This document shows positions 1 through 64,000 of a DNA stretch of 64,000 nucleotides, one piece after another (positions within the stretch are counted from its first letter, which is position 1; every line of letters starts with the position of its first letter). Under the pieces are notes generated by a model. That model searched no databases, was not told where the DNA came from, and saw nothing but the letters and a program-made list of their open reading frames with translations. The position numbers were made by a program, and so were the translations under genes. This DNA is from Verrucomicrobiota bacterium (lineage in GTDB: Bacteria > Verrucomicrobiota > Verrucomicrobiia > Limisphaerales > UBA11358): NCBI GenBank assembly GCA_028872915.1, contig JAGWNY010000001.1, positions 1 to 64,000 of the forward strand, read 5' to 3'.

Positions 1-1
1 T

Positions 2-829
2 GCGCAACGCACCCAGGACGATCAAATCAAGGCGATCGTGGAAGCGACGCTCCATACCCAACCCGAGGATGCCACCCATTGGAGCAGTCGGACTTTGGCG
101 AAGCGATTTGGGGTCAGTCACATGACGGTGGCCCGGATCTGGGACTGCCACGGTTTGCAGCCACATCGCGTTCGCAATTTCAAGCTGTCCCGCGACAAGC
201 AGTTTGTGGAGAAACTCACCGACGTGGTTGGTTTGTATCTGAATCCACCTGATAAAGCGATGGTTTTGTGCGTGGACGAAAAATCCCAGATTCAGGCGCT
301 GGATCGAACTCAGCCAGGTTTGCCGATGAAAAAGGGACGCTGTGGAACGATGACTCACGATTACCTTCGCCACGGAACCACGACGTTGTTTGCGGCGCTC
401 AATGTGCTGGATGGCACGGTCATCGGCTCCTGCTTTGATCGCCACCGCCACGAGGAATTTCTCAAGTTTCTGCGGCGGGTGGACCGGGACACCCCCGAAG
501 GAATGGACCTGCATCTGATCGTGGACAACTATTCCACGCACAAGCATCCGAAGGTCAAACAATGGATTGCCCGGCACAAGCGGTTCCACCTGCATTTCAT
601 TCCCACCAGTTCATCCTGGTTGAATTTGGTGGAGCGGTGGTTCGGTGAAATCACCCGGAAACGGATTCGCCGCGGGGTCTTCAAAAGCGTGAAGGACTTG
701 ATCGAAGCCATCCAATCCTACGTCGAAACCAACAATCAAAACCCCAAGCCCTTTATCTGGACCAAACGCGTCGACCAAATCTTAGAAAAGGTCAACCATT
801 GTAAAGCCAGCACTGTTACAGCACGCTAG
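2..829 (+). CDS. IS630-family transposase, 5'-truncated by window edge
   Basis: DDE transposase that would cut and join the ends of an IS630/Tc1-mariner-type insertion sequence. The frame is open to the left edge, so the true start lies outside; an internal GTG is at 38. Counted from that GTG, a helix-turn-helix (around [16 protein letters not shown], residues 20-35) precedes the DDE catalytic core: D80 in CVDEKSQ, D163 in IVDNYSTHK and E199 in NLVERWF, the classic IS630 triad. The protein ends normally at TAG. The right end of the element should lie shortly after 829; I could not define its terminal repeat because the left end is not in the window. It borders the glycan cluster that starts at 892. 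Confidence 0.93.
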
Positions 830-891
830 CATGTCGCCAGCCATTTGTTCTTTAGCTCTCCAACTGGATTCTTATCCTGAACGCACGACAA

Positions 892-2073
892 ATGACGCCG
901 GAACACCCACCTGTCATCGCATGGTTTTCATATTTTCCCGTCGAATGGCTGCCTGACGCGCCCGAAACCGTCCTGCGATTGCCGCGCCAGCACCCCGCCT
1001 CATGGCAGCGCGTGCTGCTCCAGGAACTGGAGAATGTCCCCGGTCTCCGCTTGCACATCTTGGTATTGCGAAAGGAGTTCGAACGGAATCTCACATTCAA
1101 GCGCCGCGGCGTGACGTTTCATCTCATTAAAACTCCCGGCGGCTGGCGCGCGCCATCGTTGTTCTGGTTCGACACGTGGCTGATCCGGCGCAAGTTGGCG
1201 GAAATCCAACCGGATGTTGTCCACGCCTGGGGCACCGAAAACGGCGCCGCCTCGGTCGCCTCCCGCCTGAAATATCCCTCCGTTGTCACTCTCCAAGGAT
1301 TGCTGGCTTGGTACGGCGAACACGTGCCGCTCAATCCCTACAACCGTCTCGCCGCCTGGCTGGAAAAACGGTGCCTGCCGCGCGCTCCGGTTGTGACCAT
1401 GGAATCGTCTTTTGTGCTGCAATTTGTTCGCCAGCGCTGGCCCCGCCTGAACGTTCGCCAGATCGAGCACGCTCCCGACTGGATTTTCCACCGGCTGGAA
1501 CGCAGACCGCAAATCAGCCCCTTTCGCTTTATCCACGTTGCCAACGTCTCCCATCGCAAGGGAACCGACCTGCTCCTTTCGGCCCTGGACCAGATGCGGG
1601 ATGAAATCAATTTCGAATTGCTGATTGTGGACAACCCAGACCCAACCTTCCTCGGTCATCTACGGACGGTCACGTCAGCCGCCCTCTGGCAACGCATTCG
1701 CTTTAAACAAGACCTGCGCCCCGCCGACGTTGCCACCGAGATGGCCGCCGCCACCATGATGATTTTCCCTACCCGCGTGGACTCCAGCCCCAATTCCGTG
1801 AAAGAAGCCGTGGTGGCCGGAGTTCCGGTGATCGGCAGCCAGGTCGGCGGCATACCGGATTACGTCATTCCGGATCGCAACGGCCTGTTGTTCCCTCCCG
1901 GAGACGTTACGGAACTGCTCCAGGCCATTCGCGCCGCATGCCGCCATCCGCTCTTCAGCCAGGGCCGCGTGGACCCGGCCACATTGTCGAAAATGCGGGA
2001 TTATCTATCGCCGGCGTTGATGGGGAATCGGTTCTTGGAACTCTACAACGAAGTCCTTCAAACGTCCCGCTAA
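892..2073 (+). CDS. Glycosyltransferase family 4
   Basis: GT-B fold sugar transferase, cytoplasmic, probably adding a sugar to a lipid-linked surface glycan. The N-terminal half binds the acceptor. The C-terminal half shows the family pattern HVANVSHRKGTDLLLSAL followed by the nucleotide-sugar site FPTRVDSSPNSVKEAVVAGVPVI, where the first acidic residue of the usual E-x7-E is Asp. At 393 residues it has normal family length. ATG 892 follows the transposase by 62 bases and no other start fits better. It is the first gene of a polysaccharide cluster that resumes at 6176 after the vapBC pair and the mobile element. The donor and acceptor cannot be told from sequence. Confidence 0.88.
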   Translation: MTPEHPPVIAWFSYFPVEWLPDAPETVLRLPRQHPASWQRVLLQELENVPGLRLHILVLRKEFERNLTFKRRGVTFHLIKTPGGWRAPSLFWFDTWLIRRKLAEIQPDVVHAWGTENGAASVASRLKYPSVVTLQGLLAWYGEHVPLNPYNRLAAWLEKRCLPRAPVVTMESSFVLQFVRQRWPRLNVRQIEHAPDWIFHRLERRPQISPFRFIHVANVSHRKGTDLLLSALDQMRDEINFELLIVDNPDPTFLGHLRTVTSAALWQRIRFKQDLRPADVATEMAAATMMIFPTRVDSSPNSVKEAVVAGVPVIGSQVGGIPDYVIPDRNGLLFPPGDVTELLQAIRAACRHPLFSQGRVDPATLSKMRDYLSPALMGNRFLELYNEVLQTSR

Positions 2074-2263
2074 AGGGCGCCGGGTTGAAGGACGCTCGCG
2101 CGCCAGCCGGCGTCGCAAAAACCAGAAAAAGTGCCTCGCTCGAGTCAGGGCTGTGTTGACCAGAAGACGTTCGTTCCGGAGACTGGCTTTCAGGCTTTCA
2201 ACCGCGATCCAGGCGGAACGGCCAGAGGCATCCTTCAGCCGGACTCGCCGCCAGGGAAATTTC

Positions 2264-2674
2264 TCAGGCCCTGAAATCCCAGGGAGAAAAGATTTTCGCG
2301 TGCCGGAAATCCGCGGAGTTCCGCGTGGCAACAATCAGATCGTGGCGGACCGCCATCGCGTCAATCAGGCTGTCCCAAAGTGGCTGCGGCTGGCGTTTGA
2401 CTCCCGAAGAGCGCCTGAGCCGGCCCCAGATGCGCGCCGTTTCCCAGTCCCAATCCAAAATCAGTGCGCGAAAATTCGCGGTTAATTCATCCAATTTCCT
2501 ATTCAGAAAAATTCTCCGGGCTTGGCCTGGAGCAGCCTCCGCCCCTTCCTGGATTTCAGCAATCACTGGTGTCGGAATAAACCATTCCGCCGTCTCAAGC
2601 CAGGCGACGACGTTCTGATCCGAATTTGGTTTCCACCATTCCGATAGGACATTGTTGTCCAAAAGAAACTTCAC
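2264..2674 (-). CDS. vapC: PIN-domain toxin (VapC/FitB-like)
   Basis: Putative ribonuclease toxin of a type II toxin-antitoxin pair. The 136-residue protein has the PIN-domain layout: LLDNNVLSE near the N terminus with the first Asp, a Glu in VIAEIQEGAE, and the C-terminal acidic cluster DSLIDAMAVRHDLIVATRNSADF. These acidic residues would hold Mg2+ for RNA cleavage. Its ATG overlaps the stop of the upstream antitoxin by 4 bases (2671-2674), so the two are translationally coupled. The RNA target is unknown. Confidence 0.9.
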   Translation of the reverse strand: MKFLLDNNVLSEWWKPNSDQNVVAWLETAEWFIPTPVIAEIQEGAEAAPGQARRIFLNRKLDELTANFRALILDWDWETARIWGRLRRSSGVKRQPQPLWDSLIDAMAVRHDLIVATRNSADFRHAKIFSPWDFRA

Positions 2675-2865
2675 TTGCGGGGAGGAAGTTCAATTGGCCC
2701 CATTGACTTGAGCAATGCCAGCGCTGCCTTCCGGTCCACCGATTTGATGGGCTGAAGCCGAAAACGGGGCTGGCCATGCTCGGTCAGGATCACTTCCTGG
2801 CCTTCATCGGCTGCACGGACGATCCGGGATGTTTCCCGGCGCAATTCTGTCAGCGTTGCTTTCAC
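2671..2865 (-). CDS. Phd/YefM-type antitoxin
   Basis: A 64-residue antitoxin paired with the PIN toxin. The N-terminal segment MKATLTELRRETSRIVRAADEG followed by VILTEHGQPRFRL is the dimerising, DNA-binding Phd/YefM fold; the C-terminal tail LLKSMGPIELPPRK would wrap the toxin. The gene lies first in the operon, as expected for an antitoxin that represses its own promoter. The AT-rich stretch upstream (about 2866-2900) probably holds that promoter, but I see no clear palindrome. Confidence 0.85.
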   Translation of the reverse strand: MKATLTELRRETSRIVRAADEGQEVILTEHGQPRFRLQPIKSVDRKAALALLKSMGPIELPPRK

Positions 2866-3029
2866 AACTCAAAAATACACACTTTTCATCGCGGAGCAAG
2901 GTTAAATGGATGGGGATGCGGATCGCCATTTTCGGCCGCGGCTTGTTTGGCCTCTCGTTGCGTGCGTCGGGCTTATTTTTCCGAGTCATTGCGCAATTTC
3001 CCCGCCCTGCGCGGGTTGTCAAGCGTTCC

Positions 3030-3037
3030 CGAAACGC
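3030..3037. repeat. Left target-site duplication CGAAACGC
   Basis: Eight bases directly outside the left inverted repeat, repeated in the same orientation at 6111-6118. One further base on each side is ambiguous because the repeat ends in G. Fusing the flanks gives a target containing the perfect palindrome AAACGCGTTT. Confidence 0.8.
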
Positions 3038-3053
3038 GGTAGTGGTATAGTTT
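3038..3053 (+). repeat. Left terminal inverted repeat of the IS1-like element
   Basis: GGTAGTGGTATAGTTT, found as its exact reverse complement at 6095-6110. The stop codon of the dCTP-deaminase-like gene (3056-3058) is only two bases inside it. The GG start fits ends of IS1-family elements. Confidence 0.85.
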
Positions 3054-3055
3054 GC

Positions 3056-3745
3056 CTAACGCTTTACCAGTGTGGTGATGATGGCGACCACCACCCCAAC
3101 CAAAATCGCCAAAATGCCGGGAATGATAAATCTGTTTTGGATGGTGGCAAACGTGGTCATTTCTTTGCTCAATGTGTCAACGCTCTGGGACATTGTGCGA
3201 AGATTTTGAGCGACCTCACTTAAGCTTGTTGTTTCCAGCGACCTCAAGAATGCCCGATCTGTTTCAGGAATACGGCCTTGGATCAAATCCTCGTTACGTG
3301 GCGCTGGCTTGGAAGCATTTCCAGAGAGTTTGTGAAACTCAATCATGCAAATTTCATCTTCGTAATCCAGCGTGATTTTGCGCGGAGAAGCATTGTATAA
3401 ACCGAAACGCAAATGACCTTCAAATCCCGGATCAATTTGCATTCCGTGAAGCAGAATCAATCCCATGCGCGCCAAACCGCTACGCATCCCAATGGATGCG
3501 GTCATATTTAATGGGAATTTCAGAGACTCTTTTGTGAGCACCAGCGCGAAGTCTCCCGCTTCCAAATTCAAACTGCCGACTTGATCCGATCCAAGCAAAA
3601 CTTTTTGATCGCGGTTGCTGACCAAAGCTTCCCGGCCAAGGCTCAAATCGTAACTGGCCCCTTTGAGTTTGTTTGGAGAAAAAGGTGTGATGAACAAACT
3701 TTTGCCTTCGATGGCCTTCAAGATTTCTGTGTCATGCATTAACAT
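3056..3745 (-). CDS. dCTP deaminase/dUTPase-fold protein with C-terminal membrane anchor
   Basis: The first 140 residues match the dCTP deaminase (Dcd)/dUTPase trimer fold: GASYDLSLG (29-37), MRSGLARMG (87-95) and IDPGFEG (104-110) correspond to the phosphate- and nucleotide-binding motifs of Dcd. The residue equivalent to the catalytic Glu of E. coli Dcd (in LEFYN) is Gly115 here (RFGLYN), so deamination is unlikely. A polar, heptad-like segment (about 165-200) and one transmembrane helix (about 207-226) follow; ordinary Dcd has neither. The start may be ATG 3745 or the Met two codons on. It is passenger DNA of the mobile element. Nucleotide binding, sensing or defence are possible roles, none shown. 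Confidence 0.7.
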   Translation of the reverse strand: MLMHDTEILKAIEGKSLFITPFSPNKLKGASYDLSLGREALVSNRDQKVLLGSDQVGSLNLEAGDFALVLTKESLKFPLNMTASIGMRSGLARMGLILLHGMQIDPGFEGHLRFGLYNASPRKITLDYEDEICMIEFHKLSGNASKPAPRNEDLIQGRIPETDRAFLRSLETTSLSEVAQNLRTMSQSVDTLSKEMTTFATIQNRFIIPGILAILVGVVVAIITTLVKR

Positions 3746-3823
3746 AAATTCGCGTTCGCCTATAGCACAATTTTATCAGTTTTCAAGTCTCAGTCAAAAA
3801 TTAAAAGAGGCATTTTTATTGGA

Positions 3824-4657
3824 TTATTTCAATAAATTCACAATTTCTTCCAAACCCCAAACGTGATCAGCAATACCCGCCTCCATCGCTGGCGTGACGC
3901 GCAAGGTCTGGTGAACGCGGGCGAAATTGTAATGCATATAATGCAGGGCAACCGCTGCTTCGTGATTCTCAATCTTCTTTGAAAAAGCATTCGTCAGCCG
4001 CGTGAACCGCCGCATCTGCATCCGCATCGTCAGGTTTTGCCGTTCCGTGTGGCTGGTCGAAACGTGCCGGAAATCAGGATTGCCCAAAACGACCGCCCTG
4101 CGTGCGCCCATACATTGCGCTGGCGAATAGCGGACTTCACCCTGTTCCGGCGCAACGCCGTAAATCTTTTGCAGCGTCGCATAATCAATTTCCGAACCAA
4201 AAGCATCCTCAACCGCCGTCAAATACGGCTTGTGGCCGTCCGTTGTCAGTTGCACACGATTGGCCAGCCGTCCAGCCAAGTCGTGCATAAAATGATATGC
4301 CGCGCCAGCGTCACGGCTGCTGACAAACCAGCAGGGAACAAGTTTCGTATCCGGGTCAAGCGCAACCCACGTCCACACACTGCCGACGCCGGGCTGTTTC
4401 CGCATTTCTTCCGGCACGTTTTTGTCTTTGGCATAAACAAACGACCAAATTTCATCGCACTGGACGCGCTTGCATTTCAGGTTGCGGAAAACCTTGTCTT
4501 GATAAGCGGAACAGGCCGCGCCAAGTTCAACCAGCAGCTTTTGAATCGTCGTGCGGTGAATGCCTGTCATGCGGACAGTGGCGCGGAGTGAATTGCCCTC
4601 GACCAGACAGGCAACCACTCGAACTTGCTCTTCTTTGCTCAATTTATTCATGCCCAT
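3824..4657 (-). CDS. IS1-family transposase
   Basis: DDE transposase, 277 residues in a single frame (no programmed frameshift as in classical IS1). An N-terminal helix-turn-helix (residues about 8-45, SLRATVRMTGIHRTTIQKLL) precedes the catalytic core: D68 in QCDEIWSF, D140 in TTDGHKPYL, and E205 in SHTERQNLTMRM, followed by the family signature MRRFTRLTNAFSKK. Either ATG 4657 or the Met two codons later (4651) could be the start. It is the only transposase within the inverted repeats at 3038 and 6110, so it probably mobilises the whole segment. A perfect palindrome lies directly upstream. Confidence 0.9.
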   Translation of the reverse strand: MGMNKLSKEEQVRVVACLVEGNSLRATVRMTGIHRTTIQKLLVELGAACSAYQDKVFRNLKCKRVQCDEIWSFVYAKDKNVPEEMRKQPGVGSVWTWVALDPDTKLVPCWFVSSRDAGAAYHFMHDLAGRLANRVQLTTDGHKPYLTAVEDAFGSEIDYATLQKIYGVAPEQGEVRYSPAQCMGARRAVVLGNPDFRHVSTSHTERQNLTMRMQMRRFTRLTNAFSKKIENHEAAVALHYMHYNFARVHQTLRVTPAMEAGIADHVWGLEEIVNLLK

Positions 4658-4660
4658 AAT

Positions 4661-4686
4661 ATGCTTGACCGATCAAGCATTGTCAA
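4661..4686 (-). promoter_or_regulatory. Transposase promoter with embedded palindrome
   Basis: ATGCTTGA-N4-TCAAGCAT (4661-4680) is a perfect 8-bp inverted repeat just upstream of the transposase. On the minus strand a consensus -35 box TTGACA (4686-4681) abuts it, so the palindrome fills the spacer of the presumed promoter. The layout suits an operator controlling transposase expression. The -10 box is weak and unresolved. Confidence 0.45.
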
Positions 4687-4728
4687 CAAAAAAGTTTGGC
4701 ATTTGATTCTGAACAATCAGAATCCGAA

Positions 4729-5310
4729 CTATTTAATTGGCTCGGCTGCCTCGGAAGGTGCTGGCGGGAGCGGTGTTATTTCTCGCTCTGGAATGCAGGC
4801 AGCCAGTGTTTTGGATGGTATTTTAATTATGGAATTGAGCTTGTCCGAATTTTGCTCAAATCGTTTGAGAAAATTAAAAAGCACCTCCCGATAGAAACGA
4901 TTGATCGCGTGAGCGATTTTATCATCTCCCCCGACACCATGCGCCAGCGTCGCGAGCTTTTTAAGGTCTTCGTCTATTTTGAAGACACACTGTTTTATTC
5001 TTGCTGCGGCGGGAAGTGAATCGTCATCGAACAAAATGCCCATTTGCACCTTTAAGGCGTTAACGTATCCAACAATATCCGACCATTTTAGTTGTCGGTC
5101 ATTGCCGGATTCTATTCTTGAAACCGTGCTAGGGTCACATTTCATGGCTTCTGCGATTTGGTCTTGTGTAAGCCCCTTCGCAATTCGCATTTCCAAAAGC
5201 ACAGAAACCAATGTGTTTCCTTTTATTTCTTTCTTCACGGACGCCTCAACATCGGCATCTTCAGCCAAGTGAGCCGCCGCCGCCGCCACGCTTTTGAATT
5301 TTGTATTCAT
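4729..5310 (-). CDS. XRE-family antitoxin/regulator (HigA-like)
   Basis: A 193-residue protein with a Cro/C1-type helix-turn-helix at about residues 35-75 (LEMRIAKGLTQDQIAEAMKCDPSTVSRIESG). The remainder is helical, with a proline-rich tail. Its ATG at 5310 comes one base after the stop of the upstream toxin gene (5312-5314). The toxin-then-antitoxin order is that of higBA systems. Probable roles are toxin neutralisation and self-repression of the operon. The C-terminal half is longer than in typical HigA (about 100 residues) and I do not recognise it. It is a passenger of the mobile element and may stabilise it. Confidence 0.75.
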   Translation of the reverse strand: MNTKFKSVAAAAAHLAEDADVEASVKKEIKGNTLVSVLLEMRIAKGLTQDQIAEAMKCDPSTVSRIESGNDRQLKWSDIVGYVNALKVQMGILFDDDSLPAAARIKQCVFKIDEDLKKLATLAHGVGGDDKIAHAINRFYREVLFNFLKRFEQNSDKLNSIIKIPSKTLAACIPEREITPLPPAPSEAAEPIK

Positions 5311-5311
5311 A

Positions 5312-5686
5312 TTATTGGCTCAATGTTGATTTTATGTTTTTCGCCGCTTGTTTTGCTTCATTGACATCATCATGCTGACTGTCTTTGTCGCCTATATTTA
5401 AGACGTGCATAACGCGGTTCTGTTCATCGGGAAATACATACAACCTGCTTTCCTTTGCACTGGGAACGCCGGTCTGACCGATTCTATACACGCCTTCGCC
5501 CTCGGACCTAAAAAACCCCACGCTAAATCCGCCAATTTTGTGACCATTTCTCAACAAATTCATTATTTTCTCAAGATTGGCAAACATCGAATCGTATTCT
5601 TGCCGATGCTTCTTGGAAAACTTCTTGAATTTTCCAGGACTCGCACAGGCGCTTTCGATTTGCCATTCTATCGGTTCTTCTGCCAT
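5312..5686 (-). CDS. RelE/HigB-like toxin
   Basis: A 124-residue protein with the small ParE/RelE-fold pattern: basic helices (KFKKFSKKHRQEYDSMFANLEKI), then strands ending in SRLYVFPDEQNRVMHVLNIGDK and a short tail helix. It sits directly before an XRE-type antitoxin with one base between them, the usual higBA arrangement. RelE-fold toxins cut mRNA on the ribosome; no catalytic residues can be assigned here, so the activity is inferred. It belongs to the cargo of the IS1-like element. Confidence 0.65.
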   Translation of the reverse strand: MAEEPIEWQIESACASPGKFKKFSKKHRQEYDSMFANLEKIMNLLRNGHKIGGFSVGFFRSEGEGVYRIGQTGVPSAKESRLYVFPDEQNRVMHVLNIGDKDSQHDDVNEAKQAAKNIKSTLSQ

Positions 5687-5741
5687 TGGCTTTAGCGATT
5701 TTCATGCCATTTCAGCACGAATTGTATTTTGAATTGCCTTC

Positions 5742-5780
5742 ACTGCAAGAAAATTACATAAACTTGCTATTATTGCAAGA
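5742..5780 (-). promoter_or_regulatory. Putative operator/promoter of the HigBA-like pair
   Basis: The AT-rich DNA upstream of the toxin holds an inverted repeat CTTGC-N7-GCAAG (5763-5779) and a nearby second CTGCAAG (5743-5749). On the minus strand TTGCAG plus TACAAT with a 16-base spacer could serve as promoter. An autoregulatory site for the XRE protein is plausible but unproven. Confidence 0.35.
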
Positions 5781-5799
5781 ACAATCTTTGCGTGGTATA

Positions 5800-6036
5800 T
5801 TAAGCTCTTTTCTTCCAACGGGATTTTGCTGCTTTCCGTGCGATTTCAGATAAGCGTTCCGCAGAAAGGCGACGTGCTCGCGCTTTTCCACCTTTCAATC
5901 CTCCAAGTCTGCCCAAAGCGACGGCGGCGGGATTCTTGGCTGGAATTGGCTCCGGCACTGGCGAGGTCTGTCCCGTGGATTGTTGAACGATTCGGAAGGC
6001 CGTCTCGTTTAGGTCGCTGCTTGAGCGTTTAGGCAT
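5800..6036 (-). CDS. Small Lys/Arg/Ala-rich conserved protein
   Basis: A 78-residue basic protein. The C-terminal half, AVALGRLGGLKGGKARARRLS followed by a helix ending in ARKAAKSRWKKRA, is a pattern seen in many small bacterial proteins of unknown function, rich in Gly-Lys turns and Ala/Lys helices like histone tails. Nucleic-acid binding is a reasonable guess from charge alone. The ATG lies 59 bases inside the right inverted repeat, so it is the gene nearest that end of the mobile element and may be read from a promoter there. Confidence 0.6.
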   Translation of the reverse strand: MPKRSSSDLNETAFRIVQQSTGQTSPVPEPIPAKNPAAVALGRLGGLKGGKARARRLSAERLSEIARKAAKSRWKKRA

Positions 6037-6094
6037 GACGCAACATTGCGCCGATTCAGGAAAGATTCAAGCCCAAAGTGAGGTTTCGGGAACG

Positions 6095-6110
6095 AAACTA
6101 TACCACTACC
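6095..6110 (-). repeat. Right terminal inverted repeat of the IS1-like element
   Basis: AAACTATACCACTACC, the exact reverse complement of the left end at 3038-3053. Just inside it, CGTTCCCGAAAC (minus strand, 6083-6094) repeats a 12-mer that also lies in the left flank at 3024-3035. Confidence 0.85.
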
Positions 6111-6118
6111 CGAAACGC
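6111..6118. repeat. Right target-site duplication CGAAACGC
   Basis: Direct copy of 3030-3037, immediately outside the right inverted repeat. Confidence 0.8.
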
Positions 6119-6175
6119 GTTTTTCAGTTGAACGCCGGGAACGGGATATGCTCCAATGACGCAGCGCTCGTTGAT

Positions 6176-7726
6176 ATGTCACGCCTGAAAAATTTCTCCC
6201 GCAACCTGACCGCCAGTTATCTCCAACTGGCGGCCAACGTTGCCTATTCCCTCCTCTCCGTGCCGCTCATCCTGCACTGGCTGCCCAGGGCCGAGTTCGG
6301 CTTGTGGGCGGTGCTGGTCCAGTTGATGAGCTACCTCACCCTGGTGGATTTGGGCGTCAACCAGGCGATCTCCCGGTTTTTGATTGATCATAAGGACGAG
6401 CGCGGCACGGGCGGATACGGTTCGCTCATAAAAACGTCCGTCTGGGTCAGCGCCGTCCAGGGTTTAATCGTCCTGGCCATCGTCACCTTTGGCTCCCCAG
6501 CCCTCGCCGACGCCATGAAAATTCCCGCGCAATATCAGGCCCTCTTTATTTTCCTGATGCGGATCCAAGGTTTGATAGCGGCGCTCACCTTTTGCGCCAA
6601 TCCGCTGACCATCATTCTCTACGCGCACCAGCGCATGGACATTGTCACCTGGCGGAACATCTTCGGCCTTGTGGCGGGGCTGATCTTGCTGGTGCTGTTC
6701 CTGTTCATGGGCTGCGGCATTTATTCCTTCGTCTATGCCAATGGCATCATCGCCGTCATCGTTCCCCTCTATTTGCTTTGGAACTGCCGCCAATTGGGAT
6801 TTCTGCCAAAAAAAGGCGAATGGGGAAAGATGTCATGGAGACAATTTCAGGAGGTCTTTCTTTACGGTAAGGACGTTTTTTTGATGAACGTGGGTGCGCA
6901 ACTGATCACGGCCAGCCAGACCATCATCATCTCGCGCGCGCTGGGCCTGGAACTTGCCGCGGCCTGGACGGTTGGCACCAGGGTTTTTACGTTTGTGCGG
7001 CTTTCCATGTTTCAGCCGTATGCGGCGGCCAGCCCCGGACTGTGTGAAATGGTCGCGCGAAATGAAATGGAGCGACTCCAGTATCGCTTCAGGAATTTGG
7101 TTTCCCTGATTGCCAGCCTTGGTGTATTTCTGGGCACAATGTTTGTGCTGTGTAACGGCCTGTTTGTGAGAATTTGGACAAGCGGTAAGATCATCTGGCC
7201 CCCCGAAAACGATGTCTTGCTGGGGTTGTGGATATTCTTCACCGCTTTGCAGGCGCCTCATTGCAATTTTGTCGCCGTTACCAAGCAGATTGGCGGAATG
7301 CGTTACCTTTATTTTGTGGAGGGTTGCAGCTTTGTCTTGCTGTCTCTGCTGTTGGGATACCGCTGGGGCATTCCGGGCATTGTTGGCTCCTCGGTGCTCT
7401 GCCTGGTCTTTTTTTCCTACCAATTCGGCTTGCGCAGGAGCCAAAAATACTTCCGTGTCAGCTTTCTGGAATTGACCGTGGGTTGGATAAAGCCGTCCTT
7501 GAAACTGGCGGCGGCGTTGGTTCCGGCTGCCATCGTCATCTGGTTCGCCACCTCCGGCCTGCCTGTCCTCTGGCGTCTGATGGTTAACGGCGCCGCAGCG
7601 GGCTTGATCGGCGGCCTTCTCTTCCTGCGCCTGGGCGTTCCGCCTGAAATGATTCGCGAAGCGGGCGGGCGCCTGCCACGACCAGCGGCGCGATTACTGG
7701 GAATGCTTGCGCCATGCCATACGTGA
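6176..7726 (+). CDS. Polysaccharide flippase (Wzx/MATE-like)
   Basis: Inner-membrane protein of about 12-14 helices that probably flips lipid-linked glycan units to the periplasm. The N terminus (LQLAANVAYSLLSVPLILHWLP, then FGLWAVLVQLMSYLTLVDLGVNQAISRF) is the typical opening of polysaccharide-biosynthesis flippases of the MOP superfamily. The frame stays open upstream to 6035, but that stretch runs through the mobile element's end; the conserved start MSRLKNF at ATG 6176 lies outside the element and gives 516 residues. Genes for two methyltransferases and a heptosyltransferase follow closely on the same strand. Confidence 0.87.
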   Translation: MSRLKNFSRNLTASYLQLAANVAYSLLSVPLILHWLPRAEFGLWAVLVQLMSYLTLVDLGVNQAISRFLIDHKDERGTGGYGSLIKTSVWVSAVQGLIVLAIVTFGSPALADAMKIPAQYQALFIFLMRIQGLIAALTFCANPLTIILYAHQRMDIVTWRNIFGLVAGLILLVLFLFMGCGIYSFVYANGIIAVIVPLYLLWNCRQLGFLPKKGEWGKMSWRQFQEVFLYGKDVFLMNVGAQLITASQTIIISRALGLELAAAWTVGTRVFTFVRLSMFQPYAAASPGLCEMVARNEMERLQYRFRNLVSLIASLGVFLGTMFVLCNGLFVRIWTSGKIIWPPENDVLLGLWIFFTALQAPHCNFVAVTKQIGGMRYLYFVEGCSFVLLSLLLGYRWGIPGIVGSSVLCLVFFSYQFGLRRSQKYFRVSFLELTVGWIKPSLKLAAALVPAAIVIWFATSGLPVLWRLMVNGAAAGLIGGLLFLRLGVPPEMIREAGGRLPRPAARLLGMLAPCHT

Positions 7727-7735
7727 GGCCATCCG

Positions 7736-8500
7736 ATGAACCTTACTGACAAGCTCAAGGCGAGCCTCTGGCAATGCTATGGCGCCCCTGACTATCCCGC
7801 CGAATGGGATGGGAAAGTTTATGGCGGCGGCAAGTTAAGCCAGCGTTTCTGGGAATATCATCAGGCGATTGAATTACTGGACCTGACACCCGACTCCGTG
7901 GTGTTGGACATTGGCGGCGGCTCACCCGCCACCGGCGCGGGCTTCTTCACACGGGTCATTGCGCCCCATGTCCGGGAGGTTCATGTTCTGGACATGAACG
8001 TCGGCGAAGGAAAGGACACGGCGAACATCAAATTCCATCGTCGCCTTGGATGCTACGACACTCTTGCGGAATTATTCACGAAAATCCCACAAGTCTCTCA
8101 CGTGGCTTCGATTTCAGTTTTTGAACATATCCCGCACGACGTGCGCTGCGGCATCGTCCGGGCTATCAACGAATCCTTTGGCGGTGATACCTTTGTTGCG
8201 ACTTTGGAATATCACGCGCGGGATTGTTTCTTTGAATACCAGCTTACCGTGCGAACACTGTCCGAAATGTTTGAACCTCTCACCAACTTTTATCCAGACC
8301 GGATCGCCAAGTCGCCAATTTGGAGCGAGGGCGCCTTCCGCTATGGAAGCCTGGGCCGCCGCCTTCTGCGCCGTCTGGGGATTCAGATGCGTCCCTCGGC
8401 GAATGAGCCGCAAGTCCCCCTCTGGTACCCGCTCGCGCTGAAATTTCGTCGCAGGCCGAAAGAAGCGGCCGGGAATCGCTCCCCGCTTTCGCCGCTCTGA
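7736..8500 (+). CDS. Class I SAM-dependent methyltransferase-like protein
   Basis: A 254-residue cytoplasmic protein with the SAM-binding loop VVLDIGGGSPATGAGFF (about residues 60-75) and an acidic second strand VHVLDMN, the standard Rossmann-type methyltransferase order, then SISVFEHIP in the position of motif IV. A GAGG ribosome site overlaps the stop of the flippase gene, ten bases upstream, so it is translated from the same message. It probably modifies a sugar of the surface glycan; the acceptor is unknown. Confidence 0.72.
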   Translation: MNLTDKLKASLWQCYGAPDYPAEWDGKVYGGGKLSQRFWEYHQAIELLDLTPDSVVLDIGGGSPATGAGFFTRVIAPHVREVHVLDMNVGEGKDTANIKFHRRLGCYDTLAELFTKIPQVSHVASISVFEHIPHDVRCGIVRAINESFGGDTFVATLEYHARDCFFEYQLTVRTLSEMFEPLTNFYPDRIAKSPIWSEGAFRYGSLGRRLLRRLGIQMRPSANEPQVPLWYPLALKFRRRPKEAAGNRSPLSPL

Positions 8501-8522
8501 AACACGCGGGACGCTCCGAAGT

Positions 8523-9131
8523 ATGAAAGCCAAAATGAAACAATTTCTTGTGAACGCCGCCTTGCGTCTCGGCTATGAGGTCGAAATTCACCGACGGCCC
8601 GTGCGGAGTGAAACCTCCCGGCACCGCGATTTACTGCAACCGTATTGCCAGGGCTATGGCTGTGATATTGGCTTTGGTGGCGATCCTATCTCCGCGGAGG
8701 CAATTCGCGTTGACCTTCCCACTCCCTACACCAGCGTAGGGCCTTTCAAGGTCCAATTGGGCGGCGATTGCCGCAACCTCCATTGGTTCGGAGATGACGT
8801 TCTTGATTTTGTCTATTCGTCTCATCTCCTTGAGGATTTTCCAGAACCTGAAATCATCACGATCCTCGCGGAATGGTCCCGCGCGCTCAAACCTGGTGGG
8901 CGAATGGTCTTGCTGCTCCCGGACCAACAGAGATACCTAAACGCGTGCCGGAAAAATGGACAGGGCCCAAATCCACACCACTCCATGGATCATTTTTCGC
9001 TGGCGGCTCTCCGGCCACTGATTGCCAGGCTGCCATGCCTGCGGGAGGTTGCTGCCTATCCGAATTTGGGCGAATATTCCTTCGCCGTCGTGCTTGAAAA
9101 ACTCTCGGCAGTCAGGGCGTCGCCGGGCTGA
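8523..9131 (+). CDS. Methyltransferase-domain protein (Methyltransf_11 type)
   Basis: A 202-residue protein with a degenerate class I methyltransferase core: CDIGFGGDPI in the place of motif I, DDVLDFVYSSHLLEDFPEP as motif IV, and WSRALKPGGRMVLLLPDQ as the typical post-core strand. The SAM loop is less glycine-rich than usual. It follows the previous methyltransferase by 22 bases and is followed by a GT9 gene, so it is part of the glycan operon and probably decorates the same polymer. Confidence 0.7.
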   Translation: MKAKMKQFLVNAALRLGYEVEIHRRPVRSETSRHRDLLQPYCQGYGCDIGFGGDPISAEAIRVDLPTPYTSVGPFKVQLGGDCRNLHWFGDDVLDFVYSSHLLEDFPEPEIITILAEWSRALKPGGRMVLLLPDQQRYLNACRKNGQGPNPHHSMDHFSLAALRPLIARLPCLREVAAYPNLGEYSFAVVLEKLSAVRASPG

Positions 9132-9144
9132 TCCAAGCTCGCTT

Positions 9145-10128
9145 TTGGTTTCCAAAATAGTGAGAGCGCTTTACAAGATACCCTTTCTCATTTACCTGTT
9201 CTTTGTCCGCCTACAGCGTTGGAAGCGGGTGATCGTCCTCGAACGGGTGAGCGGGCTTGGCGACGTCATCTGTTGCATTCCCGCCTACCGCGCCTTGAAG
9301 GAGAAATATCCGAAACATCTCGTTATATTTGCCACGGCCCAACCCCTGGCCGACCTCCTGAAATATTGCCATGAAATTGATGCAGTTTACGGCATTCCGC
9401 GGGGGCTGGACATTCCGAAGGAAAGGGCCGCGTGGCTGGTGGACAGGCATTATGAACCGCATACGAGCGACGAGCAAAAACAGGGCGGGAAGAAGTTGCA
9501 TCTCGCGCGGGTCTTTTTGAAAGATTGCGGTTTGCCGGTGGAAAATTGGCAGCCGCGGATTTCCATTCCAACCGGGATCAGGGAGGCGGTCGCCCGCCGG
9601 TTTGGCTTCCGCCCCGGTGAACCCATCATAGCCCTCCATAGCGGCCGCACTTGGCCCGTGCGCGAGCTCCCGGCGGAGAGTTGGCGCGAGATCGTCCGGC
9701 GCATCAAACAACGATTTCAGGGCAGGCTCATCCATTTCTGCGCCCCCACGCGTGTAGATCAACTCGACCTGCCGGTTCAATGTTTCGAGGACGTTCAGGC
9801 AATGCCTGAAAATTTGGAACTCGTCGCCGTTGCGGCGGTCTTGTCGCAATGCCGCCTGCTGATCGGGATTGACTCGGGCCTGCTCCACCTTGCCGGGACG
9901 GTCGGCACGCCGACGCTGGGAGTTTTCGGCGCCGTGAATCCCGAATTTCGCCTTCCGGTTGGCACGCCGTCCAAGGGTGTTTATGCGGCCTTGCCCTGTT
10001 CTTTCTGCCACCACGAAACCCCCATCAAACATTGGCTTACCGGCTGTCCTTATGACATCCGCTGCATGAAGGAAATCTCCGTGGACCAGGTTATGAAAGC
10101 CGTGGAAAGTATCTTGGATGTGAAGTGA
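9145..10128 (+). CDS. ADP-heptose:LPS heptosyltransferase-like (GT9)
   Basis: GT-B enzyme of family 9, which moves heptose or a related sugar to LPS core or glycan. Signature segments are VSGLGDVICCIPAYRALKEKYP near the N terminus and LIGIDSGLLHLAGTVGTPTLGVFGAVNP in the donor-binding half. A Cys-rich tail (CSFCHHETPIKHWLTGC, then C) ends the protein. There is no ATG near the conserved N terminus; TTG 9145 or GTG 9160, both just after the preceding stop at 9131, are the likely starts, while the ATG at 9022 would overlap the preceding gene by 110 bases. Heptose supply genes (GHMP kinase at 22052, epimerase at 43629) are in the window. Confidence 0.82.
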   Translation: MVSKIVRALYKIPFLIYLFFVRLQRWKRVIVLERVSGLGDVICCIPAYRALKEKYPKHLVIFATAQPLADLLKYCHEIDAVYGIPRGLDIPKERAAWLVDRHYEPHTSDEQKQGGKKLHLARVFLKDCGLPVENWQPRISIPTGIREAVARRFGFRPGEPIIALHSGRTWPVRELPAESWREIVRRIKQRFQGRLIHFCAPTRVDQLDLPVQCFEDVQAMPENLELVAVAAVLSQCRLLIGIDSGLLHLAGTVGTPTLGVFGAVNPEFRLPVGTPSKGVYAALPCSFCHHETPIKHWLTGCPYDIRCMKEISVDQVMKAVESILDVK

Positions 10129-10166
10129 CCCACCGCTTTCGGGTCGTCTGATTCTGGCCCAAAAAA

Positions 10167-11351
10167 TCAAGTCCTGAATCGCTTCGCCAGCCGCCGTAGC
10201 ACCCGTATCGGCGGCGAAAACCGGAGAGAATGCCCCACAACCAGCGGCGGCTTGATCTTCCATCGTTCCGGCCATTCGATAACCGGAATCGTTTTCGGAA
10301 ACAGGCTCAGCCACCGCTCCGTCATGGCCGTAACCGAAAATTCCCTTCTCACCCGCTCCCGCGCTGCCGCCGATTTCGACGCCAGTTCATCCCGATGCCC
10401 GTGCAAATGGATGATGGCGCGAGCGTAGCCGGCAATGTCATCCACCGGCACGAGCATGCCATTCGTCGCGTCCACCACCTCCCGAATGCCGCTTTCCAAA
10501 TCACTGACGACGGGAACAAGCCCATGACCCATTGCCTCAAGCAGGCTCAAGGGCAGTCCCTCAAAATCCGAGGCAAGCAAATAAATATCGTGCGATTGCA
10601 AAACCGCGCCAATATCCGAATACGGAACCGCGCCGGTGAACTCAACCCGCTGATTCGCCGTGGATGCCATCAGCCGTTCCAGATTCGCCCTTTCAGGCCC
10701 CTCTCCAGCCATGGTCCAATGAAACGAAATGCCGGACGCCTTCAATTGCTCGAAAATTTGTGGAAAGAGATGCGCCCGCTTTTGCACGCGGTCCAGCCGC
10801 CCCAGATACAAAATTCGCAGCGGCCCTGCCGCCGGGCGGCCAGGCGCCTTGTCGGGCATGGGCACTCCGTAGGGCAAAGCGGCCACGCGCGACCGCGCAA
10901 AGTCCTTGATCGCCTCCGCCTTTGCCTTCATCGCCTGCGACACCATCGCGGCCAAATCCATGTCCGGCGTATAATGCCGCATCATCTCATAAACCAGGGA
11001 GTGATCGGCCTGTCCCACACCGGCACGAAAAACGCCCGGCGGCAGATAACGCAGCACCTCGAACGAAATCGCGGAGAGCGTCGCCAGCACAACCGTCGGC
11101 CTGAACTCCCCCAACCGCATCAGGACCATCCGCATCTGGTCCTCAAAAATCATGCCCCTGTCGCAGCAAAAAACAGGAACGTTCTCCCGCTGGAAATCCG
11201 CTCCCAACGGATTTGCCGCTTCAAAACTCAGCACCTCAACCGGAATCCCCCTGTCAACCAGCCCGCCCCCCAGGTTGCAGAGGAACGTGGTGGACCCGCC
11301 AAGCGGCACACTGCCCGATACAAGCGCAACCCGATGTCGAAGCTCAGTCAT
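10167..11351 (-). CDS. Glycosyltransferase family 4
   Basis: A complete 394-residue GT4 enzyme. The N-terminal domain has VALVSGSVPLGGSTTFLCNLGGGL, with the glycine loop of GT-B folds; the C-terminal domain has LRILYLGRLDRVQKRAHLF and the donor site EGLPLSLLEAMGHGLVPVV with an intact E-x7-E. ATG 11351 was chosen because conservation with the family begins there; the frame is open upstream to 11570 but that stretch runs through the remnant of another gene. It is opposite in direction to the rest of the cluster, converging on the GT9 gene. Confidence 0.87.
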   Translation of the reverse strand: MTELRHRVALVSGSVPLGGSTTFLCNLGGGLVDRGIPVEVLSFEAANPLGADFQRENVPVFCCDRGMIFEDQMRMVLMRLGEFRPTVVLATLSAISFEVLRYLPPGVFRAGVGQADHSLVYEMMRHYTPDMDLAAMVSQAMKAKAEAIKDFARSRVAALPYGVPMPDKAPGRPAAGPLRILYLGRLDRVQKRAHLFPQIFEQLKASGISFHWTMAGEGPERANLERLMASTANQRVEFTGAVPYSDIGAVLQSHDIYLLASDFEGLPLSLLEAMGHGLVPVVSDLESGIREVVDATNGMLVPVDDIAGYARAIIHLHGHRDELASKSAAARERVRREFSVTAMTERWLSLFPKTIPVIEWPERWKIKPPLVVGHSLRFSPPIRVLRRLAKRFRT

Positions 11352-11667
11352 GAGCCGGTTGGGCGTGCCCTGCGTTTCGACCATGCATTTGGCCGCCCAG
11401 GTGAAAATGCGCCAGGCCCACGCCCGCTTCCGTTGTCTGGAATGCCAGACACTTTGCGGCGGGACGAAAAATTCGCGCGGAATCAAACGAAATGTGACGC
11501 TGAATTCCTCCGTCCGCTCCCGCGTCAAGGAGGGTCCCTTCCGCGTCGGGCGAAACGAGAACAATTTCACATCCGCGCCCCCTCAATTCACGAGTCAGCG
11601 TATTGACAAGCACGCTGGCGCCGCCGCAAGTGGCAAGGGGGTATTCCAGGCAAAAGGCAATGCGCAT
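11344..11667 (-). pseudogene. N-terminal remnant of a family 4 glycosyltransferase
   Basis: MRIAFCLEYPLATCGGASVL and the following LTRELRGRGCEIVLVSPD are a textbook GT4 start, and LAHFHLGGQ near residue 90 would be the second strand of the Rossmann domain. The frame then ends after about 107 residues at 11344, overlapping the start of the intact GT4 gene by 8 bases, and the rest of the enzyme is missing. It may be a relic of a deletion between two neighbouring GT genes. A short functional protein is less likely. Confidence 0.55.
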
Positions 11668-11885
11668 GACCGGAGCGCCGATTGTCCGTGATTGTTGGCG
11701 TTCTTGGCAAGGCGGAACACACACGAAGCGGCGGCTGGAACAAAGTCGGTGTGCAACGATTGCCGCCGTTCCGCAAACGGAAACACGCCGCATTTGCGGC
11801 CGCAAAATTCCGCTCACGACGAGCGCCCGCGAAGCGCGTGTCGGTCGGGCCGGACGCCATCGCCCCAAATAACGATTTGAGTTTA

Positions 11886-11948
11886 TATTAAATTCGTCTT
11901 TTATGACGATTTAATTGACCTTCAACCTTTAATTCGCCATAAATGGCG
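11886..11948 (+). promoter_or_regulatory. Putative operators of the HipB-like gene
   Basis: Two inverted repeats in AT-rich DNA just upstream of the XRE gene: TCGTC-N6-GACGA (11894-11909) and CGCCAT-AA-ATGGCG (11935-11948), the latter 4 bases before the ATG. HipB-type antitoxins repress their own operon by binding palindromes, so these are likely targets. No strong -10/-35 pair could be fixed. Confidence 0.45.
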
Positions 11949-11952
11949 CGTT

Positions 11953-12306
11953 ATGAAAATAACCAAACAAGCCACGGACGAACTCGTTCTCGGTGAACTG
12001 GGCGGGCGGTTGGCCACAATCCGGCTGGATCGCAACCTCACGCAAGCTCAACTGGCCACGCAAGCCGGCGTCTCGAAACGCACGGTGGAACGGTTGGAAG
12101 CAGCTGCGGTGGCAATGCAATTGTCCGGGTTCATCCGCGTGTGCCGTGTGCTTGATGTGATTGAACGCCTTGATCTCCTCGTCCCCGAACCAGTGCCCAG
12201 CCCGGTCGCGCAACTGAAAATGGCCGGAAGAAAACGGCAGCGCGCCTCCACAGCCAAGCCGGTCGCGCCTTCGGCAAAAAAATGGCAATCGGGAGATAAA
12301 CAATGA
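11953..12306 (+). CDS. XRE-family antitoxin (HipB-like)
   Basis: A 117-residue DNA-binding protein. ELGGRLATIRLDRNLTQAQLATQAGVSKRTVERLE (about 15-50) is a Cro/C1 helix-turn-helix; the sequence LSGFIRVCRVLDVIERLDLLVPEP and the basic tail are characteristic of regulators that precede HipA-type kinases. The tail QSGDKQ overlaps the next start ATGA (12303-12306). The following gene begins like HipA but stops after 39 codons, so this antitoxin now lacks a working partner. Its retention may reflect repression of its own promoter or protection against a related toxin elsewhere. Confidence 0.8.
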   Translation: MKITKQATDELVLGELGGRLATIRLDRNLTQAQLATQAGVSKRTVERLEAAAVAMQLSGFIRVCRVLDVIERLDLLVPEPVPSPVAQLKMAGRKRQRASTAKPVAPSAKKWQSGDKQ

Positions 12307-12422
12307 TAGCCGAAGTTCGACTCTGGGGCCGAAGTATCGGCGCCGTCCGAAGCCCTTTTTCATTCGACGCCACGACGCCCCGCCTGAAAAAACTGCTGGC
12401 CGCCATTCCATGGACGGCATGA
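12303..12422 (+). pseudogene. hipA: Truncated hipA (N-terminal fragment)
   Basis: Starting at the ATGA overlap with the HipB-like gene, the frame encodes MIAEVRLWGRSIGAV, which matches the first strand of HipA kinases, then diverges and stops at TGA 12422. Only 39 codons remain of a gene that is normally about 400 codons. The glycosyltransferase gene begins inside it at 12410. The kinase domain is gone. Confidence 0.7.
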
Positions 12423-13573
12423 ACAACGCCGCCGTTCCAACTGTGTTGCTGGGCGCCTGCGGCGGCTGGCATCTGCCGACCACCGCCAGGGGATTCGAAG
12501 CCCGTGGCGCGCTGGCGGGTCTTTGGATTTCCAACAAGAACGGCGCCGGCGTTTCGCCGCAACTCTTCCGCCGCTGCTGGCCGTTTCATCTCTTGATGAA
12601 GCCGTTTTATCATTTGACGCCCGAATCCTGCTGGGTGGAAAAGCCATTTTATGCCCTCTTTCCCGCCTGGCGGCTATGGGTCAAGCGCCAGGCGTGGCCG
12701 CCATGCGACGTCGTCCATGCCATCATGGGATTCGGCACGGAATTTTTTGATCGGGCGGGCCGGCGCGCGCTCAAGGTGCTGGAAGCGCCCAACAGCCACC
12801 CGACCACTTACTACGGCTACTGGCAGCGCGAGTGCGACATCTGGTGCCCTGGGGAAAAGGTGCCCCTGCCACGCTGGGCGTTTGCGCGCATGAACCGCGA
12901 GTTGGAACGGGCCGACCTCGTTCTGTGCCCATCGGACTTTGTGCGCGACACGATGCTCGCCAACGGCGTCCCCGGCGCGAAATGTTTCGTCTGCCCTTTT
13001 GGCGTGGACACGTCCATATTCAGCAAGCGCGAAAAACCGCCCGAACGGCCGCGGTTCATCAGCGTTGGCATGATAACGCTCCGCAAGGGCCATCAATACC
13101 TCTTTCGCGCCTTTGAAATGGTCAAACGGGAGATGCCCGAAGCCGAGTTGGTCTGCGTGGGCGGGTATCGGCCCGATTTTCGGCGTGAAAGGTCCAAATG
13201 GGAAGGGAGCTTCATCCATTATCCCCATCTGCCCCATGCGGAACTTGCCGCTTTGCTTCGGACCTGCACGGCCTTCGTGTTCCCGTCCCTTGAAGAAGGC
13301 TTTGCGCGGGTCATTCCCGAAGCCATGGCCACCGGCCTGCCCGTCATCGCCAGCTACGAAAGTGGCGCATCCACCGCGGTGACGGATGGCGCCGAGGGAT
13401 TCATCGTGCGGCCGCGCGATGCGCGCCAGATCGCCGACGCAATGCTCCGTCTGGCAACCGACCGCGGGCTGAATGAGCGGATGGGCGAGGCCGCCTGGCG
13501 CGGAGCGACTGTTCAAAACACCTGGCAGGATTACAGCGACCGCCTCCTGGCGGAATACCGCCGCCGCCTCTGA
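12410..13573 (+). CDS. Glycosyltransferase family 4
   Basis: A 387-residue GT-B enzyme. The C-terminal domain has RFISVGMITLRKGHQYLFRAFEMV and the donor site EEGFARVIPEAMATGLPVIAS with the E-x7-E pair. The N-terminal half contains VVHAIMGFG and LKVLEAPNSHP, the acceptor-side loops. ATG 12410 lies within the broken hipA; ATG 12419 is an alternative start. Upstream DNA belongs to the HipBA remnant, so the original promoter may have been lost or replaced by that of the antitoxin. It ends the glycan cluster. Confidence 0.87.
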   Translation: MDGMNNAAVPTVLLGACGGWHLPTTARGFEARGALAGLWISNKNGAGVSPQLFRRCWPFHLLMKPFYHLTPESCWVEKPFYALFPAWRLWVKRQAWPPCDVVHAIMGFGTEFFDRAGRRALKVLEAPNSHPTTYYGYWQRECDIWCPGEKVPLPRWAFARMNRELERADLVLCPSDFVRDTMLANGVPGAKCFVCPFGVDTSIFSKREKPPERPRFISVGMITLRKGHQYLFRAFEMVKREMPEAELVCVGGYRPDFRRERSKWEGSFIHYPHLPHAELAALLRTCTAFVFPSLEEGFARVIPEAMATGLPVIASYESGASTAVTDGAEGFIVRPRDARQIADAMLRLATDRGLNERMGEAAWRGATVQNTWQDYSDRLLAEYRRRL

Positions 13574-13731
13574 ACGCGGCAGTGGCTCACTCCCGGCCTT
13601 TGCAATCAAGCCCCCCGCCTGAACGACCCTCCCGAACAATACCATGGCGAAGCTGTGAATAAGAACCCGTTGACTTCGTGGGACTCTCAAAGCCACTTGA
13701 TTGTTTTCCCAAATGGGCTGGTTTCAAAAAC

Positions 13732-13941
13732 GTGAACACGGTCGAAGAAATTGAACAGGCGGCGGAACAACTCACCCCGTCTGATTTTGTCCGGCTCGCG
13801 TCGTGGGTGAGCGCGCGTCATCACGAATTGTGGACGCGGCAGATGCAACGGGACGCTGACGCCGGCAAGCTGGATTTTCTCTTTGACGAAGCCGAGGCCG
13901 AGCGCGCGGCCGGTTCGCTCCGCGACTGGCCCAAAAAATGA
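13732..13941 (+). CDS. Small antitoxin-like protein
   Basis: A 69-residue acidic protein: NTVEEIEQAAEQLTPSDF, then VRLASWVSARHHELWTRQMQRD and DAGKLDFLFDEAEAERAAG. This is the pattern of short antitoxins that precede RelE/ParE-type toxins. Conservation starts at GTG 13732; a GTG at 13678 in frame would add 18 residues without family resemblance. The stop overlaps the toxin's ATG by four bases (13938-13941). Confidence 0.75.
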   Translation: MNTVEEIEQAAEQLTPSDFVRLASWVSARHHELWTRQMQRDADAGKLDFLFDEAEAERAAGSLRDWPKK

Positions 13942-14201
13942 ACTCCAAAGCCGCCCGCCGGTTTTGGAAATGTTACAGCGGTCTGCCGGAACCCGTCCGC
14001 CAACTGGCGGCAAAGAATTACCCGCTTTGGTGCGACAACCCTTCCCATCCATCGCTGGATTTCAAAAATCTTGGCGGCGGGGGCGGAAGGTTTTCTGTTC
14101 GCGTCGGCGACCATTACCGCGCACTGGGACATACAATTGGCGGCGGTGTGGAATGGGTTTGGATCGGAACGCGCGAGGAATACAACAAACTGGTTCATTG
14201 A
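13938..14201 (+). CDS. RelE/ParE-like toxin
   Basis: An 87-residue protein with the compact RelE/ParE layout: a helical start (KAARRFWKCYSGLPEPVRQLAAKNY), then strands with SLDFKNL, RFSVRVGDHYRALG and VEWVWIGTREEYNKL. The Arg-Val-Gly-Asp-His-Tyr-Arg segment resembles the R-x-G-x-Y-R core of these toxins. Coupled by ATGA to its antitoxin. Whether it cuts mRNA or poisons gyrase is not clear. Confidence 0.78.
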   Translation: MNSKAARRFWKCYSGLPEPVRQLAAKNYPLWCDNPSHPSLDFKNLGGGGGRFSVRVGDHYRALGHTIGGGVEWVWIGTREEYNKLVH

Positions 14202-14711
14202 AAAACAGGTGGCAGGAAATCACTCTGGCGATTGCCGCGTGAAAAAATCTTCCCGCCAATGAAAGATTTTGAAACATTGCAGTGCATAAGAAACAAAATA
14301 AATGGCAGCCCCTTCGCGACCGTTGCGGCCGTTGCGTGAGCCTTCGTTTACACGGTGTCCTTCGGCTGTTGCCAGCGCCTTTGAGCAATGCCCGCGTCCC
14401 GAAAAAATTATAAAATTGTTGTTGCATTGTTCTACGCGGCATGTTACTCTTGCACCCGAAAGCCCTCGCGGGCCTGCTCTTTGACATCCCGGACCGGGAA
14501 GGGCCGGAAATGAACCGCCCAGGCCCCCGTCAATTTTGAGTGGTTTTGCGTGATTTTGCCTATAGTGGACCCGCAGCCCTGCGGTTCATGCCCCCAATGC
14601 GCATCCAACTTTGCAGGTCGAAGGTTTCCATGCGACCCCGGCCACGACCAGCCGCGCGCAATCTCCGAAATTTCTGGCGCATCCGTTGGCCCGCCGGTTA
14701 TTGTCCGGCCC
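14202..14711. other. Gene-free stretch with one copy of a dispersed repeat
   Basis: No coding region is convincing. It contains copy A of a 77-bp repeat (14411-14487) that recurs at 41882. A short downstream block, GAACCGCCC followed by GGCCCC, is also shared by both copies. The end of the stretch leads into the DciA-like gene; the frame of that gene stays open back to 14550 but without family resemblance. Confidence 0.6.
14411..14487 (+). repeat. 77-bp dispersed repeat, copy A
   Basis: Aligned without gaps to 41882-41958 with about nine mismatches. The last 20 bases, GCGGGCCTGCTCTTTGACAT, are identical in both. It includes a small hairpin GCCC-TCGC-GGGC. Function unknown; both copies follow the 3' end of a plus-strand gene. 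Confidence 0.75.
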
Positions 14712-15083
14712 ATGCCGCAAAAATCCAAATCTTCAGCTCGCAGGGCCGTGCTGGCGCAGTGGCGGGGGATTGACGCGGAGACAGAGCAACTGCCGCCGGC
14801 GCGGGGAGCCGGCGATCTGGTCGCAAAAGTTCTGGCGGATTTGAAGATGGACACCCGGCGGGGCGAGGTGGAAATCGTGAAGGTCTGGAACTCGCTGCTG
14901 GACCCGGTCATTGTGGCGCATGCGCAGCCGGCGGGCCTGCGGCGGGGAACGTTGTTTGTGAACGTGGACAGCAGCGCCTGGCTTTCGGAAATTGTGCGCT
15001 ATCGCAGGAAGGAAATCCTGGACCGGTTGCAGCATAGTTTTGGGAAGGATGCCATCTGCAAACTTTCGTTTCGGGTGGGATAG
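14712..15083 (+). CDS. dciA: DUF721/DciA-like protein
   Basis: A 123-residue protein of the DUF721 family, which includes DciA, the widespread loader of the replicative helicase DnaB. The recognisable part runs from VEIVKVWNSLLDPVIVAHAQP through LRRGTLFVNVDSSAWLSEI and VRYRRKEILDRLQHSFGKDAICKLSFRVG, the KH-like fold of the family. ATG 14712 gives a basic N terminus (PQKSKSSARRAVL) typical for the group. It stands alone between intergenic DNA and a convergent sixA-like gene. Confidence 0.75.
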   Translation: MPQKSKSSARRAVLAQWRGIDAETEQLPPARGAGDLVAKVLADLKMDTRRGEVEIVKVWNSLLDPVIVAHAQPAGLRRGTLFVNVDSSAWLSEIVRYRRKEILDRLQHSFGKDAICKLSFRVG

Positions 15084-15088
15084 GCTGA

Positions 15089-15592
15089 TCAGGCCATTTG
15101 GGCCATTTGCGCGGGCGTCAGCAGCCATAGCCAGCGGGCGCAGCGGTCGTGTTCCAGAGCGCCCGTTTCCAGGCAGCACAGCCCGCCTTTTTCAAAGGCC
15201 GTCTTCATCTTTTTCTTGCCCGTGGCCAGGACGGATATCAACCCGGACAAATACGGTTCATGTCCCACCAGCAACAAACGCCGCGGCGATGGTTTGAGCC
15301 GGGTGATTTGGCGGACCAGTTTTTTTGGATCGCCATCCGATTGCAAATGCCGGGTCAACTGGAGCTTTTTTTCGAGGCGCAGAATTTGGGCGACGATTTG
15401 AGCGGTTCGTTTGGCGCGCTCGAACGGGCTGGACAAAATGACATCGAATTGAAGTCCCATGCGTTTCATCGCGGCGGCGCTGGTTTGAAGCTGGCGCTCT
15501 CCCTCGGCGGTGAGCGGGCGGCCGGCATCGGAATTGGAATTCCATTGTTCGCGGTCCAGGGCGATTCCGTGGCGCAGAATAAAAATAAACAT
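15089..15592 (-). CDS. sixA: SixA-like phosphohistidine phosphatase
   Basis: Histidine-phosphatase superfamily enzyme of 167 residues that probably removes phosphate from a phosphohistidine protein. R7-H8-G9 near the N terminus (ILRHGIAL) forms the catalytic histidine motif; the second histidine is H111 in LLLVGHEPYLSGL. SSPFERAKRTAQIV is the third conserved block. The frame is open far upstream on this strand, but the family begins at ATG 15592. It diverges from the Ppx/GppA gene, sharing a 63-bp intergenic region with it, which suggests a functional link in phosphate metabolism. Confidence 0.88.
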   Translation of the reverse strand: MFIFILRHGIALDREQWNSNSDAGRPLTAEGERQLQTSAAAMKRMGLQFDVILSSPFERAKRTAQIVAQILRLEKKLQLTRHLQSDGDPKKLVRQITRLKPSPRRLLLVGHEPYLSGLISVLATGKKKMKTAFEKGGLCCLETGALEHDRCARWLWLLTPAQMAQMA

Positions 15593-15655
15593 GCGCCAAT
15601 TTAACCGAATGCAGTATTTCTTCAAACGCTCATAAAAGGCGTGTAGGATATTTTC

Positions 15656-16585
15656 ATGGAAACTGTCAGGCGGGCAGTCATTGACGTGGGGACCAACTCG
15701 GTGAAGTTGCTGGTGGCGGACGTGTGCGGCGAGGCGCAGCCGGTTCACGAAGAGAGCCGGCAAACGCGGCTGGGCAGGGATTTTTACCGGAACCACCTCT
15801 TGCAACCCGACGCCATAGCGGCCACGGCGCGGACGGTGGCGAATTTTGGGCGGACGGCGCGCGAGATGCGCGCGGCGACGGTGCGCGTCATTGCCACCAG
15901 CGCCGCGCGGGACGCGCGGAATGCCGGCGACCTGCTCTCGGCCATCCAGGAGGCTTCGGGTCTGGCATTGGAAATTATTTCGGGCCGGCAGGAGGCGGAA
16001 TGGGCGTTTCGAGGGGTGGGGATGGATTCGGCGGCAATGTTGTTGCTGGACGTGGGGGGCGGCAGCACGGAATTCATCATGGGCAGGGCTGGAAAGGCCA
16101 AATTTGCCGAAAGCTATCCGCTGGGCACAGTGCGGTGCATGGAACAATTTCCGCAGAGCGATCCGCCCCTGATGGAGGAACTTCTGAGAACATGGGCCTG
16201 GGTCCGGCATTTCTTAAAAGACCGCGTGCAGCAGACGCTGGAGCCGGCCTTGCAGCAGGAGAAAAAAACGTCCGTGGTTCGGCTCGTTGGAACGGGCGGC
16301 ACGGCGGCGATCCTGGCCCGGATTGAATTGAAATTGGACCACTACGATCGCGCCCTGATCGAAGGGGCGCGGTTGTCCATGGAACAAATCCGGTCGCAAC
16401 GCAAGCGGCTGTGGGCGCTGCCGCTGGCCCAGCGCAGGGAAATACCCGGGCTCCCGGCGTCGAGGGCGGACGTGATGCTTTACGGCATTCTGATTTACGA
16501 ATTGGTCATGGAGGAATTCGGATTTGCTGAATTGCGCGTCAGCACGCGGGGCATCCGATTTGGGGCGTTGATGACTGATACTTAA
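15656..16585 (+). CDS. Ppx/GppA-family exopolyphosphatase
   Basis: ASKHA-fold phosphatase acting on polyphosphate or pppGpp. VIDVGTNSVKLLVADV is the first phosphate loop and LLLDVGGGSTEFIMG the second; VIATSAARDARNA and GTGGTAAILARIEL are further family blocks. With 309 residues it is the short form that lacks the C-terminal HD-like domain of E. coli Ppx. It is divergently paired with sixA. The exact substrate cannot be decided from sequence. Confidence 0.88.
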   Translation: METVRRAVIDVGTNSVKLLVADVCGEAQPVHEESRQTRLGRDFYRNHLLQPDAIAATARTVANFGRTAREMRAATVRVIATSAARDARNAGDLLSAIQEASGLALEIISGRQEAEWAFRGVGMDSAAMLLLDVGGGSTEFIMGRAGKAKFAESYPLGTVRCMEQFPQSDPPLMEELLRTWAWVRHFLKDRVQQTLEPALQQEKKTSVVRLVGTGGTAAILARIELKLDHYDRALIEGARLSMEQIRSQRKRLWALPLAQRREIPGLPASRADVMLYGILIYELVMEEFGFAELRVSTRGIRFGALMTDT

Positions 16586-16600
16586 CCCGGTACTACCAGA

Positions 16601-18330
<1,730 letters not shown>

Positions 18331-18420
18331 TGAAAATCTTAAAATTTCGCTTTCAAGTCTAGGCACGCAATTGCACAAAACTTCTCGTTTTTTGGCGTCG
18401 AACACGTTTAATTTGCAGCG

Positions 18421-21030
18421 ATGGCCGTCGCCGATTCCCAACTCACGCCCATGATGGCGCAGTATCGCCGCATCAAAGGCGGGCTGCCGAAAGACGCTTT
18501 GTTGTTGTTCCGGCTGGGCGATTTTTATGAGATGTTTTTTGAGGACGCCCACACCGGGGCGGAGATTCTCAACCTCGCGCTGACCGCGCGCAACGGCGTG
18601 CCAATGTGCGGCCTGCCGTTTCATGCGGCGAACGGTTACATTGGAAAAATCCTTCGTTCCGGCCGCAAGGTGGCGATTTGCGAGCAACTGGAGGACGTGC
18701 GTCCGGGCAAACTGGTCAAACGCGAAGTCACGCAAATTCTTTCACCGGGCACGCATTTTGACGAAAGGCTCTTGTCCGCCGAACGGAACAATTTTCTGGC
18801 GGCCGTCAATCCGATTGGCCGCGCCTTTGGCGTTGCCCTGGTGGATTTGACAACCGGTCAATTTCTCGCCACGGAACTGGAAAACGAGGCGGCCTTGCTC
18901 GCTGAAATGGAGCGGGTGCGCCCGGCGGAAATTATTTTTCCCGCCGAAAAAACTGCCGTAAAGGACGCGCTCGGAGCAGCCTTTAAAACCGTGGCCGGCC
19001 ATGACGGCTGGACATTCGCTCCGGAAACGGCGGTCTTCACCGTGCAGGAACACTTTCAGGTCGCGTCGCTGGATGGTTTTGGATTAAGGGAAAGAAAGGC
19101 GGCCATCGGGGCGGCGGGCGGCATTCTCCATTATTTGACCCAGCATTTGCGCCGCGACGTTCGCCATCTGACGCGCCTTTCCTATTATCAGCGCGGCGAT
19201 TTCCTTGTTCTGGATTCCACGGCGCTGCGGAACCTGGAAATCCTGGAGCCGCTGCGCGCCGATTCGCCCAGGAATGCCTCCCTTTACGGCGCGATGAACC
19301 GGACGGTGACCCCCATGGGCGCGCGCCTCCTGCGCCAGTGGCTCTCGCAACCGCTGGCGACAACCGGCGCGATTGGCGAACGGCAGGAGGCCGTGCGGAC
19401 GTTCATCGCCAATCCAGGGAACCTGGAGAATTTCCGGGCGCAACTCCCTGCCGTCCGTGATCTGGAGCGCACTTTGGGCCGGCTGGGTTCGGGCAGCGGC
19501 AACGCGCGCGATTTGGCGGCGCTCCGGACGGCGCTGGAACAGGCGCCGGCATTAAAAGATATCCTCTCAAACCTGACCGCGCCGCCGCCGGCAATGTCTC
19601 TCATCCGCGAGGAAACGGCCGGCGGCGCCGTAACGGGACCGTTCTTGATTGAAAGATTGAATGCCCAGGTTTCCGGCTGCCCGGCCCTGGTGGAACTGGT
19701 TTCACGGGCCATCGAGGACGACCCCCCGCCGGCTGTGAAGGAAGGCGGGATGATCCGGGACGGTTTTGACGCCGCGCTCGATGAACTGCGCCATGCAACG
19801 CGCGGCGGCAAGGAATGGATAGCCAAATTGCAGGCGGACGAAATAGCGCGCACGGGAATTTCGTCGCTCAAAGTGCGGTTCAATTCTGTTTTTGGATATT
19901 ACATCGAAGTGACGAAAGCCAATCTGGGCAAGGCGCCCGCCCATTACATCCGCAAACAAACCACGGCGAACGGGGAGCGGTTTATCACGCCCGAACTCAA
20001 GGAGATGGAAGGGAAAATTCTCGGGGCGCAGGAGCGGTGCGTGAAGCTGGAATACGATATTTTCCAGCGCGTGCGCGAAACGGCGCTCGAATCGTTGAAA
20101 GTGCTTCAACAATCGGCGGGCGCACTGGCCCAACTGGATGTCCTGGCTTGTTTCGCTGAAACCGCCCGGTTGCAGAATTACGCGCGCCCGCGAGTTGGCG
20201 ACGACGGCATCATTTGGATCCGCGATGGACGCCATCCCGCGCTTGAACAAAACCTGGACGAGCGCTTCGTGCCCAACGACACCGCCCTCTCCAGCGCATG
20301 TGCCGCGCCTCTCGCCGGCCAACCGCAGCCCGATGCCTCCGCCAACTTTCCCCAAATTGCCTTGATTACCGGGCCGAACATGGCCGGCAAATCCACTTAT
20401 ATCCGGCAGGTGGCGTTGATTGTGTTGCTGGCGCACACGGGCAGTTTCGTGCCGGCCGCCGAGGCGCGGATTGACTTGGTTGATCGCATCTTCAGCCGCA
20501 TCGGCGCCAGCGATGATCTCGCGCGCGGGCAGAGCACGTTCATGGTGGAAATGACCGAGACGGCCAACATTCTGAACAACGCCACGCGACGGAGCCTGAT
20601 CGTGCTGGACGAGATTGGCCGGGGAACCAGCACCTTTGACGGACTTTCCATTGCATGGGCCATCATCGAGCACCTGCACCATCAGATCGGCGCCCGGACG
20701 CTGTTTGCCACTCATTACCATGAGTTGACGGAACTGGCGTCGCGGCTTCCGCGATTGAAAAACTTCAACGTGGCCGTCCGGGAGTGGCAGGATCAAATCG
20801 TTTTTTTACGGAAAATTGTCGAAGGCGGCGCCGACAAAAGCTACGGCATCCATGTGGCGCGGCTGGCTGGCGTGCCCAAGGCGGTCATCGAACGCGCCAG
20901 GCATATTTTGTCCAATCTTGAAGAGTCGGAGCTGACCCCCGAAGGAAACGTGCGCCGGGCGCGGCGCGCGCCGGAACGGGAGAAGCTCAAAAACCTGACG
21001 GCTCCGCCGCAACTGGATTTATTTGGTTGA
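18421..21030 (+). CDS. mutS: DNA mismatch repair protein MutS
   Basis: An 869-residue mismatch-recognition ATPase of normal family length. The mismatch-binding Phe-x-Glu is in RLGDFYEMFFEDA near the N terminus. The Walker A loop is GPNMAGKSTYIRQ, followed by GASDDLARGQSTFMVEM (signature) and LIVLDEIGRGTSTFDG (Walker B), then ATHYHELTEL. ATG 18421 lies 90 bases from the divergent amt gene. It runs into the mutarotase gene with no gap. MutS works with MutL, not present here. Confidence 0.97.
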   Translation: MAVADSQLTPMMAQYRRIKGGLPKDALLLFRLGDFYEMFFEDAHTGAEILNLALTARNGVPMCGLPFHAANGYIGKILRSGRKVAICEQLEDVRPGKLVKREVTQILSPGTHFDERLLSAERNNFLAAVNPIGRAFGVALVDLTTGQFLATELENEAALLAEMERVRPAEIIFPAEKTAVKDALGAAFKTVAGHDGWTFAPETAVFTVQEHFQVASLDGFGLRERKAAIGAAGGILHYLTQHLRRDVRHLTRLSYYQRGDFLVLDSTALRNLEILEPLRADSPRNASLYGAMNRTVTPMGARLLRQWLSQPLATTGAIGERQEAVRTFIANPGNLENFRAQLPAVRDLERTLGRLGSGSGNARDLAALRTALEQAPALKDILSNLTAPPPAMSLIREETAGGAVTGPFLIERLNAQVSGCPALVELVSRAIEDDPPPAVKEGGMIRDGFDAALDELRHATRGGKEWIAKLQADEIARTGISSLKVRFNSVFGYYIEVTKANLGKAPAHYIRKQTTANGERFITPELKEMEGKILGAQERCVKLEYDIFQRVRETALESLKVLQQSAGALAQLDVLACFAETARLQNYARPRVGDDGIIWIRDGRHPALEQNLDERFVPNDTALSSACAAPLAGQPQPDASANFPQIALITGPNMAGKSTYIRQVALIVLLAHTGSFVPAAEARIDLVDRIFSRIGASDDLARGQSTFMVEMTETANILNNATRRSLIVLDEIGRGTSTFDGLSIAWAIIEHLHHQIGARTLFATHYHELTELASRLPRLKNFNVAVREWQDQIVFLRKIVEGGADKSYGIHVARLAGVPKAVIERARHILSNLEESELTPEGNVRRARRAPEREKLKNLTAPPQLDLFG

Positions 21031-21056
21031 ACGGCGGGTTCGGGATAGGATGGGGG

Positions 21057-21947
21057 ATGAATTCATCCTTTTTCCCGGGCCAGATTGCCGGACGCATCGC
21101 CATCGCCACGGGCAGCGGCGGGCTGCCCAAGGCTGTCGTCACCACGCCTTTCAGCACGGCGGAAATTTATCTCCATGGCGCGCACGTGACCTGTTTCCAG
21201 AAGCGGGACGAGCCGCCGCTTCTGTTTCTGAGCCAAGCCAGCCGCTTCAGCGCCGGCGAACCGATTCGCGGCGGCGTGCCGGTGATTTTTCCATGGTTCG
21301 GCCCGCGAACCGGCGCCCTGGCCCACGGATTTGCGCGCCTGACGCCTTGGGAACTGTCAAAGACCGCCGCCGAAGCGGACGGTAGCGTGCGATTGATTTT
21401 TACCCTGCCCGAATCGGTATCCGTCCAGGCGAACTGGCCGGTGACGAGGGTGAATTTTATCGTCACCGTTTCCGACAAACTGGCCATGGAACTCGCCGTG
21501 GCCAATGTCTCACCCGAAGACTTGGGCTTTGAAAATTGCCTTCACACCTATTTCGCCGTTGGCGACATCACCCGCGTTTCCATTTGCGGTCTTCAGGGGT
21601 TGCATTACCTCGACAAGGCCGGGGACGCCGGAGGCGCCCGAAAGCTGGAAGCGGAACCGGAATTGCGGATTACCAGGGAAACCAACCGCGTTTATGTCAA
21701 CGCGACCGGCGCCGTGGAAATCCGGGACGAAACGTTCCGCCGCAAAATCGTCGTCGAAAAATCCAACTCGGCTTCCACCGTCGTCTGGAACCCCTGGACG
21801 ACGCAGAAAATGCCGGATGATTTTGCAGCCGGCGAGTATCAGCGGATGGTTTGCGTGGAATCCGGAAACGTCGCCGAAAATAGACTGACTCTGGCGCCGG
21901 GACAAACGTCCAACTTGAAGGTGACCTTGAGCACCGGCGCGCTTTGA
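21057..21947 (+). CDS. D-hexose-6-phosphate mutarotase-like (aldose 1-epimerase fold)
   Basis: Beta-sandwich enzyme of the YeaD type, which interconverts anomers of hexose 6-phosphates. The family blocks are VVTTPFSTAEIYLHGAHVT, LFLSQASRFSAGEPIRGGVP with VIFPWFGPR, HGFARLTPWEL and LHTYFAVGDI; the His in HGFAR and the Glu in YQRMVCVESGNV are the expected catalytic pair. ATG 21057, preceded by a GGATGGGGG ribosome site, begins the family homology; an in-frame ATG at 21027 overlaps the mutS stop. Its neighbours are mutS and a sugar kinase. Confidence 0.87.
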   Translation: MNSSFFPGQIAGRIAIATGSGGLPKAVVTTPFSTAEIYLHGAHVTCFQKRDEPPLLFLSQASRFSAGEPIRGGVPVIFPWFGPRTGALAHGFARLTPWELSKTAAEADGSVRLIFTLPESVSVQANWPVTRVNFIVTVSDKLAMELAVANVSPEDLGFENCLHTYFAVGDITRVSICGLQGLHYLDKAGDAGGARKLEAEPELRITRETNRVYVNATGAVEIRDETFRRKIVVEKSNSASTVVWNPWTTQKMPDDFAAGEYQRMVCVESGNVAENRLTLAPGQTSNLKVTLSTGAL

Positions 21948-22051
21948 CTGGAATCGTGCCGTGAAGCCCGGAAGCCTCGGGATGCGCACAACGCCACGCG
22001 ACTGGCGCTTTTTGGCTTGGTCGGGCAGCCGCTGTTGGCTAGGTTGCGCGC

Positions 22052-23128
22052 GTGATCATCAGCCGGACACCCTTTCGGATTTCCTTTTTTGGCGGCGGCA
22101 CCGATTACCCGGCGTGGTATCGGAAACAGGGCGGCGCGGTGCTGGCGGCAACCATCAATAAGTATTGTTACCTCACCTGCAGGTATCTGCCTCCGTTTTT
22201 TCAGCACCGCACACGGCTGGTCTATTCCAAGGTGGAGATGGTGCACTCGCTGGATGAAATCCAGCATCCGTCCGCCCGCGAAACCCTGCGCTTTTTGAAG
22301 ATCAAACGGGGGATTGAAATTCATCACGACGGCGATTTACCCGGGCGCAGCGGCATGGGTTCGAGTTCGGCTTTTACGGTGGGGCTGTTGCATGCCTTGT
22401 ATGCGCTCACGGGCCGTGTGATTGGCAAGAAACAACTGGCGACCGAAGCCCTGCGCCTCGAGCAGGATGTGTTGAAGGAGGCGGTGGGTTCACAGGACCA
22501 GGTGAGCACGGCCTACGGCGGCGTCAATAAAATCGTTTTCCAGCCCAATGGCGATTTCTCCGTGCAGCCGATGACGCTCGCGCCCGCGCGCCTGGAGGAA
22601 TTGAACGCGCATTTGATGTTGTTTTTCACGGGCATCAAGCGCACCGCCGCGCACGTGGCATCCAGCTATGCCAACAACGTGGCCGCTCGCGAGGGCCTGC
22701 TGCGCCAGATGCGCCTGCAAGTGGATCAAAGCTGCGGGATTCTCAATGGCCGCGGGAGCCTGGCGCCCTTTGGCGCCCTGTTGCACAAGGCGTGGGTGGC
22801 CAAGCGCGGATTGAGCGACAAGGTCTCCAATGCGAGCGTGGATTCGTTGTATGAAACCGCGCGCCGGGCCGGCGCGTTGGGCGGAAAATTGCTGGGGGCC
22901 GGCGGAGGCGGCTTTTTTTTATTGTTTGTTCCGCCGGAAAAGCAAAAGAAAGTGCTCCGGCAATTTCAGCGGCTCATTCACGTGCCCTTTGAATTCGAGT
23001 TCAGCGGCAGCCAGATCATCTTTTACGATCTGGAGGAGGATTATTCCAAACACGAAAAAGCCCGCGGACGGCGTCCCATCGAGGCATTTCATGAATTGGA
23101 TGCGACCGCCCCCGGGGCCTTCCTGTAA
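22052..23128 (+). CDS. GHMP kinase, D-glycero-D-manno-heptose 7-phosphate kinase-like
   Basis: A 358-residue sugar kinase of the GHMP superfamily, closest in look to HddA-type heptose kinases. RTPFRISFFGGGTDYPAWY is the N-terminal sugar-binding block typical of HddA; LPGRSGMGSSSAFTVGLLHAL is the ATP-binding GHMP motif; KLLGAGGGGFFLLF is the third motif. The start is GTG 22052. Heptose phosphate made by this enzyme could feed nucleotide-heptose synthesis for the GT9 enzyme at 9145; HldD at 43629 belongs to the ADP-heptose branch, so both routes may exist. Another GHMP substrate cannot be excluded. Confidence 0.82.
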   Translation: MIISRTPFRISFFGGGTDYPAWYRKQGGAVLAATINKYCYLTCRYLPPFFQHRTRLVYSKVEMVHSLDEIQHPSARETLRFLKIKRGIEIHHDGDLPGRSGMGSSSAFTVGLLHALYALTGRVIGKKQLATEALRLEQDVLKEAVGSQDQVSTAYGGVNKIVFQPNGDFSVQPMTLAPARLEELNAHLMLFFTGIKRTAAHVASSYANNVAAREGLLRQMRLQVDQSCGILNGRGSLAPFGALLHKAWVAKRGLSDKVSNASVDSLYETARRAGALGGKLLGAGGGGFFLLFVPPEKQKKVLRQFQRLIHVPFEFEFSGSQIIFYDLEEDYSKHEKARGRRPIEAFHELDATAPGAFL

Positions 23129-23159
23129 TATCCCGGCCGCGAATGCGCCGCCTGCGTCA

Positions 23160-23215
23160 ATTCCGATTCAATTCCGATTCAATCTTTTTGACATGGGATT
23201 GAGTTGCGCCATAAG
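23160..23215 (+). promoter_or_regulatory. Putative promoter of the rhamnulokinase gene
   Basis: A consensus -35 TTGACA (23188-23193) is followed after 16 bases by CATAAG (23210-23215). Transcription would begin near 23222, which favours ATG 23237 over the in-frame ATGs at 23204 and 23216. Just upstream is a tandem 11-mer ATTCCGATTCA (23160-23181) that could be a regulator site. Confidence 0.4.
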
Positions 23216-23236
23216 ATGGCGGCCAATTTTTTCGCC

Positions 23237-24697
23237 ATGCCTACACATTATCTCGCCTGCGACCTCGGCGCCGACAGCGGCCGGCTCATGTTGGGAAAGC
23301 TGGACAGCGGCAAAATCGTCGTCGAAGAGTTGCACCGGTTTCCCAACGGCCCCCTCAAGACTTTCGGGGCCTTGCATTGGAACATCGAAGCGCTCTTCGC
23401 CGAATTGAAGAACGGCTTGAAGAAGGCCGCCGCGCGGAACCTTCCCATTTCCAGCATCAGCAGCGATTCATGGGGCGTGGATTACGTGCTGCTGGACGAA
23501 CGCGGACTGATCATGTCTCCGGTCTGGTGTTACCGGGATTCCCGGACGGCCTGCGGCGTCGAGAACGTGAAGGCAATAGTGGACTGGCCCACCATCTTCG
23601 TGGAGACGGGCATCCAGTTCATGCCACTGAACACCATTTACCAGCTTGCCGCCGAATCGCCCGACCGGCTTGTCCGCGCCCGGCAGTTGCTGCTCATCGG
23701 CAATGCGTTCAATTATTTTTGTTCCGGCGTGGCCCGCAACGAGGTCTCGCTCGCCAGCACGACGCAACTCTACAATCCTCAGACGAAGGCCTGGTCCAAA
23801 AGGCTGCTTGACGCCCTCAAGTTGCGTGAGGATTTGTTTGCGCCTCTCTGCCCCTCGGGCACGAAGCTCGGCCCGTTGAAAAAGAACATCGCCGCGGAAG
23901 TCGGCCTGCCACAGATCGAGGTGGTGGCGTCCTGTTCCCACGACACCGGCGCGGCGGTGGCCGCGGTGCCGGCCGACGGCGAAAATTGGGCCTACCTCAG
24001 TTCGGGCACGTGGTCGCTCGTGGGCGTTGAATGGCCCAAACCGATCATCAACGATCAGGCCCGCGGCCTCGCCTTTACCAACGAAACCGGTTACGGGGAT
24101 TCCATCCGCCTGCTCAAGAATATTGTCGGTCTTTGGATTGTGCAGGAATGCCGTCGGCACTGGGAGAAAGAGGGAAAGAAATTCACGTTTGCCCAATTGG
24201 AAGAAGCCGCCGCCGCTGCCGCCCCGTTCGGCTCCCTCATCAATCCGGACGATTCCCGCTTTGTCAGTCCCGGCGATATGCCCGGGAAAATTGCCGCTTT
24301 TTGCGAAGATACCAGCCAGCCCGCCCCGGCCAATCCGGGGGCGTGCATGCGCTGCATCTACGAAAGCCTGGCGCTGTTTTACCGGGCCACGATTCGCCGG
24401 CTCGAAAGGCTCATCGGAAAAAAAATCGAACGGCTGCACGTGGTCGGCGGCGGCAGCAAGGATACCACCCTTAACCAGTTTACCGCCAACGCGTTGAAAG
24501 TGCCCGTCATTGCCGGCCCGACCGAATGCACCGCCCTGGGGAACATCCTCGTCCAGGCCATTGCCCTGGGGCACTTGCCGTCTTTGGCTGCGGCCCGGGA
24601 GGTCGTCCGCAATTCCTTTGAATTGAAAACCATCATGCCGCGGGACGCCGCTCAATGGGACGCCGCTGCGGCGCGTTTTGAAAAATTGCTGGCCTGA
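23237..24697 (+). CDS. rhaB: Rhamnulokinase (FGGY family)
   Basis: Carbohydrate kinase of 486 residues that phosphorylates L-rhamnulose in rhamnose breakdown. YLACDLGADSGRLMLG is the first phosphate loop, ISSDSWGVDYVLLD and YRDSRT are the RhaB-type substrate block, LSSGTWSLVGVEWPKP the second loop, and LHVVGGGSKDTTLNQF with TANAL the adenosine motif. The start is taken at ATG 23237 on family homology and on the promoter position. No rhamnose isomerase or aldolase is near; a PocR/AraC regulator is at 26103 on the other strand. Confidence 0.9.
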   Translation: MPTHYLACDLGADSGRLMLGKLDSGKIVVEELHRFPNGPLKTFGALHWNIEALFAELKNGLKKAAARNLPISSISSDSWGVDYVLLDERGLIMSPVWCYRDSRTACGVENVKAIVDWPTIFVETGIQFMPLNTIYQLAAESPDRLVRARQLLLIGNAFNYFCSGVARNEVSLASTTQLYNPQTKAWSKRLLDALKLREDLFAPLCPSGTKLGPLKKNIAAEVGLPQIEVVASCSHDTGAAVAAVPADGENWAYLSSGTWSLVGVEWPKPIINDQARGLAFTNETGYGDSIRLLKNIVGLWIVQECRRHWEKEGKKFTFAQLEEAAAAAAPFGSLINPDDSRFVSPGDMPGKIAAFCEDTSQPAPANPGACMRCIYESLALFYRATIRRLERLIGKKIERLHVVGGGSKDTTLNQFTANALKVPVIAGPTECTALGNILVQAIALGHLPSLAAAREVVRNSFELKTIMPRDAAQWDAAAARFEKLLA

Positions 24698-24776
24698 AGC
24701 AGCCGGGCCGGCTGTGCGAAAACCCAGCCAAACCGCTTGCGTGGACGCTCTCGCATCCCTGGCATGGCCTTGTAAT

Positions 24777-26030
24777 TTATGGTCGGGACTTTTTGCGCGC
24801 CGCTGGCTGGCCTCCTGCCGCCCCCGCCGCCATTTTCAATCGCAGCCCGTTCAGCCGGATGAAGCCCGTCGCGTCGTCCGGATTATACGCGCCCGTGGCG
24901 TCCGCCTCCATCGTGGCCATGCGCGCATTGTAAAGGCTGACCGGCGATTTGCGGCCGGCGGCCATGATGTTGCCTTTGTAGAGTTTCACCCGCACCGTGC
25001 CGGTAACGTTTCTTTGCGTTTCTTCAATCAGCGCCTGCAACGCGAGCCGCTCCGGCGCAAACCAATAGCCGTAATACACGAGTTCCGCGTATCGCGGAAT
25101 GAGGGAGTCCCGCAAATGCATCGCTTCGCGATCCATCGTCAGCGATTCCATCTGCCGATGGGCAAAATGCAGAATCGCGCCGCCGGGCGTTTCATACACG
25201 CCCCGCGATTTCATGCCCACGTAGCGGTTTTCCACCATGTCCACGCGTCCCACGCCGTGTTTGCCGCCAAGCTGGTTCAACGCTCGCATTACGCCCAGCG
25301 GCGAGAGCTTGCGGCCGTTGACGGCAACGCAATCGCCGGCTTCAAAGTCCAGGGTCACGAATTCGGGCCGACCCGGGGCGTCTTCTGGAAACACGGAAAG
25401 CGTGGTGAACGACCCACGGAATTTCCGGTCGCTTGCATCCAGCCACGGGTCTTCCAGTATCCCGGCCTCGTAGGAAATGTGCAACAGGTTGCGGTCCATG
25501 GAAAAGGGCTTCTTCACGCTCGCCGTCACCGGAATCCGGTGTTTCAGGCAGTAGGCGATCATCTCCGCCCGTCCGGGAAATTCCGCCCTAAAACGCGCGT
25601 CCCGCCAGGGCGCGATGACTTGCAAATCGGGAGCCAGCGCCGCCGCCGTCAATTCAAATCGCACTTGGTCGTTTCCCTTGCCGGTCGCACCGTGGGCAAT
25701 CGCATCGGCTCTTTCCTTCCGTGCAATCTCCACCATTCGCCGGGCAATGAGAGGGCGCGCGATGCTGGTGCCCAGGAAATACTGCCCCTCGTAAACCGCG
25801 CCGGCCCGGATCATCGGGAAGATGAAGTCCCGCGCAAATTCCTCCTGCAAATCGTCAATATAAACCTTCGACGCGCCCGTCCGGAGCGCCTTGGCTTTCA
25901 AGCCGCGCAGTTCCCCTTGCTGGCCGATGTTCGCGCAAAAGGCGATGACCTGCGCGCGGTGCGCCGCCTTGATCCAGGACAACAACACCGAAGTGTCGAG
26001 GCCGCCGGAATAAGCCAGAACAATTTTCAT
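24777..26030 (-). CDS. argG: Argininosuccinate synthase
   Basis: Joins citrulline and aspartate with ATP in arginine synthesis. [17 protein letters not shown] is the PP-loop at the N terminus, [15 protein letters not shown] the citrulline/aspartate site, and [22 protein letters not shown] the central block. At 417 residues it is of normal length, with a basic tail. It lies 72 bases downstream of the PocR/AraC regulator on the same strand; whether they share a transcript is unclear. No other arginine genes are in the window. Confidence 0.95.
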
Positions 26031-26102
26031 GCGACCGATTAAACCGCCAGGCGGCTCCCTTCGCCAGCAAATTCAGTTTCGAATTTCGGAAGACCGCCCA
26101 CG

Positions 26103-26978
26103 TCAGGCCCGGGCCAGGCGGCTGCGGTAATCGCTGGGAGATTGCCCCAGGATGCGCTTGAAGACGCGGTTGAAGTGTGTGAGGGATTGGAATCCAACCT
26201 CGTAGGCGATTTCGCTCACGCGCAGGTTGGGGTTGAGCAGCAGGTTCTTGGCGCGTTCGGTGCGGATGCGGGACAAATAATCCGTGAAATTGATGCCGGT
26301 GGCCTTTTTGAACATTTTGCAGAAGTAAAATTTGCTGGAATGCACGGCGCCGGCCACGGCTTCGAGCGAAAGGTCCTCGGCCTGGTGTTCGGCGATGAAT
26401 TGTTTCGCGCGCGTCACCAGGGGCGGCTCCGAGTTCTGTTCCTGCAAAATGACCTGATTGCTTAAAATGGACAGATGCTCGGCAAAAATGGAGAGGAGTT
26501 TCACTACAGATTCGTGTTGCCGTCCGGTAAGCACGCGGGTTTGGAAATAGGTCTTGCGCAGGTCGTTTTCGGGCGTGTCCACGCCCCAGCCGGCCAACAC
26601 GCGCGCCGCGCGATTGAACTGGTTGGCGGTGGGCTTGTGGCAAAATATCTGGCCGGTGGTCAGAAATCCTATCAGCCGCTCGCCCAGCCGCACCGGTACC
26701 GCGCTGTCCGACAAGCCGACCGGGCAGACGACCGTTTGAGGCTCCTGTCCGGCGGTTTCCGACAGTTTTTGCTGCACTTGAAGGCACGCCGCGCACGCGC
26801 GGCTCTTGCGAACCAGCAGGGCGCAAAACGGGTTTTCAAACCGTTTGCCGTGGTGCGGCAACTGCCAGGATTCGACCGCCCGCAGGGAAACAGCCAATCC
26901 AGTGGCCTCGCTGAAAGCCCGCTCGTAATCCTGGTAGATTTTGGATTCCGCAAGCGCCTGAATCAAATTTTTTGACAT
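26103..26978 (-). CDS. PocR-domain AraC-family transcription regulator
   Basis: A 291-residue regulator. The N-terminal half (about 1-170) is a PocR-type sensory domain: NPFCALLVRKSRACAACLQVQ and QTVVCPVGLSDSAVPVRLGER carry its conserved cysteines, and LIGFLTTGQIF follows. The C-terminal AraC domain (about 190-288) has the two helix-turn-helices SLEAVAGAVHSSKFYFCKMF and RVSEIAYEVGFQSLTHFNRVFKR. Related regulators often control sugar or diol use, so rhaB nearby is a candidate target. Its own upstream region (26979-27144) has no clear operator. Confidence 0.87.
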   Translation of the reverse strand: MSKNLIQALAESKIYQDYERAFSEATGLAVSLRAVESWQLPHHGKRFENPFCALLVRKSRACAACLQVQQKLSETAGQEPQTVVCPVGLSDSAVPVRLGERLIGFLTTGQIFCHKPTANQFNRAARVLAGWGVDTPENDLRKTYFQTRVLTGRQHESVVKLLSIFAEHLSILSNQVILQEQNSEPPLVTRAKQFIAEHQAEDLSLEAVAGAVHSSKFYFCKMFKKATGINFTDYLSRIRTERAKNLLLNPNLRVSEIAYEVGFQSLTHFNRVFKRILGQSPSDYRSRLARA

Positions 26979-27144
26979 AACATATCCTTATTTATATGAC
27001 AAAACTACATTTTGTTCTAACAAAGACAACTTATGACAAGCCGGCCACGCGGACAATCAGGAGACTGCCTCGCGATGCTTGGTGGAAAAAGCTTATGCGA
27101 CTAAGGAAAGTGCTTACGACCGGCAAATATATCGCGCGCACGGA

Positions 27145-28041
27145 TCAAAAAACTTCGGCCTTCAAACCGCTGATTTCGCGGACGCGTTCGGCAATGCGGG
27201 CAAGGATTTTGAGCGAAAGGTGGGAACATTCCGTGCGGGCGGTGGGGCGCATGGCGGAATAAATTTGCACGAGGGGGATTTGCGCGCCGGCGGCCTTTAA
27301 TTCGCGCAGCCGCAGGGCGTATTGTTCGATTTCCTCCGCCGCCGGCTCGCGGCCGGCCAGCCGCACAAAGAGACTCTGGATGATGACCGGCCGCTGTTGG
27401 GCGACCAGGAGGATGTTGCCAAGAATTTTTTCCAGCGGCCATGCGGGATGATTGATGGTGTTCATGTAATCCTGCGCGCCGGCGTCCAGCTTGGCCCAGA
27501 TCTCATCGGAATGCGTGAAGAGCTTCACGCCGTTCTGGACCTCCGGGAGGTCCAGGCCGGTGCCGTTGGTCATCAGCACCACCTTGAACGGAATTTGGCC
27601 CAGGGCGCGGATATGCACGACGGCGCGAACCGCGTCAAGAAAATTGGGGCAAAAGGTCGGCTCGCCGTCTCCGCTCAGGGCCACGTGGCGGAGTTGGAGC
27701 AGTTCGGGGGGAATCGAGCCGTAACCCGGCAGGTGTGCGGCCCCGCCGGAGGCAATCAAATGAAGCGCGTGCTCCAATTCGGCGGCCATCACGTCCACGT
27801 TCAGCGTCTTTTCACGCGCCGCGGCGGAACGGTCCACCTCGCAATAGACGCAATCAAAATTGCACCGCGCGTCCGGATTCATGTTCACGCCGATGGCCAG
27901 GCCGTGCGCGCGCGGGGAGACGACGAGATAAATAAACCTGTTCCCGCAGAACTCCCGGGGATAGGCATACGCGGACAACGCGTGGTGGTCAGGGGGCGTG
28001 TGTTTGTGCCGCACTGGTGGATGTGTGAGAACCGAGTTCAT
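27145..28041 (-). CDS. Radical SAM protein (COG0731-like)
   Basis: A 298-residue radical SAM enzyme. The cluster-binding motif C-x3-C-x2-C is in PDARCNFDCVYCEVD at about residues 55-65; VALSGDGEPTFCPNF is the SAM-binding glycine block and LMTNGTGLDLPEVQ the following strand. This pattern is that of Fe-S oxidoreductases related to wybutosine synthesis proteins, but bacterial members have no settled role. ATG 28041 lies inside the end of the upstream small membrane-protein gene (53-bp overlap). The reaction cannot be named. Confidence 0.8.
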   Translation of the reverse strand: MNSVLTHPPVRHKHTPPDHHALSAYAYPREFCGNRFIYLVVSPRAHGLAIGVNMNPDARCNFDCVYCEVDRSAAAREKTLNVDVMAAELEHALHLIASGGAAHLPGYGSIPPELLQLRHVALSGDGEPTFCPNFLDAVRAVVHIRALGQIPFKVVLMTNGTGLDLPEVQNGVKLFTHSDEIWAKLDAGAQDYMNTINHPAWPLEKILGNILLVAQQRPVIIQSLFVRLAGREPAAEEIEQYALRLRELKAAGAQIPLVQIYSAMRPTARTECSHLSLKILARIAERVREISGLKAEVF

Positions 28042-28309
28042 GCAATGGTCTTGAATCCGACGCCTTGGGCGGCCCGCCGGCCGAAATGTGTCCGGCAGCC
28101 GGGATGCGTTTTGTCCGTTCTTCCTTGTCAAATGCCGCCACTTCCTCCTCCAACATCAGCGAGATGAGGAACAAGCCCAGAAAAACCACGCCCAGCGGCG
28201 CCAATACCGCCCATGCCGGCGGCAGTTCAACATCGTAATAATGCGCCAGCGCCCCGCAGACAAAGGCGGCCACCGAGAGCGCCAGATAGGCTTTGGTCCA
28301 TTTTTTCAT
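27989..28309 (-). CDS. Small two-helix membrane protein
   Basis: A 106-residue protein with two predicted transmembrane helices (about 7-25 and 33-52: AYLALSVAAFVCGALAHYY and WAVLAPLGVVFLGLFLISLML) and a polar C-terminal tail rich in His/Thr/Ser. No family recognised. It is directly upstream of, and overlaps, the radical SAM gene, so the two are probably co-transcribed. The tail may be dispensable, since the overlap region codes for both proteins. Confidence 0.6.
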   Translation of the reverse strand: MKKWTKAYLALSVAAFVCGALAHYYDVELPPAWAVLAPLGVVFLGLFLISLMLEEEVAAFDKEERTKRIPAAGHISAGGPPKASDSRPLHELGSHTSTSAAQTHAP

Positions 28310-28520
28310 AAACAGATGGATTCACCGGTCTTGTTTACCGTCATTCCACTATGCTACGGCGGCTCAAGAACTTCTTCACCGCTGTTGGCGGAGACACACC
28401 CTTTCTTGCTGGCCAAATTGTCCTTTTCAGCAATGGTTCCCCCAATTGGCCGCCCGCCCGGATTCGCCAGGCTGGCAATTTTCATTGAGCGTGTTGCCGC
28501 GCTGCCCGTAAGCTGGACGC

Positions 28521-29486
28521 GTGAAAACTCTTGCTTTAATGACCAGCGGCGGTGACGCGCCGGGTATGAACGCGGCGATCCGCGCGGTCACCCGCGCGGC
28601 AGTGGGTAGCGGTTTTCGGGTGCTCGGGTTCCAACGCGGTTACGACGGCATTTTGGAGGAGCAGTACCAGGAGTTGGACGCGCGTTCGGTTTCCAACATC
28701 GTTCAGCGCGGCGGGACGATTTTGAAGACGGCGCGCTCCTCGGAGTTTCTGCGGACGCGCGGCCTGGTCAAAGCGGCTGCCGTTTTAAATAAAACGGGCG
28801 TGGACGCCCTGGTCGTCATCGGCGGCGATGGCACGTTCCGCGGCGCGATGGACCTGGCCGGGTTCTGGAAAGGCCGCATCATCGGCGTGCCCGGAACGAT
28901 TGATAATGACCTCGCCGGAACGGATTTTACGATTGGTTTTGACACGGCGGTCAACACGGCCGTGGAAGCCATAGATAAAATCCGGGACACGGCCGCCGCG
29001 CACGAGCGGTTCTTTCTGGTCGAGGTCATGGGCCGGCGTTGTGGGCAGATTGCGCTCGAGGTGGGCATTGCCGGCGGCGCGGAGGAAATTTTGATCCCGG
29101 AAAATCCGGAGGACATCCGGCGCATAGCCAGGCGGCTGTGCGCGGGCCGGGACGGCGGCAAGAGCAGCAGCATCATTGTGGTGGCCGAGGGAGTGAAGGG
29201 CGGGGCGCTGGAGGCGGCGCGGCAGCTCAAACGGCTGACGAGGAATGAATATCGCGTGGCCATACTGGGCTACATTCAACGCGGCGGCAATCCCACGGCT
29301 GCGGACCGCTGCCTGGCCACCCGGCTGGGCGTGCGCGCGGTGGAGGCGCTTCTCCAGGGCGAGACGGGAAAGATGGCGGGAGAGGTTGGCGGCAGAGGCG
29401 TTCTGGCGCCTTTTCACGTGGCCGTCAAAGGCAAACGCCAGGTGGACAGGCTTTATCCGCGATTGATGAAGTTCCTGAATTTGTGA
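28521..29486 (+). CDS. pfkA: 6-phosphofructokinase
   Basis: Glycolytic kinase of 321 residues. LMTSGGDAPGMNAAIRAV is the ATP-binding start, VVIGGDGTFRGA the nucleotide loop with the Gly that marks ATP rather than pyrophosphate use, and VPGTIDNDLAGTD contains the catalytic Asp. VEVMGRRCGQIALEVGIAGG binds fructose 6-phosphate. Translation starts at GTG 28521. The gene is monocistronic, preceded by about 200 bases with no clear signal. Confidence 0.95.
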   Translation: MKTLALMTSGGDAPGMNAAIRAVTRAAVGSGFRVLGFQRGYDGILEEQYQELDARSVSNIVQRGGTILKTARSSEFLRTRGLVKAAAVLNKTGVDALVVIGGDGTFRGAMDLAGFWKGRIIGVPGTIDNDLAGTDFTIGFDTAVNTAVEAIDKIRDTAAAHERFFLVEVMGRRCGQIALEVGIAGGAEEILIPENPEDIRRIARRLCAGRDGGKSSSIIVVAEGVKGGALEAARQLKRLTRNEYRVAILGYIQRGGNPTAADRCLATRLGVRAVEALLQGETGKMAGEVGGRGVLAPFHVAVKGKRQVDRLYPRLMKFLNL

Positions 29487-29576
29487 TCAGGCGGCGCGCG
29501 AAAAAACCGCGAATAACCCGGAATTTTCACCAGACACGGCCTTGCCAGACCCGGTTTGGTTCCGTAGCTTTGAGGC

Positions 29577-29789
29577 ATGAGTCCAGCAGGTGAAGTTCCG
29601 CCGGAATTGCTGGCGGAGTTTGAGGCGGCGGCGCGCCGGCCTTTGGCGCAGCGCTTTCGATACGCCTTCGTGCGCACCTACAAACCGGTTCTCGATGATG
29701 CACGCTACCGTTCATTTGAAAGCATGGAGGAATATCGCCGGTGGTGTGAGCACAATCTTCCCGATTGGCTCGGCTATGGGCGCGTTTGA
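29577..29789 (+). CDS. Small protein upstream of a nucleotidyltransferase (antitoxin-like)
   Basis: A 70-residue protein, PPELLAEFEAAARRPLAQRFRYAFVRTYKPVLDD followed by YRSFESMEEYRRWCEHNLPDWLG. No family recognised. Its stop lies 14 bases inside the next gene, which encodes a nucleotidyltransferase-like protein, so the pair is translationally coupled. The arrangement resembles toxin-antitoxin pairs built on nucleotidyltransferases, but the function is not shown. Confidence 0.6.
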   Translation: MSPAGEVPPELLAEFEAAARRPLAQRFRYAFVRTYKPVLDDARYRSFESMEEYRRWCEHNLPDWLGYGRV

Positions 29790-30249
29790 ATACCGCCAGG
29801 CCCTGGAAATCCGCGATACCTTTGCCCGCCACGGAGTGCGGTATCTCTTCATTGGCAAGTCGGGTGCCATCATCCTCGGTTTTCCCGATACCACCCAGGA
29901 TGCCGATATTTTTCCGGATCGGACCCCCGAAAATGGGCGCGCTTTGGCAACCGCGCTGCGCGAACTGGGTTTCCAACTCACGGATGCTGAATCGTCTGAA
30001 ATCGAACGCGGCAAGGATTTCGTCCAGTTGAAAGACGGCCCTTTCGACCTCGATCTGGTTTTCGCTCCCGACGGCATTGAGAGGTTCGCTGACGCGTGGG
30101 GACGGCGCATCGTTGTGGACGGATTTCCCGTCTGCCATCCCGACGACATCATCGCCAGCAAAGCAGCCGCCAACCGCGTGAAGGACCGCGAATCGCTCGG
30201 ACGCCTGCGCAGCTTTCGAGACTATTGGTTGAGACAGCGCAAACCTTGA
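29776..30249 (+). CDS. Nucleotidyltransferase-fold protein (MNT/DUF6036-like)
   Basis: A 157-residue protein. GVRYLFIGKSGAIILGFPDTTQDADIFPD contains the glycine turn and the paired acidic residues D-x-D of the polymerase-beta nucleotidyltransferase fold, followed by FDLDLVFAPDGIERF with the third Asp, and HPDDIIASKAAANRVKDRESLGRL, typical of small transferases in toxin-antitoxin and resistance loci. ATG 29776 overlaps the preceding gene. It could transfer nucleotides to a partner protein or RNA; the target is unknown. Confidence 0.7.
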   Translation: MGAFEYRQALEIRDTFARHGVRYLFIGKSGAIILGFPDTTQDADIFPDRTPENGRALATALRELGFQLTDAESSEIERGKDFVQLKDGPFDLDLVFAPDGIERFADAWGRRIVVDGFPVCHPDDIIASKAAANRVKDRESLGRLRSFRDYWLRQRKP

Positions 30250-30825
30250 TAAACGATTCATTTGGCCGGGAACGCAACGCCGATTCAGTGTTTGGAACCG
30301 GTGTCCAGAATCGGTGGATACGGCGGCCACCGCTTGAAGCCCGCCTTTCGGCAGGCGTTTGATTATCGTAACAATTTCAACTCGTCCGCGACCGGGGAGC
30401 TGGCCAAAACCGTCGCCCTGACTTTTGCAAAAATTTCCGGCGGCAAATCCCTCTGGTTGCGGACTCATGGTGGAATAAAGCGTTTTAAAAAATAATGTGG
30501 CCGTTCGGAGCGGGGATTTTTGGTGTTTTGGCAAGGCTTGGGCGAAGGAGCATGTTTGAAAACCCTGTGACTGAGCCGAAACGACGCCAAAACCCAAAAA
30601 GACCGCTTCCCATCCTTTTCTTCCCGAATGGCTGCAGTATTTTTTAAACCGCTCCAGGCAAAATAATTTGTCCGCTTTTTGCTTTGGGCGGACATATTCA
30701 TTTGCAGGCTTGAACTAATTTGGCCGGCAGCCGCGTCCTTCCCAACGGCGCCACATTTTTATAAATTTTGCTTTATTTTGTAACTTTCGGGGCTGGAAAT
30801 TGTTAATATAACGGGTAAAACCGGA
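30250..30825. other. Intergenic stretch, no feature identified
   Basis: About 575 bases without a convincing gene. A short hairpin CGCCT-N6-AGGCG followed by TTTG lies near 30343-30362 and could be a weak terminator. The last 60 bases are AT-rich and probably hold the promoter of the prepilin gene, but no good -10/-35 pair stands out. Confidence 0.4.
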
Positions 30826-31650
30826 ATGATGCCGAATTATCAGGACGGTTCGCGTGAACGGCGGAGGGCCGGGTCGCAATGCCACCGGCCGGGGCTGGGT
30901 TTTACCCTCCTCGAACTCCTGGTCGTCATCGCCATCATCGCCATCCTGGCGGCGCTGGTTATGTCGGCCGTGAGCCGCGCCCAAAATTCCGCCAGCAAGG
31001 CAACCGACATCAACAACCTGCATCAAATCATCACCGCCCTCGCCATTTACTGCGACAATAACCATGACCGATTGCCGCTGCCCAACTGGGACAATGGCGG
31101 CGCCCTGGCGGACGGCAAGGTCCATCGCGGCTGGCTCTATCTGCCGGACCCAACCGCCGTTGGCGCCAACCGTTATCGCGTGGACACCGGTTCGCTTTGG
31201 CCGTTTCTGCGCCAGTCCAAAGTTTATTTCTGCCCGATGGACAAGCCCGCTGTGCCGCGCTATTCAGCCAGCGTGGGAGCAGTGATACAGCGGCCGCAGC
31301 AAATCTCCAGCTACGCCATCAACGGCGCCATCAACGGTTTTATGCACCTCTGGAACCACCCCGAAATTCTTCCACCCAAGCTGGCGCAGATGCGCCCCTC
31401 CGATTGCGCATTTTGGGAAACCGACGAAAGAGACCCGTTCTATTTCAACGACGGGGCCAATTATCCCCGCGAAGGCGTCAGCACGCGACATTATCAGGGA
31501 GGCATCGAGGCCACTTTCGGCGGCCAGGTGGATTACGTCCGGTTCACCGACTGGTATAAAGACGTCGCCTTTCCCGGCAAAAACCGTCTATGGTGCTACC
31601 CCAACAGCGCCGACGGCGGCAATCCGGAAAGTCCGGGGCATGGGCCGTAA
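30826..31650 (+). CDS. Prepilin-type N-terminal cleavage/methylation domain protein
   Basis: Exported pseudopilin-like protein of 274 residues. A 25-residue basic leader precedes [20 protein letters not shown], the type IV prepilin cleavage and assembly segment (cut after the Gly, Glu at +5). The remaining periplasmic part is large, as in the expanded verrucomicrobial prepilin families, with short blocks such as [14 protein letters not shown] and [14 protein letters not shown]. The last 11 bases overlap an alternative start of the next prepilin gene (31640), suggesting a two-gene operon. The pilus or secretion machine they serve is not in the window. Confidence 0.88.
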
Positions 31651-32482
31651 TTCCGGAATGAATTTTATGCGAAATTTCTTGATGAACAACGATCAACGGG
31701 AATTTCCCGAAGGAAAGGCTCGCATCGGATTCACGCTCCTCGAATTGCTCGTCGTTATCGCCATCATCGCCATTCTCGCGGCGATGCTGCTGCCCGTGCT
31801 GGCGTCCGCCAGACGCAAAGCCGCGCAGGCCGCGTGCATCAACAATCAGAAACAGCTTGCCCTCGGCATGCAGATGTACGTGGACGGCAACCATAACACC
31901 TTCCCCGGCATCGCTTCACGCCATTATGGTTTTCAACCGTCTGACTGGATTTACTGGCGCACCAATGCCGCCATCTATCCCTCCCTCGCCAAAAGCCCCA
32001 TCCTCGGCGCCATTCCCGGCCTGGGCACTCGTTCGCTCACCTGCCCGCTCGATACGGACGACACCTATCGGGAAATTTATGACTACGGCGACGATTCCGG
32101 ACCCTATCTCTATAGTTATAGCTTCAACGGCTACGGTCTGGACGCGAATGGAAAGAACCTCGGCATGTCCACGGTCGTCGCGGCGGATTCCAGCGGTCAG
32201 CCGACGGTTTATCCTTTCAAGCAAAACATGGTGCGGCGTCCCTCCCAAATCATCATGCTGGCCGAGGAACCGGGCACGGGCAGCGGCCGCGACAACCCCA
32301 ATCCTGGCGGCCCGCCCATTTCCGATGGCCGCTGGATTCCGGCGCCACTGACCGGTTTTCGGGGCGATCCATTGACCATTCGTCATGGCGGCCGCGCGGA
32401 CGTGGCCTTCGCCGACGGCCACGTCGAGCCTGTCAGGCCGGATTTTGGCGCCGATAAGAACAATAACCTTTCGGGGTTGTGA
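31640..32482 (+). CDS. Prepilin-type protein with H-X9-DG domain
   Basis: A second pseudopilin, 280 residues from ATG 31640 (ATG 31658 is equally possible). [20 protein letters not shown] and [23 protein letters not shown] form the assembly helix; the C-terminal [18 protein letters not shown] is the H-X9-DG motif that marks an expanded family in Verrucomicrobia, Planctomycetes and Lentisphaera. Coupled to the prepilin gene before it. Such proteins are thought to be surface or secretion pseudopilins, but their task is not known. Confidence 0.9.
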
Positions 32483-32487
32483 GGATT

Positions 32488-33156
32488 TTATTGATATTTT
32501 TCGATGCCTTTCAATTCTTCGAGGGCGCGTTGTCGCAGCGGCGTCTCTGGAAACGTTGCCACCCAGGCCGCCGCCGCGGCCATATCTCGCATCGCCCATT
32601 GATGAAGCACCGTCATCACCGCCTCGTCCCGCGCCCGCCCCGGTGGAATTTGTGTTTGAACCAGGTTCGCGGCATCGGATGGGTCCGTTTCTGACAAAAC
32701 AAAACCCAGCCGCGTCATGACCGCGTCGCGCTCCCTTCCGGGGGAGATGTTATTCGCCCACGTCAACGCGGCCGCGAAATCCGACGACGCCCATTGTTGT
32801 ATCAATTCCTCCACAACCGCTCCGGGCATTTGATCCAAATACAGCGACTGCGCCAAATTGACGGCCTGCGCCGGGTCGTCCTGCGCCAGCCCAAGACAAA
32901 CCGCCGAGAGCGCCTCGCTGCGTTCGTAGCCGTTCGGCAATGTCATCGCCCGATCCAGGGCCGCTTCAGTATTCGTGGTTGCGATGGCGCGAAGTTCGCG
33001 CAAAAGCGCGGGCAGGTCGTCCAGTGGAACAGCTTTCGCGGGCGCGCCAGTCGTTAATGCCGGGGTTTCGGCTTTGGCGGTTTCATGTGGCGGGGTTCGC
33101 GGCGCGGCGCAACCGCCTGCCGCGGTCGCCGCCAGGATGAAAATTATCTTTTTCAT
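32488..33156 (-). CDS. Lipoprotein with helical repeats
   Basis: A 222-residue protein. MKKIIFILAATAAGGCAAP is a lipoprotein signal with the modified Cys after AAGG, so it should sit in a membrane facing the periplasm. The rest consists of about four helical repeats of roughly 33 residues sharing a W-x-x-x-D-x-AAA-x-W pattern (WASSDFAAALTWANN, WAMRDMAAAAAWVAT). These are reminiscent of TPR-like arrays common in Verrucomicrobia. No enzyme motif is visible. ATG 33156 is chosen for the signal peptide. It converges on the prepilin pair. Confidence 0.7.
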   Translation of the reverse strand: MKKIIFILAATAAGGCAAPRTPPHETAKAETPALTTGAPAKAVPLDDLPALLRELRAIATTNTEAALDRAMTLPNGYERSEALSAVCLGLAQDDPAQAVNLAQSLYLDQMPGAVVEELIQQWASSDFAAALTWANNISPGRERDAVMTRLGFVLSETDPSDAANLVQTQIPPGRARDEAVMTVLHQWAMRDMAAAAAWVATFPETPLRQRALEELKGIEKYQ

Positions 33157-33229
33157 TCGAAAACCTTCACCCAAAAATGCGCGACGCGCGACTGTTTTGC
33201 AATCGCGCGTCGCATTGTGGGATTTTAAT

Positions 33230-35041
33230 TTACTGTTTCAGCAGTTTCCATTTCTGGTTGCTGCCGCCGGTGGATGTCCATTGATCCATCTGCGTGCTGG
33301 TCGAGGTGCTCGAACCGGGGTCCTCAAGCACCAGCCCGCTGTGCAGGTTCACAAACGTGTAGCTGCCGTCGCTGTTGGCCTGCGGCTGCCATTGGTCGTC
33401 GCCAGACGAGCCAAAAGACCATTGGATGATTTTCGCTCCGGCGGCCGTCGAGGCGCTTTGGACCACCGCGTCCAAGCCGCTCTTGACGCTGTTGATCTGG
33501 TAATAACCGCCGCTGGTTGTGATAAACTTCCAGTCCAGGTTCGCGCTGGTCACCGGCGACCACTGCGTAATGGCCGTGCCGTCGGTTGTCGAGCCTTGGT
33601 TGTTCAACACCAGGCCGCTGGCTTCGTTTTGGATCTCGTAAGTGGCCGTCGTGTCAATGCCGCCGCCGCTTGGGGGGTTCACCGTCAGGCTGACGCTGGT
33701 CGAGTGCGTAAGGCTGCCGCTGGTCCCTGTAATCGTGAGCGTATAAGTGCCGGCCGGCGTGCTGGAGGCCGTGCTGACGCTCAACGTGGAATTTCCCGAA
33801 CCGCTAACGGAGGTGGGATTGAAGCCGGCGGAAGCGCCCGATGGCAACCCGCTCACGCTCAGCGAAACGCTGCCGCTGAAGTTGTTGATGCTGCCGATGC
33901 TCGTTGTATAGCTGGTCCCGCTCCCCGCCGTCACCGTTTGAGACGAGGGACCGGCCGTGATGGAAAAGTCAGGACTGCCGCCGCTGACGGTGATGACGAA
34001 GGTGTCGGAGCTGGAATCACCGCAGGAATTGATGTAAGTGGCGGTGTAATTGCCGCTGCTGGTGATGTTATTGACGGTCACCTGGCGGGAGGTCGAGCTG
34101 AAGCCGTTGGGGCCGCTCCAATTCCAGGAGCCGCCGGTGGTGGGCTGCGGGCCGAAGGTTACGCTGCTGCCGGAAGTAATGGTTGCGGTATCGGTCTGCT
34201 GCCAGGCTCCGCCGTTGACCTGGAGGTAGGGCACGATGGGCGTGGGGCTGCAACCGCCGCCACCACCACCGGGATCCACGTCCGCGTAGGTGGAACCGAT
34301 TTTTCCGCCGCTCATGTAAGCGTCGGCCGAACCCGTTCCATCCATCGCGCCGGAACGGTAACAGCCCCATTTGACGGCGTCATAGGAGCCGGATGTTGCG
34401 TCCACCGTCTGGCAATACAGGCGCGTCACGCCGCCAGCGAGAGTCTGCTGGACTCCATTATACCAAACCTCCACATAGCCGACGCTCGGATCGGGGGAAA
34501 TCTTCACGTGGATGACGAAGGTCTGCCAGACACCCAGTTTGAACGGCACGTGCCAGAAGTCAGGATTGCCGCCCGTGACGCCATTCTGGAGGCTGATGTT
34601 ACCGTCGCCGTTGATGCAACGGAGGACGAGCGGGGCGGGCTGGCCTGATGGGCCGTAACCGTGCAATTGGAAGAGGGCAACCCAGCCCGGATTAATCGGC
34701 ATGGGCTTCCACATGGCGCGCCAGCCGATGTAATAATCGTGGCCGCTGGCAAAGGTGAAGCCGGTGGACCCTTTCGATTCACAACGTTCCTTTCCGTATC
34801 CGGGCGGTTCGTCGGGCAGGTAGTATTGATAAACACTGCCGTACTGTCCCAAGGGATCGTTTACGACGGTAATGGTGGCGGTTGAAGGCGATTTGTCCAG
34901 CGTTTGGAAGACGCTCGTGCCCTTGCTCGTGTCCGCCGTCCAATAGAGGGTGGCTTTGGCTGAATTACACGCTAAAATCCCTAAAACTGCCGCCAACCAA
35001 AGACCGCAATTCAGGATTGTTGTGGTTACTTTTCGTTTCAT
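33230..35041 (-). CDS. Secreted polysaccharide lyase with Ig-like and ricin-type lectin domains
   Basis: A 603-residue exported protein. After a signal peptide (1-30) comes a domain of about 220 residues with the heparin-lyase/PF14099 look: YYIGWRAMWKPMPINPGW, VALFQLHGYGP, and KLGVWQTFVIHVKISPD followed by VGYVEVWYNGVQQ. A Gly-rich linker leads to two beta-sandwich modules (about 270-350 and 355-450, the second Ser/Gly/Thr-rich) and a C-terminal ricin-type lectin (about 460-603) with repeated QW blocks such as ITQWSP, IIQWSF and MDQWTS. It should bind and cleave an acidic polysaccharide outside the cell. Substrate unknown. Confidence 0.8.
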   Translation of the reverse strand: MKRKVTTTILNCGLWLAAVLGILACNSAKATLYWTADTSKGTSVFQTLDKSPSTATITVVNDPLGQYGSVYQYYLPDEPPGYGKERCESKGSTGFTFASGHDYYIGWRAMWKPMPINPGWVALFQLHGYGPSGQPAPLVLRCINGDGNISLQNGVTGGNPDFWHVPFKLGVWQTFVIHVKISPDPSVGYVEVWYNGVQQTLAGGVTRLYCQTVDATSGSYDAVKWGCYRSGAMDGTGSADAYMSGGKIGSTYADVDPGGGGGGCSPTPIVPYLQVNGGAWQQTDTATITSGSSVTFGPQPTTGGSWNWSGPNGFSSTSRQVTVNNITSSGNYTATYINSCGDSSSDTFVITVSGGSPDFSITAGPSSQTVTAGSGTSYTTSIGSINNFSGSVSLSVSGLPSGASAGFNPTSVSGSGNSTLSVSTASSTPAGTYTLTITGTSGSLTHSTSVSLTVNPPSGGGIDTTATYEIQNEASGLVLNNQGSTTDGTAITQWSPVTSANLDWKFITTSGGYYQINSVKSGLDAVVQSASTAAGAKIIQWSFGSSGDDQWQPQANSDGSYTFVNLHSGLVLEDPGSSTSTSTQMDQWTSTGGSNQKWKLLKQ

Positions 35042-35346
35042 GTTGTTTTTCGTTGTTATGTTTCTTCCCGGCAGCCTGTCGCAATGCAGGTTTAGATCCG
35101 CGGGGATTGTGAATTGCGACTTTACGATAAATCCGGTGCGTCTGTCTCCCGTCCATTCGGCTGGTTTTGGCGGGAACGAAATTAGAAAACAATGTCTGAC
35201 AAATATAGATATTAGAAAATCAAAAACCGTCTCATTGCGCCGTATTTGTTTAAGAAATTTAAATTTTGCTTCGAAGCTTAAAAAACTTCGTTTTTTGGCG
35301 CCGCTGGAGCTCTTGGCCTGCGCGTGACCCGTCGCTGAACCGGAAG
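35042..35346. other. AT-rich intergenic region upstream of the lyase
   Basis: About 300 bases between two minus-strand genes. It contains a perfect palindrome GCTTCGAAGC (35268-35277) and next to it AAAAAAC-TTC-GTTTTTT (35280-35296), which might end transcription of the DUF1080 gene. The lyase promoter is probably in the AT-rich part around 35190-35230, but I could not assign boxes. Confidence 0.35.
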
Positions 35347-36393
35347 CTATTTCGTGGTTATGAGATCATCCGTCCTGGGATTTACCTCAATCGTAATGTC
35401 CCTGTATTCGTCGAACAACCCGGCATTGTGCATTTGCAGTGCAATCGGGCCGGTCTTTCCCGCGTCGGGTACGTGGAAATCCAGCACTTCCACGGCCTTG
35501 CTGCCGGGCGGCTGGGCCACCGCCATGCGCGCCGCGCCGGTCCCGGCGTCGGCGACAATCTCGATCTGGCTCCATTCGTGGATGTTGAATTTGCCCTTGA
35601 TAGGATTGGTGAACTCGCCCTTCCCGCCGTTGTTGTGGCCCCGCCGGTAATCCCAATGGCCGCCGTTGGGCACTTGGAACTGGATGCCGCCCAGCGCATC
35701 AAGCGGTTTCTCACCGGCTTCCGGCCGCGTGCAGAAAATCAAAACACATGCCTGGTGGTCCGGCTTCCCGGAAACGTGCCGAATCTGGAACATCAGCCGG
35801 AAATGGTCGTAGTCGCCTTTCGTGTAAAGCGTTCCGCGTCCCGCGCCGGTGCTCGCAATCACACCATCCTTGACCCGCCAACCGGTGCCGGGACTTTTGC
35901 CCAATTCCGCCGGATAAGCGTCTTCAAGCAGCAATTTATTCAGTCGCGTCAACTCCCATCCCTCCGGATTGGTTTCGAGCAACGCCTTGGTTTCCGCCTC
36001 CAGGTGAACGCCCTTGAATCGCGCTTTATCATAAATGGAGCCGCTCGAAATGATCCGGTTCAGGTTTTTGACCAGCGCCGACCTCGTGGCCCTGGCATTC
36101 AGGTCCGCCGGCGAATTTGCCAGGTCCGCCAGGGCCTTGTCGTCCAGCTTCCCGTATAGAAACGCGGAAACGGCGTCGGACTTTTCCGTCAACTTTTTGG
36201 CAAATGCCTGAATGTCCTTGATGTCGCCGCCCGAATAGGAGCCGGCGCTGTTTTCCTGGTCAATCCAGCCGTCGAGCGTCCGGCCGTCGAAAAGGGAAAC
36301 AGCAGGACCGTTTTGTGTCGTGGAGGTTTGCGCGGTGGAGCAATTGGCAACGCCGATTGCAAGCACAGACACGCTCATTATGATGGTTTTCAT
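35347..36393 (-). CDS. DUF1080 (3-keto-disaccharide hydrolase) protein with helical insertion
   Basis: A 348-residue exported protein, signal peptide 1-21. The DUF1080 concanavalin-like domain is split: VSLFDGRTLDGWID at about 32-45, then GWRVKDGVIAS at about 168-178 and onward through HFRLMFQIRHVSG, WDYRRGHNNGGKGEF and GPIALQMHNAGLFDEYRDI. Between them lies a helical insert of about 115 residues (FAKKLTEKSDAVSAFLYGK, DDKALADLANSPADL) that normal family members lack. Family members include a 3-keto-glycoside hydrolase. It lies beside the secreted lyase, so both may serve glycan breakdown. Confidence 0.85.
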   Translation of the reverse strand: MKTIIMSVSVLAIGVANCSTAQTSTTQNGPAVSLFDGRTLDGWIDQENSAGSYSGGDIKDIQAFAKKLTEKSDAVSAFLYGKLDDKALADLANSPADLNARATRSALVKNLNRIISSGSIYDKARFKGVHLEAETKALLETNPEGWELTRLNKLLLEDAYPAELGKSPGTGWRVKDGVIASTGAGRGTLYTKGDYDHFRLMFQIRHVSGKPDHQACVLIFCTRPEAGEKPLDALGGIQFQVPNGGHWDYRRGHNNGGKGEFTNPIKGKFNIHEWSQIEIVADAGTGAARMAVAQPPGSKAVEVLDFHVPDAGKTGPIALQMHNAGLFDEYRDITIEVNPRTDDLITTK

Positions 36394-36611
36394 GGCAGAC
36401 GTTCCATTTGGTGTTTCCTCCGGCGAGCAGCGTGGTGTTCTTTGATTCTGCCGCCCCCTTGCATGATGTCAAATCATTCTCCACGTATTTCTCCGCTTGC
36501 GGTGGATGTATCATTCCCGCCGTTTCCGGGATGAAGCGCCCAAAGCCTGCCCCGACGGGGAAAAAGCCAGACGCCGGCTCCGCGAAAATCCGGGCCTGCC
36601 CCCGTGCAGGG

Positions 36612-39600
36612 TTATTTCCCTTTTCCAGCCATCATCCGCTCCGCTTTTTCTATCCAATCGGCGGCGGGCCGGCCGTAAGGACGGAAGATTTCCGTGTAGC
36701 CTTCGCGGTCATTGTAATAAATCGCCCGGTGAAGGCCCAGCGAGCCGGCTTCGGGCGAATCAATCAAACCGGCGGAATCGCTCGCGCTCATCTGAAAAAG
36801 CACCCGCATTTCAAATTCCGCCAGCGTCTTGCGGCCCAAAAACCGGGTGGCGTTGTTGTACGTGTCGCAGGCGGCCAGAATATGGATGCCATTGGCCGGG
36901 CCGTCGCTGATGAGTGTCTGCAACACGGCGTCGGGCTTCATTTCGCCGCCCCCGGACGAAAAACCAAATTCATCCTCCTGCCGCAATTTCTTGAAATTTT
37001 GGAGGCCGTTGATCAGCAGGAAAATTTCCGGCGCAGGCGCTTGGGAAGCGGACCGTTTTTTGAGATCATCAGCCAGGGCCGCCATGATTTCGGCGAGGCC
37101 GGCATTGCTTCCAAAAACAACTTCATGCGGGACGGCCCGGCCGACGCGCTCGATGAATTCGCGTTCGGGAAATCCGGGCGGAGCGCTATCCAGCACCACA
37201 AACCGCGCGGCGCCTTTGGGAAATTGCGCCGCCAGCGAAACGAGGGCGACCGCGAGAATCGTCAGCGAGCGTTCCTCGCTCTGGCCCGCGATCAGGAGAT
37301 TGGCCCCGCTTTGCCTTTGGAAGGTCGCTTCCGTGGGGCCTTTGATGGCATTCGGCGCGCCGATCCAAATGCGCGATCGGACGGGCGCCTCAGCCGGCGC
37401 GCTCCCCAGCACGTCGCGCAAGTCCTGATTCTCCCGGACATCGGCGGCGGCATTGCCTTCGAAGATGAACGGGCCGGGAAACTGTTTTTCATCGGCGCGG
37501 GCGCGGATTTTTGCCAGCCAATCGTCCCGGACGCCTTCGGGCAGCCAGACCGCCTGGAATGGGCTGTTGCCTTCGAGCGCGCCGGCGGCATCGTTGTAAA
37601 TGCCCTCGCCGGGCCGGGACAGGAGGCGAGGAGCCGGATTGTCCTGGTCCATGATGAGGTAGGCGTCGGCTTCGTTGCATTGGAGGGCGATGCGGATGAC
37701 CATTTGACCGATCGTGGCGCGGGCCAGGGTGTAAGCCCCGCCCAGCGTCTGCGAACCCAGCAATACGTGAATGCCAAAGGCGCGCCCCTGCCGCACGATG
37801 CGGTCCAACAAAACCGCGGCCGACTGGGAAACCCTGTCCTCCTCGGTAAAAAATTCCTGAAATTCGTCAATCATCAACAGCGCGCGCGGCATGGGTTCAG
37901 TGCCGCCCGCGCGCTTGTAACCGGCCAGGTCCTGAACGCCGGCCTGGCGGAACAAATCGCCACGCCGCCGCAATTCCTCGTCCACGCGCTGCAACACGCT
38001 CAAGCCAAAGGCGCGGTCGCTTTCGATGGCCACCACCCTGGCATGGGGCAGATGACGGCTCGCGTAGCACTTGAACTCAACGCCTTTCTTGAAATCCACC
38101 AGATAAAACTCAACCTGATCGGGACCGCACCAGAGCGCCAGATTCGTGATAATCACGTGAAACAGCGTGGATTTCCCCGAACCGGTCTTGCCGGCGATCA
38201 GGGCGTGCTGGCGCGTGCCCTTGCCGATTTCCAGATACTGAAATTTGGCCGCGCCCGACCGCCCGATGGGCACCCGGAGTTCCTCCACGGTTTCTTCGCT
38301 CCACATTTGCCCTTCCGGGGGCGTCACCTCTTTAAATGGCACTTCCACGCGGGTCGCATCGCCGCTGGCGCGACCGATGTCGTGGAGCAATTGGGTGGCG
38401 AATTCGGGCGACGGCGGTTTGTCAAGAATCAATTTAATTCCAGCCGGATGGCAATCGGCCAGGTAAAAGCGATCCTCGCCGCGCGAAATCCGGACCGCGT
38501 TTTCGCGCAACTCGTCGGGAACAAATTCGTTCGGCGGCGGCTGCCGCTGGTCCCAATGCAACAGGGTATAAACCCCGCAGCGCGCGCCGTTGGCGGCTAT
38601 GTTGCGGAGGCGGCGGGCGGCCGTGTCGCTAAAATTCACCGGAAACGACGCGACCACCAGGAAATGATATTTTTCGGCGATCGTTCCCGCCTGCGCGTTG
38701 TATTCGGCGATGGTCGGATATTCGTTGCGCAGATACATCTGAATGACCTTCTCCATGTGCTCGGTCAATTCCGCGAGCTTTTCCTCAAATTGGGACGTCT
38801 GCGTCCAAATGCGGCTGTTGATGTAGCTTTCCTCGTAATCGGCCAAATGCATCAGCGCGGCAAAATTCTGGCCCAGTCCCACTGGATCAAAAATGGTGAA
38901 GCTGGCCTTGCCCGGCGGCATGGCGGCCAGCAGGCGGAAAATAACGTTGTTGATCGCGGCCACCGCCTCGTTTTCCCCGCCCTTGGTCGTTTCAAATAAG
39001 ATGGAACCTTCCCGGGGAAAGGCGAGCATCAGCGGCGCCGACACCTTTTCTTCCGGAAACGCCAGCCGTTTGTCCTTCGGCGCCGTCTCCACGAATTGTT
39101 TGATGTCAATTTCCAGCCGGCCGAAGCGCGCGACATCCGGAAAATCGCCCGGCGGCGTCCAGTTCCCCCAAAATGCCGGCTCCCATTCGGGAAACATTTT
39201 TTCAGTCTCGGCGGACGCGGACCGGAGCCGCTCAAAGACGGGCAAAATTGTATTCCGCCATTCCTCTTCCAGCGTCCGCCACCGTGACTGGGTTTCCCGA
39301 TCCAGGCTTTGCATCTTCGCCGCCTGATCGGCGGCAAAACGGGCGGCGTCTTCCCGCGCCTGGCCATGCAGGGCAGCCAGGGCGCCGGCGTGACTGGCCG
39401 AAAGCCGTTCGAAGGATGCCGATCGCCGCGCCTGATATTTACGCTTGATATTCGCGGCGCGCCGGTCCACTTCCGCCGGCCGGGTGTCCCGCAGACCCAT
39501 CGCCCCGCGTACCGCATTGCGCCATTCGCGGTTGATGCCCTGGACGGTCGCTTCGAATTCCGCCTTGATGCGCTCCTGGTCCCGTTGCCAGGTCAATTCG

Positions 39601-40481
39601 GCGGCGTGACTGGCGGCTTCCAAAAATTGGCGCATCCTTGCGAGGCCGGCCGCAATCGCGGCTGCCAGTGGCGCTCCACGGCGGCGGCTGTCAAAATAAA
39701 TCAACAGCAGAACCACCGGCGCCGCCAGGGCGCATCCAGCCACCGGCCGGGAGATCGCCGCGGTTGCCCCGCGCTGAAGTGCCGCCAGGCCGACAACCGC
39801 CGCGACCAGGAGCAAAAAAACCAACCACGGCCGGAGAAAGCGAAAAATTTTGGGCGGAATAAATGTCGAGAAGCGTTCCAGGTCCGCCTCGGCCCTCTTT
39901 TTCCAGCGCTCGAATTCCTCCAGCAGGCTCTTTTCGTCGCCCGTGGGTCCCGGTTCCGGCAGGTGCTCGCCGGACGCCAGCCGCCGTTTGAACGCGCCGT
40001 ATCCGCCGAAGGCCCGCCGCGCGCGGCGGGTGAGTTTGTCCACCGCCGCTGCCGCATCGGAGGCCCTGGCGCGGAAATTTTCCAGTGCCACAACCGTGGC
40101 GTCCAGCGCTTCGTCGCGCCGCTGTGCCGCCGCTCGCGTGTCGGAATTGATCTTTTCCTTTATTTCCTCGTGTTGCAGGGCGATGCCGTCCATGACGCGC
40201 TTGCGCATGGAGGCATGGGCCTCGGCAATGCGGGTGGCGCGGTGTTCGAAGTGCGTTTCCAGCCGCGTTTGCGCGGAGCCATAAGCGGCGTTTTCAGCGT
40301 CCACGGCGGCGGCCAGGCGGCTGGCGCGCGCCCCGGCTGCCTCATCGCCCTGCCGGCTTGCCGCCGCGGACCGCCCCTCAAAATCCCTGTTGAGCTTTTC
40401 CTCCCGCGCGGCGAAATCCCGGACGGCGTTCTTCAACGCGTCCAGCAACGCCAGCAATTCCTTGACGCCCGGTTTAGTCAC
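36612..40481 (-). CDS. FtsK/SpoIIIE-type multi-ATPase, EccC-like, membrane anchored
   Basis: A 1289-residue motor protein. N-terminal coiled coil (about 1-205), two transmembrane helices (about 217-236 and 246-263), a second coiled coil (about 275-425), then three ATPase-like modules. The first (about 485-720) is degenerate, lacking a Walker A loop. The second is intact: HALIAGKTGSGKSTLF at about 757-772, RALLMIDEFQEFF near 865, and VLLGSQTLGG. The third (from about 1040) has AGQSEERS in place of Walker A. This order resembles EccC of type VII secretion. ATG overlaps the stop of the 70-residue gene by 8 bases. It probably exports or moves a protein partner, with DNA movement the alternative. 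Confidence 0.8.
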   Translation of the reverse strand: MTKPGVKELLALLDALKNAVRDFAAREEKLNRDFEGRSAAASRQGDEAAGARASRLAAAVDAENAAYGSAQTRLETHFEHRATRIAEAHASMRKRVMDGIALQHEEIKEKINSDTRAAAQRRDEALDATVVALENFRARASDAAAAVDKLTRRARRAFGGYGAFKRRLASGEHLPEPGPTGDEKSLLEEFERWKKRAEADLERFSTFIPPKIFRFLRPWLVFLLLVAAVVGLAALQRGATAAISRPVAGCALAAPVVLLLIYFDSRRRGAPLAAAIAAGLARMRQFLEAASHAAELTWQRDQERIKAEFEATVQGINREWRNAVRGAMGLRDTRPAEVDRRAANIKRKYQARRSASFERLSASHAGALAALHGQAREDAARFAADQAAKMQSLDRETQSRWRTLEEEWRNTILPVFERLRSASAETEKMFPEWEPAFWGNWTPPGDFPDVARFGRLEIDIKQFVETAPKDKRLAFPEEKVSAPLMLAFPREGSILFETTKGGENEAVAAINNVIFRLLAAMPPGKASFTIFDPVGLGQNFAALMHLADYEESYINSRIWTQTSQFEEKLAELTEHMEKVIQMYLRNEYPTIAEYNAQAGTIAEKYHFLVVASFPVNFSDTAARRLRNIAANGARCGVYTLLHWDQRQPPPNEFVPDELRENAVRISRGEDRFYLADCHPAGIKLILDKPPSPEFATQLLHDIGRASGDATRVEVPFKEVTPPEGQMWSEETVEELRVPIGRSGAAKFQYLEIGKGTRQHALIAGKTGSGKSTLFHVIITNLALWCGPDQVEFYLVDFKKGVEFKCYASRHLPHARVVAIESDRAFGLSVLQRVDEELRRRGDLFRQAGVQDLAGYKRAGGTEPMPRALLMIDEFQEFFTEEDRVSQSAAVLLDRIVRQGRAFGIHVLLGSQTLGGAYTLARATIGQMVIRIALQCNEADAYLIMDQDNPAPRLLSRPGEGIYNDAAGALEGNSPFQAVWLPEGVRDDWLAKIRARADEKQFPGPFIFEGNAAADVRENQDLRDVLGSAPAEAPVRSRIWIGAPNAIKGPTEATFQRQSGANLLIAGQSEERSLTILAVALVSLAAQFPKGAARFVVLDSAPPGFPEREFIERVGRAVPHEVVFGSNAGLAEIMAALADDLKKRSASQAPAPEIFLLINGLQNFKKLRQEDEFGFSSGGGEMKPDAVLQTLISDGPANGIHILAACDTYNNATRFLGRKTLAEFEMRVLFQMSASDSAGLIDSPEAGSLGLHRAIYYNDREGYTEIFRPYGRPAADWIEKAERMMAGKGK

Positions 40482-40686
40482 AATCAGTCCTGACTTTGTT
40501 CAAAAGCTCATTCAATTTATCCGCAATGGCAACCGTTTTGTCCACGGCGGGAAACAGTTCCCGCAAAAACCGGGCCTCAAATTCGCGGCTTTTGTCATCA
40601 TGCCAGTAATTCCTCGTCTGCTCCCATTTGATCGAGAGTTCCTTGGCCGCGCCGATGAGCCGGCTTTTGCTGCCAGCCATGCTCAT
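40474..40686 (-). CDS. Small W-rich helical protein, WXG100-like
   Basis: A 70-residue, mostly helical protein: LIGAAKELSIKWEQTRNYWHDDKSREFEARFLRELF then a second helix to the end. The W-x-D-x5-F-like segment (W28, F36) sits where ESAT-6/WXG100 proteins have W-x-G between two helices, but the Gly is Asp here. It lies between a coiled-coil gene (4-bp overlap at 40683-40686) and the FtsK-like ATPase (8-bp overlap at 40474-40481). It is a candidate substrate or adaptor of that motor. The family assignment is inference from size, pattern and context. Confidence 0.55.
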   Translation of the reverse strand: MSMAGSKSRLIGAAKELSIKWEQTRNYWHDDKSREFEARFLRELFPAVDKTVAIADKLNELLNKVRTDCD

Positions 40687-41192
40687 GACGTTTTCTCCGG
40701 CGGCTTGGATGCTTCGGGCGGGGCGGGACCCGCGTAGCTTTCCAGCGTTTTGACCATTTGCCCGAGCGCCGCGATTGCCTTGGGAATTTCCATCATTAAT
40801 AACGTCTGGAATTGTTCGGCCTGCTTGAGCATGGGCGCGCTCCGGTTTTCGAGTTCGCGGTCCCAGCGTTTCACCGTTGCCAGCTTTTCCTCCCCCTCCC
40901 GGACGGACCGCTGCAACCGATTGACCGCCATCACTTGCAGCGACGTTGTCTCTTGAAATTCCGACAGCCGCGCGTTCAACAGCTCCTGCTGCGCTTCTTC
41001 GAGCTTTCGCCGGCGGCTTTTCAACTCATTGTCCCAAAAACGCCGCCGGTCCTGTTGCAGCCAGCCTTTCGTCCGTGCCACTTCCGCCCCAATTTCCTCA
41101 ATTGCAGGCCGCGCCTGGCCCAGAAAAACAATCAGGGCCGCGCGGAAGTTTTCAATCGCTTCGACCGACCTGACTTGCGCTTGCTGGGCCAT
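40683..41192 (-). CDS. Coiled-coil protein of the FtsK-like operon
   Basis: A 169-residue protein with no signal peptide or membrane helix, and an almost continuous helix: IEEIGAEVARTKGWLQQDRRRFWDNELKSRRRKLEEAQQELLNARLSEF and LQRSVREGEEKLATVKRWDRELENR show heptad spacing. The tail is Pro-rich (GPAPPEASKPPEK). Its first 40 residues (AIENFRAALIVFLGQARPAI) are amphipathic. It opens the operon and is coupled by four bases to the WXG-like gene. Likely a structural partner of the motor; no known family recognised. Confidence 0.6.
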   Translation of the reverse strand: MAQQAQVRSVEAIENFRAALIVFLGQARPAIEEIGAEVARTKGWLQQDRRRFWDNELKSRRRKLEEAQQELLNARLSEFQETTSLQVMAVNRLQRSVREGEEKLATVKRWDRELENRSAPMLKQAEQFQTLLMMEIPKAIAALGQMVKTLESYAGPAPPEASKPPEKTS

Positions 41193-41318
41193 TGGAGAGT
41201 TAAATGACAGCCCTCAACATGCGATAAAAGGCCTCCGAAATCAATCCTGGGCCGGGAACGGACGCCGATTGTTCCTTGTCTTTGGCCCGCCGCTGGCGCA
41301 GTTTGTTGTTATTGAGCG

Positions 41319-41762
41319 ATGAAACCTGGAGCAAAAAAATGGCTGCGGTTCCTGGAAACGTGGCTGATTAACACCCTCGCCGTCCTGGTGGCCGTGGCCT
41401 TGTTGCACGGTCATATCAAGTATCAAGGCTGGACGAATTTGTTCATTGCATCCTTGCTCCTGGGAATCCTCAACTCTTTTGTCCGCCCCATCCTCATGTT
41501 CCTGGCCCTGCCGCTCCTCATTTTCAGCCTCGGCCTGTTCACCCTCGTCATCAATGCGCTCCTGCTTTACTTCGTGGGCATCCTCATGGCGCCCGGTTTT
41601 CAGGTGGACAGTTTCGGTTTCGCGTTCCTGGGGGCGCTTATCATCAGCGTGGTTTCCATTTTGCTCAATCTCATGACCGGCAATGCCCGCGTCTCCGTTG
41701 GCCGCCGCCGTCCCCCACCCCGCCGCCCCGGCGGCGGCGATGACAACATCATTGACGTTTGA
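41319..41762 (+). CDS. Phage-holin-4 family membrane protein (YvlD-like)
   Basis: A 147-residue protein with four transmembrane helices: WLINTLAVLVAVALL, WTNLFIASLLLGILNSF, PILMFLALPLLIFSLGLFTLVINALLLYFVGIL, and FAFLGALIISVVSILLNLM. VRPILMFLALPL after NSF is the family signature of the mycobacterial phage holin superfamily IV group, most of which are not phage proteins. The C terminus is Arg/Pro/Gly-rich. It is divergent from the FtsK-like operon with about 125 bases between. Function in bacteria unclear. Confidence 0.8.
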   Translation: MKPGAKKWLRFLETWLINTLAVLVAVALLHGHIKYQGWTNLFIASLLLGILNSFVRPILMFLALPLLIFSLGLFTLVINALLLYFVGILMAPGFQVDSFGFAFLGALIISVVSILLNLMTGNARVSVGRRRPPPRRPGGGDDNIIDV

Positions 41763-41881
41763 ACGGTCGCGCCAGGCGTCCTGGCCTTGATACAGGGGCG
41801 CGGGATTTTCAAATCGTGGCCCCATTTGTCTCCCGGCATGAGCATGAAAGGGAAGAAGTTGCGCCGCCTTTCTAAACTTCT

Positions 41882-41958
41882 TAAAATTTTTGTTGCATTA
41901 TTATACGCTCCATGCTACGCTTGCTCTCGAAAGCCCTCGCGGGCCTGCTCTTTGACAT
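41882..41958 (+). repeat. 77-bp dispersed repeat, copy B
   Basis: Same length and strand as copy A at 14411-14487, about 88 percent identical by eye, with no gaps. The 20 bases ending in TTTGACAT are invariant. Confidence 0.75.
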
Positions 41959-42020
41959 AACCATAACCGACCGCAAAGCGTAAAAAAGAACCGCCCCGGC
42001 CCCATCCAACCGGGCCAAAT

Positions 42021-42125
42021 TCCAGTAATTGAGTCAATGCAGTCTGCGCAATCAATTGCAGTCAAAGCAGTTGATTTCAGTCATTGCAGTAAATTGCAGT
42101 CAATTGCAGTAAATTGCGGTAAAAA
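42021..42125. repeat. 10-bp tandem repeats, unit TGCAGTMAAT
   Basis: The last four units (42081-42120: TCATTGCAGT, AAATTGCAGT, CAATTGCAGT, AAATTGCGGT) are exact 10-mers; units further upstream are degenerate. The period matches one helical turn. It lies at the 3' end of the prepilin gene, between convergent genes. Confidence 0.7.
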
Positions 42126-42131
42126 ATAATT

Positions 42132-42938
42132 TTACTGCGGCCGGCTCTCCGGCTTCCTCCAGTCGCGATGCCAGTTCAATCCCCACAGATTTTCCAACTT
42201 TACCAATTCCACGCGGCCGTCGGCGAATCCGATGTTGATGGCGCCGGGCAGGATTTGGGTGATGTCGAAATTTCGCGGCGCCGCCGACGGAATAACACCG
42301 CCGTGCCGCGCGATGGTGGCGCGTTGCATTCCGGGAGTGCCGCGGTCCCAGCCGCCGCCGTCGTAGAGGTCCGTGTCGGGCGGGTCGGTTTCCATGGGCC
42401 ATGCGTCCACCCATCCGGAATCGAAAAACACGGGCGTCGCGGATGGCTGTTGAATGCGCGTCTGCCTGCCCAACGTAAATTCAGGATGGTCCTTGGCAAC
42501 GAACTCCGGCTTGTCGTAGAGCCATCCGTTCACCGCATAGCTGCCCAGGTAAACGGTCGTGCCGACAGAAAGACCGGTGGTGCCCGCATAATCCCAAACC
42601 CAGGCGAGGTCTGCCGCGCCCGGGGCGTTTTCGGTCGGCACGGGGATTGGCTCCTGCGTGGCGGGGCAGAGGAGAATTTTCTTTTGGTTGCCGAAATAGC
42701 CCATGCCCATCCAAAGTTCGTGGGGATTGGAGGCCGTGCTATAAGCCGCGTGCGCCCCGTTGTCGGTGGCGTAAATGTAGCTGGCGAGGGTTAATTGCTT
42801 GACGTTGTTCACGCAATCAATTTGCTGGGCGCGTCTTCTCGCTGAAGACAAAACTGGCAGCAGCATTGCCGCCAGGATGCCAATGATGGCAATCACCACG
42901 AGCAGCTCAATGAGCGTGAACGCGCGCCGTCGGTTCAT
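42132..42938 (-). CDS. Prepilin-type protein (H-X9-DG family)
   Basis: A 268-residue pseudopilin. [20 protein letters not shown] is the short leader and assembly segment; unusually the residue before FTLIE is Ala, not Gly, which is tolerated by some prepilin peptidases. [25 protein letters not shown] follows, and [16 protein letters not shown] near the C terminus is the H-X9-DG-like end (Arg in place of the His-Val). ATG 42938 is clear. It lies alone, convergent with the holin-like gene and 27 bases from trmB. Confidence 0.9.
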
Positions 42939-42965
42939 GGGATTACGGCAGTGGTCCGGCCGGCC

Positions 42966-43571
42966 TCACCCTCCGCCAAAGCCAATGCCACTGTCTTGAT
43001 ACGACACTCGCAAGGTCTGGATTCCTTTCGACAAAAAGTCCAGTTCAAAATCGGTCGGCAATTCCAATAGCTCCCGCGGCGCCTCCCTTTTCCGGAACTT
43101 TCCGCTTGCGTCGAAAATTGCCCTGATTTGCCCGAAATAATTCGGGTCATCCGTCCGGAAGTGAATCCAGCCGCCGGGGCGGAGCGTGGCGGCGACCGCG
43201 TCCGCGAATTGTTCGGTCACGAGGCGATGCCGCTGATGCCGCTTCTTGGGCCACGGATCGGGAAAATAGACATGCACCGTTTCGGCGGCGCGCGGCGGCA
43301 GCAGGAATTTTAGAAAATAGGACGATTCGATCCGCGCGCCCCGCAGGTTCGTCAATCCCGCCCGCCTTCCTTTGCGATCCAGCTTGGAAAGTCGTCCAAG
43401 CAATCGCTCCACACCGATGAAATTCCGTTCCGGATGGCGCCGCGCATATTCCGCCAAAAACGAACCGTCTCCACAGCCCAGTTCAATTTCCAGGGGCTGC
43501 GGCTTTGGAAACCACTCCGCCAAATCAATGCGTTCCACGATGGACCGAAGTTGAAAAATCAAGGTGCTCAA
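42966..43571 (-). CDS. trmB: tRNA (guanine-N7-)-methyltransferase
   Basis: Methylates G46 in the variable loop of tRNAs with SAM. IELGCGDGSFLAEYARRHP is the SAM loop, NFIGVERLLGRL the acidic strand, VHVYFPDPWPKKRHQRHRL the TrmB signature, and HFRTDDPNYFGQI the following block. At 201 residues it is slightly short at the N terminus but covers the full catalytic domain. It lies between a prepilin gene and hldD, all on the minus strand. Confidence 0.93.
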   Translation of the reverse strand: MSTLIFQLRSIVERIDLAEWFPKPQPLEIELGCGDGSFLAEYARRHPERNFIGVERLLGRLSKLDRKGRRAGLTNLRGARIESSYFLKFLLPPRAAETVHVYFPDPWPKKRHQRHRLVTEQFADAVAATLRPGGWIHFRTDDPNYFGQIRAIFDASGKFRKREAPRELLELPTDFELDFLSKGIQTLRVSYQDSGIGFGGG

Positions 43572-43628
43572 TCGTTGTCGGCGGAAAGCTCAACGGCACG
43601 GATAAAGAGACATTTCTTTTGGGATTTC

Positions 43629-44639
43629 TCACACTGTTTCGCCATCCCCGAGGCGTTTATCAGGAGCCAAATAATGTTGGACGTAATCCGCGACGGCGTC
43701 GCGGAGGGGCGTGATGGCTTGGGAATAGCCGGCGGTTCGCAGGCGGGAAATGTCAGCCTGGGTGAAATACTGATATTTTTCACGGATGGCGTCCGGCATT
43801 TCGATGAATTCGATCTTTGGCTTTTTGCCCAGCGCCGCGAAAACGGCGTGGGCAAGGTCGAGCCAGGCATGGGCGCTCCCGCTGCCAATGTTAAAGAGGC
43901 CGGTAGCCGATGGAGTGGCCGCCAGATGGAGCGTCATCGCGGCGGCGTCCTTGACATAAAGGAAATCGCGCTTCTGTTCGCCATCCCGAAACTCCGGGCG
44001 ATGGCTTTTAAACAGGCGGATGATGCCTTCGCTGCGCGCCTGTCCGAAGCTTTTATGGACTAGAGAACGCATGTCGGCCTTGTGATCTTCGTTTGGGCCG
44101 AAGACGTTGAAGTATTTCAAACCGGCAACGCGGGAAAGAAAACCGAGTCGGCGGGCGTGCAGGTCAAAGAGATGTTTTGAATAGCCGTACATGTTCAAGG
44201 GACGCAGGCTGTCCAACCTGGATTCGTCATCTTCCATGCCCGCGGAGCCATCGCCGTAGGTCGCGGCGGAGGAGGCGTAAACGAAACGGGCGTCGCGGGC
44301 CAGCGCCCAGGCGCAGAGGGATTTTGTGAATTCGTAATTGTTCCGAATGAGGAAGCTGGCGTCCTTTTCCGTCGTGGTCGAACAGGCCCCCATGTGCAGC
44401 ACGAGATCGAACTTGCCGAGCGCGCCGCTCTCGAGCCCCGGCAGCAGGGCGTCGGCCTCGATGTAATCGGCAAACCGGAGAGCAGCGAGGTTGCGCCATT
44501 TTTCATTGGTACCGAGCAGATCGCAGACCACCACATCGTCGCAGCCGCGCCGGTTCAAGGCCCAGACCAACGCGCTGCCGATGAATCCCGCGCCGCCAGT
44601 AACCAGGACCCGGGCGCCGGAGAAATCGTTTCGTTTCAC
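43629..44639 (-). CDS. hldD: ADP-L-glycero-D-manno-heptose 6-epimerase
   Basis: Short-chain dehydrogenase-type epimerase that makes the L,D-heptose donor for LPS core. VLVTGGAGFIGSALVWAL is the NADP loop, LVLHMGACSTTTEKDASFL and YSKHLFDLHARR (catalytic Tyr-x3-Lys) are HldD-specific, and LKYFNVFGPNEDHKADMRSL with FRDGEQKRDFLYVKDAAAM complete the pattern. At 336 residues it is of family length. Together with the GT9 enzyme at 9145 it indicates an LPS with heptose. The other genes of the ADP-heptose pathway are not in the window. Confidence 0.94.
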   Translation of the reverse strand: MKRNDFSGARVLVTGGAGFIGSALVWALNRRGCDDVVVCDLLGTNEKWRNLAALRFADYIEADALLPGLESGALGKFDLVLHMGACSTTTEKDASFLIRNNYEFTKSLCAWALARDARFVYASSAATYGDGSAGMEDDESRLDSLRPLNMYGYSKHLFDLHARRLGFLSRVAGLKYFNVFGPNEDHKADMRSLVHKSFGQARSEGIIRLFKSHRPEFRDGEQKRDFLYVKDAAAMTLHLAATPSATGLFNIGSGSAHAWLDLAHAVFAALGKKPKIEFIEMPDAIREKYQYFTQADISRLRTAGYSQAITPLRDAVADYVQHYLAPDKRLGDGETV

Positions 44640-44820
44640 GCCGGCAGGTTAGGGAAGGAGCGGGGGAAAGACAAACGGTTTGAGCGCCTGGAGGGCGTGT
44701 CAAAAAGGCAGGCAAAGTTTCACTTGTAAAAAAGCCTATTGGTGCGAGCAGCGACAGCAATCCCATCCATCCCATCTATTGTTGAACGGCAGGCAATTTG
44801 CGGTTAGGCTTGGCTGAAGC

Positions 44821-46239
44821 ATGGCTGAGGAGAAATTAAGCACGGCCCACAAGGCATCGCAGATCAACCGCGACGCGACCAAGTATGGAACGTTTGCCGA
44901 AATTGGCGCGGGCCAGGAAGTGGTGCGATGGTTTTTTCACGTTGGCGGGGCATCGGGGACGGTGGCCAAGACCATATCGGCCTATGACATGGCGGTGAGC
45001 GACGCGATTTACGGGCCGGCGGATCGTTACGTGAGCCGGCAACGGTTGCAGGCGATGCTGGATTATGAATTCAACCTGCTGCTGCAACGGCTCGACAAAT
45101 CGCGCGGCGACCGCACGCATTTTTTTGCTTTTGCGGACACGGTTGCCACGCATCAACAGAACGGGCGAGGATGGCTGGGGATGAAATTTCAGACGGCGCC
45201 GCATGAGACGCCCTCGGCGATCATTATTCACGTTCGGATGCTGGACCCGGATATCGCCCGGCAGCAGGAAGCAATGGGCATCGTGGGGGTGAACCTGGTT
45301 CACGGCGCGTTTTACGGGCACGGGGAGCCGGAGCAATTGATTGCATCGCTGCTGGACAATCTCAACCGGCAACGGATAGAGGTGGACATGGTCAAGTTTG
45401 CCGGGCCGCGATTTGAAGGGGTGGACAACCGGCTCATGAGCCTGCAACTGGTGCAGCAGCATCTTTCGGACGCGGCGATGTTTACGGCGGAGGGGGAAGT
45501 GGTGATTCCCAGCGAGGTGCTCTATAAGAAACCGGTGCTCGTGGAGCGCGGCAGCTTTCGGCCCATCACGGCGACGACGCTGGATATTTTGGAACGGGCG
45601 CTGGAACAATTTTTGCGCGAGCCGCAGGTCAATGGGGAGGAGCCGGTGATTCTGATGGAAATGACGCTGCACAGCGTGCTGGAAGACGCGACCCAGGGCC
45701 ACAAGGACTTTTTGGACCGGGTGGATTTGTTGCGGGCGCTGGGCAGGACGGTGGTGATTTCGGATTTTGGACGGTACTACCGGCTGGTGGAATATCTGTC
45801 CCGTTACACCCAGAAGATGCAAGGGATTGCGATGGGCGTTCCGAGTTTGCGCGGCATCTTCGACGAAAAATTTTACGCCGATCTTCCCGGAGGATTGCTG
45901 GAAGGACTGGGACGGCTCTTCAAAGGCGCCACCAAACTTTATGTGTATCCATTCCGGGACCCGGCGGCGGGACCTTCCGGCGGGATAGTCACCGCCGACA
46001 GCCTGGAGGTGGCGCCGCACCTGCGCCATCTTTACGCGCACCTGCTGCAGAACAATCACATCGCGGCCATTGAAAACTACAGGCCGGAATATCTTTCGCT
46101 GTTTCCGCCGTTGATCCTTTCGAAAATCCAATCGGGAGACGAGTCATGGGAACGGGACGTGCCGCCGCGGATTGTGGAATTGGTCAAGCGCGAGAGGATG
46201 TTCGGCTGGCGGGAAAAGCCTGCCGCCGTTTCGGCATGA
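44821..46239 (+). CDS. Conserved protein of unknown function
   Basis: A 472-residue cytoplasmic protein with no signal peptide or membrane helix. The N-terminal block INRDATKYGTFAEIGAGQEVVRWFFHVGG, then TVAKTISAYDMAVSDAIYG, YVSRQRLQAMLDYEFNLL and HFFAFADTVATHQQNGRGWLG is highly conserved in many Gram-negative bacteria to my recollection, where databases often carry unreliable names such as TonB receptor or adenylyltransferase. I see neither a beta barrel nor a nucleotidyltransferase motif. Later blocks include IIIHVRMLDPDIARQQEAMGIVGVNLVHGAFYG and VVISDFGRYYRLVEYL. It is monocistronic, upstream of the molybdenum island. The function is not known. Confidence 0.7.
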   Translation: MAEEKLSTAHKASQINRDATKYGTFAEIGAGQEVVRWFFHVGGASGTVAKTISAYDMAVSDAIYGPADRYVSRQRLQAMLDYEFNLLLQRLDKSRGDRTHFFAFADTVATHQQNGRGWLGMKFQTAPHETPSAIIIHVRMLDPDIARQQEAMGIVGVNLVHGAFYGHGEPEQLIASLLDNLNRQRIEVDMVKFAGPRFEGVDNRLMSLQLVQQHLSDAAMFTAEGEVVIPSEVLYKKPVLVERGSFRPITATTLDILERALEQFLREPQVNGEEPVILMEMTLHSVLEDATQGHKDFLDRVDLLRALGRTVVISDFGRYYRLVEYLSRYTQKMQGIAMGVPSLRGIFDEKFYADLPGGLLEGLGRLFKGATKLYVYPFRDPAAGPSGGIVTADSLEVAPHLRHLYAHLLQNNHIAAIENYRPEYLSLFPPLILSKIQSGDESWERDVPPRIVELVKRERMFGWREKPAAVSA

Positions 46240-46292
46240 AAGGGGCCGCGGACGGCTTTTCAAGCGGAGGCGTTTACTGTAAACCTTGCGCG

Positions 46293-46661
46293 ATGGCAGC
46301 GCCCACGCGGAAATCAGGTCCGTGCTTGTCGCCCCGCCTGCGAATCATCTCAGGCAGGAATATCGCGTTTGGGCCGGGCAAGGCCGCCTTGCTGGACGGC
46401 GTTGCGCAAACCGGTTCCATCGGCCGGGCTGCGGCGCGGATGGGCATGTCCTATATGCGCGCCTGGTCGCTCATCCAGACGATGAACCAGTGCTTCAAAG
46501 AACCGCTCGTGCTGGCGGCCCACGGCGGACACGGCGGCGGCGGCGCGGAATTGACGGCCACCGGACGCAAAGTCCTCGATCTCTATCACCGGATGGAACG
46601 AGCGAGCGCCCGGGCCGCAGCAGGGCCGTGGAAGCGGATGCGAGGGCTGCTGGCGGGGTGA
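46293..46661 (+). CDS. modE: ModE-type regulator, DNA-binding domain only
   Basis: A 122-residue winged-helix protein of the ModE N-terminal family: LLDGVAQTGSIGRAAARMGMSYMRAWSLIQTMNQCFKEPLV, then GGHGGGGAELTATGRKVLDLYHRME. Full-length ModE has about 260 residues with two molybdate-binding Mop domains; these are absent here, as is usual for the short subgroup. It precedes the molybdenum operon, and a ModE-type site lies in the promoter of that operon. ATG 46293 begins the homology. How it senses molybdate is unclear: possibly through a separate Mop protein, or directly. Confidence 0.87.
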   Translation: MAAPTRKSGPCLSPRLRIISGRNIAFGPGKAALLDGVAQTGSIGRAAARMGMSYMRAWSLIQTMNQCFKEPLVLAAHGGHGGGGAELTATGRKVLDLYHRMERASARAAAGPWKRMRGLLAG

Positions 46662-46774
46662 GCCGGGGACGATGCGCTTGCCCGGTCGTGTTTGCCTGAT
46701 CTTTTCTTCGTCCTCTCCGATCCTTTTCCGGCTCTCCGGCTCCATTTTTGCCGTCATAAACGGGCATGGAGCGA

Positions 46775-46810
46775 CGATATATTTGACAGAATATAACGAC
46801 TTGCCATAAT
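46775..46810 (+). promoter_or_regulatory. Molybdenum operon promoter overlapping a ModE box
   Basis: Inverted repeat CGATATATT (46775-46783) - TGACAG - AATATAACG (46790-46798), arms matching in 8 of 9 positions. The geometry, 9-6-9 with outer CG, is that of the E. coli ModE operator as I recall it. It contains the -35 box TTGACA (46783-46788); CATAAT (46805-46810) follows after 16 bases. A bound regulator would block RNA polymerase. Confidence 0.72.
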
Positions 46811-46819
46811 TGCTATACT

Positions 46820-47728
46820 ATGAAATTGCCCATGCGTTCACCTCCAAACTGTCATTCCTCTCTTTCCCTGGCCGCGGCGTGGCTGCTGGCCATAGCAGCA
46901 TTGCCGGCTGGCGCCCAGGCACCGAAAGACCAGGACGCGGCGTGGGTGGGCATGACGCCTGGGGCCAACGGTTTTACGAGTTGGTTTTCACGGGTGGCAC
47001 GGGTGCAGGCCGAACAGCCTCATTGGATGACGCCGCTGGTCACGGTCACGCCTCTGCTGGAGGAGGAATACCGCTACGACCAGTTTTGGAAACGTCTGCC
47101 GGGCGGCGCCTCCCTGACGAGCTGCGGCGCGGGAAAGGGATTGGAACTGATTCCGGCGCAAAACGTGGAGGTGATTCTGGGCGTGCCGGCGTGGGAATAT
47201 AAGAACACGTCGCCGTCAAAATCCGGCTGGAGCGATGAAAGCTTTCTGCTCAAATACCGGCTGCTGTCCGCCAAACCTGGCGAGGGCGACTATGTTGCGA
47301 CGGCATTCCTGGGTCTGTCAGCGCCGACTGGCGACAGCGCCTTTACTTCGGATCATTACGTTGTGACACCGACGATCGCGCTCGGCAAGGGCTGGGGCGA
47401 TTTCGATTTTCAGGGGACCTTGGGCGTCTCGTTGCCGGACAATGGGAGCGCGCCAAAGGGGGCGGGGACGCCGATCCTTTTGAATGCGGCTTTCCAATAT
47501 CATTTGGGGAAATTTTTCTGGCCGCAGGTTGAGGCCAATTATACCGGCTGGCCGAACGGGGAACATGGCGGATTGAACCAACTGTTCATTACGCCGGGAT
47601 TGTTGCTGGGCAGGATTCCTATTGCGGGCCGCGTGGGTCTGGCGATCGGCATCGGTTGCCAGATTGCCGTGACTGACGATCCTCTGTATCGCCACAATCT
47701 TGTCTTGTCGGCCCGTTTGCCTTTTTAA
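46820..47728 (+). CDS. Outer-membrane protein at head of the molybdenum operon
   Basis: A 302-residue exported protein: signal peptide to about residue 33 (LAAAWLLAIAALPAGAQA), then alternating short strands ending with a C-terminal Phe (LVLSARLPF), the mark of an outer-membrane beta barrel. It has the look of the phenol-pathway MetA-like transporter family (PF13557), with DVEVILGVPAWEYK and LGLSAPTG blocks. It could admit molybdate or a molybdenum complex across the outer membrane; that is inferred from position before modABC. If transcription begins near 46817, ATG 46820 is nearly leaderless and Met 46832 is an alternative. Confidence 0.65.
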   Translation: MKLPMRSPPNCHSSLSLAAAWLLAIAALPAGAQAPKDQDAAWVGMTPGANGFTSWFSRVARVQAEQPHWMTPLVTVTPLLEEEYRYDQFWKRLPGGASLTSCGAGKGLELIPAQNVEVILGVPAWEYKNTSPSKSGWSDESFLLKYRLLSAKPGEGDYVATAFLGLSAPTGDSAFTSDHYVVTPTIALGKGWGDFDFQGTLGVSLPDNGSAPKGAGTPILLNAAFQYHLGKFFWPQVEANYTGWPNGEHGGLNQLFITPGLLLGRIPIAGRVGLAIGIGCQIAVTDDPLYRHNLVLSARLPF

Positions 47729-47744
47729 CTCCAAAGATAAAGAT

Positions 47745-48539
47745 ATGTGCAAATGGACGTTTGAAAAAACCATCGGATGGATGCGGCCCGGCCGGCTGAT
47801 AATGGCCGCGGCGATATGGGCGCTGTCGCTTCATGCGGCGGTTTCCCGGGAAATCACGGTGTTTGCGGCGGCCAGCCTGGGCGACGTGCTCACGGAAATT
47901 GGGCGGAATTTCCAGGCGCAAACGGGAGACCGGGTTGAGTTCAATTTCGGCGCGTCCAGCACGCTTGAGCAGCAGATTGTCGCCGGCGCGCCGGCGGATG
48001 TTTTTATCTCCGCGAATGAGGGCTGGGTGGACCGGATGCAGAAAGCCGGCCTGGCCATGCCCGGAACGCGCCGCTCGATTTTGTCCAATACGCTGGTCAT
48101 CGTTGCGCGCGCAGGCTATGACAGGCCGCTGCGGTCGGCGCGAGACCTGACCAATGCAGCCAGTCTGGCGCTGGCCCAGCCCGACACGGTGCCGGCGGGA
48201 ATTTATGCGCGCCGGTATTTGCAAAAGCTGGGACTGTGGAAGACACTGAAGCCGAAAGTGATTCCGGCTGAAAACGTGCGCGCGGCCCTGGCGGCTGTGG
48301 AGGCGGGGAACGCGGATGCGGCCATCGTGTATAAGACCGACGCCATAATTGCAAAAAATTTGAAAATCGCGGTTGAAGTTCCGGCGGCGGAAGGCCCCAA
48401 AATTTCCTACGCGATGGCTGTTGTCAGGCAAACGGCCCATCCGTCCGGTGCCAAACGGTTCGCCGCCTGTCTCTTATCCCCGGCCGCGCAAACTGTTTTT
48501 GAGAGGTATGGATTTACCGTGCCGGTGGAGAAGAGATGA
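47745..48539 (+). CDS. modA: Molybdate-binding protein
   Basis: Periplasmic molybdate/tungstate receptor of the ModABC transporter. Signal peptide about 15-34 (GRLIMAAAIWALSLHAAVS); EITVFAAASLGDVLTEIGRNFQ and VEFNFGASSTLEQQIVAGAPADVFISAN are the ligand-site blocks, with Ser and Ala residues that coordinate the oxyanion; AALAAVEAGNADAAIVYKTDA follows. ATG 47745 has a weak ribosome site. The stop overlaps the modB start by four bases. Confidence 0.95.
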   Translation: MCKWTFEKTIGWMRPGRLIMAAAIWALSLHAAVSREITVFAAASLGDVLTEIGRNFQAQTGDRVEFNFGASSTLEQQIVAGAPADVFISANEGWVDRMQKAGLAMPGTRRSILSNTLVIVARAGYDRPLRSARDLTNAASLALAQPDTVPAGIYARRYLQKLGLWKTLKPKVIPAENVRAALAAVEAGNADAAIVYKTDAIIAKNLKIAVEVPAAEGPKISYAMAVVRQTAHPSGAKRFAACLLSPAAQTVFERYGFTVPVEKR

Positions 48540-49192
48540 ATGCGTCCGACTGCTGGCAGATCGTTCGGTTTACGCTTGGCATGGCGGGGTTCGGCGATTT
48601 GTTGATTTTGTTGCCCGGCGTGGCGCTGGCATGGTTGCTGGCGCGGCGGTCGTGGCCGGGGAAGGCGTTGGTCGAAACGATGGTGATGCTGCCGTTGTTC
48701 ATCCCGCCAGTCGCGACGGGTTTGCTGTTGTTGCTCGTCTTTGGGCGATATGGAATTCTGGGCCGATGCCTGCCATTCCAGATCGTCTTTACGTGGCGCG
48801 CCGTGGTTTTGGCGGCGGCGGTGATGGGATTTCCGATTTTGGTGCTGGCGGCGCGGGTGGCATTTGCGGAGGTCAATCCGCGGTTGGAACAGATCGCCCG
48901 GACGCTCGGCGCGGGGGAGACGCGGGTTTTTTTCACCATTACCCTCCCACTCGCACGCCGGGGAATTTTGTCCGGAATGGTGCTGGCGTTTGCGCGGGCC
49001 TTGGGCGAATTTGGGGCCACGGTGGTTGTGGCCGGGATGATTCCAGGCAGGACGATGACGTTGTCGCTGCAGATTTATCAGTTCATCCAGCTTGGCCACA
49101 ATGGAGAAGCGGTGGTCCTGCTGGCTGTGGCCGCCGGGATCACGCTTTGCGTGCTGCTGCTCAATCAAACCACTTCCAGGATGCGCCTGTGA
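48536..49192 (+). CDS. modB: Molybdate ABC transporter permease
   Basis: Inner-membrane channel subunit of 218 residues with five or six helices. VLAAAVMGFPILVLAARVAFAEVNPRLEQIARTLGAGETRVFFTITLPLARRGILSG holds the EAA loop that contacts ModC. ATGA overlaps modA; its stop overlaps the GTG start of modC. Length is normal for ModB. Confidence 0.95.
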   Translation: MNASDCWQIVRFTLGMAGFGDLLILLPGVALAWLLARRSWPGKALVETMVMLPLFIPPVATGLLLLLVFGRYGILGRCLPFQIVFTWRAVVLAAAVMGFPILVLAARVAFAEVNPRLEQIARTLGAGETRVFFTITLPLARRGILSGMVLAFARALGEFGATVVVAGMIPGRTMTLSLQIYQFIQLGHNGEAVVLLAVAAGITLCVLLLNQTTSRMRL

Positions 49193-49917
49193 ACCTTCGA
49201 CTACATGACATCGAACTGCCCCTGGCGCATTTTGACCTGATTCTGAACCTCGAATGCAGCCGCGCTGTTACCGGCATTTTCGGCGCATCCGGGGCAGGCA
49301 AGACAAGTTTGCTCGAAGTCATTGCCGGCCTGAGAAAGCCGCGATTGGGATTGGTCCAATTCGATAAGACAGTGCTTTGTGATGCGCAAAAACGGGTGTT
49401 CGTGCCCCCGCGTTCGCGGCGCATGGGTTACGTGCCGCAGGATGGCGCGATCTTTCCGCACTTGTCGGTGCGCGGCAATCTGTTATACGGCGCACGGCGG
49501 GAAGCGGCGGCAGGCTTCGATTTGGAGCACGTGGCGTCGGTTTTGGAAATTGCGCCATTGCTGGAACGCGGGGCGGCCGAACTATCCGGAGGCGAAAAAC
49601 AACGTGTGGCCTGCGCGAGAGCCATGCTGTCGCAGCCGAAATTATTGTTGTTGGACGAGCCATTTTCGGCATTGGACCAGCCGTTGCGGGAAAAGGCGGT
49701 TGCGCTGCTCCAACGGGTGCGCGCTGAATTTGGTGTGCCCATGATTTTTGTCTCTCATTTGGCGGATGAAGTCGCCACGTTGTGCGACGAGGTCGTGGTG
49801 CTGGAACGGGGCCGTTGCGCGGGCCGGGGCCGGCCGACGGAGATATTTACGGCCACACCGACGATGGCCTGGCGTTTGAACGCATCCAGGCTGACGGGAA
49901 CGCCGTCCATTGGCTGA
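49189..49917 (+). CDS. modC: Molybdate ABC transporter ATPase, lacking the Mop domain
   Basis: ATPase subunit of 242 residues. VTGIFGASGAGKTSLLEVI is Walker A (32-40), MGYVPQDGAIFPHLSV the Q-loop, ELSGGEKQRVACARAML the signature, LLLLDEPFSALD Walker B, and MIFVSHLADEVATL the H-loop. Start GTG 49189 overlaps the modB stop. It ends at about the point where E. coli ModC (352 residues) begins its molybdate-binding TOBE/Mop domain, so there is no such domain here. moaD follows after five bases. Confidence 0.94.
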   Translation: MNLRLHDIELPLAHFDLILNLECSRAVTGIFGASGAGKTSLLEVIAGLRKPRLGLVQFDKTVLCDAQKRVFVPPRSRRMGYVPQDGAIFPHLSVRGNLLYGARREAAAGFDLEHVASVLEIAPLLERGAAELSGGEKQRVACARAMLSQPKLLLLDEPFSALDQPLREKAVALLQRVRAEFGVPMIFVSHLADEVATLCDEVVVLERGRCAGRGRPTEIFTATPTMAWRLNASRLTGTPSIG

Positions 49918-49922
49918 CCATT

Positions 49923-50159
49923 ATGCGCGTGCTGTTTTTTGCCCAGCTCAAAGACGTGACCGGCTGCGAATCGGCCGAAATCGAGGCCGCATCGCTGGAC
50001 AGCGAACGGCTTTGGCGCGAATTGCTGAAAAAATTTCCCGCGTTGGCGGCTCATCGGGCGGCAACGCGGCTGGCGCGCAACTGGGAGTATGCCGGGCCGA
50101 ACGCGATATTTGCGTCCGGTGATGAAATTGCCCTCATTCCGCCCGTATCAGGTGGTTGA
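49923..50159 (+). CDS. moaD: Molybdopterin synthase sulfur carrier subunit
   Basis: Ubiquitin-fold protein of 78 residues that carries sulfur as a C-terminal thiocarboxylate. MRVLFFAQLKDVTGCESAEIE is the beginning and EIALIPPVSGG the end, with the required Gly-Gly. Located immediately before moaE. The activating adenylyltransferase MoeB is not in the window. Confidence 0.93.
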   Translation: MRVLFFAQLKDVTGCESAEIEAASLDSERLWRELLKKFPALAAHRAATRLARNWEYAGPNAIFASGDEIALIPPVSGG

Positions 50160-50166
50160 AATTTTC

Positions 50167-51855
50167 ATGGAAATTGAAGTTCAACTGACGAAGCAGCCGA
50201 TTGCTGAAAAAATTTCTCCCGCGCAGGGCGGCGCGGCGGGGGCATGGCTGGAATTTCGCGGAGTCGTGCGCGGCAGCGAAGACGAAAAGGACATTTCAGC
50301 GCTGGAATACGAGGCCTATGCCGAAATGGCTTGGCGCGAAATCCGGCGCATTCTCGAATCGCTGGCGTTAAAATGGCCGTGCCTGGCGGTGAAGGTCGTT
50401 CATCGCATTGGCGTCATCCCCGTCGGAGAAACCGCCATTTATGCGAGTGTGGCCGCGGCGCATCGTCATGAGGCCATCGGTTTGCTCGCTGAATTTATGG
50501 ACCGCCTCAAACAGGACGTGCCCATTTGGAAACGCCGGGCAATGGCGCGCGATGAGAGTGGAAATGAAGAGCGGAATGAAAGCCGAAACGAAAGGCCCGC
50601 CCGCGCGGGCCAGCGGGCGCACGACGCGGAGGCGAGCGGCCAACAGGCAGCCAAATCCGCGGATGAGGCCCGCATGGAAATTTCGTCCCGTTGCCGGCCG
50701 TTGCCGCCGGAGCGCCAGCCCCTTCCCGAAGCCGCCGGCTGCATTCTGCGGGAAACTGTTCGCGCTTCGGAAGACATGCCGCCCGCGGATCGTTCCACCC
50801 GCGATGGCTACGCCGTCCGCTTGGACGATGCCTCGCAAACTTTTTTAGTAGTGGACACACTCCATGCCGCCGATTGGAGGCCGCGCGGACTTCAGACCGG
50901 CCAGGCCGTTCGTGTGGCTACGGGCGCTTCGCTGCCTTGCCAAAATCTGCAGGTGATCATGCAGGAAGACGTGGTTCGCGTTGAAAATGAAATCCGTATC
51001 GTCCGCCGTGGCCCCGATCGCAACGTGAGCCTGCGTGGCGAGGACATGCGCGCGGGCGCCGTGGTGCTGGAGACTGGCGCGCGGCTGGATGCCGGCGCGC
51101 TGGCATTACTGGCCACCGTTGGCTGCGTCCACCCGCTGGTTAGTCCGCGGCTGCGCGTCCGCCATTTTACCACCGGCGATGAAATTGTTTCCCCGGAGAT
51201 CGCGCCCAAAGCCGGCCAAATCCGTGATAGCAATTCCAGTTTGATCCGCGGCCTTCTTCGGCCGTTCGAATGCGATTTGATCCAGGGGCATCTGCCCGAA
51301 AATTTCGATGAGGCCGCCTCGCGGATCGGCGGCCTGAAAGTCCCGGGCAATCCGCACCTGCTTCTCATTTCCGGCGGCGCCAGCGTCGGTGACAAGGACT
51401 TTACACGCGCTCTTCTCGAATGGCTGGGTTTTGAGATCGTTTTCAGCCAGGTAAACGCGCGTCCGGGCCGGCCCTTGATTTTTGGCATCCACGGTTCCGG
51501 CGTTGCCTTCGGATTGCCAGGCAATCCGCTCTCACATTTTGTGTGCTTCCATCTCGCGGTTGCCGGGGCGCTCGCGGCGCTGACCGGTGGTCCGGCGCCG
51601 AAATGGTCGCGCGGCCGGCTCGCGGGAAAGCTGGAGGGCGAGCCGTCCGCGCGCGAGACATTTTGGCCGGCGCGATGGGCCGTTTCGGACGAAGGAACGG
51701 TGCGCTTGCATTTGCTGGCTTGGGCGAATTCGGGCAACGTGGCGTGCCTCGCGTCAGCCAATGCCCTGGCGCGAATTCCGGCGCAATGTGGACGATTGGA
51801 CCCATCGGCCATTGTGGAATTTTTGCCGGTGTCAGCCATGCCCGAAAAATTATGA
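50167..51855 (+). CDS. MoaE-MoeA fusion protein
   Basis: Two molybdenum-cofactor enzymes in one 562-residue chain. Residues 1 to about 128 are MoaE, the large subunit of molybdopterin synthase (GAAGAWLEFRGVVRG, ALEYEAYAEMAWREI, HRHEAIGLLAEFMDRLK and DVPIWKR with the expected lysines 115 and 122). After a polar linker (about 129-165, rich in Glu, Arg, Ala) comes MoeA, molybdenum insertase: STRDGYAVRL, GASLPCQNLQVIMQED, IRDSNSSLIRGLL, LISGGASVGDKDFTRA and FGLPGNPLSH. ATG 50167 was chosen because MoaE homology starts there. The two activities act at successive steps, so fusion may channel molybdopterin. The stop overlaps moaC. Confidence 0.9.
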   Translation: MEIEVQLTKQPIAEKISPAQGGAAGAWLEFRGVVRGSEDEKDISALEYEAYAEMAWREIRRILESLALKWPCLAVKVVHRIGVIPVGETAIYASVAAAHRHEAIGLLAEFMDRLKQDVPIWKRRAMARDESGNEERNESRNERPARAGQRAHDAEASGQQAAKSADEARMEISSRCRPLPPERQPLPEAAGCILRETVRASEDMPPADRSTRDGYAVRLDDASQTFLVVDTLHAADWRPRGLQTGQAVRVATGASLPCQNLQVIMQEDVVRVENEIRIVRRGPDRNVSLRGEDMRAGAVVLETGARLDAGALALLATVGCVHPLVSPRLRVRHFTTGDEIVSPEIAPKAGQIRDSNSSLIRGLLRPFECDLIQGHLPENFDEAASRIGGLKVPGNPHLLLISGGASVGDKDFTRALLEWLGFEIVFSQVNARPGRPLIFGIHGSGVAFGLPGNPLSHFVCFHLAVAGALAALTGGPAPKWSRGRLAGKLEGEPSARETFWPARWAVSDEGTVRLHLLAWANSGNVACLASANALARIPAQCGRLDPSAIVEFLPVSAMPEKL

Positions 51856-52301
51856 AACGATCCTTTTCGCATTTGAATACGGCGGGCGCCGCCCGCATGG
51901 TCAACGTGGGCCACAAGCCGCTTCAACGCCGCCGCGCGACCGCGCAGGGGACCTTGGTTTGCGCCGCGGCGACCATCCGCGCCCTGAAAAAGCAGGCGTT
52001 GCCCAAAGGCGATGTCCTGACAGTGGCCCAAATCGCCGGCATCCAGGGCGCCAAGCGAACCGGTGAACTGGTCCCGTTGTGCCATCCGCTGACGTTGAAC
52101 CACGTCGAAATAAAATTCCGCGTGAAGCGGACGGCCATTGAGATCGTATGCGTGACGGAGACGACGGCCCCGACGGGCGTGGAAATGGAGGCGCTGGCGG
52201 GGGTGAGCATCGCCGCCCTGACCCTTTATGACATGTGCAAAGCCGTGGACAAGGCCATGCGGATCGAAGGCATCCGCGTCATTGAGAAAGTCAAGGAATG
52301 A
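51852..52301 (+). CDS. moaC: Cyclic pyranopterin monophosphate synthase
   Basis: Second enzyme of cofactor synthesis, acting on the MoaA product. SHLNTAGAARMVNVGHKPLQRRRATAQG is the N-terminal block; GAKRTGELVPLCHPLTLNHVEI contains the catalytic lysine/histidine region; TTAPTGVEMEALAGVSIAALTLYDMCKAVDK is the C-terminal signature. The second residue of the usual M-V-D-V motif is Asn (MVNVGHK). At 149 residues it is of normal size. ATGA overlaps both neighbours. Confidence 0.95.
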   Translation: MKRSFSHLNTAGAARMVNVGHKPLQRRRATAQGTLVCAAATIRALKKQALPKGDVLTVAQIAGIQGAKRTGELVPLCHPLTLNHVEIKFRVKRTAIEIVCVTETTAPTGVEMEALAGVSIAALTLYDMCKAVDKAMRIEGIRVIEKVKE

Positions 52302-52801
52302 AAGTCGGGCGCATCACCGTCAGCGACCGCGCCTCAGCCGGCGTTTACGCCGACCGCGGCGGCCCTGAGATTGAAGCCGTCGTGCGCGAGTTCCTGGGCA
52401 ATTCGGCTGTGTTTGAGCCGCTGATTGTGCCCGACGAGGTGGACAAAATTTCGGCGGCGTTGAGAAAATTTGCAGATGAACTGAAATGCGATATGGTGAT
52501 AACGACGGGCGGAACGGGAATTTCGGCGCGCGACGTGACGCCCGAAGCCACGCGCGCCGTTCTGGAAAAAGAATTGCCGGGCTTTGGCGAGGCGATGCGG
52601 ATGCGCTCCTTCGCCAGGGTGCCGACGGCGATTTTGGCCCGGGCGCTCGCTGGAACGCGCGGTGCGTGTTTGATTGTGAACCTGCCCGGCAGGCCATCGG
52701 CCATTCGCGAGTGCCTGGAAATCCTGGCGCCGGCCATTCGCGAAGGGCTGGCGCATTTGCGCGGCGAAAATCCGCATGAAGAAAAGTTCGACAAAAGATA
52801 G
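52298..52801 (+). CDS. mogA: Molybdopterin adenylyltransferase
   Basis: A 167-residue MogA/MoaB-fold protein that adenylates molybdopterin. VGRITVSDRASAGVYADRGGPEIE opens it; MVITTGGTGISARDVTPEATRAVLEKELPGFGEAMRM holds the Mg/ATP-binding TGGTG loop and acidic residues. The C-terminal IVNLPGRPSAIRECLE is typical. It overlaps moaC by four bases; moaA follows after 12. Confidence 0.93.
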   Translation: MKVGRITVSDRASAGVYADRGGPEIEAVVREFLGNSAVFEPLIVPDEVDKISAALRKFADELKCDMVITTGGTGISARDVTPEATRAVLEKELPGFGEAMRMRSFARVPTAILARALAGTRGACLIVNLPGRPSAIRECLEILAPAIREGLAHLRGENPHEEKFDKR

Positions 52802-52813
52802 CTAAAGCCGTCA

Positions 52814-53788
52814 ATGGACCCTTTTGGACGCCATGTAGATTATTTGCGAATCTCGGTCACCGACCGGTGCAACGAGCGCTGCCTCTATTGCATGCCGGAG
52901 GGTTACAAGGGTTGGGAAACACGGCCCGACCATCTGACCGCCGTCGAAATTGTCCGGGTGGTGCGCGTGGCCGCCGGTCTGGGGTTTCGTAAGTTTCGGC
53001 TGACTGGCGGCGAGCCGCTCGTGCGTCCGGACATCACCGGCATCGTGGAGCAGATGACCCGGATTACGGGCATCGAATGCGTCTGCCTCTCCACCAACGG
53101 CATGAAGCTCGCGCCATTGGCCGCTCCACTTCGCCAGGCCGGCTTGCGAACCATCAACGTGAGCCTCGACGCCCTGGACCCGGCGCTCTACCGCAGGATC
53201 ACGGGCGGCGACGTGAGCCGCGTGCTGGCCGGCATCCGTGCGGCGGTCGCGGCCGGCTTTGAGCGCATTAAACTCAACTGCGTTCTCATGCGCGGCGTTA
53301 ATGAACAGGAGTTGTGGCCGCTGGTGCTCTATTCGGCTGAGCACGGGCTGCCTTTGCGTTTCATTGAGTTGATGCCATTGACCACCACGGATGTTTTAAC
53401 GGAGAAAAACTTTCTGCCCTGCGGCGAAGCAATGCAATTGCTCGGACAAAAGGATGAACTGATTCCGCAGCCCGATCGCAAGCTGGGCCACGGCCCGGCC
53501 CGCTATTATCTGCTCAAACAAACGGGCGCGCTCGTCGGATTTATTGGCGCGCTCACCAACCTTCATTTTTGCGACAGTTGCAACAAGATGCGCCTGACCG
53601 CCGATGGCAAGGTGCGTCCCTGTCTGGGCAACCATATCGAAGTGGATTTGCGCATGGCGTTGCGGCAGGGCGCGGACGACCGCGTCTTGAAAGACCTCCT
53701 GGAAACCGCGCTCCGATTGAAGCCTTTGGAGCACCAATTTCGCGCCAATTATCAGCCCTGCCGCCCCATGACCGCCATCGGAGGGTGA
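52814..53788 (+). CDS. moaA: GTP 3',8-cyclase
   Basis: Radical SAM enzyme for the first step of molybdenum-cofactor synthesis. Cys19, Cys23 and Cys26 (DRCNERCLYCMPEG) bind one iron-sulfur cluster; FRKFRLTGGEPLVRPDI binds SAM; the C-terminal cluster ligands are in HFCDSCNKMRLTADGKVRPCLG. It ends with TAIGG, the double Gly needed for activity. At 324 residues it is full length. It closes the operon. Confidence 0.96.
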   Translation: MDPFGRHVDYLRISVTDRCNERCLYCMPEGYKGWETRPDHLTAVEIVRVVRVAAGLGFRKFRLTGGEPLVRPDITGIVEQMTRITGIECVCLSTNGMKLAPLAAPLRQAGLRTINVSLDALDPALYRRITGGDVSRVLAGIRAAVAAGFERIKLNCVLMRGVNEQELWPLVLYSAEHGLPLRFIELMPLTTTDVLTEKNFLPCGEAMQLLGQKDELIPQPDRKLGHGPARYYLLKQTGALVGFIGALTNLHFCDSCNKMRLTADGKVRPCLGNHIEVDLRMALRQGADDRVLKDLLETALRLKPLEHQFRANYQPCRPMTAIGG

Positions 53789-53864
53789 GCGTTCAGGCAG
53801 GCGCGAAACTTACGGCGGCCGCGCCCGCAGGGTCCTGGGATGGGTCAGACCTGCATTCCACCAT

Positions 53865-54140
53865 TTATGCCAATCCAAACCGCTGCTGAAAGTCGTTTGG
53901 ATACATCGTGACCGCGAGCGTCATTTGCTCGACGTTGCTCAGACAATCAATCTCCAGCGCCTTGCGTCTGGCCTGCGCCAATGCCGGAAGCAGGATTGCG
54001 GCCAGGATGGCAATGATCCCGATCACCACCAATAACTCGACCAGCGTAAATCCAATGCGGCTTTTCTCATCCGGAAAGCCGCTGGCGCATCCGAATGCCG
54101 AATGTCGGTATGAGCCTTGCATAGGGATAATCCGTTCCAT
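53865..54140 (-). pseudogene. Truncated prepilin-type protein
   Basis: 91 residues with an intact prepilin leader ([22 protein letters not shown]) and [25 protein letters not shown], then stop at 53865. Family members in this window are 270-280 residues and end with a DG motif, so about two thirds are missing. It may be a decayed copy; a short pilin-like product is conceivable. Downstream lies moaA, convergent. Confidence 0.6.
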
Positions 54141-54180
54141 AGCACATAACGCCGTCCGCCGCAACGGGCTTATTGCAGGT

Positions 54181-55146
54181 TTATTGCAGCCGGATTCTTG
54201 GATCGCTCCAGGCCAGCAACAGATCTGCAATGAAATTGCCCGCCACCAGCAGCGCCGTGGCCATGACCACGCAATCCACCACGAGATACGAGTCCTTCGC
54301 AAAAAAAGCCTGGATGGTCAACCGGCCCAACCCCGGCCACGCCATGATGTTCTCCACAATGAACGCGCCGCTCAAGAGTCCCGCCAGCGAGTAACCAAAA
54401 ATCGTCAGGAGCGGATTAATCGCGTTGCGCAGAGCGTGCTTCCAGATCACGCGCCCCTCGCCCAGGCCGCGGGCGCGGGCGGCGGTGACGTATTCGGCCC
54501 GCAACGTGTCCAGCAGGCAGGAGCGCATCCGGCGCATGATGCCCGCCAGGTCGGACGCGGCCAGGACCAGCGCCGGCAGGATGAGATGATGCACCCGATC
54601 CCAAAGCTGTTGCATCGGAGACATGAAATCGTGGAGCGGGCTTTGGGCGCCGCCCACTGGAAACCAGCCGGTCGCGGCGGCAAACCAGAGTGCCAGCAAG
54701 GAAAGAAGAATGTCTGGAATTGAAAGACCGGTGAAGGCGATGAGCGAACAGAGGTGGTCAATCCAGCTATCCTTTTTGACCGCCGCCCAGATTCCCAGCG
54801 GCACCGCCACGCTCCACGCAATGATCATGGCCGTAAACGCCAGTACAAACGTGTTCCATAACCGGCTGATAATCAACGCTGTGGCGGGGATATTGTAGGC
54901 CATGGAATAGCCGAAATTGCCGCGCAAGAGGTTTGCCAGCCAGAAGACGTATTGCACATACCACGGTTTGTCCAAATGAAACTGCGCCTGGAGCTGCGCG
55001 ATCGTTTCAGGCGAAACCTGTGGATTTTGTGAGAGCGTTGTGAAGTAATTTCCGGGCGAGAGCGCCATAAGCAAAAACGTCAGGAGCGAGACCCCCAGCA
55101 AAATGGGTATCACGTGCAGCAGCCGTTTCAGGATGAATTGCAGCAT
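54181..55146 (-). CDS. Dipeptide/oligopeptide ABC transporter permease (DppB-like)
   Basis: A 321-residue inner-membrane protein with six helices, starting [24 protein letters not shown], the typical N-terminal helix of DppB/OppB permeases. [24 protein letters not shown] is the EAA loop for the ATPase; [21 protein letters not shown] is characteristic. ATG 55146 begins the homology. Its partners (second permease, ATPases, binding protein) are not found on either side, so it may work with proteins encoded elsewhere. It may also be the end of an operon split by rearrangement. Confidence 0.87.
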
Positions 55147-55225
55147 GGCAAAGCCGTCGCATTTTATGGCCGCGCTGCGTTCAACGCACGAACTTCGTGA
55201 CAAAAATACCGCCGCCCGCCCGAAT

Positions 55226-56371
55226 TCATCGGACGATGGTGTTTTGGAATTGCTTGGGAGAGAGGCCGGTGGCTTGTTTGAAGGCCACGCAAAAGCTGTT
55301 GGCGCTTTGATAACCACAAAGGGTGGCCAGCACCTCGATTTTGTGGTCCGATTCGGCAAGCAGCCGCTTGGCGCGCTCGATGCGCACACGCTGAAGTTCC
55401 TGGCCGGGCGTTCGGCCAACGTTCTCCAGAAACGCCTTGTGAAGGCCCCGCCGTGACATCGCCGCCACTTCCACAAGGTCCTTCACGCTGATGGGCTGAT
55501 GCGCATGGCCCCAGATGAAGCGCAGGCTGTTGGCCACCCCCTTGTGCGCAATGGCCAGCAGATCGCTGCTCTTGCGGGTTACGATTCCTGCCGCGGGAAC
55601 GCGGACCGGTTCGGCAGGCGCTTTTTTTCCGTTCATCAAATCATCCAGCAACGCCGCCCCGCGGTAACCCAGCGTTTCCAAATTGGTGTCCACGCTGGAA
55701 ACCGGCGTGCGCATCGCGTCCGCGGCCAGCAGATAATTTTCCGCGCCCACGATGGCCACTTGTTCGGGAACGGCCAGCCGCGCGTTTTCGCAGGATTCAA
55801 GCACTTCCAGCGCGTGGTCATCGTTGGCCGCGAAAACGGCCAGCGGCTTGGGGGCGGCCTTGAGCCGGACGACAAGCCACCGCCGTTTGCGTTTCCACTG
55901 ATCGCGGCCATCGCGATATTCGGGCGAACGATGCCAGCGCAGCCACAGGCATTCCCGGCCCGACCGGCGCAGCGCCGCGGCAAATCCATCCCCGCGCTCG
56001 ATATACGACCAGTTTTCCAGGTTGCTGTAGAACGCAAAATGGCGAAAGCCGCGCGAGAGAAAGTGCTCCGCCACAAGTTGCGCCGCGTGGGCGTGGTCTT
56101 CCAGGACGCGCGCAAATTTCAAATGCGGCCGCCGGAAACTGAAATCCACCGTCGGCTTTCGCGCCAGCCGCACGAACTCAGCCAGGTCATCACCCGCGCC
56201 CAGCCACGCCAGAACGCCGTCGCCATCCCATCCCCACGGAATCACTTTTTCGCGCGCGAGATTCGCGGAGAGGTGCCAGTCATGCTCCAGTGCGAATTTC
56301 TCAATGCCCCGATGCAGACGGTAGTCGTACCACCCCAGGGCAATCAGGACCCGTTTTTGTTTTTTAGGCAC
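55226..56371 (-). CDS. XylR-like regulator (LacI-type sensor plus AraC DNA-binding domain)
   Basis: A 381-residue transcription regulator. The N-terminal 270 residues resemble the periplasmic-binding-protein fold of XylR: GWYDYRLHRGIEKFALEHDWHL, HFLSRGFRHFAFYS, VFAANDDHALEVLESC, VAIVGAENYLLAADAM and VDTNLETLGYRGAALLDDL. The C-terminal AraC domain has ISVKDLVEVAAMSRRGLHKAFLENV and KIEVLATLCGYQSANSFCVAFKQATGLSP. Such proteins sense a sugar, often xylose. Nearby genes give no clear target. Confidence 0.87.
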   Translation of the reverse strand: MPKKQKRVLIALGWYDYRLHRGIEKFALEHDWHLSANLAREKVIPWGWDGDGVLAWLGAGDDLAEFVRLARKPTVDFSFRRPHLKFARVLEDHAHAAQLVAEHFLSRGFRHFAFYSNLENWSYIERGDGFAAALRRSGRECLWLRWHRSPEYRDGRDQWKRKRRWLVVRLKAAPKPLAVFAANDDHALEVLESCENARLAVPEQVAIVGAENYLLAADAMRTPVSSVDTNLETLGYRGAALLDDLMNGKKAPAEPVRVPAAGIVTRKSSDLLAIAHKGVANSLRFIWGHAHQPISVKDLVEVAAMSRRGLHKAFLENVGRTPGQELQRVRIERAKRLLAESDHKIEVLATLCGYQSANSFCVAFKQATGLSPKQFQNTIVR

Positions 56372-56646
56372 TGTCCTCCAGTCTGTCAGCGGCCCGCGAT
56401 CTTTTCAAGCGGTTGCAGCCGCGGAGACGCCGAGCCGGACGCGCGCCGTTTTTATGTCCGCGCGAACCGCCGCACTGTGAAGGCCCTGCGGGGGCCGCAT
56501 GAATGCGTCTCAGCCGGGACCATGCAGTTGGGCCTGCCCGCCGCAGGCAGGGGAAAATCGCCCCCAATATGCGGAATCATTTGTCATGCAATACCATTGT
56601 TGACGAATCCCAACGACCGCGTTCTCATACCGTCAAAAATGCGAAA

Positions 56647-57015
56647 ATGAATAATCTGACCGAATACCGCTGGTTGCCAGTTGCGCTGCCGACCTGTTCA
56701 AACATTTTTATGAACATTGCCTGGTATGGTCATTTGAAATACAAAAGTTCACCGCTTTGGATGGTCATTATTGTCAGTTGGAGCATCGCGTTTTTGGAAT
56801 ACTGCTTTCAAGTGCCGGCCAACGGATGGGGAAGCGCCGTCCATTCCCCCTTCCAATTAAAAATCATTCAGGAGATTGTCACGCTCACGGTGTTTGTCGC
56901 TTTTGCCTCCTTGTATTTCGGGGAGAAATTCAGATGGAATCATTTCGCGGCGTGTGTTTGCATCGTGGCAGCCGTCGCCTTCGCGTTCCTGCCCAACACC
57001 CATGTTTCAAATTAG
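56647..57015 (+). CDS. DMT-family membrane protein (DUF486)
   Basis: A 122-residue integral membrane protein with four helices: VALPTCSNIFMNIAWYGHL, WMVIIVSWSIAFLEYCFQV, LKIIQEIVTLTVFVAFASLYFGEKF and FAACVCIVAAVAFAFLPN. The W-Y-G-H-L and Q-V-P-A-N segments are hallmarks of DUF486. ATG 56647 gives the usual length. It is a small relative of drug/metabolite transporters; the substrate is unknown. Confidence 0.87.
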   Translation: MNNLTEYRWLPVALPTCSNIFMNIAWYGHLKYKSSPLWMVIIVSWSIAFLEYCFQVPANGWGSAVHSPFQLKIIQEIVTLTVFVAFASLYFGEKFRWNHFAACVCIVAAVAFAFLPNTHVSN

Positions 57016-57069
57016 GGCGTTCCAGAAATTTGTCTTTCGCATGCCGGCGCGGTGGTGTTGAATGGCCCC

Positions 57070-57411
57070 ATGAGTCTGACACATCCGCTGACCACGACCG
57101 CCTTCGACCTGCCCGGCTACCGGACCTCAAAATCATTCGGCGTCGTGCGCGGCATCATCGTGCGGTCGCGTTCCGTCATCGGGAATATCGGCGCGAGCGT
57201 GCAGGCGATTTTTGGAGGAAATATTTCGGTCTATACGAACCTGTGCGAAAGGGCCAGGGAGGACGCCTTCAATCTCATGCTCACCCATGCGGGCCAGTTG
57301 GGGGCCAATGCCGTGATCGGCGTGCGATATGATGCCACCGAGATTGCGCCGGGCATCACGGAAGTTCTGTGCTACGGTACTGCGGTCTATGTGGAGGCGG
57401 AAGTCCGGTAG
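57070..57411 (+). CDS. YbjQ-family protein (UPF0145)
   Basis: A 113-residue soluble protein. [51 protein letters not shown] and [11 protein letters not shown] are the conserved blocks of the YbjQ fold, thought to oligomerise as a ring. ATG 57070 is taken; an in-frame ATG at 57052 would add six residues. The role is unknown. Confidence 0.87.
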
Positions 57412-57481
57412 AATTGATGGATCGCGCAGAAGCCTGGTATGGCGGGGCCATGCGTTTCCGCGCTGCAACGTTTAATAATCA

Positions 57482-58222
57482 ATGGCGGGTCACAGCAAAT
57501 GGGCAAAGGTCAAACGCCTCAAAGGGGCGTTGGACGCAAAACGCGGCAAGATTTTTTCCAAGCTCGCGCGGGAAATCACGGTCGCCACAAAAATCGGCGG
57601 CGGCGACCCAACCATGAATCCGCGCCTCCGGATGGTGTTGCTTAAATGCAAGGCGGCCAACATGCCCGGCGACAACGTGGAACGGGCCATCAAAAAGGGC
57701 CTGGGTGGCGGCGAGGGCGCGGATTTTGAGGATTTGATCTACGAAATTTTCGCCCCGCACGGCGTGGCCGTGCTCGTGGAAGTGAGCACGGATAACCGGA
57801 ACCGGACCGCGTCGGAAATCCGGAGCATCGTCACCCGATGCGGCGGCAGCATGGCAACCCCCGGTTCGGTCAGCCGGCTGTTTCAGCGCAAGGGCCAGAT
57901 CATTGTTTCCAGGGAGGCGATCAAGGAGGAGGCGCTCATGGAACTGGCCCTGGAAGCCGGAGCCGGGGATTTCAAAACGGATGAAAATGGATTTGAACTC
58001 CTCACTGAACCGGCGGCCTTTGAAACCGTCCATAAGAGGATGGAAGCCGCCGGAATCAGGATGGAGGCCGCGGAAGTCACCTCGCTCGCCGCCATAACGG
58101 CGCCGGTGGCCGCCGATCACGTGGCGGCGGTGACCCGGCTGATCGAGTCCCTCGAAGAACACGACGACGTGAAGGAGGTTTTTTCCAATGCGGAACTTGA
58201 CGACGCGCACCCGGCGGCTTGA
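57482..58222 (+). CDS. YebC/PmpR-family protein
   Basis: A 246-residue protein of the YebC family, described as transcription regulators and more recently as helpers of ribosomes at proline stretches. AGHSKWAKVKRLKGALDAKRGKIFSKLAREI is the N-terminal signature; FAPHGVAVLVEVSTDNRNRTASEIR and GSVSRLFQRKGQIIV are further blocks. Start ATG 57482. It is followed after three bases by an RND transporter, so the two may be co-transcribed. Confidence 0.95.
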   Translation: MAGHSKWAKVKRLKGALDAKRGKIFSKLAREITVATKIGGGDPTMNPRLRMVLLKCKAANMPGDNVERAIKKGLGGGEGADFEDLIYEIFAPHGVAVLVEVSTDNRNRTASEIRSIVTRCGGSMATPGSVSRLFQRKGQIIVSREAIKEEALMELALEAGAGDFKTDENGFELLTEPAAFETVHKRMEAAGIRMEAAEVTSLAAITAPVAADHVAAVTRLIESLEEHDDVKEVFSNAELDDAHPAA

Positions 58223-58225
58223 GTC

Positions 58226-60970
58226 ATGAAGCCGTTGAGCAGCGACAGTTTCCTTGCCCGCCTTCTCGGCAGGCTGGCTGCGGTGATTATCCGCCGTCCG
58301 CGCTGGATTTTTTATCCTCAAATCGTTTTGCTCGGTGTTTCCATTCTTTACACGGCCCGGTATCTGGGCTTCGACATGAAGCAGGACGATCTGGTGGGAT
58401 CGAACAAGCCGTATCACCGCCGGTTTCTGGAATTTGAGAAGGAATTTCCCGAACCGTCGGATTTGGTGGTGGTGGCGCAAAGCGGGGACCCGGAAAAAAA
58501 TCGCGAGTTTGTGGAACGGATCGGGGCGAAAATGGAGGCGGAAACAAACCTGTTCGCGGACGTGATGTTCAAGCCCGGCGACCTGGAAAAACTCGGGCCA
58601 AAAGCGCTCATGTTTTTGTCGAACACCGACTTGGTCTCGCTTCGCGACACGCTGCGGGATGACCTGCCTTTTGTTCAAAAATTCACGGAAACGACCAACC
58701 TCAATTCTTTTTTTGATCAGGTCAACACCCTGTTCCGGACGGCGCCCCAGCAAACCAATGCGCAGACCGAATCGTTGATCGGTTCGCTCCCGGCCCTCCG
58801 GCGCATTGTGGCCCAGGCGCAGGCCAGCCTGGTCGAGCCGGGTCCGCCGCTGGCGCCCGGCCTGGCCACGCTCTTCGGTGCCGGTCAGGCGGCCGAGCAG
58901 CAGGAATATATTACGTTCAATAATGGACGCATTTTTTTGGCCACGGCTCATGCGCCCACCGATGCGTTGAATGCCGCCGCGGTGCAACGTTTGCAGCAAC
59001 TGGTTGCGGAGACGGAAATGGAAGTGCCCGGAGTCAACGCCGGGCTGACCGGCGAGCCGGTGCTTGATTACGACCAGATGCTGCAATCGGAGAGGGACGT
59101 GACGCTGGCCAGCGTCGTGTCACTGTTTCTATCGGCGTTGATCTTCGTCTATGGCTACAATGAAACCGGCCGACCCATCAAGGCCACGCTCTGCCTGGTG
59201 GTGGGTATGGCCTACACCCTTGCCTTCGCCACGGCCACGGTCGGATATCTAAACATTCTGACCGTCACTTTCGTGCCCATGCTCATCGGCCTTTCCATTG
59301 ATTACGGCGTGCATTTGATCACGCGCTATGAGGAGGAACTGCGCTATGGCAAGAAGAAAGAGGAGGCGCTCACCACGGCGATGATGTTTACCGGCAAGGG
59401 CATTGTGACGGGCGCATTGACGACGGCAGGGGCGTTTTTGGCGATGTGCGCCACGGATTTCAAGGGCATCCAGCAAATGGGAGTCATTTGCGGCGGCGGC
59501 CTGCTCCTATGCTGGGTCCCCATGATGACCCTCCTGCCCGTGCTGCTCCTGCGCGGGCGCCAGAACGTGATGGATTACAATACCGCAGCCATGGAACGCC
59601 GGGCGCGCATCGAAAACGTATGGCTGGAACGTCCACTGGTGGTGACGGCCCTGACCGTGGCGTGCTGCGCCGCGGCGGCCACGCAGATCCACAAGGTGCA
59701 TTTCGACTACGACCTGCTCCACATGCAAAGTCCCGGATTGCCATCCGTGATTTATGAACAAAAATTGATTGACACTGCCGGCAAGTCGGTGTTGTTCGGC
59801 GCCGTCGTCGCCGATACCCGCCGGCAGGCGCTGGCCCTCCAAACGAAACTCGAACACCTGACCAACACCGTGGCCGACGTGGAATCCGTGGCCGGCTTCC
59901 TCGACGGCCATGACCGGGAAAAATTGAACTTGATTGGCGAAATCAAACGGCAGGTCGCGCCCCTCCACTTCCAAACCCCGGATACGCGTCCTGTGGACAC
60001 TGCCGCACTCGGCGTGACGTTATATTCGCTGGACGGCTACTTGGGCGACGCCGCCGAGGCCGTTGCCACGAATGACCCCGCGCTCACGGCACAATTGACC
60101 GCGTTGCGCGACACCATAGAAAATTTCACAAAGACCATGCTGGCGCCGGACGGCATCGCCCCGCCAGCCGTCAGGCTGGCCGAGTATCAGGACAACCTCT
60201 TCGACAACATCCATGATATTTTCCAAACGTTGCGAAACCAGGACGACAGCGGGCCGATGCGCGTGCGCGACCTGCCTCCGGCGTTGCGGCACCGGTTCAT
60301 CGGCATCAATGGACAATTCCTGTTGCAGGTCTATCCCAAAAAGGACCTCTGGCAGCGGGCCAACCAGAAACAGTTCATTGACGCCGTGTCGAAGGTGTGT
60401 CCAAACGTGACCGGGACGCCCGTGCAGCTTTACCAATACACAAATCTTCTCAAAACCAGCTACATCCAGGCCGCCTGGTATTCGCTCATCGCCATCGCGC
60501 TCATGGTCTGGCTCCATTTTCGCAGCGTGGTCGCCATGATCCTGTCCCTGATACCCGTGGGCATTGGCTCCTTGTGGCTGGTGGGCTTGATGGGGGCCTC
60601 GGGAACCGAGTTTAATCCCGCCAACATTATGACGCTCCCGCTGTTGGTGGGCATTGGCGTGACCAACGGAATCCAAATCCTCAACCGATATGCCGAGGAA
60701 CGCACGCCAAGCATTTTGACGCGCAGCACCGGAAAAGCAGTCCTCGTGTCCGGCTTGACCGCCATTTCAGGGTTCGGCAGCCTCATTCTCGCCAAACATC
60801 AGGGCATCCACAGCTTGGGCTGCGTTATGGCCACCGGCATTGCCACCTGCATGGTTGCCGGATTAACTTTCCTGCCGGCGTTGTTGAATTTGATCGCGCG
60901 ATGGCACCCCCTGATAAAACAACCCAGTGCCGGCAGGGTGCCGACACCGGGTCAGGAGGAACCGAGGTAA
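58226..60970 (+). CDS. RND/MMPL-family transporter (HpnN-like)
   Basis: A 914-residue inner-membrane protein. Two halves each with a periplasmic loop and a bundle of five to six helices: after the first helix (IFYPQIVLLGVSILYTARYLG) comes a loop to about residue 285, then VTLASVVSLFLSALIFVYGY and VPMLIGLSIDYGVHLITRYEEEL; the second half has YSLIAIALMVWLHFRSVVAMI, LPLLVGIGVTNGIQILNRYAEE and GLTAISGFGSLILAK. The pattern fits MMPL and hopanoid-transport (HpnN) proteins, which move lipids. Substrate unknown; no hopanoid genes are seen. Confidence 0.85.
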   Translation: MKPLSSDSFLARLLGRLAAVIIRRPRWIFYPQIVLLGVSILYTARYLGFDMKQDDLVGSNKPYHRRFLEFEKEFPEPSDLVVVAQSGDPEKNREFVERIGAKMEAETNLFADVMFKPGDLEKLGPKALMFLSNTDLVSLRDTLRDDLPFVQKFTETTNLNSFFDQVNTLFRTAPQQTNAQTESLIGSLPALRRIVAQAQASLVEPGPPLAPGLATLFGAGQAAEQQEYITFNNGRIFLATAHAPTDALNAAAVQRLQQLVAETEMEVPGVNAGLTGEPVLDYDQMLQSERDVTLASVVSLFLSALIFVYGYNETGRPIKATLCLVVGMAYTLAFATATVGYLNILTVTFVPMLIGLSIDYGVHLITRYEEELRYGKKKEEALTTAMMFTGKGIVTGALTTAGAFLAMCATDFKGIQQMGVICGGGLLLCWVPMMTLLPVLLLRGRQNVMDYNTAAMERRARIENVWLERPLVVTALTVACCAAAATQIHKVHFDYDLLHMQSPGLPSVIYEQKLIDTAGKSVLFGAVVADTRRQALALQTKLEHLTNTVADVESVAGFLDGHDREKLNLIGEIKRQVAPLHFQTPDTRPVDTAALGVTLYSLDGYLGDAAEAVATNDPALTAQLTALRDTIENFTKTMLAPDGIAPPAVRLAEYQDNLFDNIHDIFQTLRNQDDSGPMRVRDLPPALRHRFIGINGQFLLQVYPKKDLWQRANQKQFIDAVSKVCPNVTGTPVQLYQYTNLLKTSYIQAAWYSLIAIALMVWLHFRSVVAMILSLIPVGIGSLWLVGLMGASGTEFNPANIMTLPLLVGIGVTNGIQILNRYAEERTPSILTRSTGKAVLVSGLTAISGFGSLILAKHQGIHSLGCVMATGIATCMVAGLTFLPALLNLIARWHPLIKQPSAGRVPTPGQEEPR

Positions 60971-61068
60971 AAAACCTCAATCACGTGCAACTTAATGCGG
61001 ATCGGCGAAAAGTCAAAGGAAAATATGATGGTGAATGTTAAACCAGGTTAAAAAACAGCCTAAAATAC

Positions 61069-62592
61069 TTGAAAACCATTTTCGATAACGTTAATGCCAG
61101 CCGAGGCGATTTTTTCCTTCGGCCCGTCTCCCGGCCGTGGTTTTCACATCAGGCATTGGTAGCGTGCTGCATTTTTTTTACCGTATCGCAGGTTTTAGGC
61201 GGGACAAATTTCAGCGCCGGGCCAATTTTCGACGAATTTCCGCTGACGTTGGGCGATGGAAACCGGACGGAGGCTGCGGGACCGTTGTACTATAGCCGGA
61301 AAGATGGCTCTGAAAATACTTGGGCCATTCCCCCACTTTATTCGCATGACGCCGATCCGGCGGTGGAACAGTTGGAAAACGATTATTTGTATCCCATTGT
61401 CACCTATGGACGATACGGAAGCCAGTACCGCTGGCAGTTCATCCAAATTTTTAGCGCCTCCGGCGGAGCGGACCCGGATAATTCCGCCAAAAACCGCGTG
61501 ACGATCTTTCCATTTTACTTTCATCAGCACTCGACCAATCCGGAAAAAAATTACACCGCTGTTGTTCCCTTTTATGGCCATTTGAAAAACCGGCTTTTTC
61601 GTGATGAAATTTTTTTCGTGATGTTTCCCGTGTTTGGCGAGACGCGAAAAAACGGCGTTGTCACCGACAATTATTTGTATCCAGTTTTTGACCGGGTTCA
61701 CGGCAACGGAGTGCATGGATGGCAGGTGTGGCCGCTGTTCGGTACCGTCCGAAAGCCGGTGACCACCATCACGAATGACTTCGGCCAGGCCGAAGTCTCA
61801 GCCGGTTACCGGCGCCATTTCGCCCTTTGGCCCATCCATTTTTGGCAGGATAACGGCATCGGCACGACCAATGAGCGGAAAGTCCGGGCCGATATTCCCT
61901 TATATGTCATTGAACGCTCGCCCATGCGCGACTCCACGGCGGTCCTGTGGCCGTTCTTCGAATGGATCAACGATCGGGGCCTGAAATACCATGAATGGCA
62001 GGGGCCATGGCCGTTCGTCGTGGTCGCGCGCGGGCCGGGCAAGACCGCCACCCGGTTTTTTCCGCTCTTCAGTCGTGCGCACAACAATATCCTGGAGGAC
62101 AATTTTTACCTCTGGCCGCTTTACAAGTTCCACCGCGTCCACAGCCCGCCGCTGGATCGCCGCCGGACGCGAATCTTATTTTATCTCTTTCAAAACGTAG
62201 CGGACAAAAACACGGCTACCGGCCAGGAACAACGCCGGGTGGACTTGTGGCCGTTGTTTGTTTATCACCGCGATTTTCACGGCGACACCCGCCTGCAACT
62301 GATCGCCCCGGTCGAATCCATGCTCCCCGACAACCGCGGCGTGGAACGAAACTGGTCGCCCTTGTGGTCGGTCTGGCGGTCGCAATGGAACGCCGTCACC
62401 GGCGCCAACAGCCAGTCGTTACTGTGGAATCTTTATCGGCGCGACGCCTCCCCGGAAGGCAAAAAAATCTCGGCGGCCTTCGGCCTGTTCCAATACCGCG
62501 CCCATTACGAAGCCGGCGCCACAAACACATTGCGGCTTTTCTTTATTCCCGTGGCCCGGTGGCATGGAAAGGCCGGCGTCGTCGAGCCGTAA
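61069..62592 (+). CDS. Protein of unknown function with W-P-L-F repeats
   Basis: A 507-residue protein with an N-terminal hydrophobic segment (about 27-45, ALVACCIFFTVSQVLGG) that looks like a signal peptide. The rest is a chain of about fifteen units of 25-35 residues centred on (W/F/Y)-P-(L/F/V/I)-(F/Y/W), for example LYPIVTYG, IFPFYFHQH, VVPFYGHL, VWPLFGTVR, LWPFFEWI, FFPLFSRA and LWPLFVYH. Each unit is rich in aromatic residues and alternates polar charges, as in beta strands. No known domain recognised. The start is a TTG at 61069 and is uncertain. It is followed by a membrane glycosyltransferase gene. Confidence 0.6.
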   Translation: MKTIFDNVNASRGDFFLRPVSRPWFSHQALVACCIFFTVSQVLGGTNFSAGPIFDEFPLTLGDGNRTEAAGPLYYSRKDGSENTWAIPPLYSHDADPAVEQLENDYLYPIVTYGRYGSQYRWQFIQIFSASGGADPDNSAKNRVTIFPFYFHQHSTNPEKNYTAVVPFYGHLKNRLFRDEIFFVMFPVFGETRKNGVVTDNYLYPVFDRVHGNGVHGWQVWPLFGTVRKPVTTITNDFGQAEVSAGYRRHFALWPIHFWQDNGIGTTNERKVRADIPLYVIERSPMRDSTAVLWPFFEWINDRGLKYHEWQGPWPFVVVARGPGKTATRFFPLFSRAHNNILEDNFYLWPLYKFHRVHSPPLDRRRTRILFYLFQNVADKNTATGQEQRRVDLWPLFVYHRDFHGDTRLQLIAPVESMLPDNRGVERNWSPLWSVWRSQWNAVTGANSQSLLWNLYRRDASPEGKKISAAFGLFQYRAHYEAGATNTLRLFFIPVARWHGKAGVVEP

Positions 62593-62649
62593 GGGGGCTG
62601 GCGGAAGCGGGCGAAAAAGCCGTCGAAAATTTTCTTGGAACCAAGCGCG

Positions 62650-64000
62650 ATGGAACAACAGCAGGGCAATGGCAAACCTTCAAGCAGACTGCCGGGCCTT
62701 TGGCCGTGGCTGGGCCTGTTGCTGGTGCTGCTCTCCACGGCGTTTATCCGGTTCCGGCTGCTGGACATGCCATTGGAACGGGACGAAGGCGAGTACGCTT
62801 ATGCGGGACAACTGCTTCTGCAAGGAATTCCCCCGTGGAAACTGGCGTACAACATGAAACTGCCGGGCACGTATGTGGCTTACGCGCTGGGCATGGCGGC
62901 CTTCGGCCAAAGTCCGGCGGGAATTCACCTCACATTGCTCTTTGCCAATGGCCTGACCATCATCTTTGTTTTCCTGCTGGGACGGGAGTTGTTGGGGCCG
63001 GGACCGGGCCTGGCTGCCTCCGCGGTTTACGCCGTTTTGTCCGTCAGCCCCGCCGTCATGGGCATGGAGGCGCATGCCAATCACTTCGTTGTTTTGTTCG
63101 CCGTTCCGGGAACGCTTTTGCTGTGGAAAGCCGTGAAAGGCGGCCGCGCGAGGGCCTGGTTTTTCAGCGGCCTCCTCCATGGCATCGCCTTGACGATGAT
63201 GCAGCAGGCGGTTTGTTTCTGCCTCTTTGGATGGGCCGTGCTGCTTGCGCAAACGGTTGTGGCCCGCCCGCTCTTCACCCGCCAATTTTTGAAACGAAGC
63301 GCCTTGTTTGGATGCGGCATGTTTCTGCCGCTTGCCGGCGTTTGCCTCTATGCCGCCTGGGCGGGCGTATTTTCCCGCTTTTGGTTTTGGACCGTGACTT
63401 ATGCAAGCACCTATGTCACCGGCGTGTCATGGCAGGATGGCTGGAACAATTTGTGCGCGTATCTTCAAAAAAAATTCGTCATCTACGCGGGATTTTCCGG
63501 CCTCATCGCGATTGGACTCCTGGCGGCGTTCCGGAATGGAGGCCAACGCTCCCAGCCAGGCAATCCATCCCTCTTCGTCTGGGCTTTTTTTCTCTTTTCA
63601 TGCCTCGGAGCGTCCATCGGGCTTTATTTTCGCGAACATTATTTCATTCTGTTGCTGCCGGCATTGTCCATTCTCACTGGACGATCCCTGATCCGCTTGC
63701 AAGGCGCGCTGGCCGGCTGGAGAAGAGTGGCCATCGTCGCGCCTTCGCTTCTATTTGCAGTGGTTCTGGGCTGGACCGTTTTTTTTCAACGCCGGCTTTT
63801 TTTTCAACTTCCTGCAGATGTGGTGCTCCGGGCGATCTATCCCGATGAACCTTTTCCGCTGACACCGGCCATCGGCCGGTTCATCCGCGGCCATTCAGCG
63901 CCGAACGCGACGGTTGCCGTGATCGGTTCCGAGCCGGAGGTTTATTTTTATTCGCATCGCCATTCCGCCACCGGTTACATCTATACCTACGGCCTGATGG
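62650..64000 (+). CDS. GT39-type membrane glycosyltransferase (PMT/ArnT-like), 3'-truncated by window edge
   Basis: The frame from ATG 62650 runs to the right edge (450 codons) with no stop. LLVLLSTAFIRFRLLDMPLERDEGEYAYAGQLLL shows the first helix and the conserved R-D-E-G-E-Y loop of PMT/ArnT-type enzymes, which move sugars from polyprenyl phosphate to proteins or lipids in the periplasm. KLPGTYVAYALGMAAFG and repeated hydrophobic stretches give about ten helices. Donor and acceptor unknown. It lies 57 bases after the repeat protein, same strand, and may share its transcript. Confidence 0.82.
   Translation, partial: MEQQQGNGKPSSRLPGLWPWLGLLLVLLSTAFIRFRLLDMPLERDEGEYAYAGQLLLQGIPPWKLAYNMKLPGTYVAYALGMAAFGQSPAGIHLTLLFANGLTIIFVFLLGRELLGPGPGLAASAVYAVLSVSPAVMGMEAHANHFVVLFAVPGTLLLWKAVKGGRARAWFFSGLLHGIALTMMQQAVCFCLFGWAVLLAQTVVARPLFTRQFLKRSALFGCGMFLPLAGVCLYAAWAGVFSRFWFWTVTYASTYVTGVSWQDGWNNLCAYLQKKFVIYAGFSGLIAIGLLAAFRNGGQRSQPGNPSLFVWAFFLFSCLGASIGLYFREHYFILLLPALSILTGRSLIRLQGALAGWRRVAIVAPSLLFAVVLGWTVFFQRRLFFQLPADVVLRAIYPDEPFPLTPAIGRFIRGHSAPNATVAVIGSEPEVYFYSHRHSATGYIYTYGLM

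What the first reader, a model, noticed from the sequence alone, without database searches (positions are those of the whole stretch)
36612..41192. Three-gene operon: coiled-coil protein, 70-residue W-rich helical protein, giant FtsK/EccC-like ATPase
All three genes overlap (4 and 8 bases), so their products are made together. The ATPase has one intact FtsK-type motor module between two degenerate ones and a twin transmembrane anchor flanked by coiled coils, like EccC of type VII secretion but with a much larger N-terminal part. No other known ESX component is near. This could be a minimal, undescribed type VII-like exporter in a Gram-negative lineage. It is the strongest candidate system in the window.
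Basis: partly seen in the sequence, partly recalled or inferred. Interest (0 to 1): 0.75.

Follow-up and report, generated by a model that had tools for sequence, protein, structure and literature searches.

The report
Toxin-free minimal type VII-like export operon
A small, ancient gene set shared by many Verrucomicrobiota joins a type VII secretion-like motor to three small helical partner proteins and lacks the toxin its relatives elsewhere carry, so it may be the simplest protein exporter of this kind yet seen in double-membraned bacteria; no experiment has tested it.

Summary
The trio is real, and its core reading holds. The three overlapping genes are one operon: 76 of 76 distinct relatives with enough upstream DNA keep both small genes, and 74 of 76 also have a fourth gene directly upstream, a 90-residue WXG100 protein. 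WXG100 and the ATPase occur together almost without exception. The ATPase is EccC/EssC-like (three modules, only the middle one intact) and not a gamma-bearing FtsK.

It is not undescribed. Zhang 2012 (PMC3482391) noted stand-alone WXG/three-module ATPase systems in Verrucomicrobia. Bell 2024 (PMC11090510) described the nuclease-bearing version inside CoCoNuT defence loci.

What looks new is the verrucomicrobial form. It has a twin membrane anchor, one 169-residue helical-hairpin protein in the position where relatives carry a toxin, one 70-residue mini-WXG protein ending in DC(E/D), no toxin, no defence cassette and mostly vertical inheritance. Best reading: a minimal single-substrate type VII-like exporter. 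Export itself is inferred. The outer-membrane step and the function are unknown.

The parts
36612..40481 (-). EccC/EssC-like membrane ATPase, 1289 aa: coiled coil about 1-205, two TM segments about 211-261, coiled coil about 270-430, then three RecA-like modules (degenerate about 480-710, intact about 735-945, degenerate about 1036-1270)
38166..38192 (-). Walker A motif GKTGSGKST of the central module (residues 764-772)
   Evidence: sequence; invariant or nearly invariant in alignment A3
40474..40686 (-). 70-aa mini-WXG-like protein; invariant W28, D30 and F36 (W-x-D turn) and conserved C-terminal D-C-(E/D)
   Evidence: 8-base overlap with the ATPase gene
40683..41192 (-). 169-aa protein predicted as a long two-helix hairpin (8-76 / 80-153) with a variable, often Pro-rich tail; it fills the carrier position of toxin-bearing relatives
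   Evidence: 4-base overlap with the 70-aa gene

Best explanation
This is a stand-alone, minimal type VII-like protein-export module in a diderm, encoded ancestrally as WXG100 (90 aa) - 169-aa hairpin - 70-aa mini-WXG - membrane ATPase. In this genome the WXG100 gene has moved to another contig. Proposed mechanism: the 169-aa hairpin, the WXG100 and the 70-aa protein assemble into an elongated helical pre-secretion complex, like an LXG or EsaD transport domain with its small WXG-like partners. The ATPase forms an inner-membrane ring through its twin TM anchor and flanking coiled coils, recognises the complex (perhaps through the conserved C-termini), and uses ATP hydrolysis in its single active middle module to drive it across the inner membrane. 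Because the carrier position holds no toxin domain and each genome has one carrier and one WXG100, the module exports only its own helical complex, probably for an envelope role, rather than a repertoire of toxins. SHOWN: operon, co-occurrence, homology of the ATPase and of WXG100, TM anchor, single intact module, absence of YukC/YukD/LXG matches over the cut-off, mostly vertical inheritance. INFERRED: complex formation, export, direction, the role of the C-termini, cellular function.
For: ATPase: EccCa/EssC/EccCb models 7e-34, 1e-29 and 1e-25 against FtsK 8e-7. Profile search puts T. curvata EccC (3.5e-37), EccC5 and YukB above FtsK. Foldseek: EccC 4nh0 4.5e-30, EssC 1e-19, FtsK 3e-12. The tree separates this family plus EccC from FtsK/TcpA-type rows, 96/93. 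Operon and co-occurrence: all four genes in 74 of 76 loci. WXG100 over the Pfam cut-off in 16 of 17 ATPase genomes and 0 of 272 others across the phylum, and in 27 of 27 against 1 of 13 in close relatives; Fisher p 2e-25 and 2e-9 (ignoring shared ancestry). The one extra WXG100 genome, G296, and G004 are contig-edge cases. 70-aa protein: W-x-D in 87 of 87; profile match to the 90-aa WXG family p 4e-4; the 70-aa profile also finds plasmid WXG proteins (Caballeronia 5.8e-7 in a set of 25). Carrier position: in a Helicobacter plasmid it holds a coiled-coil protein ending in a WHH/colicin-type nuclease domain beside an SMI1/KNR4 protein; in Caballeronia and G212 a coiled-coil protein with a nuclease-like end. 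One carrier per genome in 16 genomes; one WXG100 over the cut-off in all but G212.
Against: No secretion has been shown. The canonical export arm YxxxD/E is absent (0 of 86 WXG100, 1 of 87 of the 70-aa family), and the full WXG100 C-terminal pattern HxxxD/ExxhxxxH is present in only 6 of 86. Homology of the 169-aa protein to the toxin carriers rests on position and on one weak profile match (Rhodococcus 314-aa N-terminus, 1.4e-5 in 25 sequences, coiled-coil bias possible). hhalign gave only 34% probability for 70-aa against WXG100, over 33 columns. The central module by itself matches FtsK motors as well as EccC in structure (VIA Z 27.9 against 25-26). No outer-membrane component is known. Relatives in CoCoNuT loci lack TM helices, so homologues may act in the cytosol.
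Confidence: 0.6

Rival explanations
1. The module is a membrane-anchored intracellular machine, not an exporter: WXG100, hairpin and mini-WXG are adaptors or regulators of an ATPase that remodels protein or nucleic acid at the inner membrane, in a defence or stress context as in CoCoNuT loci.
For: Homologues sit in CoCoNuT type III-A loci with VWA, CARF-nuclease and kinase genes and lack a TM pair. Export-arm motifs are absent. The small genes are single-copy, like fixed subunits rather than substrates.
Against: The verrucomicrobial ATPases carry a TM pair (71 of 87 full-length by a strict hydropathy rule). No defence gene is conserved beside the operon. WXG100 proteins of characterised systems are secreted (established knowledge).
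Confidence: 0.25
2. It is a toxin delivery system whose toxins lie elsewhere in the genome and use the 169-aa/70-aa/WXG100 set as shared chaperones.
For: Relatives outside the phylum carry nuclease domains in the carrier position.
Against: No second carrier (16 genomes), no second WXG100 over the cut-off except in G212, no LXG, no conserved neighbours within 6 kb.
Confidence: 0.1
3. It is a DNA translocase or conjugation-type coupling ATPase with unrelated small genes.
For: FtsK_SpoIIIE domain (4e-30); the central module superposes on FtsK motors (Z 27.9).
Against: No gamma domain in the Pfam scan; the family is separated from FtsK and TcpA-type rows (96/93); constant WXG100 partner; no gene at all is conserved nearby beyond the operon; this genome has its own separate FtsK on C25.
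Confidence: 0.04

Closest known systems
Stand-alone 'solo WXG' plus three-module YueA-like ATPase systems (Zhang et al. 2012, PMC3482391, Table 1 footnote 6)
   Same: WXG protein with an EssC-like ATPase of three FtsK/HerA modules, only the middle one active; verrucomicrobia and planctomycetes are named
   Different: The footnote calls them mobile and describes no further genes. Here the ATPase tree follows taxonomy, and the 169-aa and 70-aa genes are constant members.
[quoted passage not shown] 2024, PMC11090510)
   Same: Three-module ATPase with only the centre active, long N-terminal coiled coil, two WXG100-type proteins (one without WxG), one coiled-coil protein; the gene order in Caballeronia and G212 corresponds
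   Different: The CoCoNuT form lacks TM helices, its coiled-coil protein bears a nuclease, and it is flanked by VWA, CARF and TerY-P genes. The window form has a twin TM anchor and none of these.
Type VIIb secretion (EssC/YukB with EsxA, LXG effectors and Lap1/Lap2; EsaD with EsxBCD)
   Same: FtsK-family membrane ATPase, a WXG100 protein, small WXG-like partners of a long helical transport domain (PMC9600955, PMC10653861)
   Different: No YukC/EssB, no YukD, no LXG found; a coiled coil replaces the FHA region; only one intact module; no toxin domain.
Type VIIa (ESX) secretion, EccC
   Same: Best Foldseek and profile match of the ATPase; TM pair
   Different: No EccB found; EccD, EccE, MycP and PE/PPE not searched; the intact module lies between two degenerate ones.

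Membership tests
EssC/EccC ATPase family (T7SS motor) | Tandem FtsK/SpoIIIE-type modules behind a TM pair | tested here: met
   Three RecA-like modules predicted; PF01580 4e-30; TM segments 211-261
EssC/EccC ATPase family (T7SS motor) | Sequence closer to EccC/EssC than to FtsK | tested here: met
EssC/EccC ATPase family (T7SS motor) | Full-length equivalog score (TIGR03924/03925/03928 cut-offs) | tested here: not met
   117.5, 89.9 and 102.8 bits against cut-offs of 509, 347 and 778
Type VIIb secretion system | WXG100 protein (EsxA) | tested here: met
   PF06013 over the cut-off; in the operon of 74 of 76 relatives, displaced in this genome
Type VIIb secretion system | YukC/EssB | tested here: not met
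   No match over the cut-off in 15 genomes; the positive control B. subtilis rang
Type VIIb secretion system | YukD/EsaB | tested here: not met
   No match over the cut-off in 15 genomes; B. subtilis rang
Type VIIb secretion system | LXG effectors | tested here: not met
   0 of 16 genomes; B. subtilis rang
Type VIIb secretion system | ATPase-dependent secretion of WXG100 | not testable with these tools
   needs an experiment
Type VIIa (ESX) | EccB | tested here: inconclusive
   No match over the cut-off in 15 genomes, but no control genome rang either
Type VIIa (ESX) | YxxxD/E export arm | tested here: not met
   0 of 86 WXG100, 1 of 87 of the 70-aa proteins
WXG100 superfamily (70-aa protein) | WxG-type turn between two helices | tested here: inconclusive
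   W-x-D in 87 of 87; profile p 4e-4; no Pfam match over the cut-off; structure not predicted
CoCoNuT type III-A EssC/WXG extension | VWA/CARF/TerY-P neighbours and coiled-coil nuclease | tested here: not met
   No conserved neighbours within 6 kb; the carrier has no nuclease domain
CoCoNuT type III-A EssC/WXG extension | Three modules with only the centre active, N-terminal coiled coil, two WXG-type proteins, one coiled-coil protein | tested here: met
FtsK DNA translocase | gamma domain (DNA recognition) | tested here: not met
   Not among the Pfam matches up to E 1

The most novel reading that the evidence does not exclude
A vertically inherited, toxin-free, single-substrate type VII-like exporter that runs with one ATPase and three small helical proteins in a diderm phylum and serves a conserved envelope function: the non-toxic core from which, or towards which, the toxin-bearing CoCoNuT and plasmid versions evolved.
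Probability: 0.35. Interest if true: 0.75.

Novelty: new variant of a known kind. Interest (0 to 1): 0.55.

Why it matters
Type VII secretion is studied almost only in Gram-positive and mycobacterial species, where it needs several membrane components. A four-gene version without the partners that were tested for, kept across Verrucomicrobiota and stripped of toxins, would show the minimum that the ATPase and WXG proteins need, and would let one ask what such a system does when it is not a weapon. It also ties an obscure footnote and a defence-locus description to one widespread, mostly vertically inherited family.

Tried and rejected
FtsK/DNA translocase: rejected on profiles, tree and absence of gamma.

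Known defence system: PADLOC hits to SspH, Mad8 and HerA are the shared ATPase domain. No defence genes are conserved beside the operon.

Phage or mobile origin of the verrucomicrobial form: viral contigs gave only weak hits to the ATPase domain, and the ATPase tree follows taxonomy.

Fold of the 169-aa protein: only generic coiled-coil matches, none under E 0.001. Sequence search of the PDB gave nothing for the 70-aa and 169-aa families. Pfam scans of every member gave nothing consistent; WXG100_2 was the most frequent weak match for the 70-aa family, 3 of 54.

A relic of the WXG100 gene in the window: none by tblastn.

Anantharaman et al. 2012 is not held; its claim is cited through Bell 2024.

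Full report
OBSERVATION. The ATPase has two hydrophobic segments at 211-261. AlphaFold gives three RecA-like modules in residues 430-1289 (mean pLDDT 84). Only the middle one has Walker A (GKTGSGKST) and Walker B (LLMIDEFQEF), and both are invariant or nearly so in 52 aligned sequences.

THE MISSING FOURTH GENE. Fetching relatives and searching Pfam WXG100 over 289 genomes of the phylum showed that 16 of 17 genomes with the ATPase have a WXG100 protein over the cut-off, against 0 of 272 without it. The same search over 40 close relatives gave 27 of 27 against 1 of 13. Fisher p is 2e-25 and 2e-9, with the caution that relatives are not independent. The single mismatch, G296, has the three small genes at the very edge of a contig, and G004 is likewise cut by contig ends. 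In 74 of 76 distinct loci with at least 1250 bp upstream, the order is WXG100 (90 aa) - 169 aa - 70 aa - ATPase, and both small genes of the finding are present in 76 of 76. In the window's own genome the WXG100 gene is on contig C90 (4232-4504, minus strand), inside a 60-kb contig whose first 12 kb has a tetranucleotide make-up that correlates at 0.98 with the window. There it remains under strong constraint (dN 0.06-0.08 against dS 1 or more). G086 is a second genome with a split arrangement.

WHAT THE ATPASE IS. NCBIfam: EccCa 7e-34, EssC 1e-29, EccCb 1e-25, FtsK 8e-7, none reaching the equivalog cut-offs. A profile of the family finds T. curvata EccC, EccC5 and YukB before FtsK in the PDB. 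Foldseek ranks EccC (4.5e-30) and EssC well above FtsK (3e-12). A tree of the active module separates this family plus EccC from FtsK and TcpA-type proteins (96/93; some long branches). A fair caveat: VIA-align gives the middle module alone a slightly higher Z to FtsK motors (27.9) than to EccC (25.9), while EccC and EssC align over two to three modules. So the middle module's fold does not discriminate; the arrangement and the sequence do.

WHAT THE SMALL PROTEINS ARE. The 90-aa protein is a WXG100 by Pfam with a W-x-D turn. The 70-aa protein has W-x-D in 87 of 87 members and ends in D-C-(E/D) in 72 of 87. Its profile meets WXG100 at p 4e-4 over the turn and finds plasmid WXG proteins. I read it as a mini-WXG protein; this is probable, not proven. 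The 169-aa protein is predicted as one long two-helix hairpin (pLDDT 92) with no specific structural match.

WHERE THE TOXIN SITS IN RELATIVES. On plasmids and in one Verrucomicrobiota genome the same module is found with a toxin-like protein in the place of the 169-aa gene. In Helicobacter sp. NHP19-012 the order is WXG - coiled coil with a WHH/colicin-type nuclease end - SMI1/KNR4 protein - 77 aa - ATPase. In Caballeronia sp. SBC2 and G212 (second copy) it is VWA - WXG100 - coiled coil with a nuclease-like end (by eye and by correspondence with Bell 2024; no Pfam match) - small protein - about 80 aa - ATPase - CARF nuclease - VWA. In Rhodococcus the ATPase is followed by a 314-aa coiled-coil protein whose C-terminus I read, by eye only, as ParB/sulfiredoxin-like. 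The link between the 169-aa protein and these carriers rests on position and on one weak profile match. In 16 verrucomicrobial genomes there is exactly one carrier of the 169-aa family and no LXG protein. No other gene is conserved within 6 kb. The verrucomicrobial form is therefore toxin-free.

PRIOR ART. Zhang et al. 2012 (PMC3482391, Table 1 footnote 6) state that lineages including verrucomicrobia have solo WXG domains with a distinct YueA-like ATPase of three HerA/FtsK domains, only the middle active, and call them mobile versions of T7SS. Bell et al. 2024 (PMC11090510) describe the CoCoNuT version: EssC homologue with only the central domain active, N-terminal coiled coil, no TM, two WXG100 proteins, coiled-coil nuclease; they cite Anantharaman 2012 for stand-alone copies. 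The closest experimental analogies for small WXG-like partners on a helical transport domain are LXG/Lap1/Lap2 (PMC9600955) and EsaD with EsxBCD (PMC10653861).

WHAT IS DIFFERENT HERE. Twin TM anchor in 71 of 87 full-length members by a strict rule, absent as a pair in the CoCoNuT and plasmid forms examined. No nuclease, VWA, CARF or kinase. A conserved C-terminal DC(E/D) in the mini-WXG. An ATPase tree that follows taxonomy (5 changes for 5 groups, shuffled mean 13), so in this phylum the module is mostly inherited vertically with losses, not mobile.

MECHANISM AND LIMITS. The proposed mechanism (pre-secretion helical complex, inner-membrane ring, one ATP-hydrolysing module) follows from established T7SS knowledge. 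Export, direction and function are inferred. Canonical export motifs are missing, YukC and YukD were not found, and nothing explains passage of the outer membrane. A non-export membrane machine stays possible (25%).

Noticed in passing
L129:4232-4504 (genome contig C90): Displaced WXG100 gene of this genome, between a gluconolactonase-like and a porin-like gene, still strongly conserved; whether it is co-regulated with the trio is unknown.
   Followed up: partly
L135:6666-15137 (G212, contig C1): A CoCoNuT-type extension (VWA, WXG100, coiled coil with nuclease-like end, ATPase, CARF-PDDEXK, VWA) in the same genome as the toxin-free operon: both forms coexist in one verrucomicrobial genome.
   Followed up: partly
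L137:5734-9802 (G051): A third, compact layout: 836-aa ATPase, a separate 316-aa coiled-coil/TM protein and two 97-aa WXG100-like proteins, next to a gene with Sel1-like repeats.
   Followed up: no
L163:3018-11635 (Rhodococcus pseudokoreensis plasmid): A related three-module ATPase beside Hsp70, GrpE and TPR genes and a short helical protein weakly like WXG100.
   Followed up: no
L148:10450-11394 (Rhodococcus sp. AH-ZY2 plasmid): Coiled-coil protein with a C-terminal stretch that looks like a ParB/sulfiredoxin fold (by eye; no Pfam match), possibly a toxin domain in the carrier position.
   Followed up: no
window 41319-41762: Phage_holin_4_2 (PF04020) membrane protein gene divergent from the trio; it is not conserved beside the operon.
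   Followed up: no
L165:6817-10665 and L166:1767-2798 (G086): Second case of a split operon: ATPase on one contig, the three small genes together on another.
   Followed up: partly
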